A stretch of 64,000 nucleotides of DNA, taken from contig CACXGN010000005.1 in NCBI GenBank assembly GCA_902767225.1, positions 1 through 64,000 of the forward strand, in the 5' to 3' direction. The notes below the pieces were generated by a model. The model searched no databases. It was not told the origin of the DNA and saw only the letters and a list, made by a program, of their open reading frames with translations. This DNA comes from an uncultured Eubacteriales bacterium. GTDB lineage: Bacteria; Bacillota; Clostridia; Christensenellales; Borkfalkiaceae. The translations under genes and the position numbers were made by a program. Positions 1 to 64,000 of the stretch are shown piece by piece (positions within the stretch are counted from its first letter, which is position 1; every line of letters starts with the position of its first letter).

Positions 1-6
1 ACCTTT

Positions 7-82
7 GCTGGTGTAGCTCAACTGGCAGAGCAGCTGATTTGTAATCAGCAGGTTGCGGGTTCGATTCCAGTCACCAGCTCCA
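7..82 (+). tRNA. tRNA-Thr (anticodon TGU)
   Basis: A cloverleaf can be drawn by eye. The 7-bp acceptor stem GCTGGTG (7-13) pairs with CACCAGC (72-78), followed by discriminator T79 and an encoded CCA at 80-82. The anticodon loop TTTGTAA, flanked by CTGA/TCAG, gives anticodon TGT (threonine). The T-arm GGTTCGATTCC is present. It lies 27 bp upstream of a tRNA-Tyr gene and probably shares a transcript with it; the promoter is outside the window or in the few bases before the gene. Confidence 0.96.
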
Positions 83-109
83 ATCGTTCCCCTTTTCAAT
101 TAAATATAC

Positions 110-194
110 GGAAGGGTTCCCGAGCGGCCAAAGGGAACAGACTGTAAATCTGTCGTCAGCGACTTCGGTGGTTCGAATCCACCCCCTTCCACCA
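110..194 (+). tRNA. tRNA-Tyr (anticodon GTA)
   Basis: The acceptor stem GGAAGGG (110-116) pairs with CCCTTCC (184-190), followed by A191 and an encoded CCA (192-194). The anticodon loop CTGTAAA gives GTA (tyrosine). The extra arm is long (class II), as expected for bacterial tRNA-Tyr. The CCA end runs straight into the stem of an intrinsic terminator, so this is the last gene of the tRNA pair. Confidence 0.96.
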
Positions 195-226
195 AGAACC
201 GTCAGAATATTCTGACGGTTCTTTAA
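194..226 (+). terminator. Intrinsic terminator of the tRNA-Thr/tRNA-Tyr unit
   Basis: An almost loop-less perfect inverted repeat, AAGAACCGTCAGAAT (194-208) against its complement (209-223), is followed by a short T-rich stretch. The first stem base is the last base of the tRNA CCA end. Confidence 0.8.
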
Positions 227-233
227 TTTAATT

Positions 234-269
234 AAAAAAGGCATCGTGATTAAACGATGCCTTTTTTAA
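234..269. terminator. Terminator at the end of the mrp operon (bidirectional)
   Basis: The stem AAAAAAGGCATCG (234-246) and CGATGCCTTTTTT (255-267) enclose an 8-nt loop. A-rich and T-rich flanks let it work on both strands. It lies just past the mrp stop codon on the minus strand and backs up the tRNA terminator on the plus strand. Confidence 0.85.
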
Positions 270-283
270 ATTATTAAACAAAA

Positions 284-1099
284 TCAAATTTTATCGCTGA
301 GTTCGTCTAAAAAGTCGCCTTCAAAAAGTTCGATAAGTCCCCTGTCTGCCTGTTTTGCAAAATCAGGATTTATCGGGATTTTAGCAACGTTTTCTATACC
401 GAAATTTTTTGCAACTTCTTCTATTTTACTTTCACCGAAAACTGAGTGAATTTTACCGCAATCGGGGCACTTATAAAACGAATAGTTTTCTACTATTCCT
501 AAAACGTTAACGTTCATAAGTTTTGCCATTTTTACAGCTTTACCGACAATCATTGAAACTAAATCTTGCGGAGAAGTAACGATAATAATTCCGTCAAGTT
601 TTATAGACTGAAAAACCGTAAGCGGAACGTCGCCCGTTCCCGGGGGCATATCGACGAACATATAGTCAACGTCTCCCCAAACAACGTCCGTCCAAAACTG
701 TTTGACTGCGCCCGCAATAACGGGACCGCGCCAAACGACGGGGTCAGTGTCGTTATCTAAAAGTAAGTTAATAGACATAACTTTTATTCCGGTTTTACTG
801 ACGACAGGAAGAATAAGTTTTCCGTCCATAGACTCCGCTTTATCTTTAAGCCCAAACGCTTTTGGAATAGAAGGTCCAGTTATATCTGCGTCCAGAATAG
901 CGGTATTATAGCCTTTTCTGTTTGCCAAAACGGCAAGAAGAGACGTAACGAGTGACTTACCGACTCCGCCCTTTCCGCTTACTATTCCTATAACCTTTTT
1001 AACATGTGAAAGTTCGTTCGTTTTTTCGGTAAAATCGGTTTTTCTTTCCGAACAATTTTGACCGCAAGTCGAACAATCGTGTGTGCAATTTTCGCTCAT
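284..1099 (-). CDS. mrp: Mrp/NBP35-type iron-sulfur cluster carrier ATPase
   Basis: This is a cytoplasmic P-loop ATPase of the Mrp/ApbC/NBP35 family, which assembles and delivers Fe-S clusters to apoproteins. The deviant Walker A GKGGVGKS is at residues 42-49, the family motif PPGTGD follows near residue 152, and a CxxC pair (CPDC) near residue 210 is the expected bridging cluster site. The cysteine-rich N-terminus (CTHDCSTCGQNC) resembles the ferredoxin-like NBP35 tail and is longer than in simple Mrp proteins. The start has a clear AGGAG five bases upstream. It is the last gene of a three-gene operon, 8 bp after the rRNA methyltransferase. An anaerobe with ferredoxin enzymes such as IorAB needs such cluster trafficking. 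Confidence 0.93.
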   Translation of the reverse strand: MSENCTHDCSTCGQNCSERKTDFTEKTNELSHVKKVIGIVSGKGGVGKSLVTSLLAVLANRKGYNTAILDADITGPSIPKAFGLKDKAESMDGKLILPVVSKTGIKVMSINLLLDNDTDPVVWRGPVIAGAVKQFWTDVVWGDVDYMFVDMPPGTGDVPLTVFQSIKLDGIIIVTSPQDLVSMIVGKAVKMAKLMNVNVLGIVENYSFYKCPDCGKIHSVFGESKIEEVAKNFGIENVAKIPINPDFAKQADRGLIELFEGDFLDELSDKI

Positions 1100-1107
1100 A
1101 ATCTCTC

Positions 1108-2271
1108 CTATAATATTTTTAGTATTGCAACTTTTAAATAAAGCGCGCTATCTGTTCCTATCTTAATTGCATGATCTTTGCTTTGGTATCGCATTTCAAC
1201 AAGTTTAGCCTTAACCTTACTTTCTTTAACGCTCTCAAAAACCATATCCGTAAAACTTGCCGCACTTACGTGTTGGGAACAACTGCAAGTAATTAAATAC
1301 CCGCCCTTTTCAACGAGTTTAAGCCCCAAAATATTTATATCTTTATACCCTTTTAAGGCGTTTTTAACCGTATCTGCCGTTTTAGAAAAAGCCGGTGGAT
1401 CAAGTATCACAACTCCGAATTTTTTGCCGTCTTTTTTATATTCTCTAAGTAGTTCGAAAACGTCCGCCTCGACAGTTTTAATATCAAGATCATTATTTTT
1501 AGCATTAAGTTCGACAAGATCTAAAGCGGTGCGGCTTATATCGACAGCCGTAACTTCTTTTGCGCCGTATTTTTTTGCGCAAAGCGAAAATCCGCCGACG
1601 TTACAAAAACAGTCCAAAACGGTTTTGTCTTTAACGTAATGTTTAATATTATCTCTATTTTCCTTTTGATCGAGAAAATACCCAGTTTTCTGCCCGTTTT
1701 CTAAATCTACGGTTATATTTAATCCGTTTTCAACAATCGTTACTTTCGGGTCAAATTCGCCGAATATAACGCCCTTAAACTCTTTTAAGCCTTCTTTTTC
1801 ACGGATCTTAACGTCGCTTCGTTCATAGATTCCTTTGGGCGAAAAAACGTCTTTAAGTATAGAAATTATCATATCCTTTCTTATATCCATCGCAAGGGAT
1901 AAAAACTGAACGGAAAGATAATCTCCGTATTTATCAACGATAAGCCCCGAAAGCCCGTCCGATTCCGAAAAGATTGCGCGATAGTTATTATCGTATCCTA
2001 ACTCTTTTCTGTAATTTACCGCAGCAATAATTCTCGATCGGAAAAAATTCTCGTCAATTTCTTCATCTTTCAAGGTGGCGATCCTGACTAAAATTTTAGA
2101 TAAATGGTTTATAAAGCCAAGTGCAACGAATCTTCCGTCAAAACTTAAAACCTTGCAAACGCTGCCCTGTTTGTCTTTTCCTTCGATTTTAGAAACTTCG
2201 TTCGCATATACCCACGGAAAGCCGTTTAAAATATTTTTTTCTTCGTTCTTTTTTAAAATTACCGTATACAT
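1108..2271 (-). CDS. Class I SAM-dependent rRNA methyltransferase (RlmI-like)
   Basis: The 387 residues fit the RlmI/YccW-like family, which methylates a cytosine C5 in 23S rRNA. An N-terminal PUA-type RNA-binding domain (about residues 1-75) is followed by a Rossmann SAM-binding fold with LDCFCNVGGFSL (about residues 210-225) and the catalytic-region motif DPPAFSK (about residue 290). The TCSCSQH stretch carries the cysteines typical of m5C enzymes. The ATG follows the upstream stop as TAA-TAA-ATG with no good Shine-Dalgarno sequence, so translation is probably coupled to the gene before it. Exact target base is unproven; RlmL/K-like or other m5C activity is possible. Confidence 0.88.
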   Translation of the reverse strand: MYTVILKKNEEKNILNGFPWVYANEVSKIEGKDKQGSVCKVLSFDGRFVALGFINHLSKILVRIATLKDEEIDENFFRSRIIAAVNYRKELGYDNNYRAIFSESDGLSGLIVDKYGDYLSVQFLSLAMDIRKDMIISILKDVFSPKGIYERSDVKIREKEGLKEFKGVIFGEFDPKVTIVENGLNITVDLENGQKTGYFLDQKENRDNIKHYVKDKTVLDCFCNVGGFSLCAKKYGAKEVTAVDISRTALDLVELNAKNNDLDIKTVEADVFELLREYKKDGKKFGVVILDPPAFSKTADTVKNALKGYKDINILGLKLVEKGGYLITCSCSQHVSAASFTDMVFESVKESKVKAKLVEMRYQSKDHAIKIGTDSALYLKVAILKIL

Positions 2272-2274
2272 TTA

Positions 2275-2811
2275 TTATATCTTTATAAATAATGGGATTT
2301 CATTTATTTTATCAGTTGCCACCGATAAAATATATTCATTATTTTTCTTATCTGAAATTTCGGTAGAATAAATTTTTTTATTTTCTTTTTTTCCGCACTT
2401 AAATTCGGCTTCTTTTTCAGTCCAAAGTTTTGTAAGACATTTTAAGGAAGTTTCTTCGCCTAAAAGATTTTTAGCTTTTAAGATTTTATCGTCAATTTTC
2501 TCTACGTCAACGCCGATATTTCCCTCGTCCGAAATTGCGACGGCAACCAAATTATTTGAGTGAGAGAGTGAAAATTTTACGGTAGAATTTATTAAACTCC
2601 ACTTTTTTCCGTCAAAAATAAATTCCGGATTATTACAGCCGAAATCTTTTTTTAATGCCTTAATCAAAAGATCCCAAACGGCAACGCTTTGAAGCCGCCT
2701 TAAACTATCTTTAATTTCAGATATATATTTAAGCCGTTCTTTATTAAAACCGATTTTATCGTATTCTGATTCGATTTTATCGGTTATATCGGCGAAATAA
2801 ATTTTTATCAC
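2275..2811 (-). CDS. 4'-phosphopantetheinyl transferase superfamily protein
   Basis: This Sfp/AcpT-like enzyme would transfer the phosphopantetheine arm from CoA to the serine of a carrier protein. Family motifs are present in order: FSLSHS near residue 80, GVDVEKID near residue 100 (Mg2+ Asp/Glu) and WTEKEAEFK near residue 130. At 178 residues it is shorter than Sfp (about 225) but longer than AcpS (about 120). Its target may be the ACP encoded at 20667-20894. The start codon is GTG at 2811, and no ribosome binding site precedes it: the promoter at 2818-2846 places +1 on the G of GTG, so the mRNA is probably leaderless. It heads the operon with the methyltransferase and mrp. Confidence 0.85.
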   Translation of the reverse strand: MIKIYFADITDKIESEYDKIGFNKERLKYISEIKDSLRRLQSVAVWDLLIKALKKDFGCNNPEFIFDGKKWSLINSTVKFSLSHSNNLVAVAISDEGNIGVDVEKIDDKILKAKNLLGEETSLKCLTKLWTEKEAEFKCGKKENKKIYSTEISDKKNNEYILSVATDKINEIPLFIKI

Positions 2812-2817
2812 GATAAA

Positions 2818-2846
2818 ATTATAGCAAAATGAAATTTTTTTTGCAA
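2818..2846 (-). promoter_or_regulatory. Sigma-A promoter for the PPTase operon (predicted leaderless)
   Basis: On the minus strand, -35 TTGCAA (2846-2841), a 17-bp spacer, and an extended -10 TGC-TATAAT (2823-2818). Counting seven bases from the last -10 base puts +1 at 2811, the first base of the GTG start codon. Start site mapping would settle it. Confidence 0.7.
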
Positions 2847-2895
2847 GAATAACAGTGTTTATTTATATTTATATATAATTTATTTTAATAAACTA

Positions 2896-2924
2896 TTGAA
2901 TTTTTTACTTATTTATGTTAAAAT
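2896..2924 (+). promoter_or_regulatory. Sigma-A promoter for ppa
   Basis: -35 TTGAAT (2896-2901), 17-bp spacer, extended -10 TGT-TAAAAT (2919-2924). It lies 24 bp before the ppa ATG, leaving a short leader with an AAGAGG ribosome binding site. It faces away from the PPTase promoter, about 50 bp apart. Confidence 0.7.
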
Positions 2925-2947
2925 CAAAAAAAACATAAGAGGTTTTT

Positions 2948-3490
2948 ATGAATATTTGGCATGATATCGAGGCTTCCAGAATACAGCCGGAAGATTTTAT
3001 TGCGGTAGTTGAAATAGGAAAAGGTTCTAAACAGAAATATGAAATGGACAAAAAAACGGGGCTACTTAGGCTTGACCGTATTTTATACACTTCGACCCAC
3101 TATCCCGCAAACTACGGGTTTATTCCACACACTCTTGCCGAAGACGGTGACCCGTTGGACGTTTTGATTTTATGTTCCGAAACACTTATTCCTATGTGTT
3201 TGGTGCATTGCTATCCGATAGGCGTAATAGTCATGAACGACAACGGCTCGGTAGATGAAAAAATAATCGCAATCCCCTTTACCGATCCTAACTATAATAT
3301 GTATAAGAGCATAAACGATTTGCCGCAACATATTTTCGACGAAATGAGGCACTTCTTCCAAGTTTATAAGCAACTTGAAAACAGACATACAACGGTTGAT
3401 GTTACTGCGGATAAAGATGAGGCGGTTAAAATTATTATAAAATCAATGGAAAGTTACAAAGAACATTTATTCGACTTAACTTCAAAATAA
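2948..3490 (+). CDS. ppa: Soluble inorganic pyrophosphatase (family I)
   Basis: It hydrolyses pyrophosphate to two phosphates in the cytoplasm and so pulls forward reactions such as tRNA charging, sugar-nucleotide synthesis and AMP-forming CoA ligation, all encoded in this window. At 180 residues it has the usual family I size. The metal-binding signature EDGDPLDVLIL (about residues 61-71) and the active-site region HYPANYGFIPHT are clear. It is a single-gene unit with its own promoter and terminator. The ATG at 2948 has AAGAGG at the right distance. Confidence 0.95.
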   Translation: MNIWHDIEASRIQPEDFIAVVEIGKGSKQKYEMDKKTGLLRLDRILYTSTHYPANYGFIPHTLAEDGDPLDVLILCSETLIPMCLVHCYPIGVIVMNDNGSVDEKIIAIPFTDPNYNMYKSINDLPQHIFDEMRHFFQVYKQLENRHTTVDVTADKDEAVKIIIKSMESYKEHLFDLTSK

Positions 3491-3522
3491 AAAAAACCCT
3501 TGCTTTTGCAAGGGTTTTTTAA
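3491..3522. terminator. Bidirectional terminator between ppa and the aromatic-acid operon
   Basis: The stem AAAAAACCCTTGC (3491-3503) pairs with GCAAGGGTTTTTT (3508-3520) around a TTTT loop. It separates the convergent ppa (+) and aminotransferase (-) genes and can end both transcripts. Confidence 0.9.
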
Positions 3523-3527
3523 TTGAA

Positions 3528-4715
3528 TTATTTATACTCTTCGATAAGTTTTTTAAATGACGGTAAAGAATTTTTTATTCTTTCTTTATCTACGCAATAC
3601 GCCAAGCGAACATATCCTTTAACACCGAAATCGTCGCACGGAACGACCAAAATATTATATTTTTTAGCACGTTCCGAAAACTCGTTAGCATCAAAATTTG
3701 GCGTTTTTATAAACAGATAGAACGCCCCGTCAGGTTTAACACATTTATAGCCGAATTCCGTTAAGTTTTTAAGAAGAATATCTCTATTTTCTTTATAAGA
3801 AGAAACGTCCACCTTAACGTTATAGCATTTTGCAATAACCTTTTGAAATAAACTCGGTGCGCAAACGTATCCGAGCGCCCTTCCCGCCCCGCATACGGCA
3901 AGATAAACCTTATCCGATTTTTTGCAGTCAGGCGAAACGGCGATATACCCTATTCTTTCACCCGGTAGCGATAATGATTTAGAATAAGAATAGCAAACGA
4001 TAGTATTCTTATAATAATTCATTAAAAAAGGAACGGATATATTATCGTATACGAGTTCGCGATACGGTTCGTCGGCTATTAAATAAATAGTTTTTCCGTA
4101 TTCAATTTCTTTTTGATTTAATATTTCGGCAAGTTTTTTTATAGTTTCTTCTGAATAAACAACACCGCTTGGGTTATTCGGTGAATTAACGATAACTGCC
4201 CTTGTTTTTTCGGAAATTTTTCCTTCAAAATCTTCAAAATCAATTTGAAAATCTTCTTCACGCGGGGTTGAAACAACAAGATTTCCGCCTGCGCTTTCGG
4301 TAAATACTCTATACTCGGTGAAAAACGGTGCAAAAGCGATAACTTCCTCGCCCGAGTTTAATATCGCCCTAAGAGAAATGGTTAAAGACGCAGCCGCGCC
4401 GCATGTCATATATATATTGTTTTCGGAAAGGCTTGTATTAAATCTTGAATTTATATAATCGCTTATAACTTTTCTTGTTTTAATATCGCCGGGCGCGGAA
4501 GTATAACCGTGCAAAGCCACAGAATTTTCGTTACTTAGTAAAGATATTATCGTTTCAGCAATTTCCTTGGGCGGCTCTACGCTGGGGTTTCCCAAACTGA
4601 AATCAAAAACGTTCTTTTCGCCGACCTCTTCGGCTCTTTTTTTGCCGAACTCGAAAAGTTCCCTAATAACCGAACGCTTACTTCCGAGTTCAAGACTTTT
4701 TTCGTTTATTTCCAT
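3528..4715 (-). CDS. Pyridoxal-phosphate class I/II aminotransferase
   Basis: A fold-type I PLP aminotransferase of 395 residues, AspC/aromatic-aminotransferase-like. The Schiff-base lysine lies in SYSKSLSLPGERIGY (lysine about residue 245). NNPSG and ADEPYREL, which line the cofactor pocket, precede it, and the C-terminal arginine that binds the substrate carboxylate is in VRLAYC. It is the last gene of the IorAB/PaaK operon and overlaps the amidohydrolase stop by one base (TAATG). From that position the likely job is conversion of amino acids, probably aromatic ones, to the 2-oxo acids used by IorAB. Substrate choice is inferred from context only. Confidence 0.9.
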   Translation of the reverse strand: MEINEKSLELGSKRSVIRELFEFGKKRAEEVGEKNVFDFSLGNPSVEPPKEIAETIISLLSNENSVALHGYTSAPGDIKTRKVISDYINSRFNTSLSENNIYMTCGAAASLTISLRAILNSGEEVIAFAPFFTEYRVFTESAGGNLVVSTPREEDFQIDFEDFEGKISEKTRAVIVNSPNNPSGVVYSEETIKKLAEILNQKEIEYGKTIYLIADEPYRELVYDNISVPFLMNYYKNTIVCYSYSKSLSLPGERIGYIAVSPDCKKSDKVYLAVCGAGRALGYVCAPSLFQKVIAKCYNVKVDVSSYKENRDILLKNLTEFGYKCVKPDGAFYLFIKTPNFDANEFSERAKKYNILVVPCDDFGVKGYVRLAYCVDKERIKNSLPSFKKLIEEYK

Positions 4716-5530
4716 TATTCACCTATTTTAAGTAGTTTTAATGCGTTTTGATAAAATATTTTATCGTAAACCGATTTTTCCAAGCCGTATGATAAAAAAG
4801 TAGTAATATCCGTTTTCATATCGCGCCACGGGCAATCGGTTGCAAACAAAATTTTGTCCGCACCGTGTTTATTCAATATCTTAATAAAAAGATCTTTATT
4901 TATTTCGTGAAAAGTAAAAGCGGTATCAAAATATACGTTTAATCCGGCAAGCCTACTTAAAACTTCTTCCCACTCGGCATGTGCGCCGTAGTGCGCCAAA
5001 ACAAACTTATCGTGACCGACTTTTTTTATAACTTTTTCAGAAAGTTCGGGCGGGCATTTTACCGGCTGACCTTTATACCCGTCGTCAACCCCTGCGTGAG
5101 TTACAACAACCATATCAAAATCTTTTGCCGCAGATAAAATCTCGATATATCCTTCGTGATCGATAAATTCACCCTGATAATCGGGATGAATCTTAACCCC
5201 GATAAATCCGTTATCTTTTAAAAACTTCATTTTGGATTTTATATCTTCGCAAAGCGGATGAATACCGCCAAATGATATAATTCTTCGTTTTTTATCGGCA
5301 AATCTTTGGTTTAACTCTAACGCAAAGTGATTTATACTGTCAAATTGCGACGGTTTTGTTACAACAGGCAAAGCAACTGAAAGATCAACTCCGCCCCTTT
5401 CCATATTCTCTAAAAGTCCGTTAACAGTTCCGTCAGTAAAGGCTTTTCCGTTACAATTATGTTCAAGAATATCTATGGTTTTTGCCGCAATTTTATCCGG
5501 AAAAACGTGTGTGTGAAAATCTATTATCAT
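4715..5530 (-). CDS. Amidohydrolase-2 family TIM-barrel metal hydrolase
   Basis: 271 residues beginning with the metal-binding motif DFHTHVFP, with further conserved His/Asp in VKIHPDYQG, VVVTHAGVDDG, LAHYGAH and FATDCPWRD. This is the Amidohydro_2 pattern shared by decarboxylases and hydrolases of aromatic or amide substrates. It lies between the ACT gene and the aminotransferase in the aromatic-acid operon, so the substrate may be a related ring or side-chain compound; this cannot be read from sequence. No clear Shine-Dalgarno precedes the ATG, so it probably depends on translational coupling to the gene 6 bp upstream. Confidence 0.85.
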   Translation of the reverse strand: MIIDFHTHVFPDKIAAKTIDILEHNCNGKAFTDGTVNGLLENMERGGVDLSVALPVVTKPSQFDSINHFALELNQRFADKKRRIISFGGIHPLCEDIKSKMKFLKDNGFIGVKIHPDYQGEFIDHEGYIEILSAAKDFDMVVVTHAGVDDGYKGQPVKCPPELSEKVIKKVGHDKFVLAHYGAHAEWEEVLSRLAGLNVYFDTAFTFHEINKDLFIKILNKHGADKILFATDCPWRDMKTDITTFLSYGLEKSVYDKIFYQNALKLLKIGE

Positions 5531-5536
5531 ATTAAA

Positions 5537-5956
5537 TTAAATATTATCGGTAGATAAAAACTCCACGCCGTTTTCAGTTAAAATTCTTTCTGCTTTTAAT
5601 GCGTCTTCGGCTTTTAACACAACCGACGCCTTTTCTCCGTTTACGGATAAACCATACATATATTCGATGTTAATTCCGTTTTCGGTAAGCAAGGTTAAAA
5701 GCGTTTGCAAACTTCCCGATTCGTGAGGGATTTTTATAATTAAAACGTCGGTCAGCATAGTGGAAAAGCCAGAATCGCTAAGCTTTTTCTTTGCGGTTTC
5801 CGGATTATCGGTAATAATTCTTAAAAGCCCGTATTCAGTAGTGTCTGCAAGGCTTAACGATAAAATATTTATATCGTTTTCCTTTAACACTCCTAAAACT
5901 TCACCTAATCTGCCTTTGCGGTTTTCAATAAACACGGATAATTGTTTTGAAAACAT
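5537..5956 (-). CDS. Tandem ACT-domain protein
   Basis: Two ACT domains (about residues 1-65 and 70-139) fill the 139 residues, with the usual beta-alpha-beta-beta-alpha-beta pattern and the start QLSVFIENRKGRL typical of stand-alone ACT proteins. ACT domains bind amino acids and pass the signal to a partner. Such proteins are commonly encoded beside phenylacetate-CoA ligase and IorAB genes, as here, so it may sense an aromatic or branched-chain amino acid. No catalytic domain is present. GGAGGG lies five bases before the ATG, 12 bp after paaK. Confidence 0.88.
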   Translation of the reverse strand: MFSKQLSVFIENRKGRLGEVLGVLKENDINILSLSLADTTEYGLLRIITDNPETAKKKLSDSGFSTMLTDVLIIKIPHESGSLQTLLTLLTENGINIEYMYGLSVNGEKASVVLKAEDALKAERILTENGVEFLSTDNI

Positions 5957-5968
5957 GTTTCCCTCCTA

Positions 5969-7267
5969 TTAAAATAATTTACGGTTATCAATAACGTGAA
6001 CGGCTTTGCCTTCGCTGCGTTTTAACGTCATCGGTTCAACTATTCTGATCTTTGCGTTAAGACCGAGCGCTTGATTTATTACGTGCCCGATTTTATTTTT
6101 AAGCGCTTCAAGTCCTTTAATTTCGTCGGTATAATACTTTTCGTCGATTTCGACTTGAATTTCCAAAGTGTCAAGATTATTTACTCTATCGACGATTATC
6201 ATATAGTGCGGAGTAACTTCTTTAACTTCGATAAGAGCCGCTTCTACCTGACTCGGGAAAACGTTTACCCCACGGATAATGAGCATATCATCCGATCTTC
6301 CACGGAATTTAGAAATTCTTGCGCTGGTTCTTCCGCACTCGCAGGGCGATTTATCGATACTCGTCAGATCCTTAGTTCTATAACGGATAAGCGGCAAACC
6401 TTCTTTCGTAAGTGTGGTAAACACAAGTTCGCCGAGTTCGCCGTCACCAGCCGGAAGAAGAGTTTTTGCGTCGATAATTTCGGGATAAAAATGATCTTCG
6501 CAAACGTGCAACCCGTTATGGAATTGACAGTCGCACGCAACCCCGGGCCCCATAACTTCCGAAAGCCCGTAAATATCGTGTGCGGTTATATGTAACCTTT
6601 GCTCGATTTCCGTTCTCATCTTATCAGTCCACGGTTCTGCCCCGCAGATCGCCGTTTTTAGTTTAAGATCGCCGATTTTTCCTTCCTGTTCTAATAATTC
6701 GGAAATATGAAGTAAATAAGACGGCGTGCAAGCGATTGCGGTAACTCCGAAGTCAAGCATCATGGTCGTAAGCTTTTTGGAATTACCCGTGCTCATGGGA
6801 ACGACCATTGCTCCGATTTTTTCAGCGCCGCTATGCGCACCTAAGCCACCGGTAAACAATCCGTATCCGTATGCGACCTGAATAATATCGTTTTTTGATA
6901 TGTTTGCCATCGTCATACAACGTGCAACGCACTCCGCCCAAATATCCAAATCGTGCCTTGTGTAGCCGACGACCGTTGCCTTTCCCGTCGTTCCGCTTGA
7001 AGCATGCACGCGAACTATACTCGATTGCGGAACCGCGAAAAGACCGAAAGGATAATTATCCCTTAAATCGTCTTTCGTGGTAAAAGGAAGGTTTTTAATA
7101 TCTTCGAGCGTTTTTATATCGCCGGGAAGAATTCCGACCTTTTGCATTTTTTTGCGATAGAATTCCACGTTATGATAAACATAATCGACGATTTTTTTAA
7201 GACGTGCGGTTTGAAGCGCCGTCATTTCGTCACGCGACATGCATTCTTTCGTTTCGTTCCAAATCAT
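5969..7267 (-). CDS. paaK: Phenylacetate-CoA ligase family protein (first paralogue)
   Basis: This is an AMP-forming acyl-CoA ligase of the ANL superfamily acting on aryl acetates. In amino acid fermenters it can run in reverse with IorAB to make ATP from aryl-acetyl-CoA. The P-loop SSGTTGKAT is about residues 89-97, the core motif YGLSEVMGPG about residue 230, and the hinge GRSDDMLIIRG about residue 325. A CxCxR stretch (CECGRT) precedes the hinge. The longer frame to 7303 was rejected because it overlaps iorB; ATG 7267 has AGGCGG upstream, matches the MIW start of the paralogue and gives the same 432-residue length. Confidence 0.93.
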   Translation of the reverse strand: MIWNETKECMSRDEMTALQTARLKKIVDYVYHNVEFYRKKMQKVGILPGDIKTLEDIKNLPFTTKDDLRDNYPFGLFAVPQSSIVRVHASSGTTGKATVVGYTRHDLDIWAECVARCMTMANISKNDIIQVAYGYGLFTGGLGAHSGAEKIGAMVVPMSTGNSKKLTTMMLDFGVTAIACTPSYLLHISELLEQEGKIGDLKLKTAICGAEPWTDKMRTEIEQRLHITAHDIYGLSEVMGPGVACDCQFHNGLHVCEDHFYPEIIDAKTLLPAGDGELGELVFTTLTKEGLPLIRYRTKDLTSIDKSPCECGRTSARISKFRGRSDDMLIIRGVNVFPSQVEAALIEVKEVTPHYMIIVDRVNNLDTLEIQVEIDEKYYTDEIKGLEALKNKIGHVINQALGLNAKIRIVEPMTLKRSEGKAVHVIDNRKLF

Positions 7268-7283
7268 TTTTATTACCGCCTTT

Positions 7284-7853
7284 TTATAAATTATATCCGG
7301 CAAGGAAGGCTTTTTCGTTGATTTCGACAGTTTTTAAAGGAACGGTCTTTCTTAAAACTTCCAGCCATTTTTCTTTTTCAAAACCGATATATTTTGCCGC
7401 AAGCCCCAAAACTACCGAGTTCAAAACCTTTGGGTTTCCTAGTTCAATCGCTATTTTGCCACCGTCAACCGAATATACGGTATGTTCCTTTTTAAGGTCT
7501 TCTAAAATATTTTCGGGATAACTTTTTGCGCCGATAACGACCGTCATCGGGTCGATCCTTGCGTCGTTGACGATTATTATTCCGTCTTTTTTAAGAAAGT
7601 GAGCGTATCTTTTTGCCTCTAACCTTTCAAACGAAATCAAAATATCGGCGTTACCTTCTTCAACCACGGGTTCATAAATCTTTTCACCGTATCTAACGAA
7701 AGTTACGACGCTGCCGCCCCTTTGTGCCATACCGTGAACTTCCGAAAGTTTAACGTCAAATCCTTCACTAAGGGCGGTCTTGCCGATAATTCTGCTTGTA
7801 AGTAACGTTCCCTGTCCGCCAACACCTACGACCATTATATTTTTAATACTCAT
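7284..7853 (-). CDS. iorB: Indolepyruvate:ferredoxin oxidoreductase, beta subunit
   Basis: The gamma-like POR domain protein (189 residues) begins with the nucleotide-fold motif GVGGQGTLLTSRI (residues 10-22) and contains VHGMAQRGGSV, both diagnostic for IorB and 2-oxoacid oxidoreductase gamma chains. With IorA it oxidatively decarboxylates aryl pyruvates to aryl-acetyl-CoA while reducing ferredoxin. The ATG overlaps the iorA stop by one base, with AGGAG upstream inside iorA, which suggests coupled translation and a 1:1 complex. Confidence 0.95.
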   Translation of the reverse strand: MSIKNIMVVGVGGQGTLLTSRIIGKTALSEGFDVKLSEVHGMAQRGGSVVTFVRYGEKIYEPVVEEGNADILISFERLEAKRYAHFLKKDGIIIVNDARIDPMTVVIGAKSYPENILEDLKKEHTVYSVDGGKIAIELGNPKVLNSVVLGLAAKYIGFEKEKWLEVLRKTVPLKTVEINEKAFLAGYNL

Positions 7854-9592
7854 TATCTTTCGCTCCTATCGATTGCGTTGAATTTGCAATAATTTTTACA
7901 TAATCCGCAGCCGTTACACATCGTTTGATCGATTTTGATCTTTCCATCTTCTTTTTTCGTAAGCGCAGGGCAACCGATTTTAAGGCACATTCCGCACTTA
8001 ACGCAGTTGCTCTCTATCGGTTTGCAAATATAAGGGAATTTCTGACCTTTAAGGAGAGCGCACGGCGCTTTTGCGATAATTACAGTTAAAACATCGGATA
8101 AAACGCTGTTTTTAATTTCGGTTTCCAAAGTTTTAACGTCGAACGCGTCGATAGTTTTTACGGAAGGAACACCTATCGCCTTGCAAAGTTCGGCTAAATC
8201 GATAGCATAGGTTTCTTCGCCCTTTAACGTTTTACCCGTTGCTGCGTGATCCTGATGCCCCGTCATACCCGTGGTTCTGTTATCGAGAATAATTACGGTT
8301 GCGGTAGACTTATTATAAACTAAATTGATAAGTGAATTAACGCCGGTATGCAAGAAAGTTGAATCGCCAATGACGGCTACCCAGTTTTTAACGTAGTCTT
8401 TTCCCTTTGCCTTTTCCATACCGTGAAGAGCGGAAATACTTGCACCCATACAAATGGTGGTATCTATAACGGATAAAGGCGCAACCGCGCCGAGCGTATA
8501 GCACCCGATATCGCCCGATGCGTGGATTTTAAGTTTAGAAAGCACCGAAAAAACGCTTCTGTGCGGGCAACCAGGGCAAAGTATCGGCGGACGATTCGGC
8601 ACTTCTTCTTTTTCAAAAACCTTATCTGATTTACCGAGTAAGGCATTTTTTAAGAGTTCAGCACTATATTCACCCTGTTTAGTGAAAAAATCTTTACCTA
8701 AAACTTTTAAGCCCCAGGATTTTATCTGTTCTTCGATAACGGGTTCTAATTCTTCGACAACGTAAACCGTTTTGACCTTTTGAACAAACTCTTCGATAAG
8801 TTTTTTAGGCAACGGATTTATCATACCGAGTTTTAATACGCTTGCGTTCGGGAAAACTTCTTTAACGTATTGATAAGGTATTCCGCTAGTGATAAATCCT
8901 ATTTCAGTATCGGCATACGTAACTTTATTAATCGAAAAATCAGAACAGTCGTTCGCAAGAGCTATTTCTCTTTTTTCGACGGCAACGTGCCTTCCTATTG
9001 CGGATGCGGGCATCATAACAAATTTAGGAACAGATCGTTCATAAACCTTATCCGCCACTTCAATTCTCTCGGATAATTTAACGATCCCTTGCGAGTGTGC
9101 AAGTTTTGTGGTCGTTCTAAGAATTACCGGCGTATCGTATTTTTCGGAAATTTCATATGCAAATTTGATAAAGTCTATCGCTTCTTGGCTGTCTGACGGT
9201 TCAATAAGCGGAACGTGAGCGCTTCTTGCGATCATTCTGGTGTCTTGTTCGTTTTGCGAACTTGCAAGCCCCGGATCGTCCGCAACGACGATAACAGATC
9301 CGCCGTTTACACCCGTATAAGAAAAAGTATAAAGCGGATCTGACGCAACGTTAAGCCCAACGTGTTTCATACATGCTAGACTTCTTACGCCCGCAATAGA
9401 AGCGCCAGCCGCAACTTCTACGGCGACTTTTTCGTTAGGCGCCCATTCGGTATAAACTTCGTTATATTTTGCAAGATTTTCGCTGATTTCCGTGCTTGGA
9501 GTTCCGGGATATGCGCTTGAAACTTTAACGCCTGCCTCGTATGCGCCCCTTGCCAAAGCCTCGTTTCCGAGCATTATGATTTTTTCTTCCAT
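7853..9592 (-). CDS. iorA: Indolepyruvate:ferredoxin oxidoreductase, alpha subunit
   Basis: This is the large catalytic subunit (579 residues, usual about 580-620). The pyrimidine-binding POR domain is N-terminal (AYPGTPSTEI near residue 28). The thiamine diphosphate domain follows, with CPGCPHRS and GDIGCYTLG (about residues 340-365) and GDSTFLHTG (about 415). Two C-terminal 4Fe-4S motifs are CVKCGMCLKIGC and CNGCGLCKNYC. The enzyme is oxygen-sensitive, which points to an anaerobic host. Flanking paaK genes on both sides give the route from aryl pyruvate through aryl-acetyl-CoA to aryl acetate plus ATP. Confidence 0.96.
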   Translation of the reverse strand: MEEKIIMLGNEALARGAYEAGVKVSSAYPGTPSTEISENLAKYNEVYTEWAPNEKVAVEVAAGASIAGVRSLACMKHVGLNVASDPLYTFSYTGVNGGSVIVVADDPGLASSQNEQDTRMIARSAHVPLIEPSDSQEAIDFIKFAYEISEKYDTPVILRTTTKLAHSQGIVKLSERIEVADKVYERSVPKFVMMPASAIGRHVAVEKREIALANDCSDFSINKVTYADTEIGFITSGIPYQYVKEVFPNASVLKLGMINPLPKKLIEEFVQKVKTVYVVEELEPVIEEQIKSWGLKVLGKDFFTKQGEYSAELLKNALLGKSDKVFEKEEVPNRPPILCPGCPHRSVFSVLSKLKIHASGDIGCYTLGAVAPLSVIDTTICMGASISALHGMEKAKGKDYVKNWVAVIGDSTFLHTGVNSLINLVYNKSTATVIILDNRTTGMTGHQDHAATGKTLKGEETYAIDLAELCKAIGVPSVKTIDAFDVKTLETEIKNSVLSDVLTVIIAKAPCALLKGQKFPYICKPIESNCVKCGMCLKIGCPALTKKEDGKIKIDQTMCNGCGLCKNYCKFNAIDRSER

Positions 9593-9593
9593 A

Positions 9594-10892
9594 TTATTTG
9601 TTCCTTAAATCGATTATCCTTTTTGCTTTTCCTTCAAACCTTTTCAAAGTGTTCGGTGATTCTAAAATGATTTTAACATCAAGACCTAAAACCGTTTTGA
9701 TTTTATAACGTATGTTCGCGGTAAGTTTTTCAAGATCCGAAAAACTGTCCGTGCTTTTAACAAGTTCAACCCTAACGGAGAGTTTATCCGAATACCCTTC
9801 TCTTTCAACTATAATTTCGTAATGCGGACCGAGTTCAGCAAAACTTAAAATCACTTCTTCGATCTGGCTCGGGAAAACGTTTACGCCGCGAACTTTAAGC
9901 ATATCGTCCGATCTTCCCGAAGGATTTTCCATACGGCAAAAAGTTCTGCCGCACTTACACGGCTCGTAAAAAAGCCTTGTAATATCTTTTGTCCTATAAC
10001 GGATAAGCGGCAACCCTTCTTTTTTGATACAGGTTACTACAAGTTCGCCCTTTTCACCTTCCGGTAAAACTTCTCCGGTTGCGGGGTTAATTATTTCGGG
10101 TATAAAATAATCTTCGTTGATATGCATACCGCAATGCTCCAAGCACTCGCCCGAAACCCCAGGGCCCATAAGTTCGCTCATACCATAGTTTGAAGTGATT
10201 TTCATGTCGTCGCCCCAAACTTTATGCATTTCAGCTCTCATGGCGTCGGTCAATAATTCGCTGCCGACAAGACCGATTTTAACGCTTAAATCTTTTTTAG
10301 GATCGATCCCCATAGAGTTAGCAACTTCCGCAAGCCTTAGCGCATAAGACGGAGTCGCAACCAAAAGAGACGTTCCGAAATCTTGCATATACATTATCTG
10401 TTTTTCGGAATTGCCGGTAGAAGACGGAACTATGGTCGCCCCTATATTTTCAAGCCCATAATGAAGCCCCAAAGCCCCCGTAAACATACCGTAACCGAAA
10501 CAAATCTGCGCAATATCTTCTTTGCTTGCGCCACCCATACACGCGATACGGGAAACGCACTCCGTCCAAGTTTTTAAGTCGTTCTTGGTGTAGCCCACAA
10601 CAGTCGGTTTACCAGTCGTGCCGCTTGACGCGTGGATTCTGACAAGTTCCTTTTTATCCACTGCAAACAGCCCGAAAGGATATGTATCACGCATATCTTG
10701 TTTTGTTATAAAAGGAAGTTTGGATAAGTCTTTTAGACTTTTAATATCGTCCGGTTTTAAGCCGATCTCATCCATCTTCTTTTTATACGGCAAAACTTTT
10801 TCATAAACTCTGTTTACTGTTTCTTTTAGGCGCGAAAGTTGAATTTCTTCGATTTCACGTCTTGATAACGTTTCTTCCTTTGACCAAATCAT
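9594..10892 (-). CDS. paaK: Phenylacetate-CoA ligase family protein (second paralogue)
   Basis: A second 432-residue ANL-type ligase with the same motif set: SSGTTGKPT at 89-97, YGMSELMGPG about residue 238, GRSDDMLKVRG about residue 330, and a CKCGRT cysteine pair before the hinge. It is clearly diverged from the copy at 5969-7267, so the two may prefer different acids (for example phenylacetate versus indole- or 4-hydroxyphenylacetate); that division is inference. GGAG precedes the ATG, 14 bp after the symporter stop. The last codons run to 1 bp before the iorA start. Confidence 0.92.
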   Translation of the reverse strand: MIWSKEETLSRREIEEIQLSRLKETVNRVYEKVLPYKKKMDEIGLKPDDIKSLKDLSKLPFITKQDMRDTYPFGLFAVDKKELVRIHASSGTTGKPTVVGYTKNDLKTWTECVSRIACMGGASKEDIAQICFGYGMFTGALGLHYGLENIGATIVPSSTGNSEKQIMYMQDFGTSLLVATPSYALRLAEVANSMGIDPKKDLSVKIGLVGSELLTDAMRAEMHKVWGDDMKITSNYGMSELMGPGVSGECLEHCGMHINEDYFIPEIINPATGEVLPEGEKGELVVTCIKKEGLPLIRYRTKDITRLFYEPCKCGRTFCRMENPSGRSDDMLKVRGVNVFPSQIEEVILSFAELGPHYEIIVEREGYSDKLSVRVELVKSTDSFSDLEKLTANIRYKIKTVLGLDVKIILESPNTLKRFEGKAKRIIDLRNK

Positions 10893-10906
10893 ATAAACTC
10901 CAAAAG

Positions 10907-12460
10907 CTAAATTATCAAATTATCTACTTGTTTTTCAAAAGCGTCGTGAACGAGTTGTTCGTCCGGCTTTTTGGTAAACGCGCTAACGACAAGCGTTATA
11001 ACAACCGAAAAGCACATACACAAAACGCCTGTAAGCGGCGAACTCGCTACGCCCGCTTTTAATATATTTCCAAACCCTGCGGCACCGCCGACTTTCAATA
11101 TACCGAAAACGACGGTAAATACAGCCGTGAAAATAAGACCGCCGATAATCGACGAAAACGCCGCGGTCTTCGTAAGTTTTTTTGAATAAAGCCCCAAAAC
11201 GAACGGACCGAAAAAGCAACCGGAAAGCGTTCCCCAACTAAGTGACATCATATATGCGATAGCGGTAATATTATAAAGTTTATTCAAAATCGCTATAACG
11301 ACCGAGATAGCAATAAAAACGAAACACATTATTCGCATTACGAGAGTAACGTTTTTATCCGACGCTTTTTTATTTATCGCGCCTTTATAAAGGTCAACGG
11401 ATAAAACCGATGCGCTGGATAGTGAAACCGACGCCAAGGTAGACATTGATGCGGATAAAACTAAAACGCCGATAAGTCCCAAAAGCCCGATAGGAATAAC
11501 CTTAATAAGCATAGAAGGAATAATATTATCGGTAACCCCGCCGAATTCTGATGAACCCGTAAAGAACAAGTGTGAAAGCCCACCTACAAAATATGCGATA
11601 CAGCCGACTATAAGAGCAAATATCGTGCTGACGATCATACCCTGCGTTACCGCTTTTTTATCCCTTACCGTATAATATTTATGAACCGTTTGCGGTAGCC
11701 CGTAAACTCCGAGAGACGTCAATAAAATTATCGAAATTAAAATTATCATCGGCGAATCGAAGAATCCCTTCTCTCCGTAGCCTACAAAGAACCCAAATCC
11801 GGTATCACTCAACTTCTTTAACCCTTCGATCCCGTTCACGTTTGAACTTGCCATAAAGAAAGCGATCATTACGATAACGCCGAGAAGCATAATTATTCCC
11901 TGAACAAAATCGGATAGCGAAGTCGCAAAATATCCGCCAAACACCAAATAAAGCGCGGTAAGAAGCGCCAAAACCACAACGACTATCGTGCCGTTAATAT
12001 TGAACATCTGCTCGAAAAGATTTCCAAGCCCGTTATAGACAGACGCCGCATAAGGAATCAAGAATACAAAAATTATGACGGCGGAAAGAATTTTTAAGTT
12101 TTTAGAGCCGTATCTCTTTTCAAAAAAGTCCGGCATAGTTTTCGCTTGCAAGCGATTCGTCATATTTTTTGTTCTTTTTGCGAGCAAAAGCCAAGCAAGA
12201 AGCCCGCCGATTATTGCGTTACCCACGCCTATCCAAAACGCCGCGAGCCCGAAGTCCCAACCGAATTTTCCCGCATAACCGATAAAAATCACGGCTGAAA
12301 AATACGTTGTGCCGTAAGAAAAGGCGCTCATCCAACCGTTTAGCCCCTTTTTCCCGGCAAGCAAAAAGTCATTAACGGTTTTAGACTTATTTCTCGTATA
12401 AACCGCAATGCCTATCATTGCCAAAACGTAAATACCCAAAACAACGTAATCCAACCACAT
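10907..12460 (-). CDS. Sodium:solute symporter (SSS family)
   Basis: An inner-membrane Na+-coupled uptake protein of the PutP/PanF-like SSS family, 517 residues with about 13 hydrophobic segments. Family features include the early helix with YGTTYFSAVIFIG and the segment GVYGLPQTVHKYYT. The longer frame to 12553 was rejected: the ATG at 12460 has GAGGA eight bases upstream, and translation of the longer version would run through the leader hairpins. It is the first gene of the IorAB/PaaK operon, so it may import an aromatic amino acid or aryl acid. Its leader holds a terminator-like hairpin 26-48 bp upstream. Confidence 0.9.
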   Translation of the reverse strand: MWLDYVVLGIYVLAMIGIAVYTRNKSKTVNDFLLAGKKGLNGWMSAFSYGTTYFSAVIFIGYAGKFGWDFGLAAFWIGVGNAIIGGLLAWLLLAKRTKNMTNRLQAKTMPDFFEKRYGSKNLKILSAVIIFVFLIPYAASVYNGLGNLFEQMFNINGTIVVVVLALLTALYLVFGGYFATSLSDFVQGIIMLLGVIVMIAFFMASSNVNGIEGLKKLSDTGFGFFVGYGEKGFFDSPMIILISIILLTSLGVYGLPQTVHKYYTVRDKKAVTQGMIVSTIFALIVGCIAYFVGGLSHLFFTGSSEFGGVTDNIIPSMLIKVIPIGLLGLIGVLVLSASMSTLASVSLSSASVLSVDLYKGAINKKASDKNVTLVMRIMCFVFIAISVVIAILNKLYNITAIAYMMSLSWGTLSGCFFGPFVLGLYSKKLTKTAAFSSIIGGLIFTAVFTVVFGILKVGGAAGFGNILKAGVASSPLTGVLCMCFSVVITLVVSAFTKKPDEQLVHDAFEKQVDNLII

Positions 12461-12485
12461 TACTTTATCCTCACAAGTTCGTAAA

Positions 12486-12508
12486 TAAAAAAAGCCGAAT
12501 TCACGGCT
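12486..12508 (-). terminator. Terminator-like hairpin in the leader of the aromatic-acid operon
   Basis: On the minus strand AGCCG (12508-12504) and CGGCT (12497-12493) form a 5-bp GC-rich stem around a 6-nt loop, followed by seven T residues. It lies between the operon promoter and the symporter gene. It would also stop read-through from the upstream purB/chromate genes. Its left arm can pair instead with an upstream segment (see the leader feature). Confidence 0.72.
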
Positions 12509-12565
12509 CAATAAAAAATTTACCGTAAAAAAGAATTGAAAAAAACACTTCAAATTCTCTAACGG
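12486..12565 (-). promoter_or_regulatory. Candidate transcription attenuator leader
   Basis: Three pairings compete in the leader RNA. Hairpin 1 (12565-12523): CCGTTAGA with TTTTTACGG, continuing as GAATT-GAA with TTCAATTC. Antiterminator: TTTACGG (12529-12523) with CCGTGAA (12506-12500), 7 pairs including one G-U. Terminator: 12508-12493 plus T tract. TTTACGG cannot be in both of the first two, and the antiterminator consumes the terminator's left arm. This is the standard attenuator layout, but no known riboswitch, T-box or leader-peptide signature was recognised. The 5' end of hairpin 1 lies at the predicted +1, so its lowest pairs may be missing. Confidence 0.5.
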
Positions 12566-12570
12566 ATATA

Positions 12571-12599
12571 ATTATATAACTTTAATATTTATATGTCAA
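12571..12599 (-). promoter_or_regulatory. Sigma-A promoter of the symporter-paaK-iorAB operon
   Basis: Minus strand: -35 TTGACA (12599-12594), 17-bp spacer, -10 TATAAT (12576-12571), a perfect consensus match. Predicted +1 is about 12564, which gives a leader of about 104 nt before the symporter ATG. A consensus promoter followed by a terminator suggests control after initiation. Confidence 0.82.
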
Positions 12600-12666
12600 T
12601 TATAAGGTCAAAATAAAAATAATAAAAGCAAAAAAATTTTACAAAAATCAGCATTGAAGAAAGAAT

Positions 12667-13272
12667 TTACAAAAAGCCTAAAAAGCCGTAAAATACGATT
12701 CCCAAAAATGCCGAAATAAGAATTAAAAGTATAGGCGAAATTTTTTTCTTAAATATCAAAGACGAAGAAAAATATACTGCAACTATTAAGAAAAAAATCG
12801 TCAAGGCTCGCCAGTCGAAATTAGGTGTATCTGTTACTTTTGAAACACCTATAACTACCGAAATAAAAAGATTGATAGCCGTTCCTATAATAAGCCCTAT
12901 AACAACAGGTCTTATTCCCGCCAAAACCGCTTGAACGCCGGCATATTTTAAAACTCCGCGAATAAGTGCCGCAATAACTAAAATAATTATAAAAGCCGGC
13001 AAAACGACGGCAAGCGTTGCAAGAATCGCCCCCAAAAGCGAGCCGAAAACACCGCCGATTATTGCGCCCCCTTGCGAAGCGCCTATAAAGGTAGCCATAT
13101 TTATAGCAACAGGCCCCGGGGTAGATTCGGAAACTGCAATAAAACTTAGAAGTTGCTGTTCAGAAAGCCAGCCGTGCTTTATAACTTCTTCCGATAAAAC
13201 GGAAATCATGCCGTATCCGCCACCGAAAGATACCGTTCCGATTTTAAGGAAAGTTAAAAACAGATCAAGCAT
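12667..13272 (-). CDS. Chromate transporter family protein, half-size (distal copy)
   Basis: A membrane protein of about 201 residues, one half of the two-domain ChrA fold. It shows FLKIGTVSFGGGYGM near the start and the STPGP motif about residue 52. Half-size ChrA proteins usually occur as tandem pairs that act together, as here; whether chromate, sulfate or another oxyanion is moved is unknown. A GTG at 13281 would extend the protein by three residues, but it sits one base from AAGGAG. The ATG at 13272 has better spacing and was chosen. The gene overlaps the end of its partner by 8 bp. Confidence 0.85.
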   Translation of the reverse strand: MLDLFLTFLKIGTVSFGGGYGMISVLSEEVIKHGWLSEQQLLSFIAVSESTPGPVAINMATFIGASQGGAIIGGVFGSLLGAILATLAVVLPAFIIILVIAALIRGVLKYAGVQAVLAGIRPVVIGLIIGTAINLFISVVIGVSKVTDTPNFDWRALTIFFLIVAVYFSSSLIFKKKISPILLILISAFLGIVFYGFLGFL

Positions 13273-13939
13273 CTTTTTCACTCTCCTTTTCTTCGGGCGT
13301 TTTATTAAGTTCTTTTTTTACGATGCTGCCGTTATCGAAAATCAATTTTTCGCCCTTCGGCTTAAACTTTTTTAGGCTGACAAATAGCGTTATAAGATAA
13401 AATATAAGTCCTATACCCCCGCCGATTATTATAAAATAAATCGAAGAAAAGCCTATCGACAAAAGAGAAAAAGTCACCATAAGAACGGCAACAATAACGG
13501 CAATAACAGTATTAAAAATATTGAATTTTAAGTGTTTGAAAAGTTTAATTCCGGCACTTAAAATCAAAAATACAACGCACGCCGATATGCCGTAAAATGC
13601 GTATCGAACGTAAGTTAAAGACATAAATTTATCGAAAAAAAGCGATATACAGAAAATTATGATAAGGGACGGCAACACCACGCCGAGCGTTGCGAAAAAC
13701 GCACCGAAAAAGCCCGCGCACTTATACCCTATATACGTGGAAGTATTTACCGCGTGCGGGCCGGGTGTAGATTCGGCAATCGCCAAAATATTCAAAAATT
13801 CTTCGTGATTAACCCATTTTTTCTTCTCAACAAGTTCACGTTCAATCACGGAAACCATGGCATAACCGCCACCGAACGTGAAAAGCCCGATCTTAAACAT
13901 CGTTATAAAAAGAAGAAAAAACATTTTAGATTTTTTCAT
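13265..13939 (-). CDS. Chromate transporter family protein, half-size (proximal copy)
   Basis: The partner half of the split ChrA-type transporter, 224 residues. It repeats the signature MFKIGLFTFGGGYAM and has STPGPHAVNTSTYIG about residue 53, then several hydrophobic helices. The charged tail (last 35 residues) is Lys/Glu-rich and cytoplasmic. It starts 27 bp after the purB stop with only a weak GGAA ribosome site, so the pair may be co-transcribed with purB. No metabolic link to purine synthesis is obvious. Confidence 0.85.
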   Translation of the reverse strand: MKKSKMFFLLFITMFKIGLFTFGGGYAMVSVIERELVEKKKWVNHEEFLNILAIAESTPGPHAVNTSTYIGYKCAGFFGAFFATLGVVLPSLIIIFCISLFFDKFMSLTYVRYAFYGISACVVFLILSAGIKLFKHLKFNIFNTVIAVIVAVLMVTFSLLSIGFSSIYFIIIGGGIGLIFYLITLFVSLKKFKPKGEKLIFDNGSIVKKELNKTPEEKESEKDA

Positions 13940-13966
13940 TAAGTTTTATTCCGAAAATTTTGATAA

Positions 13967-15400
13967 TTAAACTTCTATATTGCCCTTTTCGCCGAGAAGT
14001 TCTTTATGTTTTATAAGTATAGGCTCGACAACGTTTTTGCAATATTCAAAAACTTGCGAAGGGGCTCTGCCTATATATTTTTCAGGTGAAACAACGTCTG
14101 TTAATTTATCCGAAATAACGGAAAAATATTCGTCGTTTTTAATTAAATCAAGCAAATTATTCTCTTTTCCCAAAATTTTAACGTTTTCAGCCGCTTTCAT
14201 TGAAAGTTCCCTTATTTTTTCATGCGTTTCCTGTCTGCTTTTTCCGCATTTTACGCATTCCATAATAATATTTTCGGTCGCCATAAACGGAAGTTCGGAT
14301 AAAACGTGCTTTTCTATAACCTTTTCGTAGACGACAAGATTTTCGGTAATATTCATATACAGCCTTAAAATCCCGTCTACCGCCAAAAAAGCCTGTGCGG
14401 TGACTATGCGTTTATTAGCCGAATCGTCAAGCGTTCTTTCCAGCCATTGGGTAGATGACGTTATAGAAGCGTTTATCGGAAGAGATATCACAAACCTTGA
14501 TAGCGCGCTTATTCTTTCGCTACGCATAGGATTTCTTTTATACGCCATAGCGGAAGATCCTATCTGATTCTTTTCAAACGGTTCTTCAAGTTCTTTTTCA
14601 TGCTGCAAAATTCGCAAATCATTAGAGAATTTATAAGCACTTTGAGCAATTTCCGATAAAAGTGATAAAACTTTATAATCGAATTTTCTGGGATAAGTTT
14701 GACCAGTAAGGTCGAAAACTTTGCTATATCCCATTTTTTCAACGACTTTTTTCTCCAAAAGTTTAACTTTTTCTTCATCGTTATCGAAAAGTTCCATAAA
14801 ACTCGCCTGAGTTCCGGTCGTTCCTTTTACCCCGCGAAGTTTAATATTAGACTTAAAGTAGATTAAAGATTCGTAGTCGGAAACCAAATCTTGAAGCCAT
14901 AAAGCAGCTCGCTTACCGACGGTTGTTAATTGCGCGGGTTGCAAATGCGTGTAACCGAGCGTCGGCAAATCTTTATATTTAAGAGCAAAATTTTTAAGAT
15001 TATTTATAACGTTGACAAGTTCTTTTAAGATCACGTCTAACGCTTTATCGATTAAAATCGCTTCCGCATTATCCGTTACAAAGCAACTGGTTGCGCCAAG
15101 GTGAATAATTTTTTCTGCGGATATCGCTTGCTTTCCGTATGCTTTAACGTGCGCCATAACGTCGTGGCGAACTTCTTTTTCAAAAGCCGCGGCATCTTCG
15201 TAATTTATATCTTCCGCATATTTTTTAAGTTCTTCAATCTGTTCGTCTGTAATATTAAGCCCTAACTCTTTTTCGCTCTCGGCAAGCGCAATCCAAAGTT
15301 TGCGCCAGATTTTATAACGCGAGTCGTTTGAAAAAATTTCAGACATTTCTTTCGTGGCGTATCTTGTAATAAGCGGATTTTCGTAAATTTCGTTTTCCAT
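13967..15400 (-). CDS. purB: Adenylosuccinate lyase
   Basis: It catalyses two purine steps, cleaving SAICAR to AICAR and adenylosuccinate to AMP, each with release of fumarate. It is a 477-residue member of the fumarase/aspartase superfamily. The signature SSAMAYKRNPMRSE (about residue 284) carries the flexible catalytic-serine loop, with LGATSCFVTDNA (about 100) and TLGYTHLQPAQ (about 152) earlier. AAGGAG precedes the ATG. Its promoter is about 160 bp upstream, leaving a long leader with two hairpins. Confidence 0.95.
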   Translation of the reverse strand: MENEIYENPLITRYATKEMSEIFSNDSRYKIWRKLWIALAESEKELGLNITDEQIEELKKYAEDINYEDAAAFEKEVRHDVMAHVKAYGKQAISAEKIIHLGATSCFVTDNAEAILIDKALDVILKELVNVINNLKNFALKYKDLPTLGYTHLQPAQLTTVGKRAALWLQDLVSDYESLIYFKSNIKLRGVKGTTGTQASFMELFDNDEEKVKLLEKKVVEKMGYSKVFDLTGQTYPRKFDYKVLSLLSEIAQSAYKFSNDLRILQHEKELEEPFEKNQIGSSAMAYKRNPMRSERISALSRFVISLPINASITSSTQWLERTLDDSANKRIVTAQAFLAVDGILRLYMNITENLVVYEKVIEKHVLSELPFMATENIIMECVKCGKSRQETHEKIRELSMKAAENVKILGKENNLLDLIKNDEYFSVISDKLTDVVSPEKYIGRAPSQVFEYCKNVVEPILIKHKELLGEKGNIEV

Positions 15401-15566
15401 TTTTTACTCCTTCGTTATTTTAAGGCGATTATGTTACGCATAATGTATTCAAAAATCGTTAGAAGTTTATTTGCTTTTTTCAGAATCATTGCAATATAAA
15501 TAAATTTCAAAAGGTAAACCTTTATTTTGAAAAATTAAGCGGCTAACAAATAATTTTTTCACGTAA

Positions 15567-15595
15567 ATTATACCATTTTTAAATCGGTTTGTAAA
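15567..15595 (-). promoter_or_regulatory. Sigma-A promoter for purB
   Basis: Minus strand: -35 TTTACA (15595-15590), 17-bp spacer, -10 TATAAT (15572-15567). Predicted +1 is near 15560. Confidence 0.7.
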
Positions 15596-15666
15596 CCTAA
15601 AAAAGCCGATAAATAAATGATAAAAATAAATAATTCTTAAAACGTTTTTATTCGTTCGGCAATTTG

Positions 15667-15695
15667 TTGACTTTTATTTTTTAAAATAATATAAT
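15667..15695 (+). promoter_or_regulatory. Sigma-A promoter for leuS
   Basis: -35 TTGACT (15667-15672), 17-bp spacer, -10 TATAAT (15690-15695). Predicted +1 is near 15702, with CGGAGG about 11 bases before the leuS ATG. Confidence 0.8.
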
Positions 15696-15749
15696 AAATA
15701 AGTTAATTAAATAGAATATCATATTTATATTCTTCGGAGGCATTTACTT

Positions 15750-18179
15750 ATGGATATGAAAAAAATCGAAAAGAAGTGGCAAGCATTTTGGGAAAAGGAA
15801 AAAATCAATAACTTTAACCCGAAAAATATGGACAAAAAATATTATTGTCTTGAAATGTTTTCTTACCCTTCCGCAGCAAAATTGCACCTTGGGCACTGGT
15901 ATAACTACGGTCCGACGGACAGTTTTGTTCGCTATAAAAAGATGAAAGGATTTGAAGTTTTTCAGCCCATGGGATTTGACGCGTTCGGTCTCCCTGCCGA
16001 AAACTATGCTATAAAAACCGGGATCCATCCGAAAGACTCCACCGAGCAAAATATAATCAATATGGAACAAACTTTGCGCGAAATGGGCGCAATGTTCGAC
16101 TGGAACGCCGAAATCAAAACTTGTGAAGAAGACTATTATAAATGGACGCAATGGCTCTTTTTAAAACTTTACGAAAAAGGTTTGGCATATAGAAAAGAAG
16201 CGCCCGTAAACTGGTGCCCCAGCTGCAAAACCGTTCTTGCCAACGAACAAGTAGTTAACGGCGAATGTGAAAGATGCCACTCTCAGGTCGTTAAAAAAGA
16301 TTTAACGCAATGGTTTTTCAAAATCACCGACTATGCCGAAGAATTATTAAACGGCTTAAATCAACTTGACTGGCCTGAAAAAACCAAACTTATGCAAAAA
16401 AACTGGATAGGTAAATCTACCGGCGGAGAAATTGAATTTACCACCGAAAGCGGAGATAAATTCAGAGTTTTCACCACGAGAGCGGATACTCTTTTCGGCG
16501 TTTCATACGTCGTTCTTGCCCCCGAACACCCTCTAGTTAAAAAATTAACGACGAAAGAGTGCCAAAAAGCCGTTGAAGATTATCTTATCGAAACGTCAAA
16601 AGTCAACGAGATAGATCGGCTTTCTACCGCAAGAGAAAAAACAGGAGTATTTATCGGAAGTTATGCAATAAATCCGATAAATAACAAAAAAGTTCCCATC
16701 TATGCTGCGGATTACGTTTTATATTCTTACGGAACAGGTGCCGTTATGGGCGTTCCCGCACATGACGAAAGAGACTTTGCGTTTGCCCAAAAATACAATC
16801 TTCCCGTAAACAGGGTTATTAAAGGAATAAATTGCAACGACGATCTCCCCTTTACCGAAGACGGTATCGTAATTAACAGCGTTGGATTTGACGGACTTAC
16901 GAGCGAAGAAGCGAGAAAAGCCATAGTAAATAAACTTGTTATAGAAGAAAAGGGCGAACACAAAACTAATTACAGGCTTCGTGACTGGTTGGTTTCACGC
17001 CAGCGTTACTGGGGCGCGCCTATCCCTGTTATCCATTGTGATAAATGCGGAATCGTTCCCGTGGACGTTAAAGATTTGCCCGTTAAACTTCCGTATAACG
17101 TTGAATTTACTCCGGACGGAGAATCTCCACTTGCAAAATGCAAGGAATTTATGGAAGTTAAATGTCCGATCTGCGGCGGGCCCGCTCACAGAGATCCGGA
17201 TACTTTGGATACTTTCGTTTGTTCAAGTTGGTATTATTTAAGATACCCCGACGCTAAAAACAGCGAAATGCCTTTCGACCCCGAAATAATCAATAAAATG
17301 CTACCGGTCGATAAATACGTCGGCGGTGCGGAACACGCTTGCATGCACTTATTATACGCAAGATTTATCACCAAGGCTTTAAGAGATATGGGATATCTTA
17401 ATTTTGACGAGCCGTTTAAATCCTTAGTGCATCAGGGCGTTATTTTAGGAACTGACGGACTTAGAATGAGTAAATCGCGCGGAAACATTATAGCCCCCGA
17501 TCCTTACGTTCAAAAATACGGCGCGGACGTTTTAAGGCTATATCTTATGTTCGGTTTTTCATATACCGAAGGCGGACCCTGGAGCGACGACGGTATAAAA
17601 GCGATAACTAAATTCACCGATAGGATCGAACGCTTGGCGGATAAAATCAAAGATCTTAAAGCGGATAAAAACGAATCTATCGATAAAAACGAAAAAGAAC
17701 TTTTATACGCAACTAACTACGCCATAAAATGCGTTGATAACGACATGCAAAACTTCTCGTTTAATACGGCGGTTGCAAGACTTATGGAACTTTTAAACGC
17801 GCTTTATAAATATGATTCTTGCGAAAATATCAACGTTAAGTTATATAAAGAGTGCTTTAAGAAGTTTATATTACTTCTTGCGCCTTGCGCTCCCCACTTC
17901 TCCGAAGAAATTTGGGAGATTTTAGGAAACAAAGGCTCGATATTCAACGTTGAATATCCCAAGTTCGACGAAAGTGCGCTTATTAAAGACGAAGTTGAAC
18001 TTGCCGTTCAATTCAACAGCAAAATGCGCGGAAAGATAAACGTTAAAAACGGCGCTACCGAAGAAGAAATAAAAACGGTTATTTATGCCGACGAAAAGTT
18101 ATCTGCCGAATTAAACGGTAAAACGATAAAAAAATTCATTATCGTTCCCGGAAGATTAGTTAACCTTATTGTAGGATAA
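15750..18179 (+). CDS. leuS: Leucyl-tRNA synthetase
   Basis: The class I synthetase charges tRNA-Leu. It is 809 residues long, the usual bacterial size. The HIGH-type motif reads HLGH (residues 46-49) and the KMSKS motif reads RMSKS (about residue 572). A zinc-ribbon CxxC pair (CPSC, CERC) lies near 157-177. The CP1 editing domain contains [21 protein letters not shown] (about 240-260), with the threonine-rich editing pocket intact. The short leader has no T-box, so it is probably not controlled by uncharged tRNA. The P-type ATPase follows after 10 bp. Confidence 0.97.
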
Positions 18180-18189
18180 AATAATAATA

Positions 18190-20622
18190 ATGAAGAAAAA
18201 ACAAAACGGTGCTTTAATAAAAAGGTTTTCCCCCGATTTAAATTCGGGGCTAAACGATCTTCAAGTGAGACAAAGAATTGAAGAACGCCAAGTAAATTCC
18301 GTGAAGAAAAAATATTCAAAGTCGTATTTATCGATATTTATCGGTAATATTTTCACGTTCTTCAATTTACTTGGGCTTATCGTTACCGTTGCCCTTATCG
18401 TTGCAAAAGCCGGAATAACAAGTTTTTTCTTCGACTTAATATATCTTGCAAACATCTTTATCGGAATTATTTTAGAAATTCGCGCTAAAAGATGCATCGA
18501 TAAACTATCTTTAATTTCAGAGAAAAAAGTCGACGTAATAAGAAACGGAGAAACGCTTTCCGTTTCTTCCGATCAAATCGTTTTAGACGACGTAGTTTTA
18601 TTAAACCTTGGCGATCAGATTCCGGTTGACGGGATCTTACTTGACGGGACAATCGACGTTAACGAATCACTTTTAACGGGCGAATCGGTTTCGGTAACCA
18701 AAAAAATAGGCGACAAACTTTATGCCGGAAGTTTTATTTCTTCCGGAAAATGCAAGATTCTTGCAGACAAGGTCGGTAAAGAAAAATATATTGAAACGCT
18801 CAGCGAAACAGCTAAAAAATACAAAAAGCCGTCGTCAGAAATAATGTCTTCGCTGAAAAAAATTATTAAAGTTATCAGTTTTATCATTATCCCCATTGCT
18901 ACCGCTTCAATGCTTAAAAGCACGCTTATTTCGCAAAACGACTTATTTTCGGCAATAAAAGGCACTTCTACGCTTGTTATCGGCATGATACCTTCCGGTA
19001 TGTTTTTATTGACGAGTATGGCGCTTGCAGTTGGCGTTATTAAACTTTATAAGAAAAAAACGCTCGTTCAAGACCTTTATTCTCTTGAAATGCTTGCAAG
19101 AGTGGATACGATTTGTTTCGATAAAACGGGAACAATAACCGACGGTAAAATGACTGTTAAAGAATTTTTACCTTTAAACGAAAAAAATCGCGACGAACTT
19201 TTTAAAATCACCGGCGCAATTTTAGGAACGCTTAACGATACCAACCAAACGGCGATCGCACTATCAAACTTTTTCGGAAAAAACGCAGATGGTTTTATCG
19301 TTAAATCTTCTCTCCCCTTTAATTCTGAAAGAAAATTTTCCGCGGTAACGTTTGAAAATTTCGGAACTTACGCTTTCGGCGCTCCCGAGTTTTTACTTAA
19401 AGGCGAAAATCTTAAAAAAGTTGAACAAAAAGTTTCGGATCTTGCCAAAGAAGGACTTAGAGTTTTAGTTTTAGCGCACAGCAAAAACGATATAAAAGAC
19501 GGAAAAATCGAGAGAAGTTTTGAACCCGTTGCATTAATTACCATTTCGGATAATATTCGTGAAGACGCATTTGAAACCGTTAAATGGTTCAAAGAAAACG
19601 GTGTTGCTATTAAAGTTATATCGGGCGATAACCCCATAACCGTTTCGGAAGTATCGAAAAGAGTCGGAATAGATAACGCCGATAAATATATCAATCTTGA
19701 AGGATTATCCGAAAAAGAAGTTGAACTCGCCGCGAACGAATACACAGTTTTCGGAAGAGTTAGTCCCGAACAGAAAGCGATTATAATAAGGGCGATAAAA
19801 AAAGCCGGACACGTTACAGCAATGACCGGCGACGGCGTGAACGATATTTTAGCGCTTAAAGAAGCGGATTGCGCCGTTTCTGTTGCCGCGGGATCAGACG
19901 CAGCGAAAAATATTTCACACCTCGTTTTAATGGATAACAACTTTAACTCTATGCCTCAGATAGTTTTTGAAGGCAGAAGAGTTATAAATAACGTTAAAAG
20001 CAGCGCCTCGCTTTACCTTATGAAAACCTTATTTACAATGCTTGTGGCAATTCTGAGCCTTGCGCTACCTATTTACAAGGCTTATCCATTTAATCTGCCG
20101 CACATGATAATGCTTGAAGTTTTTGTAATAGGGCTTCCGTCTTTCTTTCTTTCACTCCAACCAAACGATTCAAGGGTGGAAGGTGCGTTTATACCATATA
20201 TTCTTAAAAAGTCCTTACCGAGTGCGGTATTGATGGTTTTAAGCGTCGCGGTATTTTTAATAACAAAATACTCGTTCGGATATTTTGAAAATAATCCACA
20301 GTATAGTGACGCATTATATACAACGCTTACCGTTTATTCGTTTACGTTTGCGGGAATAGTTTCTCTTTTAAACATTTGCCAACCGCTGAATAAATACCGA
20401 GCCGTGCTATTTTTCTCTAACCTATTTGTCGTTACGTTTATAATAGCGTTTGGTATGATAAACGGTTTTAGTTCTTTCGGGCTTATAAAACTTTTAAGTT
20501 TTAGCGAAATGTGGCATCATTACCTGATACTTTTCGGCTTAATGATTTTAGATATTCCCCTGTTATACGTTTTGGATAAATTCTTTACGAAAATAACTTC
20601 TTTGAAAATAAAAAGAAAATAA
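18190..20622 (+). CDS. Cation-translocating P-type ATPase (CtpE-like)
   Basis: This ion-pumping membrane ATPase of 810 residues has the actuator motif TGES near residue 163, the phosphorylated aspartate in DKTGT near 311, and the hinge GDGVNDILALKEADC near 555. About ten hydrophobic segments are visible, with four to six at the C-terminus. There is no N-terminal heavy-metal domain and no CPC motif, so it is not a copper/zinc pump. It resembles the CtpE/YfgQ-like group, one member of which moves Ca2+; the ion here is unknown. It follows leuS by 10 bp with its only AGGA inside the leuS end, so expression probably depends on leuS. Confidence 0.88.
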   Translation: MKKKQNGALIKRFSPDLNSGLNDLQVRQRIEERQVNSVKKKYSKSYLSIFIGNIFTFFNLLGLIVTVALIVAKAGITSFFFDLIYLANIFIGIILEIRAKRCIDKLSLISEKKVDVIRNGETLSVSSDQIVLDDVVLLNLGDQIPVDGILLDGTIDVNESLLTGESVSVTKKIGDKLYAGSFISSGKCKILADKVGKEKYIETLSETAKKYKKPSSEIMSSLKKIIKVISFIIIPIATASMLKSTLISQNDLFSAIKGTSTLVIGMIPSGMFLLTSMALAVGVIKLYKKKTLVQDLYSLEMLARVDTICFDKTGTITDGKMTVKEFLPLNEKNRDELFKITGAILGTLNDTNQTAIALSNFFGKNADGFIVKSSLPFNSERKFSAVTFENFGTYAFGAPEFLLKGENLKKVEQKVSDLAKEGLRVLVLAHSKNDIKDGKIERSFEPVALITISDNIREDAFETVKWFKENGVAIKVISGDNPITVSEVSKRVGIDNADKYINLEGLSEKEVELAANEYTVFGRVSPEQKAIIIRAIKKAGHVTAMTGDGVNDILALKEADCAVSVAAGSDAAKNISHLVLMDNNFNSMPQIVFEGRRVINNVKSSASLYLMKTLFTMLVAILSLALPIYKAYPFNLPHMIMLEVFVIGLPSFFLSLQPNDSRVEGAFIPYILKKSLPSAVLMVLSVAVFLITKYSFGYFENNPQYSDALYTTLTVYSFTFAGIVSLLNICQPLNKYRAVLFFSNLFVVTFIIAFGMINGFSSFGLIKLLSFSEMWHHYLILFGLMILDIPLLYVLDKFFTKITSLKIKRK

Positions 20623-20637
20623 AATAAAAAAAGGCAT

Positions 20638-20669
20638 AAAAAAATCGGCACGGTTGTGCCGATTTTTTA
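20638..20669. terminator. Bidirectional terminator between the P-type ATPase and acpP
   Basis: AAAATCGGCAC (20642-20652) pairs with GTGCCGATTTT (20657-20667) around a GGTT loop, flanked by A and T tracts. The two genes converge on it. Confidence 0.9.
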
Positions 20670-20894
20670 CTTATTATCAATTAAAGTAACGATATCTTTT
20701 ACGGTATGTATATTGACAGCCTCTTCATCCGGAACCGTTATTCCGAAAGTTTCTTCAAGGCTCATAAGCATCTCGACAACATCGAGAGAGTCCGCACCAA
20801 GATCTTTAACGATATCCTTTTCTTCCGTGATTTCATCTAACGGCTTATTTAATTGCTCGGATATCATTTCTCTAACTTTATCAAGCGTTGCCAT
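20667..20894 (-). CDS. acpP: Acyl carrier protein
   Basis: A 75-residue acidic carrier protein of fatty acid synthesis. The phosphopantetheine attachment serine is residue 36 in GADSLDVVEM, the canonical ACP motif. It would be activated by a PPTase, possibly the one at 2275-2811. It lies apart from any fab genes, 65 bp downstream of the glycogen operon, with GGAGG before the ATG. A weak AT-rich promoter of its own in 20895-20959 is likely but not clear. Confidence 0.95.
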   Translation of the reverse strand: MATLDKVREMISEQLNKPLDEITEEKDIVKDLGADSLDVVEMLMSLEETFGITVPDEEAVNIHTVKDIVTLIDNK

Positions 20895-20959
20895 AAGTTT
20901 TCCTCCATTAATTTATAAATATATTTTAATATATTTACTATTAAAAATCAAGTATATGT

Positions 20960-22765
20960 TTATATATTATTGACCAAAACGCAAAGTTTTCCTTTATTTA
21001 GCGTAAACGGACCTGATACTTCTTTTTCGGAAATTAAATCGAAAAGTTTACCGCTGAAAGATAATATTTTATCAAAATCGGATAAATTTATCGCAACAAA
21101 AACTTCCGATTCGGCGTTATATCTTTTATAGGAATAAAAACCATTACTGCAATACAGTTCAGAAAAATCACCGTCTTTAAAACAAGAATAGCTATCTCTT
21201 ATTTTACCGAGTTTTTTATACCAGTTAAGTATCTCAATATTTTCGTTACCCCACGGATAAGCAAGCCGATTTAGCGGATCGGAAAAGCCTTGCATGCCGG
21301 CTTCGTCCCCATAATATATACTTGGAATACCATTAAGAGTAAACTGCAATAGCGACGCCGCTTTAAGCCTATTTATCACCAAAGGTAAATCGTTTTCGGA
21401 AATTTTAAGGTTTTCCATTTGAGATTTTGTTAGCCCCGCTGTTTCAATTCCGGAAACGGCAGATAAAAGCCTATAAGTATCGTGGGTTGATAAAATATTC
21501 ATTAAAGAATTAAGCACGAATTTCGGATAATGGTCTATTTGCGTTTTTATCGTATTTGAAAGTTCGCTTATATTGCCCGTGCAAACAAAATTTAATATAG
21601 CATTCTTTAGCGGATAATTCATAACGGAGTCTAACTCTTCGCCTTGGAAATATTCTCTTCTTACCCCGTATGAAATCTTATTAGAAGCGTCTTCCCATAC
21701 TTCGCCAATAATAAAAGCGTCTTTATTTACTTTTTTAACTGCTTTTCTGATACGCTTAACGAACTTTGCGGGAATTTCGTCCACAACGTCAAGTCGCCAA
21801 CCGCCAACGCCAAGTTTCGTATAGTAATCAATCACGCCGTTTTCGCCACAAATAAAGTCCCAAAAACCGTCGTTTGACTTATTCACCGAAGGAAGTGTGG
21901 TAATACCCCACCAAGACTCGTAATAATCGGGATACGCCAAGAAATTATACCAAGAAAAATATTCGGAATTTTCGCTCTGATATGCGCCGACCGAATTATA
22001 TTTACCGTATTTATTAAAGTATATACTGTCGTCCCCAGTATGGTTAAACACACCGTCGATAACGATTTTTATTCCATATTTTTCCGCTTCGGATATTAAA
22101 TTTTTAAAATCGTTTATGTCGCCTAAAAGACTATCGATTTTTAGGTAATCGCCCGTGTCGTATCTATGATTAGAATAAGCCTCGAAGATCGGGTTTAAAT
22201 AGATTATTTTTACCGATAAATCTTTAAGATACGGAAGTTTACTTATTATTCCCTTTATATCTCCGCCAAAAAAGTCGTTATTATGGACTTTCCCGTTGCA
22301 ATCCGGAAGATAAACGGGCGTATCTTCCCAACGGTCATGTAGCCATTTACCGTCGGCAATCTTTTTATTTTTTTCCGCTCTACAAAATCTATCGGGAAAA
22401 ATCTGATAAATTATGCCGCCTTTTACCCATTCGGGGACGGTATAACCTTTTTTATAAACCGTAAGTTCAAAACTTCGCGGATTATATGAAACTTGTCCTA
22501 AATAGTTTTCGCCAAGACCTAAAATCAAGTCGCCGTCTAATATAAAATGGTAAAAGAAAAGCCCGACAGAAAAAGAAAGCGAAATTTCAAAAAAGTCGCC
22601 TTTCTTTTCCATGTCAAGTTTGTTAAAGGTTGCCGTGCCGTCTTTATAATAGACGAACTTACAACTCTTATTATCACCGAAGACACGGAAAGTTACTTCA
22701 GTGTCTTCTTTTATTGCCCCTATTTGGGATTTACATTTTTCGTCAAGCGGGTTAAAATACGCCAT
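20960..22765 (-). CDS. Cytoplasmic GH13 alpha-amylase/neopullulanase-type glycosidase
   Basis: 601 residues with an N-terminal beta-sandwich (about 1-120), a TIM barrel and a C-terminal beta domain. The GH13 catalytic set is intact: nucleophile Asp in GWRLDVVDE (about 326), acid/base Glu in IGEVWED (about 357) and the third Asp in STHDTYR (about 430), plus DGVFNHTG (region I). The N-terminal domain and YQIFPDRF point to the neopullulanase/cyclomaltodextrinase subgroup. No signal peptide is present, so it acts inside the cell, probably trimming alpha-1,6 branches or maltodextrins left by GlgP. It is the last gene of the glycogen operon, 3 bp after glgP. Confidence 0.9.
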   Translation of the reverse strand: MAYFNPLDEKCKSQIGAIKEDTEVTFRVFGDNKSCKFVYYKDGTATFNKLDMEKKGDFFEISLSFSVGLFFYHFILDGDLILGLGENYLGQVSYNPRSFELTVYKKGYTVPEWVKGGIIYQIFPDRFCRAEKNKKIADGKWLHDRWEDTPVYLPDCNGKVHNNDFFGGDIKGIISKLPYLKDLSVKIIYLNPIFEAYSNHRYDTGDYLKIDSLLGDINDFKNLISEAEKYGIKIVIDGVFNHTGDDSIYFNKYGKYNSVGAYQSENSEYFSWYNFLAYPDYYESWWGITTLPSVNKSNDGFWDFICGENGVIDYYTKLGVGGWRLDVVDEIPAKFVKRIRKAVKKVNKDAFIIGEVWEDASNKISYGVRREYFQGEELDSVMNYPLKNAILNFVCTGNISELSNTIKTQIDHYPKFVLNSLMNILSTHDTYRLLSAVSGIETAGLTKSQMENLKISENDLPLVINRLKAASLLQFTLNGIPSIYYGDEAGMQGFSDPLNRLAYPWGNENIEILNWYKKLGKIRDSYSCFKDGDFSELYCSNGFYSYKRYNAESEVFVAINLSDFDKILSFSGKLFDLISEKEVSGPFTLNKGKLCVLVNNI

Positions 22766-22768
22766 TTA

Positions 22769-25192
22769 TTATTTTATCCTTTTTAAGTGCCAAATGTTTT
22801 CAGCGTATTCTCTGATACTTCTATCAGCCGCAAAAATTCCAGATGCCGCAATATTATTCAAACTCTTCTTTGCCCAGTCGAGTTTATTCTTATAAACGTC
22901 ATCCGCCTTATGATGAATATCAATAAACGAACCGAAGTCCGCAAGGCACATATAAGGATCGGCGATAGGACTTCCGGTCAACAAATATCTCGAAATATCC
23001 GCAAAAGATTGACCGTTAAAACCAAAATTCAATGCTTCGATAACCTTTTCAAGACGTTTATTGTCTGCATAGAAAGCCGAAGAATTATAACCCTGTTTCC
23101 AAAGTCTGTCTACTTCTTTCGCAGTTAAACCGAAGATGAAAATATTTTCGTCTCCGCATGCCTCAGCCATTTCAACGTTCGCACCGTCAAGCGTTCCGAT
23201 CGTCAAAGCGCCGTTGATCATAAACTTCATGTTACCCGTTCCGCTGGCTTCCTTGCCCGCTTGGGAGATCTGTTCGGAAATCTCGGTTGCCGGCATAAGT
23301 TTTTCCGCCATAGAAACTTTATAATCTTCCATATAAACGACGTTTAACTTTTCGTTGATCTTAGGATTCTTTCTTATATCTTCGGATAAGCAGCAAATAA
23401 GTTTTATTATCTGTTTTGCAAAATAGTATCCGGGAGCCGCCTTTGCACCGAAAATAAAGGTTTTGGGCGTCATTTCAAGATCGGGGTTTTCTTTAAGATC
23501 GTTATAAAGCGATATAATATAAAGCGCGTTTAATAGTTGACGTTTATATTCGTGCAAACGTTTTGCCTGAACGTCGAAAACCGAGTCGGGATTTATAATA
23601 AAGCCCTGTTTCTTTTTGGCGTATTCGCAGAATTGAAGTTTTTTGATATGTTTGATTTCGTTCAAGCGATTTAAAACCGTTTTATCCTTTTCAAACTTTT
23701 TAAATTTTGAAAGTTCTGCGGCGTTCATAACGTATCCGTCGCCGATACAGTCGTTTAACAGGTCGCATAGTTCCGGGTTAGACTGGCAAAGCCAACGTCT
23801 ATGCGCGATACCGTTAGTAACGTTAGTAAACTTTTCGGGATAAACGTCATTAAAATCCTTAAATATAGAATTTTTAATAATATCGCTGTGAAGTGCCGAA
23901 ACGCCGTTTACTTTATGCGACGCAACAACGCTTAAATTTGCCATTTTAACTTGGTTATGCGAGAAAATGCTCATTCTATCGATCTTATCCCAGTCTCCGG
24001 GGAATTTCTCCCACATCTGGGCGCAGAATCTTTGGTTGATTTCTTTAAGGATCATATAGATTCTGGGAAGTCTTCTCTGAATAAGATCTTCGTTCCACTT
24101 TTCAAGCGCTTCGCTCATAACGGTGTGGTTGGTGTATGCAACCGTTCTGGTAACGATATCCCAAGCGTCGTCCCATGAAAATCCGTTTTCGTCTATCAAA
24201 ATACGCATAAGTTCGGGGATACAAAGTGCGGGGTGAGTATCGTTGATATGGATAGCCGCTTTATCAGGAAGCGATGAAAGCGAACCATATCTCTTTTTAT
24301 GGTCTTTAACGATATCTTGCAGCGCTGCGGAAACGAGCAAATATTGCTGTTTAAGTCTTAAAGATTTACCTTCAAAGTGGTTATCGGAAGGATATAAAAC
24401 CTTTGAAATAAGTTCTGCTTCGTTATCTTCTTGCATACTGCGCATATAATCGCCCTGAGAGAATGTTTTCATATCGAAGTCATGAATATTCTGCGCTTTC
24501 CAAAGACGGAGAACGGAAACAGCCTCGCTATCTTTTCCGGAAATCATCATATCGTATGCAACCGCTTCGACTTCTTTTGCGTCGTAATGCGCGATCGTTA
24601 AACCCTTATCGGTCCATTTTTCTTCGATATGTCCGTCAAATTTAACCTTAAACGTTTTGTCAAGTCTGGGCGTTAGCCAAACTTCGCCACCCGGAAGCCA
24701 AATGTCGGGAAGTTCGGTCTGCCAACCGTCGACGATTTTCTGTTTAAAAAGACCGTATTCATATCTTATCGAATAGCCCATTGCGGGATAATTCTGGGTT
24801 GCCAAAGCGTCCATAAAGCAAGCGGCAAGTCTACCTAAACCGCCGTTTCCTAAGCCGGCGTCCGGCTCCATTTCGTATAGATCTTCCAAAGATATATTGA
24901 AATCTTCTTTTAAAGCCGATTCAAACGCTTGGTTAGCGCTCAAATTGTATACGTTATTTTTAAGAGATTGCCCCAAAAGGAATTCCATGCAAAGGTAATA
25001 TACCCTTTTGCCGCCCTTTTGACGGTATTTTCTGTTAAAAGCCGTTCTTTTTTCGAGCAAAATATCTCTAATACACATTACAACGGCTTTATAGATCTGT
25101 TCTTTCGTCGCCTCGGATGGCGTAACGCCGAAGTATTTTGAAAGTTTGGTTTTAATGAGCGCAGTCGCGTCGTTCTTCGTTAAGTTATTCAT
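22769..25192 (-). CDS. glgP: Glycogen/starch/alpha-glucan phosphorylase
   Basis: It releases glucose 1-phosphate from glycogen chain ends. It is 807 residues long, the full GT35 length. The PLP-binding lysine is in EASGTGNMKFMINGALTIG (about residue 655), and the N-terminal region has LGNGGLGRLAACF (about 115). It is encoded with the biosynthetic glg genes, so storage and mobilisation share a transcript. AGGAG lies 15 bases before the ATG, further than usual. Confidence 0.97.
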   Translation of the reverse strand: MNNLTKNDATALIKTKLSKYFGVTPSEATKEQIYKAVVMCIRDILLEKRTAFNRKYRQKGGKRVYYLCMEFLLGQSLKNNVYNLSANQAFESALKEDFNISLEDLYEMEPDAGLGNGGLGRLAACFMDALATQNYPAMGYSIRYEYGLFKQKIVDGWQTELPDIWLPGGEVWLTPRLDKTFKVKFDGHIEEKWTDKGLTIAHYDAKEVEAVAYDMMISGKDSEAVSVLRLWKAQNIHDFDMKTFSQGDYMRSMQEDNEAELISKVLYPSDNHFEGKSLRLKQQYLLVSAALQDIVKDHKKRYGSLSSLPDKAAIHINDTHPALCIPELMRILIDENGFSWDDAWDIVTRTVAYTNHTVMSEALEKWNEDLIQRRLPRIYMILKEINQRFCAQMWEKFPGDWDKIDRMSIFSHNQVKMANLSVVASHKVNGVSALHSDIIKNSIFKDFNDVYPEKFTNVTNGIAHRRWLCQSNPELCDLLNDCIGDGYVMNAAELSKFKKFEKDKTVLNRLNEIKHIKKLQFCEYAKKKQGFIINPDSVFDVQAKRLHEYKRQLLNALYIISLYNDLKENPDLEMTPKTFIFGAKAAPGYYFAKQIIKLICCLSEDIRKNPKINEKLNVVYMEDYKVSMAEKLMPATEISEQISQAGKEASGTGNMKFMINGALTIGTLDGANVEMAEACGDENIFIFGLTAKEVDRLWKQGYNSSAFYADNKRLEKVIEALNFGFNGQSFADISRYLLTGSPIADPYMCLADFGSFIDIHHKADDVYKNKLDWAKKSLNNIAASGIFAADRSIREYAENIWHLKRIK

Positions 25193-25214
25193 CGTTTCAG
25201 TAATTTTCTCCTAG

Positions 25215-26720
25215 TTATTTATTATATAATTCTTCATATTTTCCCGCTTGATTTTTCCAAGAAAAATCGGTATTCATCGCCTTTGATTGAACGTCTTTCC
25301 AAACTTCTTTATTATGGAACGCACGGACAGCCTCGTTAATAACATATAGCATATCGTGAGCGTTATAATCATGGAAAGTAAATCCGTTGCCGCTTTCCCC
25401 TGTATACGCCTTAATACTGTCGTTAAGTCCGCCGGTTTCTCTGACGACCGAAACAGTTCCGTAGCGGCTTGCAATCATTTGCGAAAGCCCGCACGGTTCC
25501 ATTTTGGAAGGCATAAGGAAAATATCCGCACCCGAATAAATCTTTCTGGAAAGATCCTGATTATACGCGATAATACTTACGCACTTACCTTTATAACAAT
25601 ATGCGATATGATTGAAGAAATTTTCAAAAGCGGTTTCGCCCTTGCCTAATATTACGACTTGAACGTCTTCATGAAGTAAACTTTCAATCGTGTATTTAAC
25701 AAGATCAAGCCCCTTATGGGAAACAAGCCTTGAAATAATTGCGATAATCGGAACGTCTGATCTTACGGGAAGATCCAACATCTTTTGAAGTTCCGCCTTA
25801 CAAACGGCTTTACCCGAAAGATCTTTGCTCGAATAATTAGCAAATAAATATTTATCGGTTTCGGGGTTATAAAAGTCAATATCGATACCGTTCAATATAC
25901 CGTAAAGTTTATGCGCGTTGCGATTTATAATATTCTCAAGCCCATGTGCAAAATAAGAGTTTTTGATCTCGTTTGCATAGGTCGGGCTTACGGTAGATAA
26001 AATATCCGTCATCTCGATAGCGCCTTTCATAAGGTTAACGTCTCCGTTAAATTCTATATACTGACGAATAGAATCGGTAAAACCGAAAAGGCTTTCATAG
26101 GTATCTATTCCGAAAACGCCTTGATATTCTATGTTGTGAATAGAAAAAACGGTTTTAATTCTTCTAAACTTTTCGTCACCGAAATACATACCTTTAAGGT
26201 AAATTATCGCGGCTGCGGTTTGCCAGTCGTTACAATGCAAAACGTCCGGATAAATATCGAGCCTTGCGATCGTATCTAGCGCCGCACGCGAGAAAAAGGC
26301 AAATCTTTCCCCATCGTCGTAATGCCCGTAAATATTGCCTTCGCGCTTAAAGTAATACTCATTATCCAAAAAGTAAAATTTTACACCCTGGTATTCGTAA
26401 AGAAATACACCGCAATATTGCCATCTCCAACCGACAGAAACGTTAAAGTTTGTCAGATACTTAAACTGAGACTTAAACTCTTGCTTAATTGCGCTATAAA
26501 GCGGCAAAATAACGCTTACGTCAAAATTTCCGTTTGCGGCGATCGCTTTGGGAAGCGAGCCCAAAACGTCCGCAAGACCGCCCGTCGCAATAAACGGATT
26601 TGCTTCAGAACCTACGAAAATTACTTTCTTTTTCTCTGTAATTTTGATTTCTGGAAGTTTTCCGGTTGCCTTATTATTCACGGTTTTTTTGGTTGAAACG
26701 GTTTTGTTTTTATTTTCCAT
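25215..26720 (-). CDS. glgA: Glycogen synthase (ADP-glucose)
   Basis: A GT5 glycosyltransferase that extends alpha-1,4-glucan from ADP-glucose. The nucleotide-sugar motif reads TGGLADVLGSLPKA (about residues 46-59), a variant of KTGGL, and the C-terminal donor-site motif is PCGLSQMIASRYG. The 501 residues include a Lys/Thr-rich N-terminal extension of about 30 residues not needed for the fold. AAGGAG lies well placed before the ATG, 9 bp after glgD. Confidence 0.96.
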   Translation of the reverse strand: MENKNKTVSTKKTVNNKATGKLPEIKITEKKKVIFVGSEANPFIATGGLADVLGSLPKAIAANGNFDVSVILPLYSAIKQEFKSQFKYLTNFNVSVGWRWQYCGVFLYEYQGVKFYFLDNEYYFKREGNIYGHYDDGERFAFFSRAALDTIARLDIYPDVLHCNDWQTAAAIIYLKGMYFGDEKFRRIKTVFSIHNIEYQGVFGIDTYESLFGFTDSIRQYIEFNGDVNLMKGAIEMTDILSTVSPTYANEIKNSYFAHGLENIINRNAHKLYGILNGIDIDFYNPETDKYLFANYSSKDLSGKAVCKAELQKMLDLPVRSDVPIIAIISRLVSHKGLDLVKYTIESLLHEDVQVVILGKGETAFENFFNHIAYCYKGKCVSIIAYNQDLSRKIYSGADIFLMPSKMEPCGLSQMIASRYGTVSVVRETGGLNDSIKAYTGESGNGFTFHDYNAHDMLYVINEAVRAFHNKEVWKDVQSKAMNTDFSWKNQAGKYEELYNK

Positions 26721-26729
26721 AAAATCTCC

Positions 26730-27845
26730 TTAAACCATTATTCCCTTTCCGATATAGAACGGATGATTTTCAGATCCGGAAAGAACTCTCTTATCCCTTA
26801 TAACTACGTTTTTATCGAGTATCATACAGTTTACGGACGATTTTTCGCCGATAACCGAATCTTGCATTACGATACTGTTTTTAATAACGGCGCCGCGTGC
26901 GATCTTAACGTTTCTGAATATGATACTGTTTTCGACTTCACCTTCTATTGAGCAGCCGTCCGCTATCATAGAGTTTTTAACGATCGCCGAATTGCCGTAA
27001 GTTGTAGGAGCGGAGTCACGGATCTTGGTTAAAACGCTTCTGTCGCCGAAAAGTTCGTGGCGATTTTTTCCTTCTAAAATACTCATATTAGATTTATAAT
27101 ATGCAAGAAGAGAAGTTATTCCCATATAATAACCTTTATGCTCGTATCCCATTATCTTCATACTCTTCAAACTTTTAGCGACGATTTCGGTCATAAAATG
27201 GTGCTTATTATGCGAAATACTGTCCATAACGATATTTTGGAGTAAAGATTTTTTCATAACGAAAACGTTGATAAACACGTTCATTTCGGTATTTTTGGGT
27301 TCGGACAAATAACTTATGTTCGTTATCCTGTCCCCGTCAAGCGTAAAATCGGTTATTGCCGAATCGTCGATTATATCTTTACTGTTTAATTTTTTATACA
27401 CGAGCGTTATATCCGCATGATTTTTAATATGGCTTTCAATAACGTCGTTATAATTTATTCTGCAAACGGTATCGCAGTCCGTCATAACCACGTATTCTTC
27501 GTCCGCTCTGAATATAAAACTCGTTATACCTTTAAGGGCTTCAAGTCTCGTGGTGTATAAACTGTCGTTTTCAAGATCAGAAAACGGAGGAAGGAAAATC
27601 AAACCGCCGTCTTTTCTTGCAAGGTCCCAGTCTTTACCGCTGCCGACGTGGTCCATTAAGGATTGATAGTTGTTTTTTGTGATTATACCTACCGTATCAA
27701 TTCCGGAGTTTACCATATTAGATAGCGGAAAGTCGATAAGTCTATATCTTCCCGCAAACGGAATAGAACCGAGCGTTCTTATTCTTGCAAGTTCAGGAAC
27801 GTTATTATCGTGAATATTTGAAAATATAATTCCAACCGCTTTCAT
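26730..27845 (-). CDS. glgD: GlgD, regulatory-type ADP-glucose pyrophosphorylase subunit
   Basis: A 371-residue homologue of GlgC, paired with it as in Bacillus and Clostridia, where GlgC/GlgD form a hetero-oligomer. The N-terminus reads MKAVGIIFSNIHDNNVPEL: the glycine-rich GGxGxRL nucleotide loop of active enzymes is missing, so this chain is probably not catalytic alone and modulates GlgC. A left-handed beta-helix of hexapeptide repeats forms the C-terminal third. It starts right after glgC with GGAGGG upstream. Confidence 0.95.
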   Translation of the reverse strand: MKAVGIIFSNIHDNNVPELARIRTLGSIPFAGRYRLIDFPLSNMVNSGIDTVGIITKNNYQSLMDHVGSGKDWDLARKDGGLIFLPPFSDLENDSLYTTRLEALKGITSFIFRADEEYVVMTDCDTVCRINYNDVIESHIKNHADITLVYKKLNSKDIIDDSAITDFTLDGDRITNISYLSEPKNTEMNVFINVFVMKKSLLQNIVMDSISHNKHHFMTEIVAKSLKSMKIMGYEHKGYYMGITSLLAYYKSNMSILEGKNRHELFGDRSVLTKIRDSAPTTYGNSAIVKNSMIADGCSIEGEVENSIIFRNVKIARGAVIKNSIVMQDSVIGEKSSVNCMILDKNVVIRDKRVLSGSENHPFYIGKGIMV

Positions 27846-27846
27846 C

Positions 27847-29049
27847 TTACTTTCCCTCCTTAACTACGTCTTTATCGACCATTGAACCGCCTTCGACAAC
27901 GCCGCCGCTTACAACGGTTATATTTCTGCCGAGAACCGCTATACCTTTGCCGGATTCTTTCGGTTCACCGACTTTGGCGTTTGCGCAAATTACGGTGTTT
28001 TCGTCGATAATCGAATATTCGATCTGACAGTTTTCTTCTATCACAACGTCGCTCATTATAATACTGTTTTTAACGGTAGCGCCCTTTTTAACTATAACAG
28101 AACTTGCTAAAACCGAATTTTCAACGTTGCCGTAAATTTCGCAGCCGCTCATTATTATTGAGTTAGACGCTTTACCGCTGTTTCCTATATAGTGTGGCGG
28201 GGCAAGCGGACTTCTGGACTGGATTTTCCAAGAAGAATCGGTTACGTCAAACTTCGGAACGTCGCCAAGTAAGTCCATATTAGCCTCGTAAAGGGAATCT
28301 ATAGTTCCAACGTCTTTCCAGTATCCTTCGAACTGGAACGCCATCATTTTTTCGCCGCAAGATAACATTGTGGGAAGAATATCTTTACCGAAGTCGTTAG
28401 AAGACGCGGGATTTTTACTATCCTGCTCTAAATATTTGAAAAGTTTTTGAGCGGTAAAAATATAGATACCCATTGACGCCAAAGTCGATTTCGGGTGTTT
28501 GGGTTTTTCTTCAAACTCGTAAATCGTGCCGTCGGGGTTGGTGTTTAATATACCGAATCTTGACGCTTCTTCTTTCGGAACGTCGATAGCGGCGATCGTG
28601 CAGTCTGATCCGTTAAGAATATGGTAATTAAGCATTTTAGAGTAATTCATTTTATAAATATGGTCGCCGGATAAAATCAAAACGTAATCCGGATCGAACT
28701 GTTTCATAAAATGCATATTCTGATAGATAGCGTTTGCGGTTCCCTTATACCAGTCCGAAGACGTTTTCGCCTGATACGGCGAAAGGATATGCACGCCGCC
28801 GAAAGCCCTATCAAGGTCCCACGGCTGACCGTTACCTATGTAGTCGTTCAGTTCGAGCGGCTGATATTGTGTTAAAACACCAACGGTATCTATCCCCGAA
28901 TTTACGCAGTTAGATAGCGGGAAATCGATTATCCTGTATTTTCCCCCGAAAGATACCGCCGGCTTTGCCATATGGTTTGTCAGCGCGTAAAGTCTGCTGC
29001 CCTGTCCGCCAGCCAAAAGCATGGCGACGCACTTCTTTTTCCTTATCAT
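27847..29049 (-). CDS. glgC: Glucose-1-phosphate adenylyltransferase
   Basis: It makes ADP-glucose from glucose 1-phosphate and ATP, the committed step of glycogen synthesis. The nucleotide loop [11 protein letters not shown] (residues 14-24), [15 protein letters not shown] and NCVNSGIDT are intact, and the C-terminal beta-helix with repeated I/V-rich hexapeptides is present. 400 residues. AAGGAG precedes the ATG; it lies 30 bp after glgB. Confidence 0.97.
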
Positions 29050-29079
29050 AAATTACTCCTTAAACATTATTTTATATAT

Positions 29080-30975
29080 TTAATCTTTTTTCAATAAATA
29101 AAACGCGGTGAATTTCGGCAAATGCAACAATACCGAATTTTCTCTGAAATGGGCTGTTTTTTTGGCGGTTTTATAAGTCTTTACCTTAACGACGCCGCTT
29201 CCGCCGAATTTTTTATCGTCGGTATTTAATATCATTTGATAAGTTCCCTTATCAAGCCCTAACCTATATTGCTTATAATCGTTGCCGGAAAAGTTCATTA
29301 TCACGGCGATCTTTCTGCCTTTTTTATCGATACGTTCAAAAGAAATAATATTATTATCTCTTTCGTCGGCAGAGATCCACTTAAAGCCGTCCCAAGAATC
29401 TTCGATCTCATAAAGCGCAGGATTTTCCTTATAGGTTTTATTTAAGAATTTGTTAAATTCATGAAGTTTATTATGCAAATCGTATTGCAGCATAAAAAAC
29501 TCTAACCCTTCTGCGAACGCCCACTCTTTAAATTGACCGAACTCGTTGCCCATAAAGTTAAGTTTCTTTCCGGGGTGCGCAAACATATACGCCATAAAAG
29601 TTCTTAAATTAGCGAACTTTTCGGGAATATCGCCCGGCATTTTATCGAGAAGAGATTTTTTGCCGTGAACGACTTCGTCGTGAGATATGGGCAGAATATA
29701 GTTTTCGGAAAACGCGTAATACATCGAGAACGTCATTTTATTATGATTGCCCGATCTGAAATACGGATCGCATTGCATGTAGGATAAAACGTCGTTCATC
29801 CAACCCATATTCCACTTAAAGTTAAACCCAAGCCCACCTATATCAACGGGCTTTGTGATAAGCGGGAAAGCGGTCGATTCTTCCGCGATCATAAGCGCGG
29901 ACGGGAAAGTTCCGAAAACTACAGTATTTAACTTTTGTAAAAAAGCAATAGCCTGTAAATTATAATTTCCGCCGTTTTCGTTCGGGATCCACTCTCCGGG
30001 TTTTCTATCGTAATCAAGATATAGCATAGACGCTACTGCGTCTACCCTTAACCCGTCGATATGATATTTATCGAACATAAATATCGCGTTAGAAATCAAG
30101 AAAGACTGAACTTCGTTTCTGCCCCAGTCGAAAATACGCGTTCCCCAGGATTTATGCTCTTTTCTATCCCAGCCTTGGTTTTCATAACACGGCGTTCCGT
30201 CAAATTCATAAAGTCCGTGTTCGTCCTTTGGAAAATGCGCCGGAACCCAGTCGACTATAACCGAAATTCCTTTCCTATGGAAACTGTCGACAAGGAACAT
30301 AAAATCTTCGGGCGTGCCGAAGCGGGAAGTGACCGCATAATAACCGGTAACCTGATACCCCCACGAACCGTCGAAAGGATATTCTGAAATCGGCATAAAT
30401 TCAACGTGAGTATACCCCATATTCACGACGTAATCCACAAGTTCGCTTGCAAGTTCACGGTATGAATAATAGGTATCGTCTTCGTGCCTTTTCCAAGACG
30501 CTAAATTTACTTCGTAAATATTTACCGGTTTATCGTAAGGCGTGGATTTTGATTTCATAAAATCGGCGTCGCCCCATTGATAATTATCAAGGTCGTAAAT
30601 TTTAGATGCGGTTCCGCTCGGCGTTTCCGCGTGGAAAGCGTATGGATCAGCCTTCATTACGGTCTTTTTTGCGTGAGTTACAGCAAATTTATAAGTATCG
30701 AAACGCTTTAATCCGGCGACGAAACCTTCATAAATTCCGCCGTCGGTTATTCTTTGCATAAAGTTAGCGTTTTTATCCCATCCGTTAAAATCCCCGACTA
30801 TCGAAACGGAGTCTGCGTTCGGCGCCCAAGTTCTGAAAACAACGCCGTCCACCCCGTCTTTTTGGCAAAAGTGCGCGCCCATATAGTCGTATGCTCTATA
30901 ATTCGTGCCTTGATGGAAAAGATATTTAGGTAAATCTTCTTTACCGATTTGTTCTTTCTTTTCAATATTTATCAT
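29080..30975 (-). CDS. glgB: 1,4-alpha-glucan branching enzyme
   Basis: It adds alpha-1,6 branches to glycogen. An N-terminal CBM48-type domain (FRTWAPNADSVSIVGDFN) precedes the GH13 barrel, with the nucleophile in GLRVDAVAS (about residue 313), the Glu in IAEESTAFP (about 363) and SHDEVVHGK (about 430). A longer frame to 31062 was rejected: it would overlap pgi by 86 bp, and ATG 30975 starts one base after the pgi stop and matches the usual GlgB N-terminus (631 residues). No strong Shine-Dalgarno is seen, so translation is probably coupled to pgi. Confidence 0.93.
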   Translation of the reverse strand: MINIEKKEQIGKEDLPKYLFHQGTNYRAYDYMGAHFCQKDGVDGVVFRTWAPNADSVSIVGDFNGWDKNANFMQRITDGGIYEGFVAGLKRFDTYKFAVTHAKKTVMKADPYAFHAETPSGTASKIYDLDNYQWGDADFMKSKSTPYDKPVNIYEVNLASWKRHEDDTYYSYRELASELVDYVVNMGYTHVEFMPISEYPFDGSWGYQVTGYYAVTSRFGTPEDFMFLVDSFHRKGISVIVDWVPAHFPKDEHGLYEFDGTPCYENQGWDRKEHKSWGTRIFDWGRNEVQSFLISNAIFMFDKYHIDGLRVDAVASMLYLDYDRKPGEWIPNENGGNYNLQAIAFLQKLNTVVFGTFPSALMIAEESTAFPLITKPVDIGGLGFNFKWNMGWMNDVLSYMQCDPYFRSGNHNKMTFSMYYAFSENYILPISHDEVVHGKKSLLDKMPGDIPEKFANLRTFMAYMFAHPGKKLNFMGNEFGQFKEWAFAEGLEFFMLQYDLHNKLHEFNKFLNKTYKENPALYEIEDSWDGFKWISADERDNNIISFERIDKKGRKIAVIMNFSGNDYKQYRLGLDKGTYQMILNTDDKKFGGSGVVKVKTYKTAKKTAHFRENSVLLHLPKFTAFYLLKKD

Positions 30976-30976
30976 A

Positions 30977-32407
30977 TCAGCAAATATATTCCGATTTTTT
31001 CTTAGGTGCGTTGTCCATTTCTTCTTTGGTCTTTTCGTAGCCCTTTCTTCCGAAAAGCGCATACGTTGCGTTCTTTCCGCCTTCTACTCCCGGTTGATTG
31101 AACGTATCGATATTGAGCATCGCGCCGCAATAAGCGGTCTCTAACTCGAACATAAATAAAAGTTCGCCGAGCGTGAACGCATTAACTTCGGGAAGGAGAA
31201 TTGTATAATTAAGTCTGTTTGCGGTAGTTAAGGCATATTCGGTAGCCTTTCTTTCTGCGTTTATAAGTTCGTTCATGGTGTGACCCGATAGGAAAGAAAC
31301 GTCCGGAATACTGTCGCATCCGTGGCTGATCTCTACTTCCGTGCGGAATTTTTCAACGCCGATTATGGTTATAACCTTATCGAAAGGTCCTTCCCTATAA
31401 AGTTGAACCTGAGAGTGCTGATCGGTAACGCCCAAAGCCTTAACGGGAGTTTGACCGACGAAAACCTTGTTTCCATCAAGATCAACCGCTTTACCGAGAC
31501 TTTCGCCCCAAAGTTGACAATACCAGTCGGCAATATATTTAAGACTATCCGCATAAGGCATCATAACCGAAATATTTTTACCCTTTTTAATGGACATATA
31601 TTCCAAAAGCGCGGAAACAAGCGCGGGATTTTCGGTAACGTTTTTATTTTTGCAAATCTTGTCCATATGCGCTGCGCCCGCCAAAAGCGCTTTAATATCG
31701 ATTCCGACAACAGCCGCGGGAAGAAGCCCTACGGGACAAAGTTCTGAAAATCTTCCGCCGACTCCGTCCGGAATATAGAAGGTTTTAAGTCCTTCTTCTT
31801 TTGCGATTTTAATTAAGTTACCCTTCTTTTCGGAAGTGGTCGCTATCATATGGCTTGCTGCGTCTTTCCCGAGTGCCTTTTTAAGAATATCCATTATGAT
31901 AAGATATTGCGACATAGTTTCGCTCGTCGCACCGCTCTTGGTTATAACGTTAAAGCAAGTCTTTTTAATATCGATAACGTCTAAAAGAGCCGCCATCCTT
32001 TCGGGATCAACGTTATCTTCAACGTATAATTTGGGGAATTTTCTTTTAGACTTCGGAAGTTCGTTATGTCTTAAATGACAAAGTGCTTGGAAAACGGAGA
32101 TCGGACCGAGTGCCGAGCCACCTATTCCCAAAACTACGAAATTATCGAATTTTTTCTTAACGTCTTTTGCTGTGGCGATAATATCTTCAACTATTTCTTT
32201 CTGATTATACGGAAGTTCCGTCCAGCCCATCATACCCTGTCCGCGATTTTCTGCCACGAATTTATGAGCGGACTCGGCAATTTTTTTGTTTTCCTTAAAA
32301 TCTGCGGGAGTAAAGCCCTCTTTTTCACCGACAAATTCAGTCATCATGTTGTTGTAATCAAGTTTAAGTTCCATTTGTTTTTTAAATGCGCCGTTTTTGT
32401 AATTCAT
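30977..32407 (-). CDS. pgi: Glucose-6-phosphate isomerase
   Basis: It interconverts glucose 6-phosphate and fructose 6-phosphate. At 476 residues it is the shorter Firmicute-type enzyme. The SIS-type sugar phosphate loops (VLGIGGSALGP, TKSGATSETM) and the catalytic region QLWGESLGKA are present, with the HSQVQLYREGP stretch typical of this group. The longer frame to 32494 was rejected because it runs through the promoter; ATG 32407 has AGGGAG upstream. It is the first gene of the glycogen operon and links the store to glycolysis. Confidence 0.95.
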   Translation of the reverse strand: MNYKNGAFKKQMELKLDYNNMMTEFVGEKEGFTPADFKENKKIAESAHKFVAENRGQGMMGWTELPYNQKEIVEDIIATAKDVKKKFDNFVVLGIGGSALGPISVFQALCHLRHNELPKSKRKFPKLYVEDNVDPERMAALLDVIDIKKTCFNVITKSGATSETMSQYLIIMDILKKALGKDAASHMIATTSEKKGNLIKIAKEEGLKTFYIPDGVGGRFSELCPVGLLPAAVVGIDIKALLAGAAHMDKICKNKNVTENPALVSALLEYMSIKKGKNISVMMPYADSLKYIADWYCQLWGESLGKAVDLDGNKVFVGQTPVKALGVTDQHSQVQLYREGPFDKVITIIGVEKFRTEVEISHGCDSIPDVSFLSGHTMNELINAERKATEYALTTANRLNYTILLPEVNAFTLGELLFMFELETAYCGAMLNIDTFNQPGVEGGKNATYALFGRKGYEKTKEEMDNAPKKKSEYIC

Positions 32408-32438
32408 AAACGTCTCCCTTTTATTTAATAATATATAT

Positions 32439-32467
32439 ATTTTATAATAAATAAAACTTAATGTCAA
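32439..32467 (-). promoter_or_regulatory. Sigma-A promoter of the pgi-glg operon
   Basis: Minus strand: -35 TTGACA (32467-32462), 17-bp spacer, -10 TAAAAT (32444-32439). Predicted +1 is near 32432, 25 bp before the pgi start. A short palindrome TTTGACACAAA lies a little upstream of -35 (about 32487-32497). Confidence 0.78.
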
Positions 32468-32521
32468 TATCGATTTAAGATATATTTGACACAAATTTCC
32501 ATTTTTTGCGTTAAAAAAGTT

Positions 32522-32549
32522 AAAAACTCCGATTTTATCGGAGCTTTTA
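32522..32549 (-). terminator. Terminator of valS
   Basis: Minus strand: GCTCCGAT and ATCGGAGT around an AAA loop, followed by TTTTT, starting directly after the valS stop codon. Confidence 0.85.
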
Positions 32550-32550
32550 A

Positions 32551-35178
32551 TCAGTCGGTTAATTCTTTTATCTGTTTTTTGAGTTTAACGCGCATATCGA
32601 CATATTTGTTCAGTTTTTCCCTTTCGGAATCTACAAGCGCTTTCGGCGCTTTTTCTAAAAATCCGTTGTTGGAAAGTTTACCGTCCGCCCTTTGAATTTC
32701 GCCTTCGATCTTTTCGAGTTCGGCTTTAAGCCTTATAACTTCTTTTTCAAAGTCTACAAGTTCGCCGAGCGGAACGAACATTTCCGCCCCGTCGATCACC
32801 TGCGAAACAACTTTATCGGGAAGAGTGATACCATCACTCATTAAAATAACGTTTTCAACGCCGGCAAGTTTTTCGATATAGAGCGAACAGTTTTTAATTA
32901 CCGTCTTGTTTTCGGTCTTGATATATAGCGTTACCTTTTTGGAAGGTGCGGCGCCCGTTTTAGACTTAATATTTCTTACAGACTTAATGATCTCTTTTAC
33001 GAATTCGATTTCTTTACCAGCAACGGAGAAGTTAAGTTTTGAATTATATCTAGGGAATTCCGCAAGCATCAAAGGTCCGTTTTTATTCGGAATATCTTTA
33101 TATATCTTTTCGGTTATAAACGGAACAAAAGGATGTAATAGTTTTAATATTTCGCCCAAAACGTATATTAAAACGCTTACCGTGCTTTCGCGCTTTTTAT
33201 CGTCTTCGCCGTATAAAATCGGTTTTGTAAGTTCGATATACCAGTCGCAGAAATCACTCCAAACAAAATCGTAAAGATTAGAAAGAGCCACACCGAGTTC
33301 GAATTTTTCCATATTTACGGTTACGTCTTTAATCGTTTTATTAAGTTTTGAAATTATCCATTTGTCGGCAATATTCAATTTGCAATCTTTTATCGGTTTT
33401 ACGTCTACGCCCTCCGCGTTTAAAAGAACGAATCTTGCGGCGTTCCAAACTTTATTCATAAAGTTTCTTGCGCCCTCTATCTTTTCGTCCGAAAAACGCA
33501 TATCGCTACCCGCGGCAACGCCGTTTATAAGCGAAAAACGCAAGGTATCCGCACCGTATTTGGCAATGACTTCGGTGGGATCGATACCGTTCCCCAAAGA
33601 TTTACTCATTTTTCTGCCCTGCGAATCTCTAACAAGACCGTGAATAAGCACGTTTTTAAACGGAATTCTCTTCATGTATTCGATACCCGAAAAAATCATT
33701 CTGGCAACCCAGAAGAAAATAATATCGTATCCGGTAACCAAAACGTCCGTCGGATAAAAATACTGCAAATCTTCGGTCATATCGGGGAAACCTAACGTAG
33801 AGAACGGCCAAAGTGCGGAAGAGAACCAAGTATCCAAAACGTCTTCGTCTTGCTTAATATGCGTGCCGCCGCAATGCGGGCAAACTTTAACGTCTTCTTT
33901 ACTGATCGTCATTTCGCAGCAATCTTGGCAGTAATACGCGGGGATTCTGTGCCCCCACCAAAGTTGGCGGGAAATACACCAGTCTTTTATCCCTTCCATC
34001 CAGTTAAAGTATATTTTGGAAAATCTTTCGGGAGTGAATTTAACGCTCTTTTTCCTTACAGCCTCTATCGCCGGTTTTGCAAGGGGTTCCATTTTAACGA
34101 ACCATTGTTTTGAAACGGTAGGTTCTACCGTATGATGACACCTATAACAATGCCCTACGTTATGGTGGAGCGGTTCGATCTTTTCAAGAACGCCCAAAGT
34201 CTTCAATTCTTCGACGATCTTTTCCCTACACTCTAACGCGGGCATGCCGCAATATTTATCGGCGTTTTCGTTCATAAGCCCGTCGTCACCGATAACCTTA
34301 ATAACTTCTAAGCCGTGGCGAAGCCCAACTTCAAAGTCGTTCGGATCGTGCGCGGGAGTTATTTTAACCGCGCCCGTGCCGAATTCAAGTTCTACGTATT
34401 CGTCGGAAATTACGGGAATTTCTTTATTAACGATCGGTAAAATTAAAGTTTTGCCTATTAAATCTTTATATCTTTTGTCTTTCGGATTTACTGCGACGGC
34501 AGTATCCCCGAGCATAGTTTCGGGGCGTGAAGTCGCAACAGTTAAATACCTATCTTCGCCTTTTACCGGATACTTAATATACCAAAGGTGGCTGTCTTCT
34601 TCAACGTATTCAACTTCTGCGTCAGAAAGCGCAGTTTTACAGTCGGGGCACCAGTTTATAATTCTGTCCCCACGATAGATAAGACCTTTTTCGTAAAGCC
34701 TTACGAAAACTTCTTTAACCGCTCTTGAACATCTTTCGTCCATAGTGAACGCCAAACGAGACCAGTCGCAAGAAGAACCGAGTGTTTTAAGTTGCTCGAT
34801 TATTCTTCCGCCGTATTTTTCCTTCCACGCCCAAGCGCGTTCCAAAAAGCCTTCCCTACCGACGTCTTTTTTAGTAAGACCTTCTTTCGCCATTTGTTCT
34901 ACGATTTTAACTTCCGTTGCTATCGACGCGTGATCGGTGCCGGGGAGCCATAACGCGGAATAACCCTGCATACGCTTAAATCTTATCAAAGCGTCTTGCA
35001 AGGTTTCGTCAAGCGCGTGCCCCATATGAAGTTGACCGGTAATATTTGGCGGCGGTATTACGATGGTGAAAGGCAATTTATTAGGATCGACTTTCGCCTT
35101 GAAATACCCGTTATTATTCCATTCTTCGTAAATTTGAGTTTCAAATTCGGATGGATTGTAGGTTTTTGCCATATCCAT
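32551..35178 (-). CDS. valS: Valyl-tRNA synthetase
   Basis: A class I synthetase of 875 residues that charges tRNA-Val. HMGH is at 51-54 within [15 protein letters not shown], and KMSKS near 525 within [11 protein letters not shown]. The CP1 editing domain carries [17 protein letters not shown]. The C-terminal 70 residues form the heptad-rich arm typical of ValRS. AAGGAG lies nine bases before the ATG. It has its own promoter and terminator; no T-box was found in the short leader. Confidence 0.97.
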
Positions 35179-35210
35179 AAGGCAATTCTCCTTTTTGCAT
35201 ATCGTGTTTA

Positions 35211-35239
35211 ATTATACTTTAATCCGCAAACATTGTCAA
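35211..35239 (-). promoter_or_regulatory. Sigma-A promoter for valS
   Basis: Minus strand: -35 TTGACA (35239-35234), 17-bp spacer, -10 TATAAT (35216-35211). Predicted +1 is near 35204, a leader of about 26 nt. Confidence 0.82.
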
Positions 35240-35289
35240 ACATAATTACAAATTCATAAAATAAATTATAAAACTTAAAGGAGATTATC

Positions 35290-36273
35290 ATGAAAAAATT
35301 TTTTACACTCGTTTTATGTTGTCTTCTATTCGTTTTGCCGCTAACGGCATGCGGAAAAAAAGATAAAACCATAGAACTTAACGAAGTAACTCACTCGGTT
35401 TTCTATGCACCGCTTTACGTAGCCATTGAAAACGGATACTTTGCCGAGGAAGGCTTAAAAGTAAACTTAACGAACGGCGGCGGAGCGGATAAGTCGATGA
35501 CGGCTGTTTTATCGGGTTCGGCGCAAATCGGACTTATGGGCCCTGAAACTGTCATTTACGTTCATAATCAGGGAAAATCCGATCTTCCGAAAGTTTTCGG
35601 GCAGTTAACTCAGCGTGACGGTGCTTTTTTAGTATCAAGAAACAGCGAGCCCGACTTTAAGTGGGAAGATCTTCGCGGAAAAGAAATTCTTGCCGGAAGA
35701 CGCGGCGGTGTTCCCGCAATGACTTTTGAGTATATACTTAATCAGATGGGTATGGAAAACAATAAGGATTTTACTCTAAATTTTGACGTTCAATTCAACC
35801 TTATGACCAGCGCGTTTTTATCGGGAACCGCCGATTATTGCACGGTTTTCGAGCCGACCGCCTCTGAATATCAAGCCGCGGGAAAATGGCACATAGTCGC
35901 CTCTGTCGGCGAAAAGGGCGGCGAGATCCCCTACACTTCTTTTATCGCACTTGACAGTTATCTTAAAAACAATAAAGAAGAAGTAAAATCATTTATAAAG
36001 GGGCTTAAAAAAGCGTTCGAGTTTATCGACACTCATACCGAAAAAGAAGTAGCGGAAGCAATCGTTAAGCAATTCCCTTCAACCACTATCGATTCTATCG
36101 AAGCGTCTATTATAAGTTATAAAAAAATCAACGCTTGGAGATCGGATATGCACGGCACGAAAGAAAGTTTTGATAGGCTTCAAGATATTATGCAAAACGC
36201 CGGCGAACTTACCGAAAGAGTAAATTTTGAAAAGATCGTCGACAACTCGGTAGTAACTGAAATTTTCAAGTAA
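35290..36273 (+). CDS. ABC importer substrate-binding lipoprotein (NMT1/SsuA type)
   Basis: 327 residues. A signal peptide with lipobox LTAC ends at Cys21, so the protein is probably lipid-anchored outside the membrane. The mature part has the periplasmic-binding fold of the NMT1/THI5/SsuA group (EVTHSVFYAPLYVAIENGYFAEEG and the GGGADKSMTAVLSG region). Relatives bind pyrimidine precursors of thiamine, alkanesulfonates, taurine or nitrate; nothing here decides among them and no riboswitch was found upstream. AAAGGAG precedes the ATG. It heads a three-gene transporter operon. Confidence 0.9.
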   Translation: MKKFFTLVLCCLLFVLPLTACGKKDKTIELNEVTHSVFYAPLYVAIENGYFAEEGLKVNLTNGGGADKSMTAVLSGSAQIGLMGPETVIYVHNQGKSDLPKVFGQLTQRDGAFLVSRNSEPDFKWEDLRGKEILAGRRGGVPAMTFEYILNQMGMENNKDFTLNFDVQFNLMTSAFLSGTADYCTVFEPTASEYQAAGKWHIVASVGEKGGEIPYTSFIALDSYLKNNKEEVKSFIKGLKKAFEFIDTHTEKEVAEAIVKQFPSTTIDSIEASIISYKKINAWRSDMHGTKESFDRLQDIMQNAGELTERVNFEKIVDNSVVTEIFK

Positions 36274-36301
36274 AATCAAACTTTTTTACGGCGGATAAAT
36301 T

Positions 36302-37054
36302 ATGAATACACTATTAGAATTTAAAAACGTTTCGCTGACCTATCAGACTTATACCGACGAAATAACCGCGATCGACGATTTATCTTTTTCGATCGATCGC
36401 GGAGAATTCGTTTCTTTTATCGGGCCGTCCGGTTGCGGAAAAACCACTATTTTATCTCTTGTTGCGGGGCTTATCAAGCCGACATCCGGAAAAATTATTT
36501 TAGGCGGCAGAGAAATTCAAAAGCCGGACGGAAACCTTGGATATATGCTTCAAAAGGACCAACTGTTTCCGTGGCGAACTATTGAAAAAAACGTTATATT
36601 GCCGCTTGAAATTTTAAGGAAAAATACTTCTAAAAACAGAGAATACGCAAACGATCTTTTAGATAAATACGGACTTAAAAATTTCAAAAAGTATTATCCC
36701 GACCAGTTATCCGGCGGAATGCGACAAAGAGTTGCTCTCATTAGAACAATGGTTTACCGCCCTGACTTATTACTTCTTGACGAACCTTTTTCCGCCTTGG
36801 ATTATCAAACGAGATTGCAAGTATGCGACGACGTTTATAAAATAATCAAAGCGGAAAACAAAACGGCTATTTTAGTTACTCACGATATAACCGAAGCGAT
36901 TTCAATGTCGGATAAAATTATAGTTTTAACTTCTCGCCCTGCGTCTCTTATGGCGATCCATAAACCGCACATTATCGGCGACACTCCCATAAAAAAACGC
37001 GAAAGCGAAGAGTTTTCCGGTTGGTTTGAAAAAATCTGGAAGGAGCTTAACTGA
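36302..37054 (+). CDS. ABC importer ATP-binding protein (SsuB/TauB type)
   Basis: 250 residues with Walker A GPSGCGKTT (41-49), Q-loop MLQKDQLFPW, signature LSGGMRQRVA (about 137-146), Walker B LLLLDEPFSALD and the switch histidine in LVTHDITEA. This order and the Q-loop text fit the SsuB/TauB/ThiZ-type importer ATPases. It follows the binding protein by 28 bp and its stop overlaps the permease start. Confidence 0.93.
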   Translation: MNTLLEFKNVSLTYQTYTDEITAIDDLSFSIDRGEFVSFIGPSGCGKTTILSLVAGLIKPTSGKIILGGREIQKPDGNLGYMLQKDQLFPWRTIEKNVILPLEILRKNTSKNREYANDLLDKYGLKNFKKYYPDQLSGGMRQRVALIRTMVYRPDLLLLDEPFSALDYQTRLQVCDDVYKIIKAENKTAILVTHDITEAISMSDKIIVLTSRPASLMAIHKPHIIGDTPIKKRESEEFSGWFEKIWKELN

Positions 37055-37866
37055 TGAAAGCACAAGAGAAAAAATTTTCAAAATACCACTATTTATATAC
37101 CCGAAAAATAAAGCGCGATAAAGCAATAACGGTTATATTGCAAGTTTTTATACTCGTATTATTTTTAGGACTTTGGGAACTTCTTGCCTATCTTAACGTT
37201 ATAGACTCTTTCGTAACGAGTTGCCCATCGAAAATCGTAAAAACGATAGGCGTTTTAATAACAGAAAACAATCTTTTCTACCATATGGGCATTACCCTAT
37301 ACGAAACGATTATGGGATTTTTAATAGCCGTTTTTTTGGGCTACGTTATCGCATTGATTCTATGGTGGTCTGAGCGGGCAAGAAAAGTTTTGGAACCTTA
37401 TATAGTAGTTTTAAACAGTCTCCCCAAAATCGCACTCGGACCTATAATTATAGTTTGGTTCGGAAGCGGCTCAAAAGCCATTATTTTTATGGCGATTTTG
37501 ATAGGGATTATAGTAGCCATAATCACTATGTTAAACGGTTTTTTGGCGACAGATAAAGAAAAAATATTACTACTTAAATCGATGGGCGCAAACAAGTTTC
37601 AAATTTTATCTAAACTTGTTGTTCCCGGTAGTTTTCCTACGTTTATCAGTATGCTTAAAATCAGCGTAGGTATGGCTTGGATAGGCTCTATTATGGGCGA
37701 ATACTTGGTTTCAAGGGCAGGGCTCGGATACCTTATAGTTTACGGCGGGCAGGTCTTTAAATTAGATCTTGTTATGGCGGCGACGGTAGTTTTATGTATG
37801 CTTGCAACAGTTATGTATCTGATAGTCGCAATGCTTGAAAAGTGTATTATTAAATATAAAAATTAA
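37054..37866 (+). CDS. ABC importer permease (SsuC/TauC type)
   Basis: 270 residues with about six membrane helices and the EAA-type coupling motif LLKSMGANKFQIL (about 172-184) that docks on the ATPase. It belongs to the BPD_transp_1 family of the sulfonate/nitrate/taurine group. The ATG overlaps the ATPase stop by one base (CTGATGAAAG), implying coupled translation. The operon ends at the terminator at 37871. Confidence 0.92.
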   Translation: MKAQEKKFSKYHYLYTRKIKRDKAITVILQVFILVLFLGLWELLAYLNVIDSFVTSCPSKIVKTIGVLITENNLFYHMGITLYETIMGFLIAVFLGYVIALILWWSERARKVLEPYIVVLNSLPKIALGPIIIVWFGSGSKAIIFMAILIGIIVAIITMLNGFLATDKEKILLLKSMGANKFQILSKLVVPGSFPTFISMLKISVGMAWIGSIMGEYLVSRAGLGYLIVYGGQVFKLDLVMAATVVLCMLATVMYLIVAMLEKCIIKYKN

Positions 37867-37870
37867 ACTA

Positions 37871-37902
37871 AAAAAAAGGAAGTCAGTTGACTTCCTTTTT
37901 AA
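37871..37902. terminator. Bidirectional terminator between the ABC operon and spoIVA
   Basis: AAAAAGGAAGTCA (37873-37885) pairs with TGACTTCCTTTTT (37888-37900) with a 2-nt centre, flanked by A and T runs. The convergent operons share it. Confidence 0.9.
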
Positions 37903-37904
37903 GT

Positions 37905-39383
37905 TTATAGCAGGATACACAAGACTCCGCCGCGATTTTCATTTACTATCCTTGTGATCGTTTTTCTCATCTTACCCTGTGCGTTTTTCGGCATATTGTT
38001 TATTTTTCCGTTTAAGTCGTCGCCAACCAAATCGTGCAAAGATTTTCCGAAAAAATTTGTTTCCCAAAGTTTATCGGGATTTTCTTCAAAATCTCCGATC
38101 AGACTGTTCACCATCTCTTCGCCTTGTTTTTCCGTTCCCACGATGGGCGATACTTCCGCCGCCACGTCCACTTTAATTATATGTAAAGTGGGTGCGGTCG
38201 CTTTTAATTTTATTCCGTAGTTCTTTCCTTGTTTTACGAGCATTGGCTCTTCAAGGTTCATTTCTTCTATTGATGGCGGAACGATCCCGTAGCCGTTTTC
38301 TTCGGCTTCGGATAGCGCAGACTTTATTTTTTCAAACTTACGTTTTGAGTCGGAGAAAGATTTTATATACCCCATAAGCGCGCATTCTCCGTCGATTTCT
38401 TCTCCGCATTCTGACGACAGCGCTTTATAAAACGTTTGCGGTTTTGCGGATACCTTATATTCCGAAATTCCTACGCCCGTTTTGAGCTCGATAAGGTCGA
38501 TTTTATTAAAATTCTCACTCTCGTTAAAACAGTCGCTAAGATTCATAAAATCGCGCATTTTGGTTACGCCTTTCGATTTTTCTTTCAGTTCGGAAAGTAT
38601 TTCGGAAACGTATTGATTTTCCGCCGGCAACACTTTAAGCCAGTCTGGAATATCAACGTTAAAAGATCTCATCGGGAATTCAAGCAATATTTTTTCCATT
38701 ATCTCGCCGATTTTATCCGTTTCCATAGTAAGCGCGTTTACGCAAACTACCGAAACGTCGTATTTCTGTTCCATATCTTCGGCAAGTTTTATTGTTTCGA
38801 CACTTTCGGGATTATTGCTATTTAAAACGATAACAAAAGGCTTTTTAAACGCTTTAAGTTCGTTTATTACCCTTTCTTCCGCGTTTATATAGTTACTGCG
38901 CGCGATTTCTCCGAAACTTCCGTCGGTGGTTACAACAATCCCTATCGTAGAATACTCTTCAATAACCTTTTTAGTACCTATTTCGGCAGCCTTTTCAAAA
39001 GGTATTTCGTCTTTATCCCACGGCGTTCTGACAAGTCTCGGCTTTCCGTCTTCTTCGTGACCGTTAACCCCGCTTACAAGATACCCGACGCAATCGATAA
39101 GTTTAACGTTTGCTGACGTTTTATTTTTAAATTTGACTTTAACGGCGTTTGCGGGAATAAACCGCGGCTGAGTAGTCATTATCGTCTTACCGTCGCCGGA
39201 TTGCGGCATCTCATCCGTAGTTATTTGTTTTTCTAATTTATTATTGATGTTAGGTATTACCATTTTATCTATAAATTTCGTGATAAAAGTGGACTTTCCC
39301 GTTCTTACCGGTCCGACAACTCCAACGAATATATCTCCGCCGGTTCTTTCCGCGATATCTTTATATATATCGTATTTTTCCAT
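37905..39383 (-). CDS. spoIVA: Stage IV sporulation protein A (spore coat morphogenetic ATPase)
   Basis: SpoIVA is the ATPase that polymerises on the forespore surface to form the base of the spore coat. The Walker A motif GPVRTGKST begins at residue 24 and the N-terminus MEKYDIYKDIAERTGGDI is highly characteristic. Starting at ATG 39383, with GGGAGG upstream, gives 492 residues, the length of the Bacillus subtilis protein; the frame to 39401 adds six unlikely residues. Its presence shows a spore-forming lineage. In Bacillus it sits near der and gpsA; here plsY lies between der and spoIVA. A mother-cell promoter may lie at 39411-39439. Confidence 0.96.
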   Translation of the reverse strand: MEKYDIYKDIAERTGGDIFVGVVGPVRTGKSTFITKFIDKMVIPNINNKLEKQITTDEMPQSGDGKTIMTTQPRFIPANAVKVKFKNKTSANVKLIDCVGYLVSGVNGHEEDGKPRLVRTPWDKDEIPFEKAAEIGTKKVIEEYSTIGIVVTTDGSFGEIARSNYINAEERVINELKAFKKPFVIVLNSNNPESVETIKLAEDMEQKYDVSVVCVNALTMETDKIGEIMEKILLEFPMRSFNVDIPDWLKVLPAENQYVSEILSELKEKSKGVTKMRDFMNLSDCFNESENFNKIDLIELKTGVGISEYKVSAKPQTFYKALSSECGEEIDGECALMGYIKSFSDSKRKFEKIKSALSEAEENGYGIVPPSIEEMNLEEPMLVKQGKNYGIKLKATAPTLHIIKVDVAAEVSPIVGTEKQGEEMVNSLIGDFEENPDKLWETNFFGKSLHDLVGDDLNGKINNMPKNAQGKMRKTITRIVNENRGGVLCILL

Positions 39384-39410
39384 AAAAAACCTCCCACACA
39401 TTACACAAGT

Positions 39411-39439
39411 AATATATGAGAGGTAAATTGAACTTATGA
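39411..39439 (-). promoter_or_regulatory. Candidate sigma-E-type promoter of spoIVA
   Basis: Minus strand: TCATAAG (39439-39433), 14-bp spacer, CATATATT (39418-39411), close to the sigma-E pattern (ATA-type -35 and CATAnnnT -10). It lies about 30 bp before the spoIVA start, and spoIVA is sigma-E dependent in Bacillus. The -35 is imperfect, and AT-rich DNA gives chance matches. Confidence 0.4.
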
Positions 39440-39455
39440 AAAAATTTCGATATTT

Positions 39456-40226
39456 TTATTTATTATTCTCTGTATTTTGTCTTTCGCGCTCCGCCGCTTT
39501 TTTTGCCTTCATCTTTATAACCATTTGCTTAATAGAAGTCGGATGCTCGTCACCTGATAACATGCGCTCGATATTCGACCTATGCGCAAACCAAGTGAAA
39601 AAACAAATTAAAAGGATTATCATATTAGTTACAACGCTATATATAATAGTCGTCGTATCCGCTGCCGAACCGTATGTTAAAAACAGCCTTATAAGTCCAG
39701 AAATAGCGGAAGGCGTTATCGCGATAAACGAGCCCATAGCCCCGAACTCCGTGATATAAATAAAAATGAGTGCGGCAACAAGCGCCATAAACACAACGAT
39801 AAACCATTGCCAGCCGTGAAGCGATTCGCATACTAAAAACACACCGATAGAAGACGCTATTCCCTTTCCGCCCTTAAAGTGCAAAAATGCAGGATAAATA
39901 TGCCCCATAACAGCGCAAAAACCGCAAAGGTAAATCGCAAAATCGTAGATATAAAAGCCGGACTCGGGAAACTTTCCCGCGTTCATAAACACCAAAAACG
40001 CGGTAAGAGACGGGATCACGCCTTTCATAATGTCTAACAAAAATACGAGAAGACCTATTTTTAAGCCGAAATTTCTGCTCATATTGAGCGTTCCCGGGTT
40101 TCCGCTTCCCATCTTTCTTATATCTTTTTTCTTTGATTTTGAAATCAATAATGCCCAGTTTACGTTGCCTAAACAGTAACTTAAAATCGGCAATATTATA
40201 AGCAAAACAATATATACGCTATTCAT
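39456..40226 (-). CDS. plsY: Glycerol-3-phosphate acyltransferase PlsY
   Basis: A polytopic membrane enzyme that acylates glycerol 3-phosphate from acyl-phosphate, the first step of phospholipid synthesis. The conserved GSGNPGTLNMSRNFG (about 41-55), the HFKGGKGIASSIG loop (about 115-127) and the third motif around ITEFGAMGS are present. At 256 residues it is longer than most PlsY (about 200), with a Lys/Arg-rich cytoplasmic tail of about 45 residues. The start overlaps the der stop by 8 bp. Confidence 0.93.
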   Translation of the reverse strand: MNSVYIVLLIILPILSYCLGNVNWALLISKSKKKDIRKMGSGNPGTLNMSRNFGLKIGLLVFLLDIMKGVIPSLTAFLVFMNAGKFPESGFYIYDFAIYLCGFCAVMGHIYPAFLHFKGGKGIASSIGVFLVCESLHGWQWFIVVFMALVAALIFIYITEFGAMGSFIAITPSAISGLIRLFLTYGSAADTTTIIYSVVTNMIILLICFFTWFAHRSNIERMLSGDEHPTSIKQMVIKMKAKKAAERERQNTENNK

Positions 40227-41532
40227 CTTCTTTTTCCCTTACGGATATTTTTATGGGCGTTCCCGAAAAATCATACGCACGCCTGATGGAATTTTCAATA
40301 TATCTTTTATAAGAAAAGTGCATTAACGCCGTTTCGTTTACAAACAGAACGAAGTTGGGCGGATAAACGGCAACTTGCGTTGCAAAGGAAACTTTAAGCC
40401 GCTTTCCGTTGACCGACGGCGGTTCGCTAACCCTAACGCAATCGAGAATAAGGTCGTTCAGTTGCCCCGTAGATATTCTTCTTCCCGCATTTTCGTAAAC
40501 TTCTATCGCAAGATCCAAAACTTTATCCGTTCTCTGTCCGGTTTTTGCCGAAACGAAGATCGTTTTAAGATAATCCATAAATTTAAGATCTTCTTTTATG
40601 CTTTGGTTGAATTTATTTACGGTGTTGGTATCTTTTTCTATAAGATCCCATTTATTTACGACGATAATAGAAGGTTTACCCTGTTCGTGAACGTAACCGC
40701 AAATTTTAACGTCTTGCTCGGTTATGCCCTTTTCTGCGTCGATAATAATTATACACACGTCGGCACGCCTGATCGCACCCAAAGCCCTTATAACGCTATA
40801 ATACTCTAAATCTTCGTTTACCGCTTTTTTCTTTCTTATTCCCGCGGTATCGATAAGCATGAAGTCTTTTTCTTTATAGGTAAAAGGCGTATCGATAACG
40901 TCACGCGTTGTTCCGGCAATATCAGAAACGATCGTTCTGTTATACCCCAAAATCCTATTGCAAAATGACGATTTACCGGCATTAGGCTTTCCCACGACGG
41001 CAAGTTTTAGATATTCTTTATCGTCATACCGTTCGATTTCGCCGAAGTGAGAAACCACTTCGTCAAGAAGGTCGCCTATTCCGATTCCGTGTTCTGCAGA
41101 TATGGCAAAGGGTTCGCCAAGCCCCAAACTGTAAAAATCATATAATACTTCTGGTGAATAATTATCTACTTTATTTACCGCAAGCACGATAGGTTTATTT
41201 GCTTTTCTGAGTTTTCTTGCAACTTCGTCGTCGTCGATCGTAAGCCCCGTTTTTGAATCTGTGAAAAATATTATTATGTCCGCGGTATCTATCGCTATCT
41301 CAACCTGATTTTTGATGTGATTCCACATCTCGTCGGAAGATTTAAGTTCCAAACCGCCGGTATCAACAAGCGTAAAAGCCCGTCCGCACCACTCTGCGTC
41401 GGCATAAAGACGGTCTCTCGTAACCCCGGGAACGTTTTCTACTATTGATAATTTTTTGCCTACGACCTTATTGAAAAAGGTTGATTTTCCGACGTTCGGT
41501 CTGCCTACGATCGCCACTAACGGTTTAGCCAC
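40219..41532 (-). CDS. der: Ribosome-associated GTPase Der (EngA)
   Basis: An essential 50S-assembly GTPase with two tandem G domains: GRPNVGKST at 10-18 with DTAGG-type switch and NKVD, and GKPNAGKSS about 184 with DTAGI, NKWD and SAK. The KH-like C-terminal domain follows (437 residues in all). The start is GTG at 41532 with AAGGAG upstream. It lies in the lspA-rluD-der-plsY-spoIVA run. Confidence 0.97.
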   Translation of the reverse strand: MAKPLVAIVGRPNVGKSTFFNKVVGKKLSIVENVPGVTRDRLYADAEWCGRAFTLVDTGGLELKSSDEMWNHIKNQVEIAIDTADIIIFFTDSKTGLTIDDDEVARKLRKANKPIVLAVNKVDNYSPEVLYDFYSLGLGEPFAISAEHGIGIGDLLDEVVSHFGEIERYDDKEYLKLAVVGKPNAGKSSFCNRILGYNRTIVSDIAGTTRDVIDTPFTYKEKDFMLIDTAGIRKKKAVNEDLEYYSVIRALGAIRRADVCIIIIDAEKGITEQDVKICGYVHEQGKPSIIVVNKWDLIEKDTNTVNKFNQSIKEDLKFMDYLKTIFVSAKTGQRTDKVLDLAIEVYENAGRRISTGQLNDLILDCVRVSEPPSVNGKRLKVSFATQVAVYPPNFVLFVNETALMHFSYKRYIENSIRRAYDFSGTPIKISVREKEDE

Positions 41533-41547
41533 TTTTTCTCCTTAGAT

Positions 41548-42450
41548 TCAATGTAATTTATTTAATATCTCGCTGAAATATTCGGGAATTTCAGCGTTAA
41601 ACGTGCATTTTTTACCTGTTCGCGGGTGGATAAATTCCAACGTTTTAGCGTGAAGAAGTTGCCCGTTTAATTTAAATTTTTCGTTTTTTATGCCGTATTC
41701 CGGATCGCCGACAATAGGGTGCCCGATATACTTTGCGTGAACTCTTATTTGGTGCGTTCTTCCCGTTTTAAGCGAAAATTCGCAAAGCGTATAATCTTTA
41801 TATCTTTTTAAAACTTTAACGTTCGTTATCGCTCTTCTGCCCGACGGCGTTACAGCCATTTTCTTTCTGTCTCTCGGGTTCCTGCCTAAAAAAGTTTCAA
41901 TCGTAAATTCGTCTTCTTTAATAACGCCGTTAAGTAGCGCAACGTATATTCTACGGCAGGTTTTATCTTCGAGTTGTTTTGAAATCGCCACGTGCGCCGC
42001 GTCGTTTTTGGCAACGACTAACAGCCCCGAAGTGTTTTTATCAATTCTATGAACTATTCCCGGTCTTATAACACCGTTTATTCCCGAAAGTTTATCTAAA
42101 TGGAATAAGAGCGCGTTTACAAGTGTTTTTCCGTTCGTTCCGCTGCCCGCGTGAACGACCATGCCTTGCGGCTTGTTTATAACCGCTATATCTTCGTCCT
42201 GATAGACGATATCTATCGGGATATCTTCGGGAACGGCATCAAGATTTTTCACTTCGGGAACGGATAATATAAGTTTATCGCCCGTTTTAAGAATTTTATT
42301 CGATTTAACTATTTTACCGTTTACCGAAAAACAACCTTCGTCACAAAGTTTTTTTACGTGAGATCTTGTGTATCCCGTCTTTTCGGATAAAAACACGTCA
42401 GCACGTTTAAGAGCGTTTTCGCTATCAATCAGAAACGACTTTTCTTCCAT
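41548..42450 (-). CDS. rluD: RluD-family pseudouridine synthase
   Basis: 300 residues. An N-terminal S4 RNA-binding domain (RADVFLSEKTGYTRSHVKKL) is followed by the pseudouridine synthase fold with the catalytic aspartate in GIVHRIDKNTSGLLVVAKN (about 131-149). It probably modifies helix 69 of 23S rRNA as RluD does; RluA/RluC-type targets cannot be excluded. It overlaps the lspA end by 26 bp. Confidence 0.94.
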   Translation of the reverse strand: MEEKSFLIDSENALKRADVFLSEKTGYTRSHVKKLCDEGCFSVNGKIVKSNKILKTGDKLILSVPEVKNLDAVPEDIPIDIVYQDEDIAVINKPQGMVVHAGSGTNGKTLVNALLFHLDKLSGINGVIRPGIVHRIDKNTSGLLVVAKNDAAHVAISKQLEDKTCRRIYVALLNGVIKEDEFTIETFLGRNPRDRKKMAVTPSGRRAITNVKVLKRYKDYTLCEFSLKTGRTHQIRVHAKYIGHPIVGDPEYGIKNEKFKLNGQLLHAKTLEFIHPRTGKKCTFNAEIPEYFSEILNKLH

Positions 42451-42997
42451 TTTTTCTACTCTTAAACAAAGCGTTATTATCTAAAAACAAATAATGAATA
42501 ATCACCATGATCACACCGACGCACATAAACGAATCGGCAAGATTGAATATCGGGAAGGAATAACTTCCGAAAATAAACGAAAGAAAATCTACAACGTAAT
42601 TATAGGCAAGCCTGTCGATAAAATTCCCTATCGTTCCCGAGATAACCAAGATAACGGCTACTTTTAAGAACCTATATCCCCTTTTTGAAACGTATAAATA
42701 ATATACATAAAACAAAACGAGAGCGACGGCTGTAAGGCACTTAAAGAATATCTGCCCCCAAACTTTATCTGATAAAAAACTCCAAGCCGCACCTGAATTT
42801 GTGGTATATGTAAAACTGAAAAAACCCTTTATAACCCACGTCGAGCCGCTCCAAGCGGTCTGCTCTTTTGCATACTTTAAATACGTTTTAGTGATTTGGT
42901 CGACCAAAATCAAAAATATGAGTAAAAAAATCGGAAAAACCTTTTTAAAAACAGTCGAAAAGGTTACTCTTCCGTCATTAAACCCAGTTCCTTGCAT
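42425..42997 (-). CDS. lspA: Lipoprotein signal peptidase
   Basis: The membrane aspartyl protease cleaves signal peptides of lipoproteins after diacylglyceryl transfer; substrates in this window include the lipoproteins at 35290 and 50764. Four hydrophobic segments and both catalytic-aspartate motifs, GNFIDRL and FNLADS, are present. At 190 residues it is longer than usual (about 160). The start at 42997 lies inside the preceding gene, with GGAGG four bases upstream, giving a 34-bp overlap; no other in-frame ATG precedes the first helix. Confidence 0.92.
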   Translation of the reverse strand: MQGTGFNDGRVTFSTVFKKVFPIFLLIFLILVDQITKTYLKYAKEQTAWSGSTWVIKGFFSFTYTTNSGAAWSFLSDKVWGQIFFKCLTAVALVLFYVYYLYVSKRGYRFLKVAVILVISGTIGNFIDRLAYNYVVDFLSFIFGSYSFPIFNLADSFMCVGVIMVIIHYLFLDNNALFKSRKNGRKVVSD

Positions 42998-43569
42998 ATA
43001 TCCTCCAACTTGATCTCTCCGGGGTTAAGCACGGCGTTTAGATCGAATCCGTTATCCGAAGTCGCCGCAACGTATTCGTTAATTTTACCCATAGGATCGA
43101 ATTTTTGATTTTTATCGTCGCCACTTTTTATACTTTGCGAAAGGCTTTTATTTAAGCCTTTAACAATCGTTTCGCCTTTTGCATTTGACGAAAGGTATTT
43201 ATTAAGTTTATTATATATTTCCGCACTTTTTTTGACTGTGCTATAATACGGATACTTTTCTTTAAGATAAGAAAAATACTCTCCCCAACTTTCCGCAAAA
43301 CTTTTAAGAGACTCTTTTTCAAGTTCGAATTTCTTTTCACCAAGCCGCTTTATATCCGCCGCTTTATCTTCTGCTGCCGAAAGAACGGATGATATTTTAT
43401 CTTCTTTGCTTTTTAAAAAGGAAAGTTCGGCGGTAAGTTTTTCATTTTCCGCCGTAAGTTCGGCTATCCTTTCTTTTTCCGCAAGGATCGCTGCCGAATA
43501 CTCTTCTTTTATTTCGCCGATCATCTTTTCAACTTCGGCTTTTTTATACTTTTTCTTATCTAACTCCAA
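42964..43569 (-). CDS. DivIVA-like coiled-coil protein
   Basis: 201 residues, Lys/Glu-rich, with heptad-like coiled coil at about 10-80 (IAELTAENEKLTAELSFLK) and a second helical stretch to about 125. It resembles the DivIVA/SepF-region coiled-coil proteins found beside lspA and rluD in Firmicutes, which mark poles or the division site, but the N-terminal membrane-binding motif of DivIVA is not clear, so function is open. The start codon is TTG at 43569 with GAGG six bases upstream. Confidence 0.65.
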   Translation of the reverse strand: MELDKKKYKKAEVEKMIGEIKEEYSAAILAEKERIAELTAENEKLTAELSFLKSKEDKISSVLSAAEDKAADIKRLGEKKFELEKESLKSFAESWGEYFSYLKEKYPYYSTVKKSAEIYNKLNKYLSSNAKGETIVKGLNKSLSQSIKSGDDKNQKFDPMGKINEYVAATSDNGFDLNAVLNPGEIKLEDICKELGLMTEE

Positions 43570-43570
43570 G

Positions 43571-45016
43571 TTAATCCTCGGTCTTTCTTATTTTAACAAG
43601 CATATCGCGTTTTAATTCGTAAAGTTTATCCGATAAATCCACTTTGAATAAGTGCGGACTGTCAAGGCGCTTATATTCGTCCCATAGCGAAGAAAGTTCC
43701 TCGTTCGCATGCTTTTTTATTTCGGCAAGAGTAGGTAAATTATAGACGAGTTTTCCGTCTTTAATTACGTCTATTTGCATAGTTTTAACTTCGTAATCGG
43801 TAAAGGTCGTCTTCTTCCATCTATCGGTCGGGTGAGTTATAACAAGCGGTTTTGAAGTATCTACTTTCTTTTCACTCCGTAAGCATATAACGTCCGCTTC
43901 CGCTTTTTTCGTTTTTCTGTCGTATACCCTATAAAAATTCTTAAAACCGGGGTTTGTGATCTTTGCTGCGTTATCCGAAATTTTGATTTTCGGGATCTCT
44001 TTACCGTCGTTAAAAACTGCGGAAAGCTTATAAACGCCACCGAGTGCCGGCATATCCGCGCTGGTTATCAAACGCGTTCCAACACCCCAAAAATCTATCT
44101 TTGCGCCTTGATTTTTAAGAGAGTTAATAGAATACTCGTCCAGATCCCCAGACGCGCAAATTTTAGCGTTTTTATATCCCGCCTCGTCAAGCATTGCCCT
44201 TGCCTTTTTACTTAAATACGCAAGGTCGCCGGAATCTAACCTGATACCTTTGGGACTATATCCTCTTTTTTCAAGTTCAGAAAACGCCTTGATAGCGTTA
44301 GGGATACCTTGTTTTATCGTGTCGTAAGTATCGACAAGCAAAAGGGCGTTATCGGGATAAATTTCCGCATATTTGATAAAAGCGGTATATTCGTCCTGAA
44401 AATTCATTACCCAACTGTGCGCATGTGTTCCGGAAACAGGAATATTGAACATTTTACCCGCAAGCACGTTTGACGTTGAATCGCACCCGCCTATAACCGC
44501 GGCGCGCGCGCCGTATATCCCCGCGTCGGGAGCCTGCGCCCTACGAAGACCGAATTCCATAATAACGTCTCCCTTTGCGGCGTGCTTGATTTTTGCAGCC
44601 TTAGTTGCGATAAGCGTTTGGAAGTTCAGCATATTTAAGATCGCGGTTTCTATAAGTTGCGCTTCTATTATGGGCGCTTTAACCGTCAAAATAGGTTCGC
44701 CCGGAAAAACAATCGTTCCTTCGGGAACAGCGTAAATATCGCCGGTAAAATGAAAATCTTTAAGATAATTCAAGAATCTTTCGGGAAAAACGTTCAACCC
44801 TTTAAGGTAAGATAATTCTTCTTCGCCGAATTTAAGATTTAAAACATAATCGACGACTTGTTCTAATCCGCAAGCAATAGAATAAGTTATCATGCCGTTC
44901 TGTCTGAAAAAAACGTCGAAAACGGCGATCTCGTTTTCCCTGTCGGTTTCAAGATAGCCGTTCATCATTGTAAGTTGATAAAAGTCGGTAAGTAATGTTA
45001 AGTTTCGTTTATCCAT
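43571..45016 (-). CDS. pncB: Nicotinate phosphoribosyltransferase
   Basis: It converts nicotinate and PRPP to nicotinate mononucleotide in NAD salvage. 481 residues, with LTDFYQLTMMNGYL at the N-terminus, the catalytic His region SGTHAHSWVMNF (about 210) and LDSGDLAYLSKKAR (about 265). A weak AAGGA precedes the ATG; it follows the membrane-protein gene by 2 bp. Confidence 0.95.
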   Translation of the reverse strand: MDKRNLTLLTDFYQLTMMNGYLETDRENEIAVFDVFFRQNGMITYSIACGLEQVVDYVLNLKFGEEELSYLKGLNVFPERFLNYLKDFHFTGDIYAVPEGTIVFPGEPILTVKAPIIEAQLIETAILNMLNFQTLIATKAAKIKHAAKGDVIMEFGLRRAQAPDAGIYGARAAVIGGCDSTSNVLAGKMFNIPVSGTHAHSWVMNFQDEYTAFIKYAEIYPDNALLLVDTYDTIKQGIPNAIKAFSELEKRGYSPKGIRLDSGDLAYLSKKARAMLDEAGYKNAKICASGDLDEYSINSLKNQGAKIDFWGVGTRLITSADMPALGGVYKLSAVFNDGKEIPKIKISDNAAKITNPGFKNFYRVYDRKTKKAEADVICLRSEKKVDTSKPLVITHPTDRWKKTTFTDYEVKTMQIDVIKDGKLVYNLPTLAEIKKHANEELSSLWDEYKRLDSPHLFKVDLSDKLYELKRDMLVKIRKTED

Positions 45017-45018
45017 TA

Positions 45019-45489
45019 TTAGTCCTTGAAAGATTTGATCTTTGGAAGTTCGGGTTTTTCCTCCGCAGCTTCTTTCGTTTCTTTTTCCGCCTTTCTCTGT
45101 TCGTAATTTTTATAATCGGGCGAATCGTTTAAAGCAATGCTTTCGGTTTTATTTCCAGCCGAAATATAACTGAATATCGCAACGATAAGATCGAAAACAA
45201 CCGCTATGATAAGACCTATCCACCAGAATTTGAACTGAACAAAAACGTAAATTATAGCAAGCGATAATAAAATAGCGGAAAGGAAGTAATACCATGGCGA
45301 TTTTTTAGTTATACCGAAAACGCACGCCATAATTCCGAAACATATCGCGTAAATAAATAGCATATTTAAAATCGGGTGCGTCATAAACGCAAAAGGCAAC
45401 GCATATTGCAAAATTAGAACAACTATTCCCGCAAGTAAAATCGCTATCGATAAAATAGCCACCGTCAATTGTTTTTTATTAACTTTCAT
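45019..45489 (-). CDS. Small polytopic membrane protein of unknown function
   Basis: 156 residues with four or five hydrophobic segments (about 8-30, 37-58, 66-86, 90-110) and a charged, Glu/Lys-rich cytoplasmic tail of about 40 residues. I do not recognise the family. It is the first gene of the pncB-lspA-der-spoIVA operon, with GGAGG and a sigma-A promoter directly upstream. Confidence 0.75.
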   Translation of the reverse strand: MKVNKKQLTVAILSIAILLAGIVVLILQYALPFAFMTHPILNMLFIYAICFGIMACVFGITKKSPWYYFLSAILLSLAIIYVFVQFKFWWIGLIIAVVFDLIVAIFSYISAGNKTESIALNDSPDYKNYEQRKAEKETKEAAEEKPELPKIKSFKD

Positions 45490-45508
45490 ATTGACCTCCG
45501 TTTTTTTG

Positions 45509-45537
45509 AGTATACCACAAATTTTATTAAAAGTAAA
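45509..45537 (-). promoter_or_regulatory. Sigma-A promoter of the pncB-spoIVA operon
   Basis: Minus strand: -35 TTTACT (45537-45532), 17-bp spacer, -10 TATACT (45514-45509). The leader is only about 13 nt long and contains CGGAGG. Confidence 0.65.
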
Positions 45538-45563
45538 TTAAAAATATTTTCTTATTTAAAAAC

Positions 45564-45588
45564 AAAAAAGGCCGTTAAGCCTTTTTTG
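45564..45588 (-). terminator. Terminator of the glmU/glmM operon
   Basis: Minus strand: AAAAAAGGC and GCCTTTTTT around a 6-nt loop, 17 bp past the glmM stop. Confidence 0.85.
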
Positions 45589-45604
45589 AATTTATTTCGG
45601 TTAA

Positions 45605-46924
45605 TTAATTATCCGAATCGATTTTTTCGATCATATCGACCAAAACTTTTGCGATACGATCGTTTTCTTCTTTATCCTTACTTTCGACCATTACTCTGAT
45701 CTTGGGTTCGGTTCCGGAAGCACGAAGAGTTATTCTGCCCTTGCCCGAAAGTTCGCCATTGAACTTCGCAAGTTCCTGCAAAAGTTCTTCGTTGTTCATG
45801 ATACGGAATTTATCTTTAACTATAACATTTTTATTTGTCTGCGGATAAAGATCAACGCTGATTAAGTCAGAGAACTTTTTACCTTCGTTGATGACCATAT
45901 TCGCAACCGCTATCGCCGAAAGGATACCGTCGCCCGTCGTATGCAAATCTTTAAGAATAATATGACCGCTCTGTTCTCCGCCGATAGATAAATTCTTTTC
46001 GATAAGTTTTGCAAGAACGTATTTATCGCCGACGTCAGTTCTAATAAAGTCGATACCGTCTTCGTTAAGCGCTTTTTCGATCGCCATATTTGTGTGGCTT
46101 GTTCCAACAACCGTGTCGCCTTTAAGCTTTCCGAGTTTTTTAAGATATTTAGCAAGTCCGAATATGATCTGGTCGCCGTCGATAATATTTCCCTTTTCAT
46201 CAACCGCAATAAGTCTATCGGCGTCACCGTCGAAAGCAAATCCTACGTCTGCATTATACCTTAAAACTCTCTTTTTAAGCGTTTCGGGATATAAAGCACC
46301 GCAGTTTTCGTTGATCTTTAACCCATCGTTCATGCAATTAGTCGCAATAACTTTTGCGCCGAGTTTTCTGAATACTTCGGGCGCGATCCTATGAGACGCG
46401 CCGTAAGCGCAGTCTAAAACGACTGTAAGCCCTTTAAGTTTGTTTTCGCTGCAATTTATAAGGAATTTTTTATAGATTTTGACTAAATTGAAATCCTGTT
46501 CGTATATTCCTATTTCCGGGAAATCGTTTGTTTTATCGTGGATAAAGCAACGTTCGATCCTTTCTTCTTCTTTGTCGCCGAGTTTATATCCGTCGCCATT
46601 GAAAACTTTAATGCCGTTATATTCCCCGCTGTTATGCGACGCAGAAATAACTACGCCGTAATCCGCTTTAACTTGTTTTGTGATATACGCGATACCCGCA
46701 GTCGGGCAGACACCTATATCGATAACGTGCGCACCGCCGCTCATCGCGCCGCTCGCAACACCTAGAGTAAGGTAGGTGTTTGAAATTCTCGTATCGGCAC
46801 CGATAATAACCTTCGGCTTATTTTTTAAAGTTGAAAGTGCGTTACCGATTTTATACGCTATATCAAAAGTTAAATCTTCGTTGACTTTTCCCCTAAGGCC
46901 GTCAGTTCCGAAATATAATCCCAT
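45605..46924 (-). CDS. glmM: Phosphoglucosamine mutase
   Basis: It converts glucosamine 6-phosphate to glucosamine 1-phosphate for peptidoglycan precursors. 439 residues, four-domain alpha-phosphohexomutase. The phosphoserine is in ISASHNSGEYNGIKVF (about 93-108), the Mg2+ loop in FDGDADRLIA (about 237) and the phosphate loop RASGTEPKIRVMVE near the C-terminus. The motif has Ser where most relatives have Pro after SHN. It follows the acetyltransferase gene by 15 bp, with AAGGAG upstream, so two steps to UDP-GlcNAc are co-transcribed. Confidence 0.94.
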   Translation of the reverse strand: MGLYFGTDGLRGKVNEDLTFDIAYKIGNALSTLKNKPKVIIGADTRISNTYLTLGVASGAMSGGAHVIDIGVCPTAGIAYITKQVKADYGVVISASHNSGEYNGIKVFNGDGYKLGDKEEERIERCFIHDKTNDFPEIGIYEQDFNLVKIYKKFLINCSENKLKGLTVVLDCAYGASHRIAPEVFRKLGAKVIATNCMNDGLKINENCGALYPETLKKRVLRYNADVGFAFDGDADRLIAVDEKGNIIDGDQIIFGLAKYLKKLGKLKGDTVVGTSHTNMAIEKALNEDGIDFIRTDVGDKYVLAKLIEKNLSIGGEQSGHIILKDLHTTGDGILSAIAVANMVINEGKKFSDLISVDLYPQTNKNVIVKDKFRIMNNEELLQELAKFNGELSGKGRITLRASGTEPKIRVMVESKDKEENDRIAKVLVDMIEKIDSDN

Positions 46925-46939
46925 AATATTATTCGCTCC

Positions 46940-47587
46940 TTATTTCTTTTTCTCTTTAAGATAGTTATGCGCTCTACCATCTTTAACCACCTGACGAACT
47001 CTTCCGATAACGAAATCGTCCGTTTTAACGTCTTCGGTGATCGTTGTGCCGGCGCATATATAAGAATCGCTTTCGATTTTAACCGGCGCTATAACGTTAC
47101 AGTTACTTCCGATAAAGCAGTTGTCCCCAACAGTTGTTCTGGACTTCGTTCTTCCGTTATAGTTAACGAATATCGCACCGCAACCGATGTTACAGTTTTT
47201 ACCTACGTCCGCATCGCCTACGTATGCCAAGTGATTTGCCTTCGTGCCATCGCCAACCGTTGCGTTTTTGATTTCAACGAAATTACCAACATGACACTCT
47301 TTACCGAGAACGGCGTTAGGTCTGAGCCTTGAAAACGGCCCGATCTTGCAACCTTCGCCGATAGTCGCGCTTTCGGACTGGCTGTAATTCATCGTAACTC
47401 CGTCTCCGACAACGGTATCTACGATATAGTTATTCGGAAGCAAAATTACGTTATCCCCTATAACCGTATTACCTTCAAGCCTATTGTTTTCATAAATAGT
47501 AACGTTGTTACCGATTTTTACGGTAGGTGCTATAAAGATCGATTTTTTATCTTTAAGCACAAGATTTTTTCCGCATGAAAATTTCAT
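46940..47587 (-). CDS. Free-standing GlmU-type glucosamine-1-phosphate acetyltransferase domain
   Basis: 215 residues made almost wholly of left-handed beta-helix hexapeptide repeats, matching the C-terminal half of GlmU. The catalytic histidine region ANHLAYVGD, the lysine in FVEIKNATVGDG, NYNG and the IGSN serine region are retained. The N-terminal uridylyltransferase half (GGxGTRM loop) is absent. It is not a truncation artefact: a consensus promoter and AAGGGG lie directly upstream. It would acetylate glucosamine 1-phosphate from the adjacent GlmM; uridylation would need another enzyme outside the window. Confidence 0.85.
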   Translation of the reverse strand: MKFSCGKNLVLKDKKSIFIAPTVKIGNNVTIYENNRLEGNTVIGDNVILLPNNYIVDTVVGDGVTMNYSQSESATIGEGCKIGPFSRLRPNAVLGKECHVGNFVEIKNATVGDGTKANHLAYVGDADVGKNCNIGCGAIFVNYNGRTKSRTTVGDNCFIGSNCNVIAPVKIESDSYICAGTTITEDVKTDDFVIGRVRQVVKDGRAHNYLKEKKK

Positions 47588-47621
47588 TGTTGTATCCCCT
47601 TTTTTAATTTTTTACTCAAAT

Positions 47622-47650
47622 ATTTTATAAAAAATTTTTAATTTTGTCAA
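47622..47650 (-). promoter_or_regulatory. Sigma-A promoter of the glmU-domain/glmM operon
   Basis: Minus strand: -35 TTGACA (47650-47645), 17-bp spacer, -10 TAAAAT (47627-47622). Leader about 28 nt. Confidence 0.8.
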
Positions 47651-47847
47651 CATATTTACTATTATTTTTTTATTATTTTTAACATTATTTTATATTTTTT
47701 TTATAGAATCACATAAAAACAAGCCAAAAAAAAATTTAAAAAAACGGGGCTATTTTTTATAAATTTTTTAAAAACAACCCCAATGTTGTTAATAAAAAAA
47801 TTTTTATTTGCAATTTCATTTATTATTTTATTTTTTTAAGGCTTAAA

Positions 47848-47877
47848 TTGACAACGTTTTTAGCGATATGATAAAAT
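47848..47877 (+). promoter_or_regulatory. Sigma-A promoter for the nucleosidase gene
   Basis: -35 TTGACA (47848-47853), 18-bp spacer, extended -10 TGA-TAAAAT (47872-47877). AAAGGAG lies before the ATG. Confidence 0.7.
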
Positions 47878-47894
47878 AATTCAAAGGAGTTAAT

Positions 47895-48545
47895 ATGAAA
47901 GGAATTATTGTTGCGCTAAAATCCGAAGCGGAAGGCTTTTTGCAAAATTCAAACATAGTAAGTAAAGAAGTAAAGTTAGGTAAAGAACTTTATAAACTTG
48001 AAATCAACGGTAAAACTGCCGTGCTTATAATAAGCGGAATAGGCAAAGTAAATGCCGCAATTTCCGCTCAATTTTTGCTCGACGAATATAAGGTCGATAA
48101 AATTATAAACTTCGGGACGTCCGGCGGGCTTTCGGACTGTGTTAAAAAACTTAATATTTATTTAGTTGAAAAGTGCTGTCAATACGATTTTGACGTTTCC
48201 GCAATAGACGACGTGCCTATCGGATATATCCAAGACTATAAAACCGTTTTTTTTAATTGCAAAACCGAAGGGATCGATTTTTTGGATAGAATTTCCGTTG
48301 CGACAAGCGATCATATAACCTATACAAAAGATCATATTGCGATTGTAAAATCGTTAGGTTGCTCGGCATACGATATGGAAGTCGGTGCGATCGCCGAAAC
48401 GTGCGCCGCTAATAATATTGAACTTATTTCAGTTAAAGGTATTTCCGATACTTACGAATCCGGAACAAACGATTTCTACGAAAACACTATTAAACTTTCG
48501 AAAATGTTTTACGGCGTGATTTCAAAAGTTCTCGATATTATCTAA
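47895..48545 (+). CDS. 5'-methylthioadenosine/S-adenosylhomocysteine nucleosidase family
   Basis: A purine/uridine phosphorylase-fold hydrolase of 216 residues that probably removes adenine from methylthioadenosine or S-adenosylhomocysteine, by-products of SAM use. The N-terminal Glu (ALKSEAE), the substrate motif YDMEVGAIAE (about 157-166) and the base-binding Asp in GISDTYESG (about 183) are in place. Futalosine hydrolase-type activity is the main alternative. The next gene starts 1 bp later. Confidence 0.85.
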   Translation: MKGIIVALKSEAEGFLQNSNIVSKEVKLGKELYKLEINGKTAVLIISGIGKVNAAISAQFLLDEYKVDKIINFGTSGGLSDCVKKLNIYLVEKCCQYDFDVSAIDDVPIGYIQDYKTVFFNCKTEGIDFLDRISVATSDHITYTKDHIAIVKSLGCSAYDMEVGAIAETCAANNIELISVKGISDTYESGTNDFYENTIKLSKMFYGVISKVLDII

Positions 48546-48546
48546 A

Positions 48547-49230
48547 ATGAACGAAATACTTAAAATTCTTAAAGAAAAAAGTGAACCGACTTACGCGGAA
48601 TTTACAAAAAAACTTGTTCCTGATACCGAATATAAAATTTTAGGCGTCAGAGTTCCCGTTATAAAAAATATAGCCAAAAAATTAAAGGACGATAAAGATT
48701 TAATAAATTCTTTTCTTTCCGTTAAGCACGAATATTACGAAGAATATTTTTTGCACGCCTTACTTATTCCCTACCTTTCTAAGTATTATTCGGAAATTAT
48801 TGACCTTGCGAAAGACTTTTTACCCTTTATAGACAACTGGGCTATATGCGACAGTTTTGCGGCATCTCTTAAAATATTAAAGAAAAATCCCGAAAAAACA
48901 TATGAGTTTGTAAAATTCTGTTTTGCCTCCGACAGACCGTATACTATAAGGTTTGGCGTCGATATTTTAATATTTAATTTTACCGATAAACTTTATTGTG
49001 AAGATCACGTTAAAAAACTTTTAAAAATCAAAACGGATAATTATTACGTTAATATGGCTATCGCATGGTATTTAAGCGTTCTTGCCGTTAAACGTTTTGA
49101 CGATATTTTGCCATATTTCAAGGCAAAAGTTTTCAGTAAATTTATTCACAATAAAGCAATTTCAAAATCTATCGACAGTTTAAGAATAGACGAAAATAAA
49201 AAATCTTTATTAAAGACTTTAAAAATATAA
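48547..49230 (+). CDS. AlkD-like DNA alkylation repair protein
   Basis: 227 residues of HEAT-like helices, with the family features LGVRVPVIKNIAKK, FIDNWAICDSFAASL (carrying the Trp and Asp that AlkD uses on the lesion) and YYVNMAIAWYLS. AlkD-type glycosylases remove bulky or cationic alkylated bases without flipping them. It lacks a Shine-Dalgarno and begins directly after the nucleosidase stop, so translation is probably coupled. Sequence alone does not prove glycosylase activity. Confidence 0.87.
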   Translation: MNEILKILKEKSEPTYAEFTKKLVPDTEYKILGVRVPVIKNIAKKLKDDKDLINSFLSVKHEYYEEYFLHALLIPYLSKYYSEIIDLAKDFLPFIDNWAICDSFAASLKILKKNPEKTYEFVKFCFASDRPYTIRFGVDILIFNFTDKLYCEDHVKKLLKIKTDNYYVNMAIAWYLSVLAVKRFDDILPYFKAKVFSKFIHNKAISKSIDSLRIDENKKSLLKTLKI

Positions 49231-49240
49231 ATTCATATGT

Positions 49241-49246
49241 TATAAT
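49241..49246 (+). promoter_or_regulatory. Extended -10 promoter element for the membrane protein gene
   Basis: TGT-TATAAT with a poor -35 (TTTAAA at about 49218-49223). +1 would be near 49253, with ACGGAG before the ATG. Confidence 0.5.
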
Positions 49247-49276
49247 AAGCATATATTAAATTAACGGAGTTAAAAA

Positions 49277-49831
49277 ATGAGAGGTTGGAAATACGTTTCA
49301 AGAGGTGAATGTGTAAAAACGCTTATTTGGGTTATCATTGCGGCTTGCATACTGTTCATCCCCGCTACTTTTGGTTCATCCGGCTTGGTTTTTACATTTA
49401 AAACCATGCCTTTAATCGGAGATAATTCTTTTAAGGTCTTATCGGAAAGTGCAATACAGGGCTTTTGCAGTCTTATTCCATCCATATCCGAAACGCTTAT
49501 CGATTGCTTGCGTTACTGCTTTACCTACGGAATTTACTTCTATTTCGGCATCCTTATTTTAGATATACTTTTAGCACTGATTCTTATAATAACCCAGCAT
49601 AATTCGATAAGGATGTTCGCCAAAATATTCAGCGTATTTTTCGGAATAGTAATGCTATTTATCGCGATCATATTTATAATATATATAGTCGGTGCGATAA
49701 TCGTTATGGCAAAGCAATCGGATATGATTGCCGCACTTGAAGTCAGCGGAATAACTACCGCCGCGGGATTTTTGGTATTCTCGCTCATTATCGGAATAAA
49801 ACAGTTCAAGTGGTTTTCAAAAGCGTTTTAA
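49277..49831 (+). CDS. Membrane protein of unknown function
   Basis: 184 residues with about four hydrophobic helices (about 12-32, 88-110, 118-145, 158-176). I do not recognise the family and see no catalytic motif. It has an extended -10 promoter, CGGAG ribosome site and a terminator shared with the convergent reductase gene, so it is probably a single-gene unit. Confidence 0.75.
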   Translation: MRGWKYVSRGECVKTLIWVIIAACILFIPATFGSSGLVFTFKTMPLIGDNSFKVLSESAIQGFCSLIPSISETLIDCLRYCFTYGIYFYFGILILDILLALILIITQHNSIRMFAKIFSVFFGIVMLFIAIIFIIYIVGAIIVMAKQSDMIAALEVSGITTAAGFLVFSLIIGIKQFKWFSKAF

Positions 49832-49843
49832 TATCAATTAAAC

Positions 49844-49876
49844 AAAAAAAACCGAAGTTTATTCTTCGGTTTTTTA
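49844..49876. terminator. Bidirectional terminator between the membrane protein and reductase genes
   Basis: AAAACCGAAG pairs with CTTCGGTTTT around a TTTATT loop (49848-49873), with A and T tracts on either side. Confidence 0.9.
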
Positions 49877-49889
49877 TTTTGCTGAATTT

Positions 49890-50513
49890 TTATTCTCTTA
49901 TAAAGTTCGTTAAAATTTTAGGTTCGTATTCGGGAAGGGCTATCCCCTTTTCTTTTCCCGCCTCGATACATTTTAATATCCATGCAATATTGTCCGCTAA
50001 AATTCGCATAGTTTGAAGTCCTTCGGCGTCTTTTTCCGCGTCGCCCGGGACTCTGCCGTGAATTAGATTCCAGTATGAAGAAGTTACTATCGGCATATTG
50101 CTTATAGCGAAATATTTATTAATAATATCGAGAGTTGCGGTAGTGCCAGCTCTTCTTGCAACTGCAACAGCAGCTGCAGGTTTACCCGCAAAACTCTTTT
50201 TAGAATAAAATACCCTATCCAAAAAGCATTTAAGCGTTCCGTTAAGCGAAGCGTAATAAACGGGACTTGCCACTATCAATGCGTCAGCATCATATATTTT
50301 AGCGACGCTTTCGTTTACCAAATCGTTATCTATTATGCATTTGCCGAGTTTTCTGCACGCACTACAACCTTTACAACCGGCGATCACATTATCGCCGACG
50401 TTAATTATCTCGTATTCAATACCGTTTAATAAAAGCCTATCACCTATTTCCTTTAAAGCTATTGCGGTATTTCCGTTCTTTTTAGGACTGCCGTTTATCA
50501 TTATTACTTTCAT
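49890..50513 (-). CDS. Flavodoxin-fold NAD(P)H-dependent FMN reductase family protein
   Basis: 207 residues with the flavin phosphate loop GSPKKNGNTA (residues 8-17), a CKGCSACRKLGKC cysteine cluster (about 48-60) and the isoalloxazine-binding stretch ASPVYYASLNGTLKCFLDR. This is the iron-sulfur flavoprotein/NADPH-dependent FMN reductase group; the cysteines may hold a cluster, as in Isf proteins, but only in part. AGGAGAG precedes the ATG. Physiological role unknown; redox handling in an anaerobe is likely. Confidence 0.85.
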   Translation of the reverse strand: MKVIMINGSPKKNGNTAIALKEIGDRLLLNGIEYEIINVGDNVIAGCKGCSACRKLGKCIIDNDLVNESVAKIYDADALIVASPVYYASLNGTLKCFLDRVFYSKKSFAGKPAAAVAVARRAGTTATLDIINKYFAISNMPIVTSSYWNLIHGRVPGDAEKDAEGLQTMRILADNIAWILKCIEAGKEKGIALPEYEPKILTNFIRE

Positions 50514-50600
50514 ATTTTCTCTCCTTTTTAATATAATAGCATAAGTTAATTTTTTTTACATTTGTTTTTTAAAAAATTTTTAATATTTACTTTCTTTCAA

Positions 50601-50629
50601 TTGACAAATTATTTTATATTTAATATAAT
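50601..50629 (+). promoter_or_regulatory. Consensus promoter of tRNA-Thr(GGT)
   Basis: -35 TTGACA (50601-50606), 17-bp spacer, -10 TATAAT (50624-50629), a perfect match, 16 bp before the tRNA. Confidence 0.85.
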
Positions 50630-50645
50630 AAATAAGCTGTAAGGC

Positions 50646-50721
50646 GCTGCTATGGCTCAGATGGTAGAGCACATCCTTGGTAAGGATGAGGTCACCGGTT
50701 CGATTCCGGTTAGCAGCTCCA
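50646..50721 (+). tRNA. tRNA-Thr (anticodon GGT)
   Basis: Acceptor stem GCTGCTA (50646-50652) pairs with TAGCAGC (50711-50717); T50718 and an encoded CCA follow. The anticodon arm CATCC-TTGGTAA-GGATG gives GGT. It is a solitary tRNA with its own consensus promoter and terminator, and complements the TGT isoacceptor at position 7. Confidence 0.96.
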
Positions 50722-50760
50722 TAAAAAAAGAAGTTGAGATATCTCAACTTCTTTTTTTAT
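50722..50760. terminator. Perfect-palindrome terminator after tRNA-Thr, shared with the surface protein gene
   Basis: An 18-bp perfect palindrome (AAAAAAAGAAGTTGAGAT with its complement, 50723-50758). It ends the tRNA on the plus strand and the gene ending at 50764 on the minus strand. Confidence 0.9.
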
Positions 50761-50763
50761 TTA

Positions 50764-52749
50764 TTATCTGCCGAAGCCGCCTTTGCCGCCCATACCGCCG
50801 GGAGCACCACCGGGGCCGCCCATGTTGCCGCCGCCCATACCGCCGTAAGAAGAACCTATCGTGGTTATAATGCTCGATACCGTGAACGAAGTTACTTGGC
50901 TATTGTTTGCATAAACCGTGTAAGTGCTGCCTTTTAGTAAATTCGGACTGCTAAATATTATAGACTGGCAAGTCTTTTTAAGCGTAACATTTATAACGGT
51001 ATTATTTGAACCGTCTTTAACGGTTATAACTGTGCCTGCGGAAAAGGAAGAACTGTTTGCATAGGATACTACGTATTGAGTAGAGTTATTTGACGGAGTT
51101 TCGACCATACCGAGGGTGGAAGTTACGAAAAGCGTTCCGCCCGTAACTATTACTCCCGAATCCGCGTCAAGCCCAGCGTTACCGCCGTTTAACGGACCGT
51201 ATACGATAGTTGTTCCGCCGCTGATAAGCACGCTGCCGTTAGAGTCAATCCCGTCACCGGACGCATCGACCGTTACCGTTCCGCCCGATATTATGATATA
51301 TTCGTTTATCGAGTTATCGTCGCTTGCCGCGTTTATTCCGTCGTCGTTGGCAACTATATCTATCGTCCCGCCGGATATTTTAACGTAAGCGCCTTCGATA
51401 CCCTCGTAACAAGAATTTATGGTTATATTTCCGCCCGCTATTTCGGTCAAATAATCGGAAGTTATGCCATCGTCTAACGTCGTCAAATCGAGAGTTCCGC
51501 TTGTTATCGTAACGTTACCCGAATTCGTATGAATAGCGTCGTCTGTGGAATTTACGGTTATCTCCGCATTTTTGATTAAAATCGCATAGTCGCCGTCTGT
51601 TACTTCGATTTCATTTCCGTCCGCATCTTCGTATTCGATCTCGCCGACCTTAATTCCCTTTGCGCTTTGGCTTAGAGCGTATCTCGAAGAATAAGAAGTG
51701 TTGGAATCGGACGCGATCCGCTTATAGGAAGATCCGCTTAAAACGTATTTATAGTCGTCTGTTTCTAAACCGTATGTCGTGATATTTTCGGATGAGTACG
51801 ACACGAAAGATCCAACAGTCGTTATATCGAGATTACCGCCGTTGATATATACAAGAGTATCAGCCTGAATACCATCTCCGTTTACATTGCAAGTATATTC
51901 AACGTCTTTTAAAGCCACGAACCCTTCGCTGTAATCTTCGGGGAAAGCCGTCGTTTCGTCATCGCACTCGGCATTAAGCCCGTCTTTTTGTGCAGAAGTT
52001 ACGTTTATTGTGCAATCGTTAGCGGTTATAAACCTAGCAGCAATACCGTGATTTGCGGAAGAAACGTTTAACGTAGCGTCAACGATCTGCAAGCCCTTGC
52101 TTACTTTTATTGCGTTTTTACTTGAAGAGTTGACGTTGATCGTTCCCTGTCCGTTAATATTAAGCGTTCCTTTAACATGGATCGCATTGACGTCAGTTCC
52201 GTCGTTTTCAATAGTGTTTACGGAATTTTCCACCGCGGTTATAGTCAACGTGGATTTTTTGTTTGTATTTGAAATTGCTATACCGTCTGAGTTCGTAATA
52301 GTTACGTTATTTAAGAATAAATGAACTTCTTCGTTGTTTGAAACGGTTATCACAATTCCGTTTTCATAATTACCGGAAAGAAGATAATCCCCCGCGGCAG
52401 TTATCGTTAAAGTATCTTCGCTGCCGGTCAATACCGTTACGGTATCGTCATATTCGGTATTTTCGCTAAGAGCGTCGAGTTCAAGAGTCAAGTAATCTTC
52501 TATTTCCATAGTATCCGTTCCTTCAACTTCGGAAGGAACGGTGCCCGTTCCGCCACCGCCTAAACTATCTCCGGGGTTAATAAAAGGTCCGCCTGAAGAA
52601 TTTCCGGATCCGCCAGAACTTCCGCCGATATCGGAAGACGGCGTTTCGCTTACCCCACAACCGGATAAACAAACCGTTACGGCAAGAATTACCGAAATAA
52701 GCGCTGTAAAAATTGTTGCAAAAAACTTTCTGAATTTTGATTTTTTCAT
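50764..52749 (-). CDS. Cthe_2159-like carbohydrate-binding beta-helix lipoprotein
   Basis: 661 residues. A signal peptide with lipobox LSGC ends at Cys31, so the protein is anchored outside the membrane. A Gly/Ser linker (about 38-65) is followed by many beta-helix turns with repeated patterns such as GTLNING, DGINAASDD and SGGTVTVDASGDGIDSNG, rich in Asp/Asn as in calcium-binding parallel beta-helices. This matches the Cthe_2159 (DUF4353) family, one member of which binds polysaccharide. The C-terminus is a Gly/Met-rich tail (GGMGGGNMGGPGG). No catalytic residues are recognised. It is divergent from a two-component system whose sites overlap its promoter. Confidence 0.85.
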   Translation of the reverse strand: MKKSKFRKFFATIFTALISVILAVTVCLSGCGVSETPSSDIGGSSGGSGNSSGGPFINPGDSLGGGGTGTVPSEVEGTDTMEIEDYLTLELDALSENTEYDDTVTVLTGSEDTLTITAAGDYLLSGNYENGIVITVSNNEEVHLFLNNVTITNSDGIAISNTNKKSTLTITAVENSVNTIENDGTDVNAIHVKGTLNINGQGTINVNSSSKNAIKVSKGLQIVDATLNVSSANHGIAARFITANDCTINVTSAQKDGLNAECDDETTAFPEDYSEGFVALKDVEYTCNVNGDGIQADTLVYINGGNLDITTVGSFVSYSSENITTYGLETDDYKYVLSGSSYKRIASDSNTSYSSRYALSQSAKGIKVGEIEYEDADGNEIEVTDGDYAILIKNAEITVNSTDDAIHTNSGNVTITSGTLDLTTLDDGITSDYLTEIAGGNITINSCYEGIEGAYVKISGGTIDIVANDDGINAASDDNSINEYIIISGGTVTVDASGDGIDSNGSVLISGGTTIVYGPLNGGNAGLDADSGVIVTGGTLFVTSTLGMVETPSNNSTQYVVSYANSSSFSAGTVITVKDGSNNTVINVTLKKTCQSIIFSSPNLLKGSTYTVYANNSQVTSFTVSSIITTIGSSYGGMGGGNMGGPGGAPGGMGGKGGFGR

Positions 52750-52774
52750 AATGGTTTCTCCTTTTTCTGATTTA

Positions 52775-52812
52775 AGTATATTTTACGGTTCTTAAAAAAA
52801 CCTTAAAAAATT
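52775..52812 (-). promoter_or_regulatory. Activator-type promoter region of the surface lipoprotein, with direct repeats
   Basis: Minus strand -10 TATACT (52780-52775) has a poor -35 (AGGTTT, 52803-52798). Over that -35 lie two direct repeats, CTTAAAAAAA at 52791 and CTTAAAAAAT at 52802 (plus strand), exactly 11 bp apart, one helical turn. OmpR/PhoB-type regulators bind such repeats, so the adjacent response regulator is the obvious candidate. Confidence 0.5.
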
Positions 52813-52867
52813 TAAGAAGTTTAATCTTTTTGAAATTTTGTATAAATATAGATTTTTATACCCGAAT

Positions 52868-52895
52868 TTGATTTTTGATAAAATTATGTTATAAT
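52868..52895 (+). promoter_or_regulatory. Sigma-A promoter of the response regulator (predicted leaderless)
   Basis: -35 TTGATT (52868-52873), 16-bp spacer, extended -10 TGT-TATAAT (52890-52895). Counting seven bases from 52895 puts +1 at 52902, the A of the ATG. No ribosome binding site lies between. Confidence 0.65.
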
Positions 52896-52901
52896 AACAT
52901 C

Positions 52902-53591
52902 ATGGTAAAAAATTTAAACGTTTTATTAGTTGAAGACGAAAAAAGGCTGGCAAGCGCCATAAAGTTCTTATTTAAAGAAAATAAAATCGATTGCGAAACG
53001 GTATTTGACGGAAAAGAAGGTTACCAAAAGGCGCTAAATAACGAATACGACGTTATTATTTTAGACGTTATGTTGCCTAATCTTAACGGTTTGGAAATAC
53101 TTTCTAAACTTCGCAGATGCGGAAAAAATACGCCTATTATAATGCTTACGGCACGATCCACAGTTAACGATAAGATTACGGGATTAAATCTCGGAGCGGA
53201 CGATTATCTTCCGAAGCCTTTTGACTTTGACGAACTTATTGCGAGAGTTAAAGCCCTATCAAGACGAAGCGGTTTTGTGGTTATGAACGAAATATCACAC
53301 GGGGATCTATCGCTAAACTTATCGACAGGCGAACTTTCAAATAAGGATATAAAGGTAAAACTTAATTTTAAGGAAAAAGAAATAATGAAGTTATTCTTTA
53401 TTTCCCCCGACTCCGTTATAACAAAGGAAAGTTTATTAAACAAGGTTTGGGGCTCGGATTCTTTTGCTACCGATAATAACGTTGAAGCATACGTATCCTT
53501 TTTAAGAAAAAAATTAAAATTCTTAAAATCTAACTTAAATATAAAAAACTATCAGAAAGTAGGATATAAATTAGAGGAAGAAAATGATTAA
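52902..53591 (+). CDS. OmpR-family response regulator
   Basis: A receiver domain (acidic pair in LVEDE, phospho-acceptor Asp55 in ILDVMLPNLNG, Lys in YLPKPFD) is followed by a winged-helix DNA-binding domain with SVITKESLLNKVWG and NNVEAYVSFLRKKL. 229 residues. An upstream in-frame TTG at 52875 lies inside the promoter and is rejected. The ATG at 52902 coincides with the predicted +1. It overlaps the histidine kinase start by 8 bp, and likely controls the divergent surface lipoprotein. Confidence 0.9.
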   Translation: MVKNLNVLLVEDEKRLASAIKFLFKENKIDCETVFDGKEGYQKALNNEYDVIILDVMLPNLNGLEILSKLRRCGKNTPIIMLTARSTVNDKITGLNLGADDYLPKPFDFDELIARVKALSRRSGFVVMNEISHGDLSLNLSTGELSNKDIKVKLNFKEKEIMKLFFISPDSVITKESLLNKVWGSDSFATDNNVEAYVSFLRKKLKFLKSNLNIKNYQKVGYKLEEEND

Positions 53592-54813
53592 AAAACTTCG
53601 TGCCAAAATTATTATGATGACAATGTCCGTTATAGGAATAATGCTTTTAATTGTTGCTATAACATATTCGCTTTATAGTATCAACGGCACAAAAAACCGC
53701 ATTTTTCAATCGTTAGAGAGGGAAATATCAAAATATGAAGAACGCTCCGCAGTTACCCCGCCGGACGCGCCCACCGAAATAGGAAAAGGCGAAGGCGAAG
53801 GTGCGGGATACAAGCTTGATGTATGCGTGGCAAAATCTGATAAATCGACGGGCGAAATAACCACCCTATCAACAGACGTTTATATTGACGAAGAAGTTTT
53901 GACCGCTTCTATAAACGAAATATTAAAAGACAGGAAAAGATCGGGCGAACTTCCAAAGTATAAGCTTTTATATTCTTATGCAGATTCTCCCGACGCAGTA
54001 TATTTTGCACTTACAGACAACGGCATTTTGGCGAGCGAAGTAACAAGCGTTTGGCTAAATTCGCTTTTAATATTCGGAACGGTTTTTGCCGCGATATTTA
54101 TTTTAAGTATTTTTCTTTCAAAAATGGCGGTAAAACCGGTTGAAAAAACTATTGAAGAACAAAAAAGGTTTATTGCGGACGCGTCTCACGAATTAAAAAC
54201 GCCGCTAGCAGTTATTTCCGCCAACACTAAAATATTGAAAAACATCGATACGGGCGTAAACCCCAAAACTTCCGAGTGGCTGAAAAGCACGGAAGAAGAA
54301 GTCGATCACATGAGTTCTATTATTGCCGATATGCTTAATCTTGCGCAGAGCGAAGCGCTTCGCGAAATTTCTAAATCCGAATTCGATATGACAAGGCTTG
54401 CTTCGCAAATATGCTTACAGTTCGAAGCGCTATCATACGATAAAAACGTTTCGCTAGAATATGAGATAGAAGACGGAATAAACTACTTCGGAAACGAAAA
54501 GATGATAAAACAATTATTTATGATCTTTATCGATAACGCCATAAAATACGAGCCTTCGGGCGGAAAAATTTTGGTAAACCTAAAAAAATATAAAAATAAA
54601 AAGATATTTTCCGTAAAGAATTTCGGAACGGTTATTTCAAAAGAAGATCTCCCCCACGTGTTTGAAAGATTTTACCGCGCCGATAAAGCAAGAACTTCGG
54701 GTGGCGTAGGATTAGGGCTATCTATCGCTAAAAATATAATAGATCTGCACGGCGGCACGGTTAAAGTTTTATCAGAGCAAAACATAGGCACGGAATTCAA
54801 AGTTTTATTTTAG
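53584..54813 (+). CDS. Membrane sensor histidine kinase
   Basis: 409 residues. Two membrane helices (about 10-30 and 160-182) flank an extracellular sensor region of about 130 residues with no recognised fold. The H-box ADASHELKTPLAVI follows (His about 201), then the ATP-binding domain with FIDNAIKYEP (N-box), VFERFYRADKART and GVGLGLSIAKNII. There is no long HAMP domain. It forms a pair with the overlapping response regulator; the sensed signal is unknown, but the partner lipoprotein suggests an envelope or polysaccharide cue. Confidence 0.92.
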   Translation: MIKKLRAKIIMMTMSVIGIMLLIVAITYSLYSINGTKNRIFQSLEREISKYEERSAVTPPDAPTEIGKGEGEGAGYKLDVCVAKSDKSTGEITTLSTDVYIDEEVLTASINEILKDRKRSGELPKYKLLYSYADSPDAVYFALTDNGILASEVTSVWLNSLLIFGTVFAAIFILSIFLSKMAVKPVEKTIEEQKRFIADASHELKTPLAVISANTKILKNIDTGVNPKTSEWLKSTEEEVDHMSSIIADMLNLAQSEALREISKSEFDMTRLASQICLQFEALSYDKNVSLEYEIEDGINYFGNEKMIKQLFMIFIDNAIKYEPSGGKILVNLKKYKNKKIFSVKNFGTVISKEDLPHVFERFYRADKARTSGGVGLGLSIAKNIIDLHGGTVKVLSEQNIGTEFKVLF

Positions 54814-54816
54814 CTA

Positions 54817-54844
54817 TTGACAAATTAAATAATTGTAATATAAT
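54817..54844 (+). promoter_or_regulatory. Consensus promoter of the 32-residue ORF (predicted leaderless)
   Basis: -35 TTGACA (54817-54822), 16-bp spacer, -10 TATAAT (54839-54844). +1 falls at 54851, or the purine at 54852, which is the A of an ATG. The -35 starts 4 bp after the kinase stop codon. Confidence 0.7.
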
Positions 54845-54851
54845 TATTTTT

Positions 54852-54950
54852 ATGAAGAAAGAATATTGTCCTATAAAAATAGATATATCCTATTTTACAA
54901 TAAAGCAAATATTTTTTTCTGACGACGCATACTGGTCTGACTTCTATTAA
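54852..54950 (+). CDS. Putative 32-residue peptide with its own promoter and terminator
   Basis: ATG at 54852, stop TAA at 54948-54950. Composition is aromatic-rich (four Tyr, four Phe, one Trp) with one Cys; the N-terminus is MKKEYCPIKID and the end is SDDAYWSDFY. No family is recognised and no membrane helix or signal peptide is clear. It has no ribosome binding site; a consensus promoter puts +1 on its first base or one before it, and a GC-rich terminator begins 8 bp after its stop. The alternative is a small non-coding RNA of about 130 nt that happens to contain this frame. Confidence 0.45.
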   Translation: MKKEYCPIKIDISYFTIKQIFFSDDAYWSDFY

Positions 54951-54958
54951 AAATTAAG

Positions 54959-54983
54959 CCGCAAAATAATTTGCGGTTTTTTT
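54959..54983 (+). terminator. Terminator of the small transcription unit
   Basis: CCGCAAA (54959-54965) and TTTGCGG (54970-54976) with an ATAA loop, followed by seven T residues (54977-54983). With the promoter at 54817 it defines a transcript of about 133 nt. Confidence 0.85.
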
Positions 54984-55001
54984 ATTGCTTTTATTAAAAA
55001 C

Positions 55002-55033
55002 AAAAACCTACGGAATTTTCCGTAGGTTTTTGT
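55002..55033 (-). terminator. Terminator of the SIS-domain gene
   Basis: AAAAACCTACGGAA and TTCCGTAGGTTTTT form a stem of about 14 bp around a short TT loop; on the minus strand it ends the gene finishing at 55050. Confidence 0.85.
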
Positions 55034-55049
55034 TTATTCGGTAATTTAA

Positions 55050-56132
55050 TTACTTGGTTATGGTAATTTTATTGAGTGCTCTCGGAGAGTCTGGGTTATT
55101 ACCTATCGCACAACTAATCTTGCACGCAAACATTTGCGCAAAGAGAGCAAACGTAAACATCGCAAATTCTTCGGACGCGCTGAAATTTATAAACGCATCG
55201 TTGCACTTATCGAATTTACCGACAAGCAAGTCGTCGTTAGTGACCAAAAGAACGGGCGCATTTAAGCTTATCATTTTTTCGATACACTTAATTTGATCGA
55301 GACGAATATTGTTTTGCATTTCTTCGTCGCCGTTGTTCTTTGCACAATAAATTATAACAGGCGTCGTTTCGTTAACCATTGCCATAGGTCCGTGATAGAA
55401 ATCACTTCCCGCATACCCCTTCATTTGGATATAGCAAGTTTCCTGCAACTTTAAGGTAGCCTCTAACGCGATAGCGTAAGTTAAACCACGTGATAAAACA
55501 AACCCGCTCTTCATATCCTTAAATTTTGCAGCATATTTGGTTGTTAAATCGTCGATCTGCGGAAGAACGCCGTCAATATAATGTCTTAAATTTTTGAGAG
55601 TGAAAAGTTCTTCTTTATCATTTGCGATTTCTGCGGCAAGCCACAAAAGAAGATAGAGTTGAGCATTAAAGGTTTTGGTAGCCGCAACGCTGGACTCTAA
55701 TCCCGCGTCGCAATACAAGTGGTATTTAGCCTCTTTTGCCATCGGGCTTTCAAGATCGTTGGTAACTGCAATCGTTATAACGCCTTGTTCGTTACCTCTT
55801 TTCATAACTTCTAAAACGTCCGCCGCTTTTCCGCTTTGGCTACAACCTATAATAATACTGTTTTTATAGTTGATTTTACCTTTATATAAAGTTAAAACGC
55901 TGGACGCCGCAAGACCGACCGTATAATCCGTCATAACTTCGGTAAGATATTTAAAGTAAACAAGAGCGTGATTGGAAGTTCCGCGCGCAGCCGCAACGAA
56001 GTTCGTAGCGTCGCTTGCCTTAATATCGGCAACGAGTTTTTTCATTGTTTCGGCGTTGGCAGCCTGAATCCTATCGAATATCGCAGGCGTTTCGTTGATT
56101 TCTTTCCACATTATTGTTTCATTATACTTCAT
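55050..56132 (-). CDS. SIS-domain amino-sugar phosphate isomerase/deaminase (NagB-II-like)
   Basis: 360 residues with two SIS domains. SGKAADVLEV (phosphate loop, about 110) and ESSVAATKTFNAQ (about 148) match the GlmS isomerase half, without its glutamine amidotransferase domain. The catalytic region reads SDFYHGP, with Asp where GlmS has Glu before the KHGP-type stretch. Divergence from nagA suggests a glucosamine-6-phosphate deaminase, converting GlcN-6-P to fructose 6-phosphate, rather than synthesis. AGGGG precedes the ATG. Confidence 0.8.
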   Translation of the reverse strand: MKYNETIMWKEINETPAIFDRIQAANAETMKKLVADIKASDATNFVAAARGTSNHALVYFKYLTEVMTDYTVGLAASSVLTLYKGKINYKNSIIIGCSQSGKAADVLEVMKRGNEQGVITIAVTNDLESPMAKEAKYHLYCDAGLESSVAATKTFNAQLYLLLWLAAEIANDKEELFTLKNLRHYIDGVLPQIDDLTTKYAAKFKDMKSGFVLSRGLTYAIALEATLKLQETCYIQMKGYAGSDFYHGPMAMVNETTPVIIYCAKNNGDEEMQNNIRLDQIKCIEKMISLNAPVLLVTNDDLLVGKFDKCNDAFINFSASEEFAMFTFALFAQMFACKISCAIGNNPDSPRALNKITITK

Positions 56133-56166
56133 ATTTTTGCCCCTAAAAAATATTTTTTACTCGTAT

Positions 56167-56195
56167 ATTTTATAATTTTTTTGACCAACTGTCAA
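56167..56195 (-). promoter_or_regulatory. Promoter of the SIS gene with an overlapping inverted-repeat operator
   Basis: Minus strand: -35 TTGACA (56195-56190), 17-bp spacer, -10 TAAAAT (56172-56167). The inverted repeat TTGAC-5nt-GTCAA (56181-56195) covers the -35, where a repressor would block polymerase. Confidence 0.6.
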
Positions 56196-56359
56196 GGAAT
56201 TTTTTCGAGTTTTTTAATATTTTTTAATGTTTTTCGTCGGTTTAGTAGCAAAAATACTTTTTTAGACATTGAAAAAATTTAAAAATGTAGGGGTAAATTA
56301 TTAAAGTTTTACGGAAAATTTATAAAATTACTTTGAATTTTAAAATTTTTTTAAATGGA

Positions 56360-56388
56360 TTGATAAATTTTTAAAAACATATTATTAT
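56360..56388 (+). promoter_or_regulatory. Promoter of nagA
   Basis: -35 TTGATA (56360-56365), 17-bp spacer, -10 TATTAT (56383-56388). Predicted +1 near 56395, leader about 34 nt without a ribosome binding site. AT-rich surroundings lower confidence. Confidence 0.5.
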
Positions 56389-56428
56389 ATATTTATATTT
56401 ATTTAATATAAAAAATGGATATAAAATT

Positions 56429-57577
56429 ATGAAAGGTTTTAAAAATATTCGGGCATATATTTATAATCACGGAATAAAAACCGTAGACGTTGGTTTTGAA
56501 AACGGAAAAATAACCTACTTGGGCGACGCCAACATAATCGACGAAGAAATACCCTTTGATAATAACCAAATACTTCTTCCCGGATTTATTGACGAGCATA
56601 TACACGGTGCGGCAGGATACGACGTTATGGACGGCAATTTATATTCTCTTGAAAAAATGTCGCAAGCGCTTTTATCCGAAGGCGTTACGTCGTTTGTTGC
56701 AACAACAATGACCGCTCCCATTTTTAAAATCGAAACCGCACTTAAAAACGTAAAAGATTATATTTTAAATCAAAATGAAAGTTATTCGGAAGTTTTGGGC
56801 GTGCATTTGGAAGGGCCGTTTATTTCCGAAAAATTTTCGGGAGTTCAAAAAAAGGAATACATTATCCCCCCTTCTAAGGAAGTTATGGATAAACTCGTTT
56901 CCGCTTCCGAAAATACGATTAAGATAGTAACCATAGCTCCGGAAAAATCCGGATCGGAAGAAGTTATTAAATACTTAAAAGATAAAGGAATAACCGTAAG
57001 CGTGGGGCACTCCGACGCGGATTTTGAAACGCTTTATAAAAGCGTTAAGATAGGCGTATCTTCCGTAACGCACACGTATAACGCGCAAAGTCAATTTCAC
57101 CATAGAGAGATAGGTATTGTCGGCGGTGCGCTTTTGCTAGATGAATTATACGCCGAACTTATCGCCGACTTAAATCACGTTTCTATTCCGGCAATAAGGC
57201 TTTTGGTTAAAAATAAACCGAAAGACAAAATAATTTTAATAACCGATTCTATGCGCGCAAAATACTTAAAAGATGGGATTTACGAACTCGGCGGAAACGA
57301 AGTTACGGTTAAAGACGGAAAGGCTGTAACGAAAAGCGGAATACTTTCCGGCAGCGTGTTAAAGATGAACGACGCTATTAAAAATTTGGTCGATTTATGC
57401 GGTGTGCCTTTTACGAACGCAGTCGATTTTGCGACGGCAAATCCCGCAAAAAACTTAAACGTTTTTGATAAGATCGGCTCTATCGAAATAGGAAAACAAG
57501 CAGATTTCGTTTTGTTGAGCCACGACTTTACGGTATCAAAAACAATTAAAAACGGAAAGATAGTTTACAGCAAATAA
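56429..57577 (+). CDS. nagA: N-acetylglucosamine-6-phosphate deacetylase
   Basis: It removes acetate from GlcNAc-6-phosphate, feeding the divergent SIS enzyme. 382 residues, amidohydrolase TIM barrel. Metal and substrate residues are in DEHIHGAAGYD (His57, His59), GVHLEGPFIS, VGHSDAD, THTYNAQSQFHHREIG and ITDSM. Most NagA have ATDAM at the last site; here it is ITDSM, with the catalytic Asp kept. There is no Shine-Dalgarno; a five-codon frame (56415-56432) ends on the nagA start as ATGA, which could supply ribosomes. Confidence 0.93.
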   Translation: MKGFKNIRAYIYNHGIKTVDVGFENGKITYLGDANIIDEEIPFDNNQILLPGFIDEHIHGAAGYDVMDGNLYSLEKMSQALLSEGVTSFVATTMTAPIFKIETALKNVKDYILNQNESYSEVLGVHLEGPFISEKFSGVQKKEYIIPPSKEVMDKLVSASENTIKIVTIAPEKSGSEEVIKYLKDKGITVSVGHSDADFETLYKSVKIGVSSVTHTYNAQSQFHHREIGIVGGALLLDELYAELIADLNHVSIPAIRLLVKNKPKDKIILITDSMRAKYLKDGIYELGGNEVTVKDGKAVTKSGILSGSVLKMNDAIKNLVDLCGVPFTNAVDFATANPAKNLNVFDKIGSIEIGKQADFVLLSHDFTVSKTIKNGKIVYSK

Positions 57578-57603
57578 AAAACGCCCGATCTGGGCGTTTT
57601 TAT
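57576..57603. terminator. Bidirectional terminator after nagA
   Basis: AAAAAACGCCC (57576-57586) and GGGCGTTTTT (57592-57601) around GATCT, with T tracts both ways; the glycosyltransferase gene converges on it. Confidence 0.9.
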
Positions 57604-57604
57604 T

Positions 57605-58624
57605 TCAGTTTATATTTTTCACTATATTATCTGCAAATTTTTTATAGTTATATTTTTCGATAATTTCTTCTTTCTTCGTGTCTATTTTCGGGTTAGCGCT
57701 AAGTATCGCGTTTTTAAGGCTTTCGGGATCACCTACTTTAAAATAGCATACGTCAAACCCGTCGTAAATTTCCTTAAAAACTTCTATATCGCTGATTATA
57801 GGTTTTGTGCCAAGATAAAGCGATTCAAGTGGCGGTAGACCGAAGCCTTCGTATTCCGACGGTTGAATTAAAAAAGACGCTTTGGATATTTCATTAAGCA
57901 ATTCTTCGTCGTTTATCCTACCGGTGAAGATAACCCTATCCGTTTCAAGATCGTTTATAGAAAGCCCTACGTTAAAATTATCCTTTTCACCGATAATTTT
58001 TAGAACGTATTCTTCGGGTAGCGCTTTAAATGCGGCAATAAGCGTTTTTATCCCCTTATGCGGTTTAACGTTCCCGACGAAGATAAGTTCTTTCCCGTTC
58101 TTTTCGGTTTTTACTTCTTCTTTAAAATTTATGACGTTTTCTGATAATCCGTTATAGTTAACAAAGCATTTATCGGCAAGTTTTCCGTAATAATGAACGC
58201 ACCTATTTAACGTAAAACCCGAAACGCAAGCAACTTTAACAGATTTTTTCATGCATCTTTTGAGCATGATTTTTTTGATCAGTCTATCGAGAGTGCCCTT
58301 GCATGTATCTTTTCTGTCTAAAAAGATCAAGTCATGCATGACCGAATAAACGGGAATTTTAACGTTTAGCGGGATAAGATAGTTTGGCGCGAGAAAAACG
58401 TCGCATAACTTATTTATTTTAGGATTGATTTTTAATATTCCCTTAAAAGAAAACGGGCTATTATAGTCCGAAATTATTTCTTTCGCAGGATATTTACTTA
58501 AAAGTTTTTCGTTCCCTATAAGATAGTATTCGTTTTTAAAGTAGTCAAGGTTTTCAAGCAAACCCTGACAAACCCTGCCTATCCCCGATTTACCGTAATA
58601 TCTGCAATCTACTGCTATTTTCAT
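57605..58624 (-). CDS. Glycosyltransferase family 1/4 (GT-B fold)
   Basis: 339 residues, cytoplasmic or membrane-peripheral. The retaining GT4-type C-terminal features are present: FVGNVKPHKGIKTLIAAF (about 185-202), FTGRINDEELL and the donor-site EYEGFGLPPLESLYLGTKP with its catalytic Glu pair. The N-terminus has a GIGRVCQGL loop. The neighbouring GDP-mannose genes suggest a mannosyltransferase for an envelope glycan; the acceptor is unknown. No clear ribosome site; it follows the upstream gene by 4 bp. Confidence 0.88.
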   Translation of the reverse strand: MKIAVDCRYYGKSGIGRVCQGLLENLDYFKNEYYLIGNEKLLSKYPAKEIISDYNSPFSFKGILKINPKINKLCDVFLAPNYLIPLNVKIPVYSVMHDLIFLDRKDTCKGTLDRLIKKIMLKRCMKKSVKVACVSGFTLNRCVHYYGKLADKCFVNYNGLSENVINFKEEVKTEKNGKELIFVGNVKPHKGIKTLIAAFKALPEEYVLKIIGEKDNFNVGLSINDLETDRVIFTGRINDEELLNEISKASFLIQPSEYEGFGLPPLESLYLGTKPIISDIEVFKEIYDGFDVCYFKVGDPESLKNAILSANPKIDTKKEEIIEKYNYKKFADNIVKNIN

Positions 58625-58628
58625 AATC

Positions 58629-60881
58629 TTATATATTTACCACAAGCGCCGTGCATTTTCCGCTGATTTCGACCGTATCCCAACTTCCGCTGAACCACGT
58701 ATCGCCCATCTTCGACGGATAAGTCAGCGACCCGTTACCGATCTTACACTTTCCGTCGATAATGATAATTACCTGGAAAGTCGTATCGTTAGAAGCGAGT
58801 TTAAGCGTTCCGTTTACTTCGTATTTATTCACGGAGAAGTATTTGCACTCCCCGATAAGTTTTGACGAATATCCGTCGAATTTTCTTTCGGGATATTCGG
58901 TGCTTAAATTATTAGTCGATTTACGAAGATCCAAAACGTCAAGCGCTCTATCGATATGAAGTTCTCTGGTTTTTCCGTTTTTATCTTTTCTTCCGTAATC
59001 GTATAATCTATAAGTAACGTTAGAAGATTGTTGAACTTCGCACACAAAACACCCGCCGCCGATGGCGTGGACTGTTCCGGAGCGCAAGAAATACGCTTCG
59101 CCCTTTTTTACGGGGACTTTATTAAGGACTTCCATAATAGTTCCCTTTTTAACGCGTTCTCTCACTTCTTCGACGGTAACGTCTTTATTAAAGCCCACGT
59201 ATATACAAGCGTCTTTATCCGCCTCCATTATATACCACATCTCGTTCTTGCCGTAATCCCCTTCGACGGAAAAAGCGTATTCGTCGTTTGGGTGGACCTG
59301 AATAGATAGGCTTTGTTTTGCGTCAATAAACTTGACCATCAGCGGGAAGCGCTCGTATGACTGGGTTTTCCAGCCGAGTTGCTCTTTACCGATCATCTTT
59401 AAATAGTCGGAAAAAGGCAGCCCTTTATATTTTCCCGTGGTTATAGTAGACTGACCTGCGGGGTGCGCGGAAAGTTCCCAACTTTCGGCAACGGTAGACA
59501 TATTGCCTACCGGTTTTTTAAGAATATCCCTTATCTTCGTGCCGCCCCACAAAAAGTCTTTTAATACCGGTTTAAGTTTAACAAGGCTTTCGTGCCCTAC
59601 GGGTTTGATCTTCTTTTTCTCTATTTCGGCAAATTCAAGGTTCTTTGTTTGGATCATCACAAGATCGTTCTTCGTTTCGTTTGAGATCTCGTATTCGTTA
59701 CCGCTCCTAAATAAAACGCTTCCGTTTCGCGAAACGCTTCTACCGCCGTGAGTATCGTTATATATTTTAGCCGAGCCTTCGGTTACGTAATAATTTACAA
59801 CACAGCCGTCTTCAACTATGCCCGAATAGCCCCTGTTCGGGTAAACCACGATACGTGAAACTTCGCATTTTTCGTTCCTGTTTAAAATCTCTACGCTGCC
59901 CCATTTTTCATATGATAAAAGCCGCTCGTCAAAATATTTGCTTTTATACTGATAATTCTTTTTAACGATATCTTTTATATTGCCTTCTTTATCGATTTGG
60001 GTTATATAGATCGCGTCACGCGTGTTTGCAATCAGAATATCCCTAAGCCCGTTGGCGACGATAAGTTGCTCTTTGGAAGTATTGATTATTTCGACGTTTC
60101 GGTTATCGAATTCTATTGCGTTAATATCGTTTTCAACTTCAGAAGATCTGCCGATATACTGATAATAAGACGAAATATCGGTAATACGCGTCCAGTTAAA
60201 ATGCGCTTCAACCAGCTCGATATAGTCTGGATTAAGAAGTTTATCCAGTCCCAAAACCAAGCCTTCGTCAAACTCTTCGAAAACCCCGTCTTTTAAGCCG
60301 ATATTTCGGCAACGTTCAATATACTCTTGGTCGGAAGTTTGCAGTATCACCGATGCTTTTGCGGCGTAAATTCCGCAATCGAAATAGCAGTTTTTAGTCT
60401 TTCTTGGTGAAAAACGCGTTCTTTTACCCGCAACGTCGAAAAAATGATATCCTATTTCGTTATCGCTGGGCTTAACGCCTACCGCTCCGATCTTATTATC
60501 TTTAACGATTTTTATAAGTTTGGTTAATGTCGGATTATATTCGCCTTCTATTATGTGGTCGCAGGAAACTATCAAAAGTTCTTCTTCGGGCTGAGCGTAA
60601 AGTGCAACGGTTATTATCGAAGGAGCGGTGTTAAGCGGCTTATCTTCCAAAAGTATCGTATAATTTATACTCTGAAAAGATTGCAGCTGACCACGGGCGA
60701 TATTTTCATATTTTTTATTAGTTATAACAACAAATTCGTCACAAAAAGGCATGTTCCTTAGAATTGCTTCTTGGAACATAGAACGCCCTTTTTTGATTTC
60801 CATAAATTGTTTAGGGTAGTTTTTGCGAGAAAGCGGCCAAAGTCTGTCTCCGCTGCCGCCCGCTAATACTATACACTTCAT
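58629..60881 (-). CDS. Mannose-1-phosphate guanylyltransferase/type I phosphomannose isomerase fusion
   Basis: 750 residues in three parts. First (about 1-270) is a sugar nucleotidyltransferase with GGSGDRLWPLSRKNYPKQF (residues 8-26). Second (about 330-415) is a cupin-like stretch that looks like a type II PMI domain without its HHHR metal motif, so probably inactive. Third (about 430-750) is a complete type I PMI with QVHPND (about 530), GKNEMWY and SGTVHAIGGG, the zinc ligands. It could thus make mannose 6-phosphate and GDP-mannose from one chain. AAGGAT precedes the ATG. Confidence 0.87.
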   Translation of the reverse strand: MKCIVLAGGSGDRLWPLSRKNYPKQFMEIKKGRSMFQEAILRNMPFCDEFVVITNKKYENIARGQLQSFQSINYTILLEDKPLNTAPSIITVALYAQPEEELLIVSCDHIIEGEYNPTLTKLIKIVKDNKIGAVGVKPSDNEIGYHFFDVAGKRTRFSPRKTKNCYFDCGIYAAKASVILQTSDQEYIERCRNIGLKDGVFEEFDEGLVLGLDKLLNPDYIELVEAHFNWTRITDISSYYQYIGRSSEVENDINAIEFDNRNVEIINTSKEQLIVANGLRDILIANTRDAIYITQIDKEGNIKDIVKKNYQYKSKYFDERLLSYEKWGSVEILNRNEKCEVSRIVVYPNRGYSGIVEDGCVVNYYVTEGSAKIYNDTHGGRSVSRNGSVLFRSGNEYEISNETKNDLVMIQTKNLEFAEIEKKKIKPVGHESLVKLKPVLKDFLWGGTKIRDILKKPVGNMSTVAESWELSAHPAGQSTITTGKYKGLPFSDYLKMIGKEQLGWKTQSYERFPLMVKFIDAKQSLSIQVHPNDEYAFSVEGDYGKNEMWYIMEADKDACIYVGFNKDVTVEEVRERVKKGTIMEVLNKVPVKKGEAYFLRSGTVHAIGGGCFVCEVQQSSNVTYRLYDYGRKDKNGKTRELHIDRALDVLDLRKSTNNLSTEYPERKFDGYSSKLIGECKYFSVNKYEVNGTLKLASNDTTFQVIIIIDGKCKIGNGSLTYPSKMGDTWFSGSWDTVEISGKCTALVVNI

Positions 60882-60884
60882 CGT

Positions 60885-62660
60885 TTATCCTTGATTTTCC
60901 AAAAATTCCGTAAAATACTCTTTGATTTTTTCGACTTTGAATTTCGACAATTCGTCGCTTTCTGACGAAACGCCGAAATATACTTTTATCTTCGGTTCGG
61001 TGCCGCTCGGTCTTATCGCGCACCAACCGCTATTTTCAAGTTCAAAATATAAAACGTTGCTCTTTGGTAAGGTTAGTTTGACCTTTTCGCCAGTTTTTAT
61101 ATCTTTTCTTTCGGATAGGTTATAGTCACGAACGGCTATAACCTTATCTTCGCCGACTTTTATAGGCGTATCAACCCTTAACTTTTCGATAAGACTTTTG
61201 ATCTTTTCCGCGCCCGAAACACCCGGCATAGTTACGCTGATTATCCCTTCTTTATAATACCCGTATTTACGGAAGATATTATCCATTTGTTCGGGCAAAG
61301 TTAAACCTTTATCCAGATAGTAGCACGCCGCTTCGCATAGTGCCGCGACCGCCATTACCCCGTCTTTATCTCGAGAGTGAGTGCCCACCAAACAGCCGTA
61401 ACTTTCTTCATACCCAAAAAGGTATTTATAAGCGTATTTTTCCGCCGAATATTTTCCGCCGTTTTTTGAAATCGCGTCTTCAAAAAGTTTTATCTGCTCG
61501 CCGATAAACTTAAATCCCGTCAGCGTTTCTATTACCGAAACGCCGTAAAATTCGGCAATTTTATACGCCATTTTAGATGAGACGATCGTGGTTACTATTG
61601 CCCCGTCGCATCTATTTTCGGGCAGCATATTAAGTTCTTGCATTCTTGAAAGTTCGTATTCGGCGATTAAAAGTCCGCTCATATTCCCCGTAAAGGAAAC
61701 ATAACTATTCGTTCTTTTATCTAAGGCATAAACTCCCAACCTATCCGAATCGGGATCGGTAGCAAGAACGATATCCGCCTTAACTTTTTCGGCAAGAGAA
61801 AGAGCCAGCGTAAAAGCAGACGCGTTTTCGGGATTAGGTGATTTTAATGTCGGAAAGTTTCCGTCCGGCGCTTCCTGTTCTTTAACCACGAAAACCTTTT
61901 TAAAACCTAATTCGCTTAAAAGTCTTCTGACGGGAAGATTGCCCGCGCCGTTTAATGGCGTGTATACTATCGTAAAATCTTCGGCGTGCTTTTTTATAAC
62001 TTCTTTATCGATTATGTTATTTTTAAGTTCGGCGATATATTTATCGTCCAACTCTTTGCCGATAACCGTTAAAAGCCCGAGTTTTTCAGCGGATTTTCTG
62101 TCCATCGTTTTGACCGAGCCGAAATCTTTTACCAAGTGAACGCTTTCCATTATAAGTTTATCGTATGGCGCAACAACTTGTCCGCCGTCCGACCAGAATA
62201 CTTTATACCCGTTATACTCTGGCGGATTATGGCTTGCCGTTATTTCAACCCCAGCCGTAGCGGAAAGCGCACGGACTGAAAAAGAAAGTTCGGGAACAGG
62301 GCGCAAAATGTCAAAAAGATATACCTTTATTCCGTTTGCGCATAAAGTCAGCGCCGTAACTAAGGCAAACTCCGGCGACTTATTCCTGCTGTCGAACGCA
62401 ACGACGACAGATCCGCCTTTAACGGTTTTATTTATAAAGTCAGCAAGCCCCTGCGTCGCTCTCGATACGGTATATTTATTCATTCTGTTTCTGCCTGCGC
62501 CGATAATTCCGCGCATACCGCCCGTGCCGAAAGAAAGGTCTTTATAAAACCTGTCTTCAAGTTCGCTTTCGTCTTTTATGCTTTTTAGTTCGATCTTGGT
62601 TTGTTCGTCAAAAACTTCCGAATTAAGCCATTTTTTATATTCTGTTTCCCACTCTTTCAA
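60885..62660 (-). CDS. Phosphomannomutase/phosphoglucomutase (PgcA type)
   Basis: A 591-residue alpha-phosphohexomutase that moves phosphate between C6 and C1 of mannose or glucose. The phosphoserine is in TASHNPPEYNGYKVFWSDGG (about 141-160), the Mg2+ loop in ATDPDSDRLGV (about 300-310), and the phosphate loop in RPSGTEPKIKVYF near the end. The size fits the long PgcA/YhxB group. The start is TTG at 62660, overlapping the ManC stop by 4 bp (TTGA), with AGAGG upstream. It links the isomerase and guanylyltransferase steps of GDP-mannose synthesis. Confidence 0.92.
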   Translation of the reverse strand: MKEWETEYKKWLNSEVFDEQTKIELKSIKDESELEDRFYKDLSFGTGGMRGIIGAGRNRMNKYTVSRATQGLADFINKTVKGGSVVVAFDSRNKSPEFALVTALTLCANGIKVYLFDILRPVPELSFSVRALSATAGVEITASHNPPEYNGYKVFWSDGGQVVAPYDKLIMESVHLVKDFGSVKTMDRKSAEKLGLLTVIGKELDDKYIAELKNNIIDKEVIKKHAEDFTIVYTPLNGAGNLPVRRLLSELGFKKVFVVKEQEAPDGNFPTLKSPNPENASAFTLALSLAEKVKADIVLATDPDSDRLGVYALDKRTNSYVSFTGNMSGLLIAEYELSRMQELNMLPENRCDGAIVTTIVSSKMAYKIAEFYGVSVIETLTGFKFIGEQIKLFEDAISKNGGKYSAEKYAYKYLFGYEESYGCLVGTHSRDKDGVMAVAALCEAACYYLDKGLTLPEQMDNIFRKYGYYKEGIISVTMPGVSGAEKIKSLIEKLRVDTPIKVGEDKVIAVRDYNLSERKDIKTGEKVKLTLPKSNVLYFELENSGWCAIRPSGTEPKIKVYFGVSSESDELSKFKVEKIKEYFTEFLENQG

Positions 62661-63727
62661 AGGAGTTCCTCTCTATTATTTTCAGATAGTTTATCTACAA
62701 TTTTTTTAACGTTTTGCGCTTGATCTTTTGCGCATACCATAACTGCGTCTGCTGTTTCAACGACGATAAGGTTATCTACTCCTAAAAGCGAAATCTGCCT
62801 TCCGGAAGAGAAAACCACGCAATCTTTACTGTCTATTATCATAGTATCGCCGACAGAAATATTGCCGCTATCATCTTTATCCTTTATAGCGCCTAGCATA
62901 TCGAAACTTCCAACGTCGCTCCAACCGAATTCGCCGGGGACTACTAAAATATCGTTTGATTTTTCCATTATGCCGTAATCTATCGAAATTTTTCGCATAA
63001 GAGGATAAACTTCTTCGGTAACCGATTTTTCATTTTCGGTCCCTATCGCGCTTTCGATTTTTTTAAGATCCGAATAGATATCCGGCAAAAGTTTTTTAAA
63101 TTTTTCCAGAATAAGCGACGCCCTAAACACGAAAACGCCGGCGTTCCAAACGTATTTTCCGCTTTCGAAATATTTTTTTGCCGTCTCTAAATCAGGTTTT
63201 TCAACAAACTTTTTAACAGGTTTAACGGCGCTTTCGCTATCTTCAAAATTTATATATCCGTATCCGGTTGCGGGGAAAGTGGGCGTTATCCCTATCGTAA
63301 CGATTTTATTTTCCGTATCGGCGGCAAAAATAGCCGTCTCTAAAATTTTAGAATAGGTTACTTCGTCTTTGATATACGCGTCGGATGGCGTTACAACCAT
63401 TATTCCGTCGCCTTTTTCTTTTAATATCTTAATCGCTGCATAGCCTATGCACGCCGCGGTGTTTCTTGCAGAAGGTTCGGATAAAACGTTTTTATCGGGA
63501 ATTCTGCCTTTATTGACCTTTATAACACCGCCCGTCTGAACGGCGTTTGTCACAACGAATATGTCGCGTAAAGCGGCAACCGACGAGATCCTATCGATCG
63601 TTTCATTTAACATAACGTCTTTACCGGTCAAATTCAAAAGTTGCTTTGGTGTCGCCTTTCTTGAAAGCGGCCAAAACCTTGTTCCGCCGCCACCCGCTAA
63701 TATTACGCCGAATACTTTACTGCTCAT
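62657..63727 (-). CDS. manC: Mannose-1-phosphate guanylyltransferase
   Basis: 356 residues; it makes GDP-mannose from mannose 1-phosphate and GTP. The nucleotide loop GGGGTRFWPLSRKATPKQLL (residues 12-31), TPSDAYI, FVEKPD and GEFGWSDVGSF (about 262-272) are all intact. It is the single-domain form without an isomerase domain. The canonical T and W-S-D-V residues here contrast with the altered ones in the fusion protein at 58629, so this copy may be the main guanylyltransferase. Ribosome site weak; 3 bp after the previous gene. Confidence 0.93.
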   Translation of the reverse strand: MSSKVFGVILAGGGGTRFWPLSRKATPKQLLNLTGKDVMLNETIDRISSVAALRDIFVVTNAVQTGGVIKVNKGRIPDKNVLSEPSARNTAACIGYAAIKILKEKGDGIMVVTPSDAYIKDEVTYSKILETAIFAADTENKIVTIGITPTFPATGYGYINFEDSESAVKPVKKFVEKPDLETAKKYFESGKYVWNAGVFVFRASLILEKFKKLLPDIYSDLKKIESAIGTENEKSVTEEVYPLMRKISIDYGIMEKSNDILVVPGEFGWSDVGSFDMLGAIKDKDDSGNISVGDTMIIDSKDCVVFSSGRQISLLGVDNLIVVETADAVMVCAKDQAQNVKKIVDKLSENNREELL

Positions 63728-63729
63728 AC

Positions 63730-64000
63730 TTATTTTACCGTAACGTCTTTTACTAAATTATCGATATTTTGGGCGAAGTTAGAAAAAAGGAAGTTTTCCT
63801 TTACCCTTTTACTTGCCGCTTCGCCGTATTTTTTTGAAAGTTCTTTATCTTCGGCAAGTTTTTTAATCGCATCCGCAAAGGCTTGCGGGTTTGAGTTTTC
63901 AACTTCAAGCCCCGTCACATTATTAAGGGAAACGTAATTTACGCCGCTTCCAGCAATTGTGAAAGTAACTGCGGGTTTACCGTAATACATAGCCTCCGCA
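63730..64000 (-). CDS. Glycosyltransferase, GT4-type, C-terminal part (cut by window edge)
   Basis: Only the last 90 residues are inside the window; the frame is open to 64000. AEAMYYGKPAVTFTIAGSGVN carries the family's donor-site region, then VTGLEVENSNPQAFADAIKKLAED and an amphipathic C-terminal helix, as in GT4 glycosyltransferases. An internal ATG at 63990 is not the real start. It is co-transcribed with manC, 2 bp downstream, so probably another mannosyl- or related transferase of the same envelope glycan. Confidence 0.85.
   Translation of the reverse strand, partial: AEAMYYGKPAVTFTIAGSGVNYVSLNNVTGLEVENSNPQAFADAIKKLAEDKELSKKYGEAASKRVKENFLFSNFAQNIDNLVKDVTVK

Follow-up and report, generated by a model that had tools for sequence, protein, structure and literature searches.

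The open reading frame (ORF) at positions 54852-54950 on the forward strand of the window (the whole 64,000-nucleotide stretch of DNA analysed) is probably a real gene. We estimate at about two in three the probability that it encodes the leaderless, orphan precursor of a RiPP system resembling that of the linear polyphosphorylated peptides (LPP), modified in trans. The ORF starts where the mRNA of a perfect-consensus promoter is expected to start, its product belongs to a peptide family detected with a held-out profile, and the three candidate modification enzymes are encoded elsewhere in the same genome.

Promoter, ORF and terminator

A promoter, a 32-codon ORF and a terminator, all on the forward strand, occupy the gap between a histidine kinase gene and a SIS-domain gene. 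The -35 hexamer TTGACA (54817-54822) and the -10 hexamer TATAAT (54839-54844) each match the consensus at 6/6 positions and are separated by a 16-nt spacer. This sigma-70-type promoter (54817-54844, 12/12) was present as originally described and was the sole 12/12 site in a 4-kb scan. In sequence with matched dinucleotide composition the chance rate of a 12/12 promoter was approximately 0.001 per kb per strand, and 0 cases with an ATG 6-8 nt downstream occurred in 3 Mb of simulated sequence. The distance from TATAAT to the ATG at 54852 is 7 nt, and the A of this ATG is the first purine where transcription from the -10 hexamer should begin. This gap bears out the claim that the ATG lies at the expected +1; the transcription start itself (54851-54852) is predicted from the position of the -10 hexamer.

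The ORF, MKKEYCPIKIDISYFTIKQIFFSDDAYWSDFY, ends with the TAA codon at 54948-54950; no Shine-Dalgarno (SD) sequence was found upstream of its ATG. It is followed by an intrinsic terminator (54956-54984), with a hairpin at 54956-54979 (10-bp stem including 4 G-C pairs, 4-nt loop) and seven Ts at 54978-54984. From the ATG to the end of the terminator (54852-54984) the unit measures 133 nt. This confirms the arrangement that was first described. The claim of a separate transcription unit held in part: the ORF has its own promoter, and the terminator is weaker evidence than had been thought. It may equally end the kinase operon, for which no other terminator exists, and is therefore no independent evidence for a separate unit.

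Upstream, on the same strand, lie genes for an OmpR-type response regulator (52902-53591) and a histidine kinase with HisKA and HATPase_c domains (53584-54813, stop codon 54811-54813), the latter with an extracytoplasmic stretch of more than 100 residues between two hydrophobic segments. The response regulator (MVKNLNVLLVEDEKR...) probably starts at ATG 52902, 6 nt behind a TATAAT belonging to a 10/12 promoter, and not at the upstream TTG (52875) given by the ORF finder (window 52875-52904). Divergent from this two-component system, on the reverse strand, is a gene for an exported lipoprotein with a Cthe_2159 carbohydrate-binding domain (50764-52749). Downstream, a bidirectional hairpin (54998-55035) serves as terminator of the convergent SIS-domain sugar-phosphate enzyme gene (reverse strand, 55050-56132), which ends at 55050. 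The SIS gene is conserved in the genus; the peptide was absent beside the SIS homologues. No macrolactam cyclase or B2 protease gene was found beside the ORF.

The peptide belongs to an uncatalogued family

When 44 genomes of the genus were searched with the single peptide sequence, the best matches had E values of at least 0.05. Two of these, MKKKDYYKPIIKISKFTLEDVLFGSDSW... and MKKQYLPLELSINEFSVKNVVLASGNAD..., were true family members that share the N-terminus of the peptide and have a ribosome-binding site, and the ORF directly behind MKKKDYYKPIIKISKFTLEDVLFGSDSW... is a member as well. A profile built from relatives of the MKKKDYYKPIIKISKFTLEDVLFGSDSW/MKKQYLPLELSINEFSVKNVVLASGNAD type recovered many further members, bringing the collection to about 62. 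With the target left out, the profile scored the 54852 peptide at 22.8 bits (E=1.1e-5 among 3,098 small ORFs), and at 21.3 bits (E=3.3e-5) when its three seeds were removed as well; the best unrelated ORF in the held-out search reached 9.5 bits. None of 20,000 composition shuffles with MKK fixed attained the score of the peptide. Searching related genomes with the peptide thus produced relatives, weakly at first and then with the held-out profile.

The family consensus is MKKxYxxPxIxIxxFxxxDV[IL]xxS, after which comes a tail that varies and is mostly acidic, and the family resembles, as judged from sequence, RiPP precursors with a conserved Tyr-Pro leader and a variable tail. It occurs in 34/44 genomes of the genus and, at E≤0.01, in 26/245 genomes scattered through the class; three class matches (L168, L170 and L173) were judged spurious and dropped. 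Pfam and NCBIfam recognised 0/14 members tried, thiopeptide and other matches falling below cut-off. The family is uncatalogued and widespread in Clostridia. The original statement that the peptide matches no family therefore holds for these curated libraries; the peptide does belong to a large family, one that coincides with LPP-type RiPP precursors.

Within the family the 54852 peptide is a divergent member: the DV[IL] stretch that precedes the Ser is absent, and the Pro stands at Y+2, a position shared with two other members, against Y+3 in most. The Tyr-Pro motif is Y5-C6-P7 (54864-54872). The conserved Ser lies at Tyr+19 in 48 members and at +18 in the 54852 peptide, where it is Ser23 (codon 54918-54920). 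The search of the 44 genomes of the genus revealed no ortholog or syntenic copy of the ORF; a DNA-level search returned only short promoter-like and terminator-like matches, and an analysis of genome contigs anchored on the kinase gave distant kinases only. One genome, G283, may have as many as 17 family ORFs, and in several of these the tail is longer and ends in aromatic residues.

Leaderless layout in the genome and the genus

An SD-like tetramer precedes 61/62 family members, the sole exception being the 54852 ORF. We scanned 450 kb of this genome for ATGs that follow the -10 box of a promoter of at least 10/12 at a distance of 5-9 nt. This layout was found at 7/609 possible start codons in the N-terminal regions of long genes and at 8 of approximately 7,270 other ATGs, the 54852 ORF, which has its -10 box within this range and no SD sequence, being counted among the 8. 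The genes with this layout include the adjoining response regulator and those for a RarA-like ATPase, a TetR-type regulator and an S26-type peptidase. In sister genomes, DNA matches showed TTGACA-16-TATAAT-like-7-ATG at a glycerophosphodiesterase-like gene and others. Two further 12/12 promoters of the same genome, at L098:7526 and L096:7363, lie 7-8 nt before an in-frame ATG of exported-looking proteins; in the L098:7526 gene an inner ATG with an SD site is a possible alternative start.

Bacteria are known to have leaderless genes in which a TATAAT-type box lies approximately 12 nt ahead of the start; in Firmicutes they are a minority, a small share of the genes in some genomes, and have been reported mainly for Lactobacillales and Mycoplasma (PMC3160421). 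The promoter-to-ATG geometry of the 54852 ORF is the same as that of these genes, whereas the organism belongs to a small-genome genus of Clostridia and the other members of the peptide family use SD sites. Family membership, together with the recurrence of this start layout at known genes in the genome and genus, supports the proposal of a leaderless micropeptide gene, translation being a prediction from the sequence. The strong promoter would give an mRNA with its 5' end at the ATG or one base before it, which ribosomes would read without an SD sequence.

Relation to known phosphorylated peptides

LPP are RiPPs described in 2026 from the lpp cluster of Paenibacillus alginolyticus, in which LppB binds the YxxP motif, LppK phosphorylates Ser3 of the core and LppS cuts after the leader (PMC13381572). 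Their precursors were defined by a length of 35-200 aa, a conserved N-terminal YxxP-type motif and a variable C-terminus (PMC13381572). The present family shares with them a conserved N-terminal YxxPx[IVL]...S region and a variable C-terminus, and the associated proteins are likewise a discrete RRE, an HprK-like kinase and a SipW/archaeal-type peptidase. The leader consensus differs in detail, YxxPxIxIxxFxxxDVIxxS here and YxxPxVLxHQxIxFETxxS in LPP, and the Ser stands mostly at +19 in the family and at +18 in LPP, including LppA (S3). The family fits this precursor definition; the 54852 peptide, with 32 aa, is just under the 35-200 aa range and has Y-x-P in place of YxxP. It probably works like an LPP precursor, an assignment that stops short of strict membership of the LPP class. 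It also departs from LPP in being leaderless and orphan.

Lasso peptides of the phosphorylated paeninodin type are similar in having an RRE (B1), an HprK-like kinase acting on a Ser of the precursor and a [W/Y]xxP leader. Unlike these, the leader here is of the Y type, and no lasso cyclase or B2 peptidase was recognised in the class clusters examined.

Candidate modification enzymes

The genome encodes a stand-alone PqqD-type RRE (G000:C11:41352-41558; PF05402, E 7e-18; nearest solved match, TbiB1), directly preceded by an HprK-like kinase (L098:563-1312, contig 11). In a fold model of the kinase (pLDDT 92.7), HprK/P structures were the top matches, consistent with this assignment. A SipW/archaeal-type peptidase (G000:C3:124579-125037) carries the motifs GNSMWPT, VMHRV and LGD (Ser-His-Asp); its best NCBIfam matches, sigpep_I_arch and SipW, are both below cut-offs, and its Ser23-His62 spacing equals that of S29-H68 in LppS. 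None of the three genes is linked to the 54852 ORF, and the peptidase and the kinase-RRE pair lie on different contigs. The RRE is present in 44/44 genomes of the genus versus 3/14 control genomes and the SipW-type peptidase in 44/44; the kinase stands beside the RRE in this genome and in four other genomes of the genus, that is, in all that were checked.

Other genomes of the class link the family with these enzymes. PqqD is encoded by 24/26 peptide-bearing class genomes versus 97/219 others (Fisher p 1.3e-6), and the peptide matches of the two remaining peptide-bearing genomes look spurious. An RRE lies within 2 kb of a peptide ORF in five class genomes. Genes for peptide, kinase, RRE and S26 peptidase follow in a row in G289, in G153 and at two loci of G284, the latter lacking the transporter; in G114 a kinase-RRE-peptidase run follows the peptide, and G159 carries a related run. 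The clusters of G289 and G153 also carry an MsbA-like ABC transporter and NTP_transf_5, as LPP clusters do with their NTP transferase, and their gene order equals the A-K-B-S-D-N set of lpp. The kinase and the RRE of the present genome are 38% and 45% identical, respectively, to their G289 counterparts, and the peptidase is 37% identical to that of G284.

By analogy with the LPP system (PMC13381572), the N-terminal part of the 54852 peptide, MKKEYCPIKIDISYF..., would be the leader, and its candidate Tyr-Pro motif would be bound by the stand-alone RRE. The kinase would then phosphorylate the Ser after the leader, Ser23, in trans. Cleavage by the peptidase near residue 20/21 may free a short acidic, aromatic core, about FFSDDAYWSDFY, for export.

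Most family members adjoin genes for exported proteins

In the genus, all of the 27 family members that have a same-strand gene of at least 250 codons starting within 60 nt downstream showed a signal-peptide-like N-terminus in that gene; by the same crude rule the proportion in long genes generally is 32%. In the class genomes and at two loci of the genome under study, the exported protein lies just upstream of the peptide instead. The exported neighbours are InlB-repeat, MucBP, lectin-like or unassigned surface proteins. The genus thus differs from LPP clusters in that its precursors are scattered, most of them beside genes for exported proteins, with the enzymes elsewhere. The main text of the paper defining LPP makes no mention of Clostridia, of orphan precursors or of leaderless precursors (PMC13381572), so that, as far as checked against that text, the dispersed arrangement and the surface-protein association appear to be new.

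The 54852 ORF, which follows the histidine kinase gene, is an exception to this adjacency. Of the earlier suggestion of a link to the kinase or the surface lipoprotein, the surface-protein part suits the family, most members of which abut exported proteins; for this particular ORF a link to either neighbour is hypothetical.

Several loci were noted in passing. On contig 3 of the same genome two tandem family ORFs (L094:4612-4852) lie directly behind a 788-aa exported protein and are followed by a terminator. Further family ORFs are found at L129:8492 and L097:8747, the latter also an orphan, adjoining a convergent GlpQ-like gene. In the apparently complete LPP-like clusters L259 and L260 (G289 and G153) an InlB-repeat exported protein is immediately upstream of the precursor.

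Alternative explanations

The strong promoter, the GC-rich terminator and the 133-nt size would also suit a small non-coding RNA, or one that an internal promoter of the two-component operon produces from its 3' UTR; the ORF would then be incidental or a relic. The missing SD sequence agrees with such an RNA, and the usage of the 32 codons, itself uninformative, does not favour coding (LLR -1.7 bits, below 97% of coding windows). Rfam, however, gave no family at gathering score, its weak matches being mostly to terminator hairpins, and an ORF arising by chance should not reach E=1e-5 with a held-out profile while also having its Met precisely where the leaderless start is predicted. The sRNA put forward originally as the alternative is for these reasons no longer the simplest reading, and we regard it as improbable. 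The divergence of the peptide (no DV, Pro at Y+2, 32 aa) leaves some room for a non-coding role and also for decay. The ORF might be a decaying orphan copy, still transcribed but no longer working, whose partner surface-protein gene and SD sequence have disappeared; the weaker motif, the short tail, the lack of an exported-protein neighbour and the lack of synteny in relatives would all be explained. Decay would not, however, create a perfect-consensus promoter spaced exactly as a leaderless start requires, and the frame is unbroken and retains the Y, P, hydrophobic and Ser positions, which makes this course of events unlikely too.

A leaderless precursor modified in trans accounts better for these features, and one refinement of it concerns signalling. 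The mature core, once exported, might be sensed by the upstream histidine kinase, the (phospho)peptide acting as a pheromone. The ORF directly adjoins the kinase gene, the kinase has the long extracytoplasmic stretch described above, and the response regulator is leaderless-like too. Yet no other listed family member lies behind a histidine kinase and LPP products have no known role, and we hold this refinement to be a long shot.

For the genus as a whole we tentatively propose, while doubting that it is correct in full, a dispersed phosphopeptide system. In it, each of the many LPP-like precursors would be co-translated with its own large exported surface protein, and a single universal kinase-RRE pair and a single SipW-type peptidase would act in trans on all of them. 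The modified peptide would mark, escort or anchor its partner, and the copy in the window would have been freed from its partner and placed under a strong leaderless promoter beside a two-component system. The adjacency to exported surface proteins offers a testable lead to function. LPP-like precursors are numerous in Clostridia and, in this one small-genome genus, are unlinked from their enzymes and adjoin genes for exported surface proteins; searches confined to gene clusters, to SD sites or to ORFs of more than 50 codons miss such precursors.

A different gene group was observed in G304, where two tandem PqqD-type genes (L266:787-1369) are followed by genes for a radical-SAM-like protein and two S26-like peptidases. 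It represents a different, possibly related peptide cluster.
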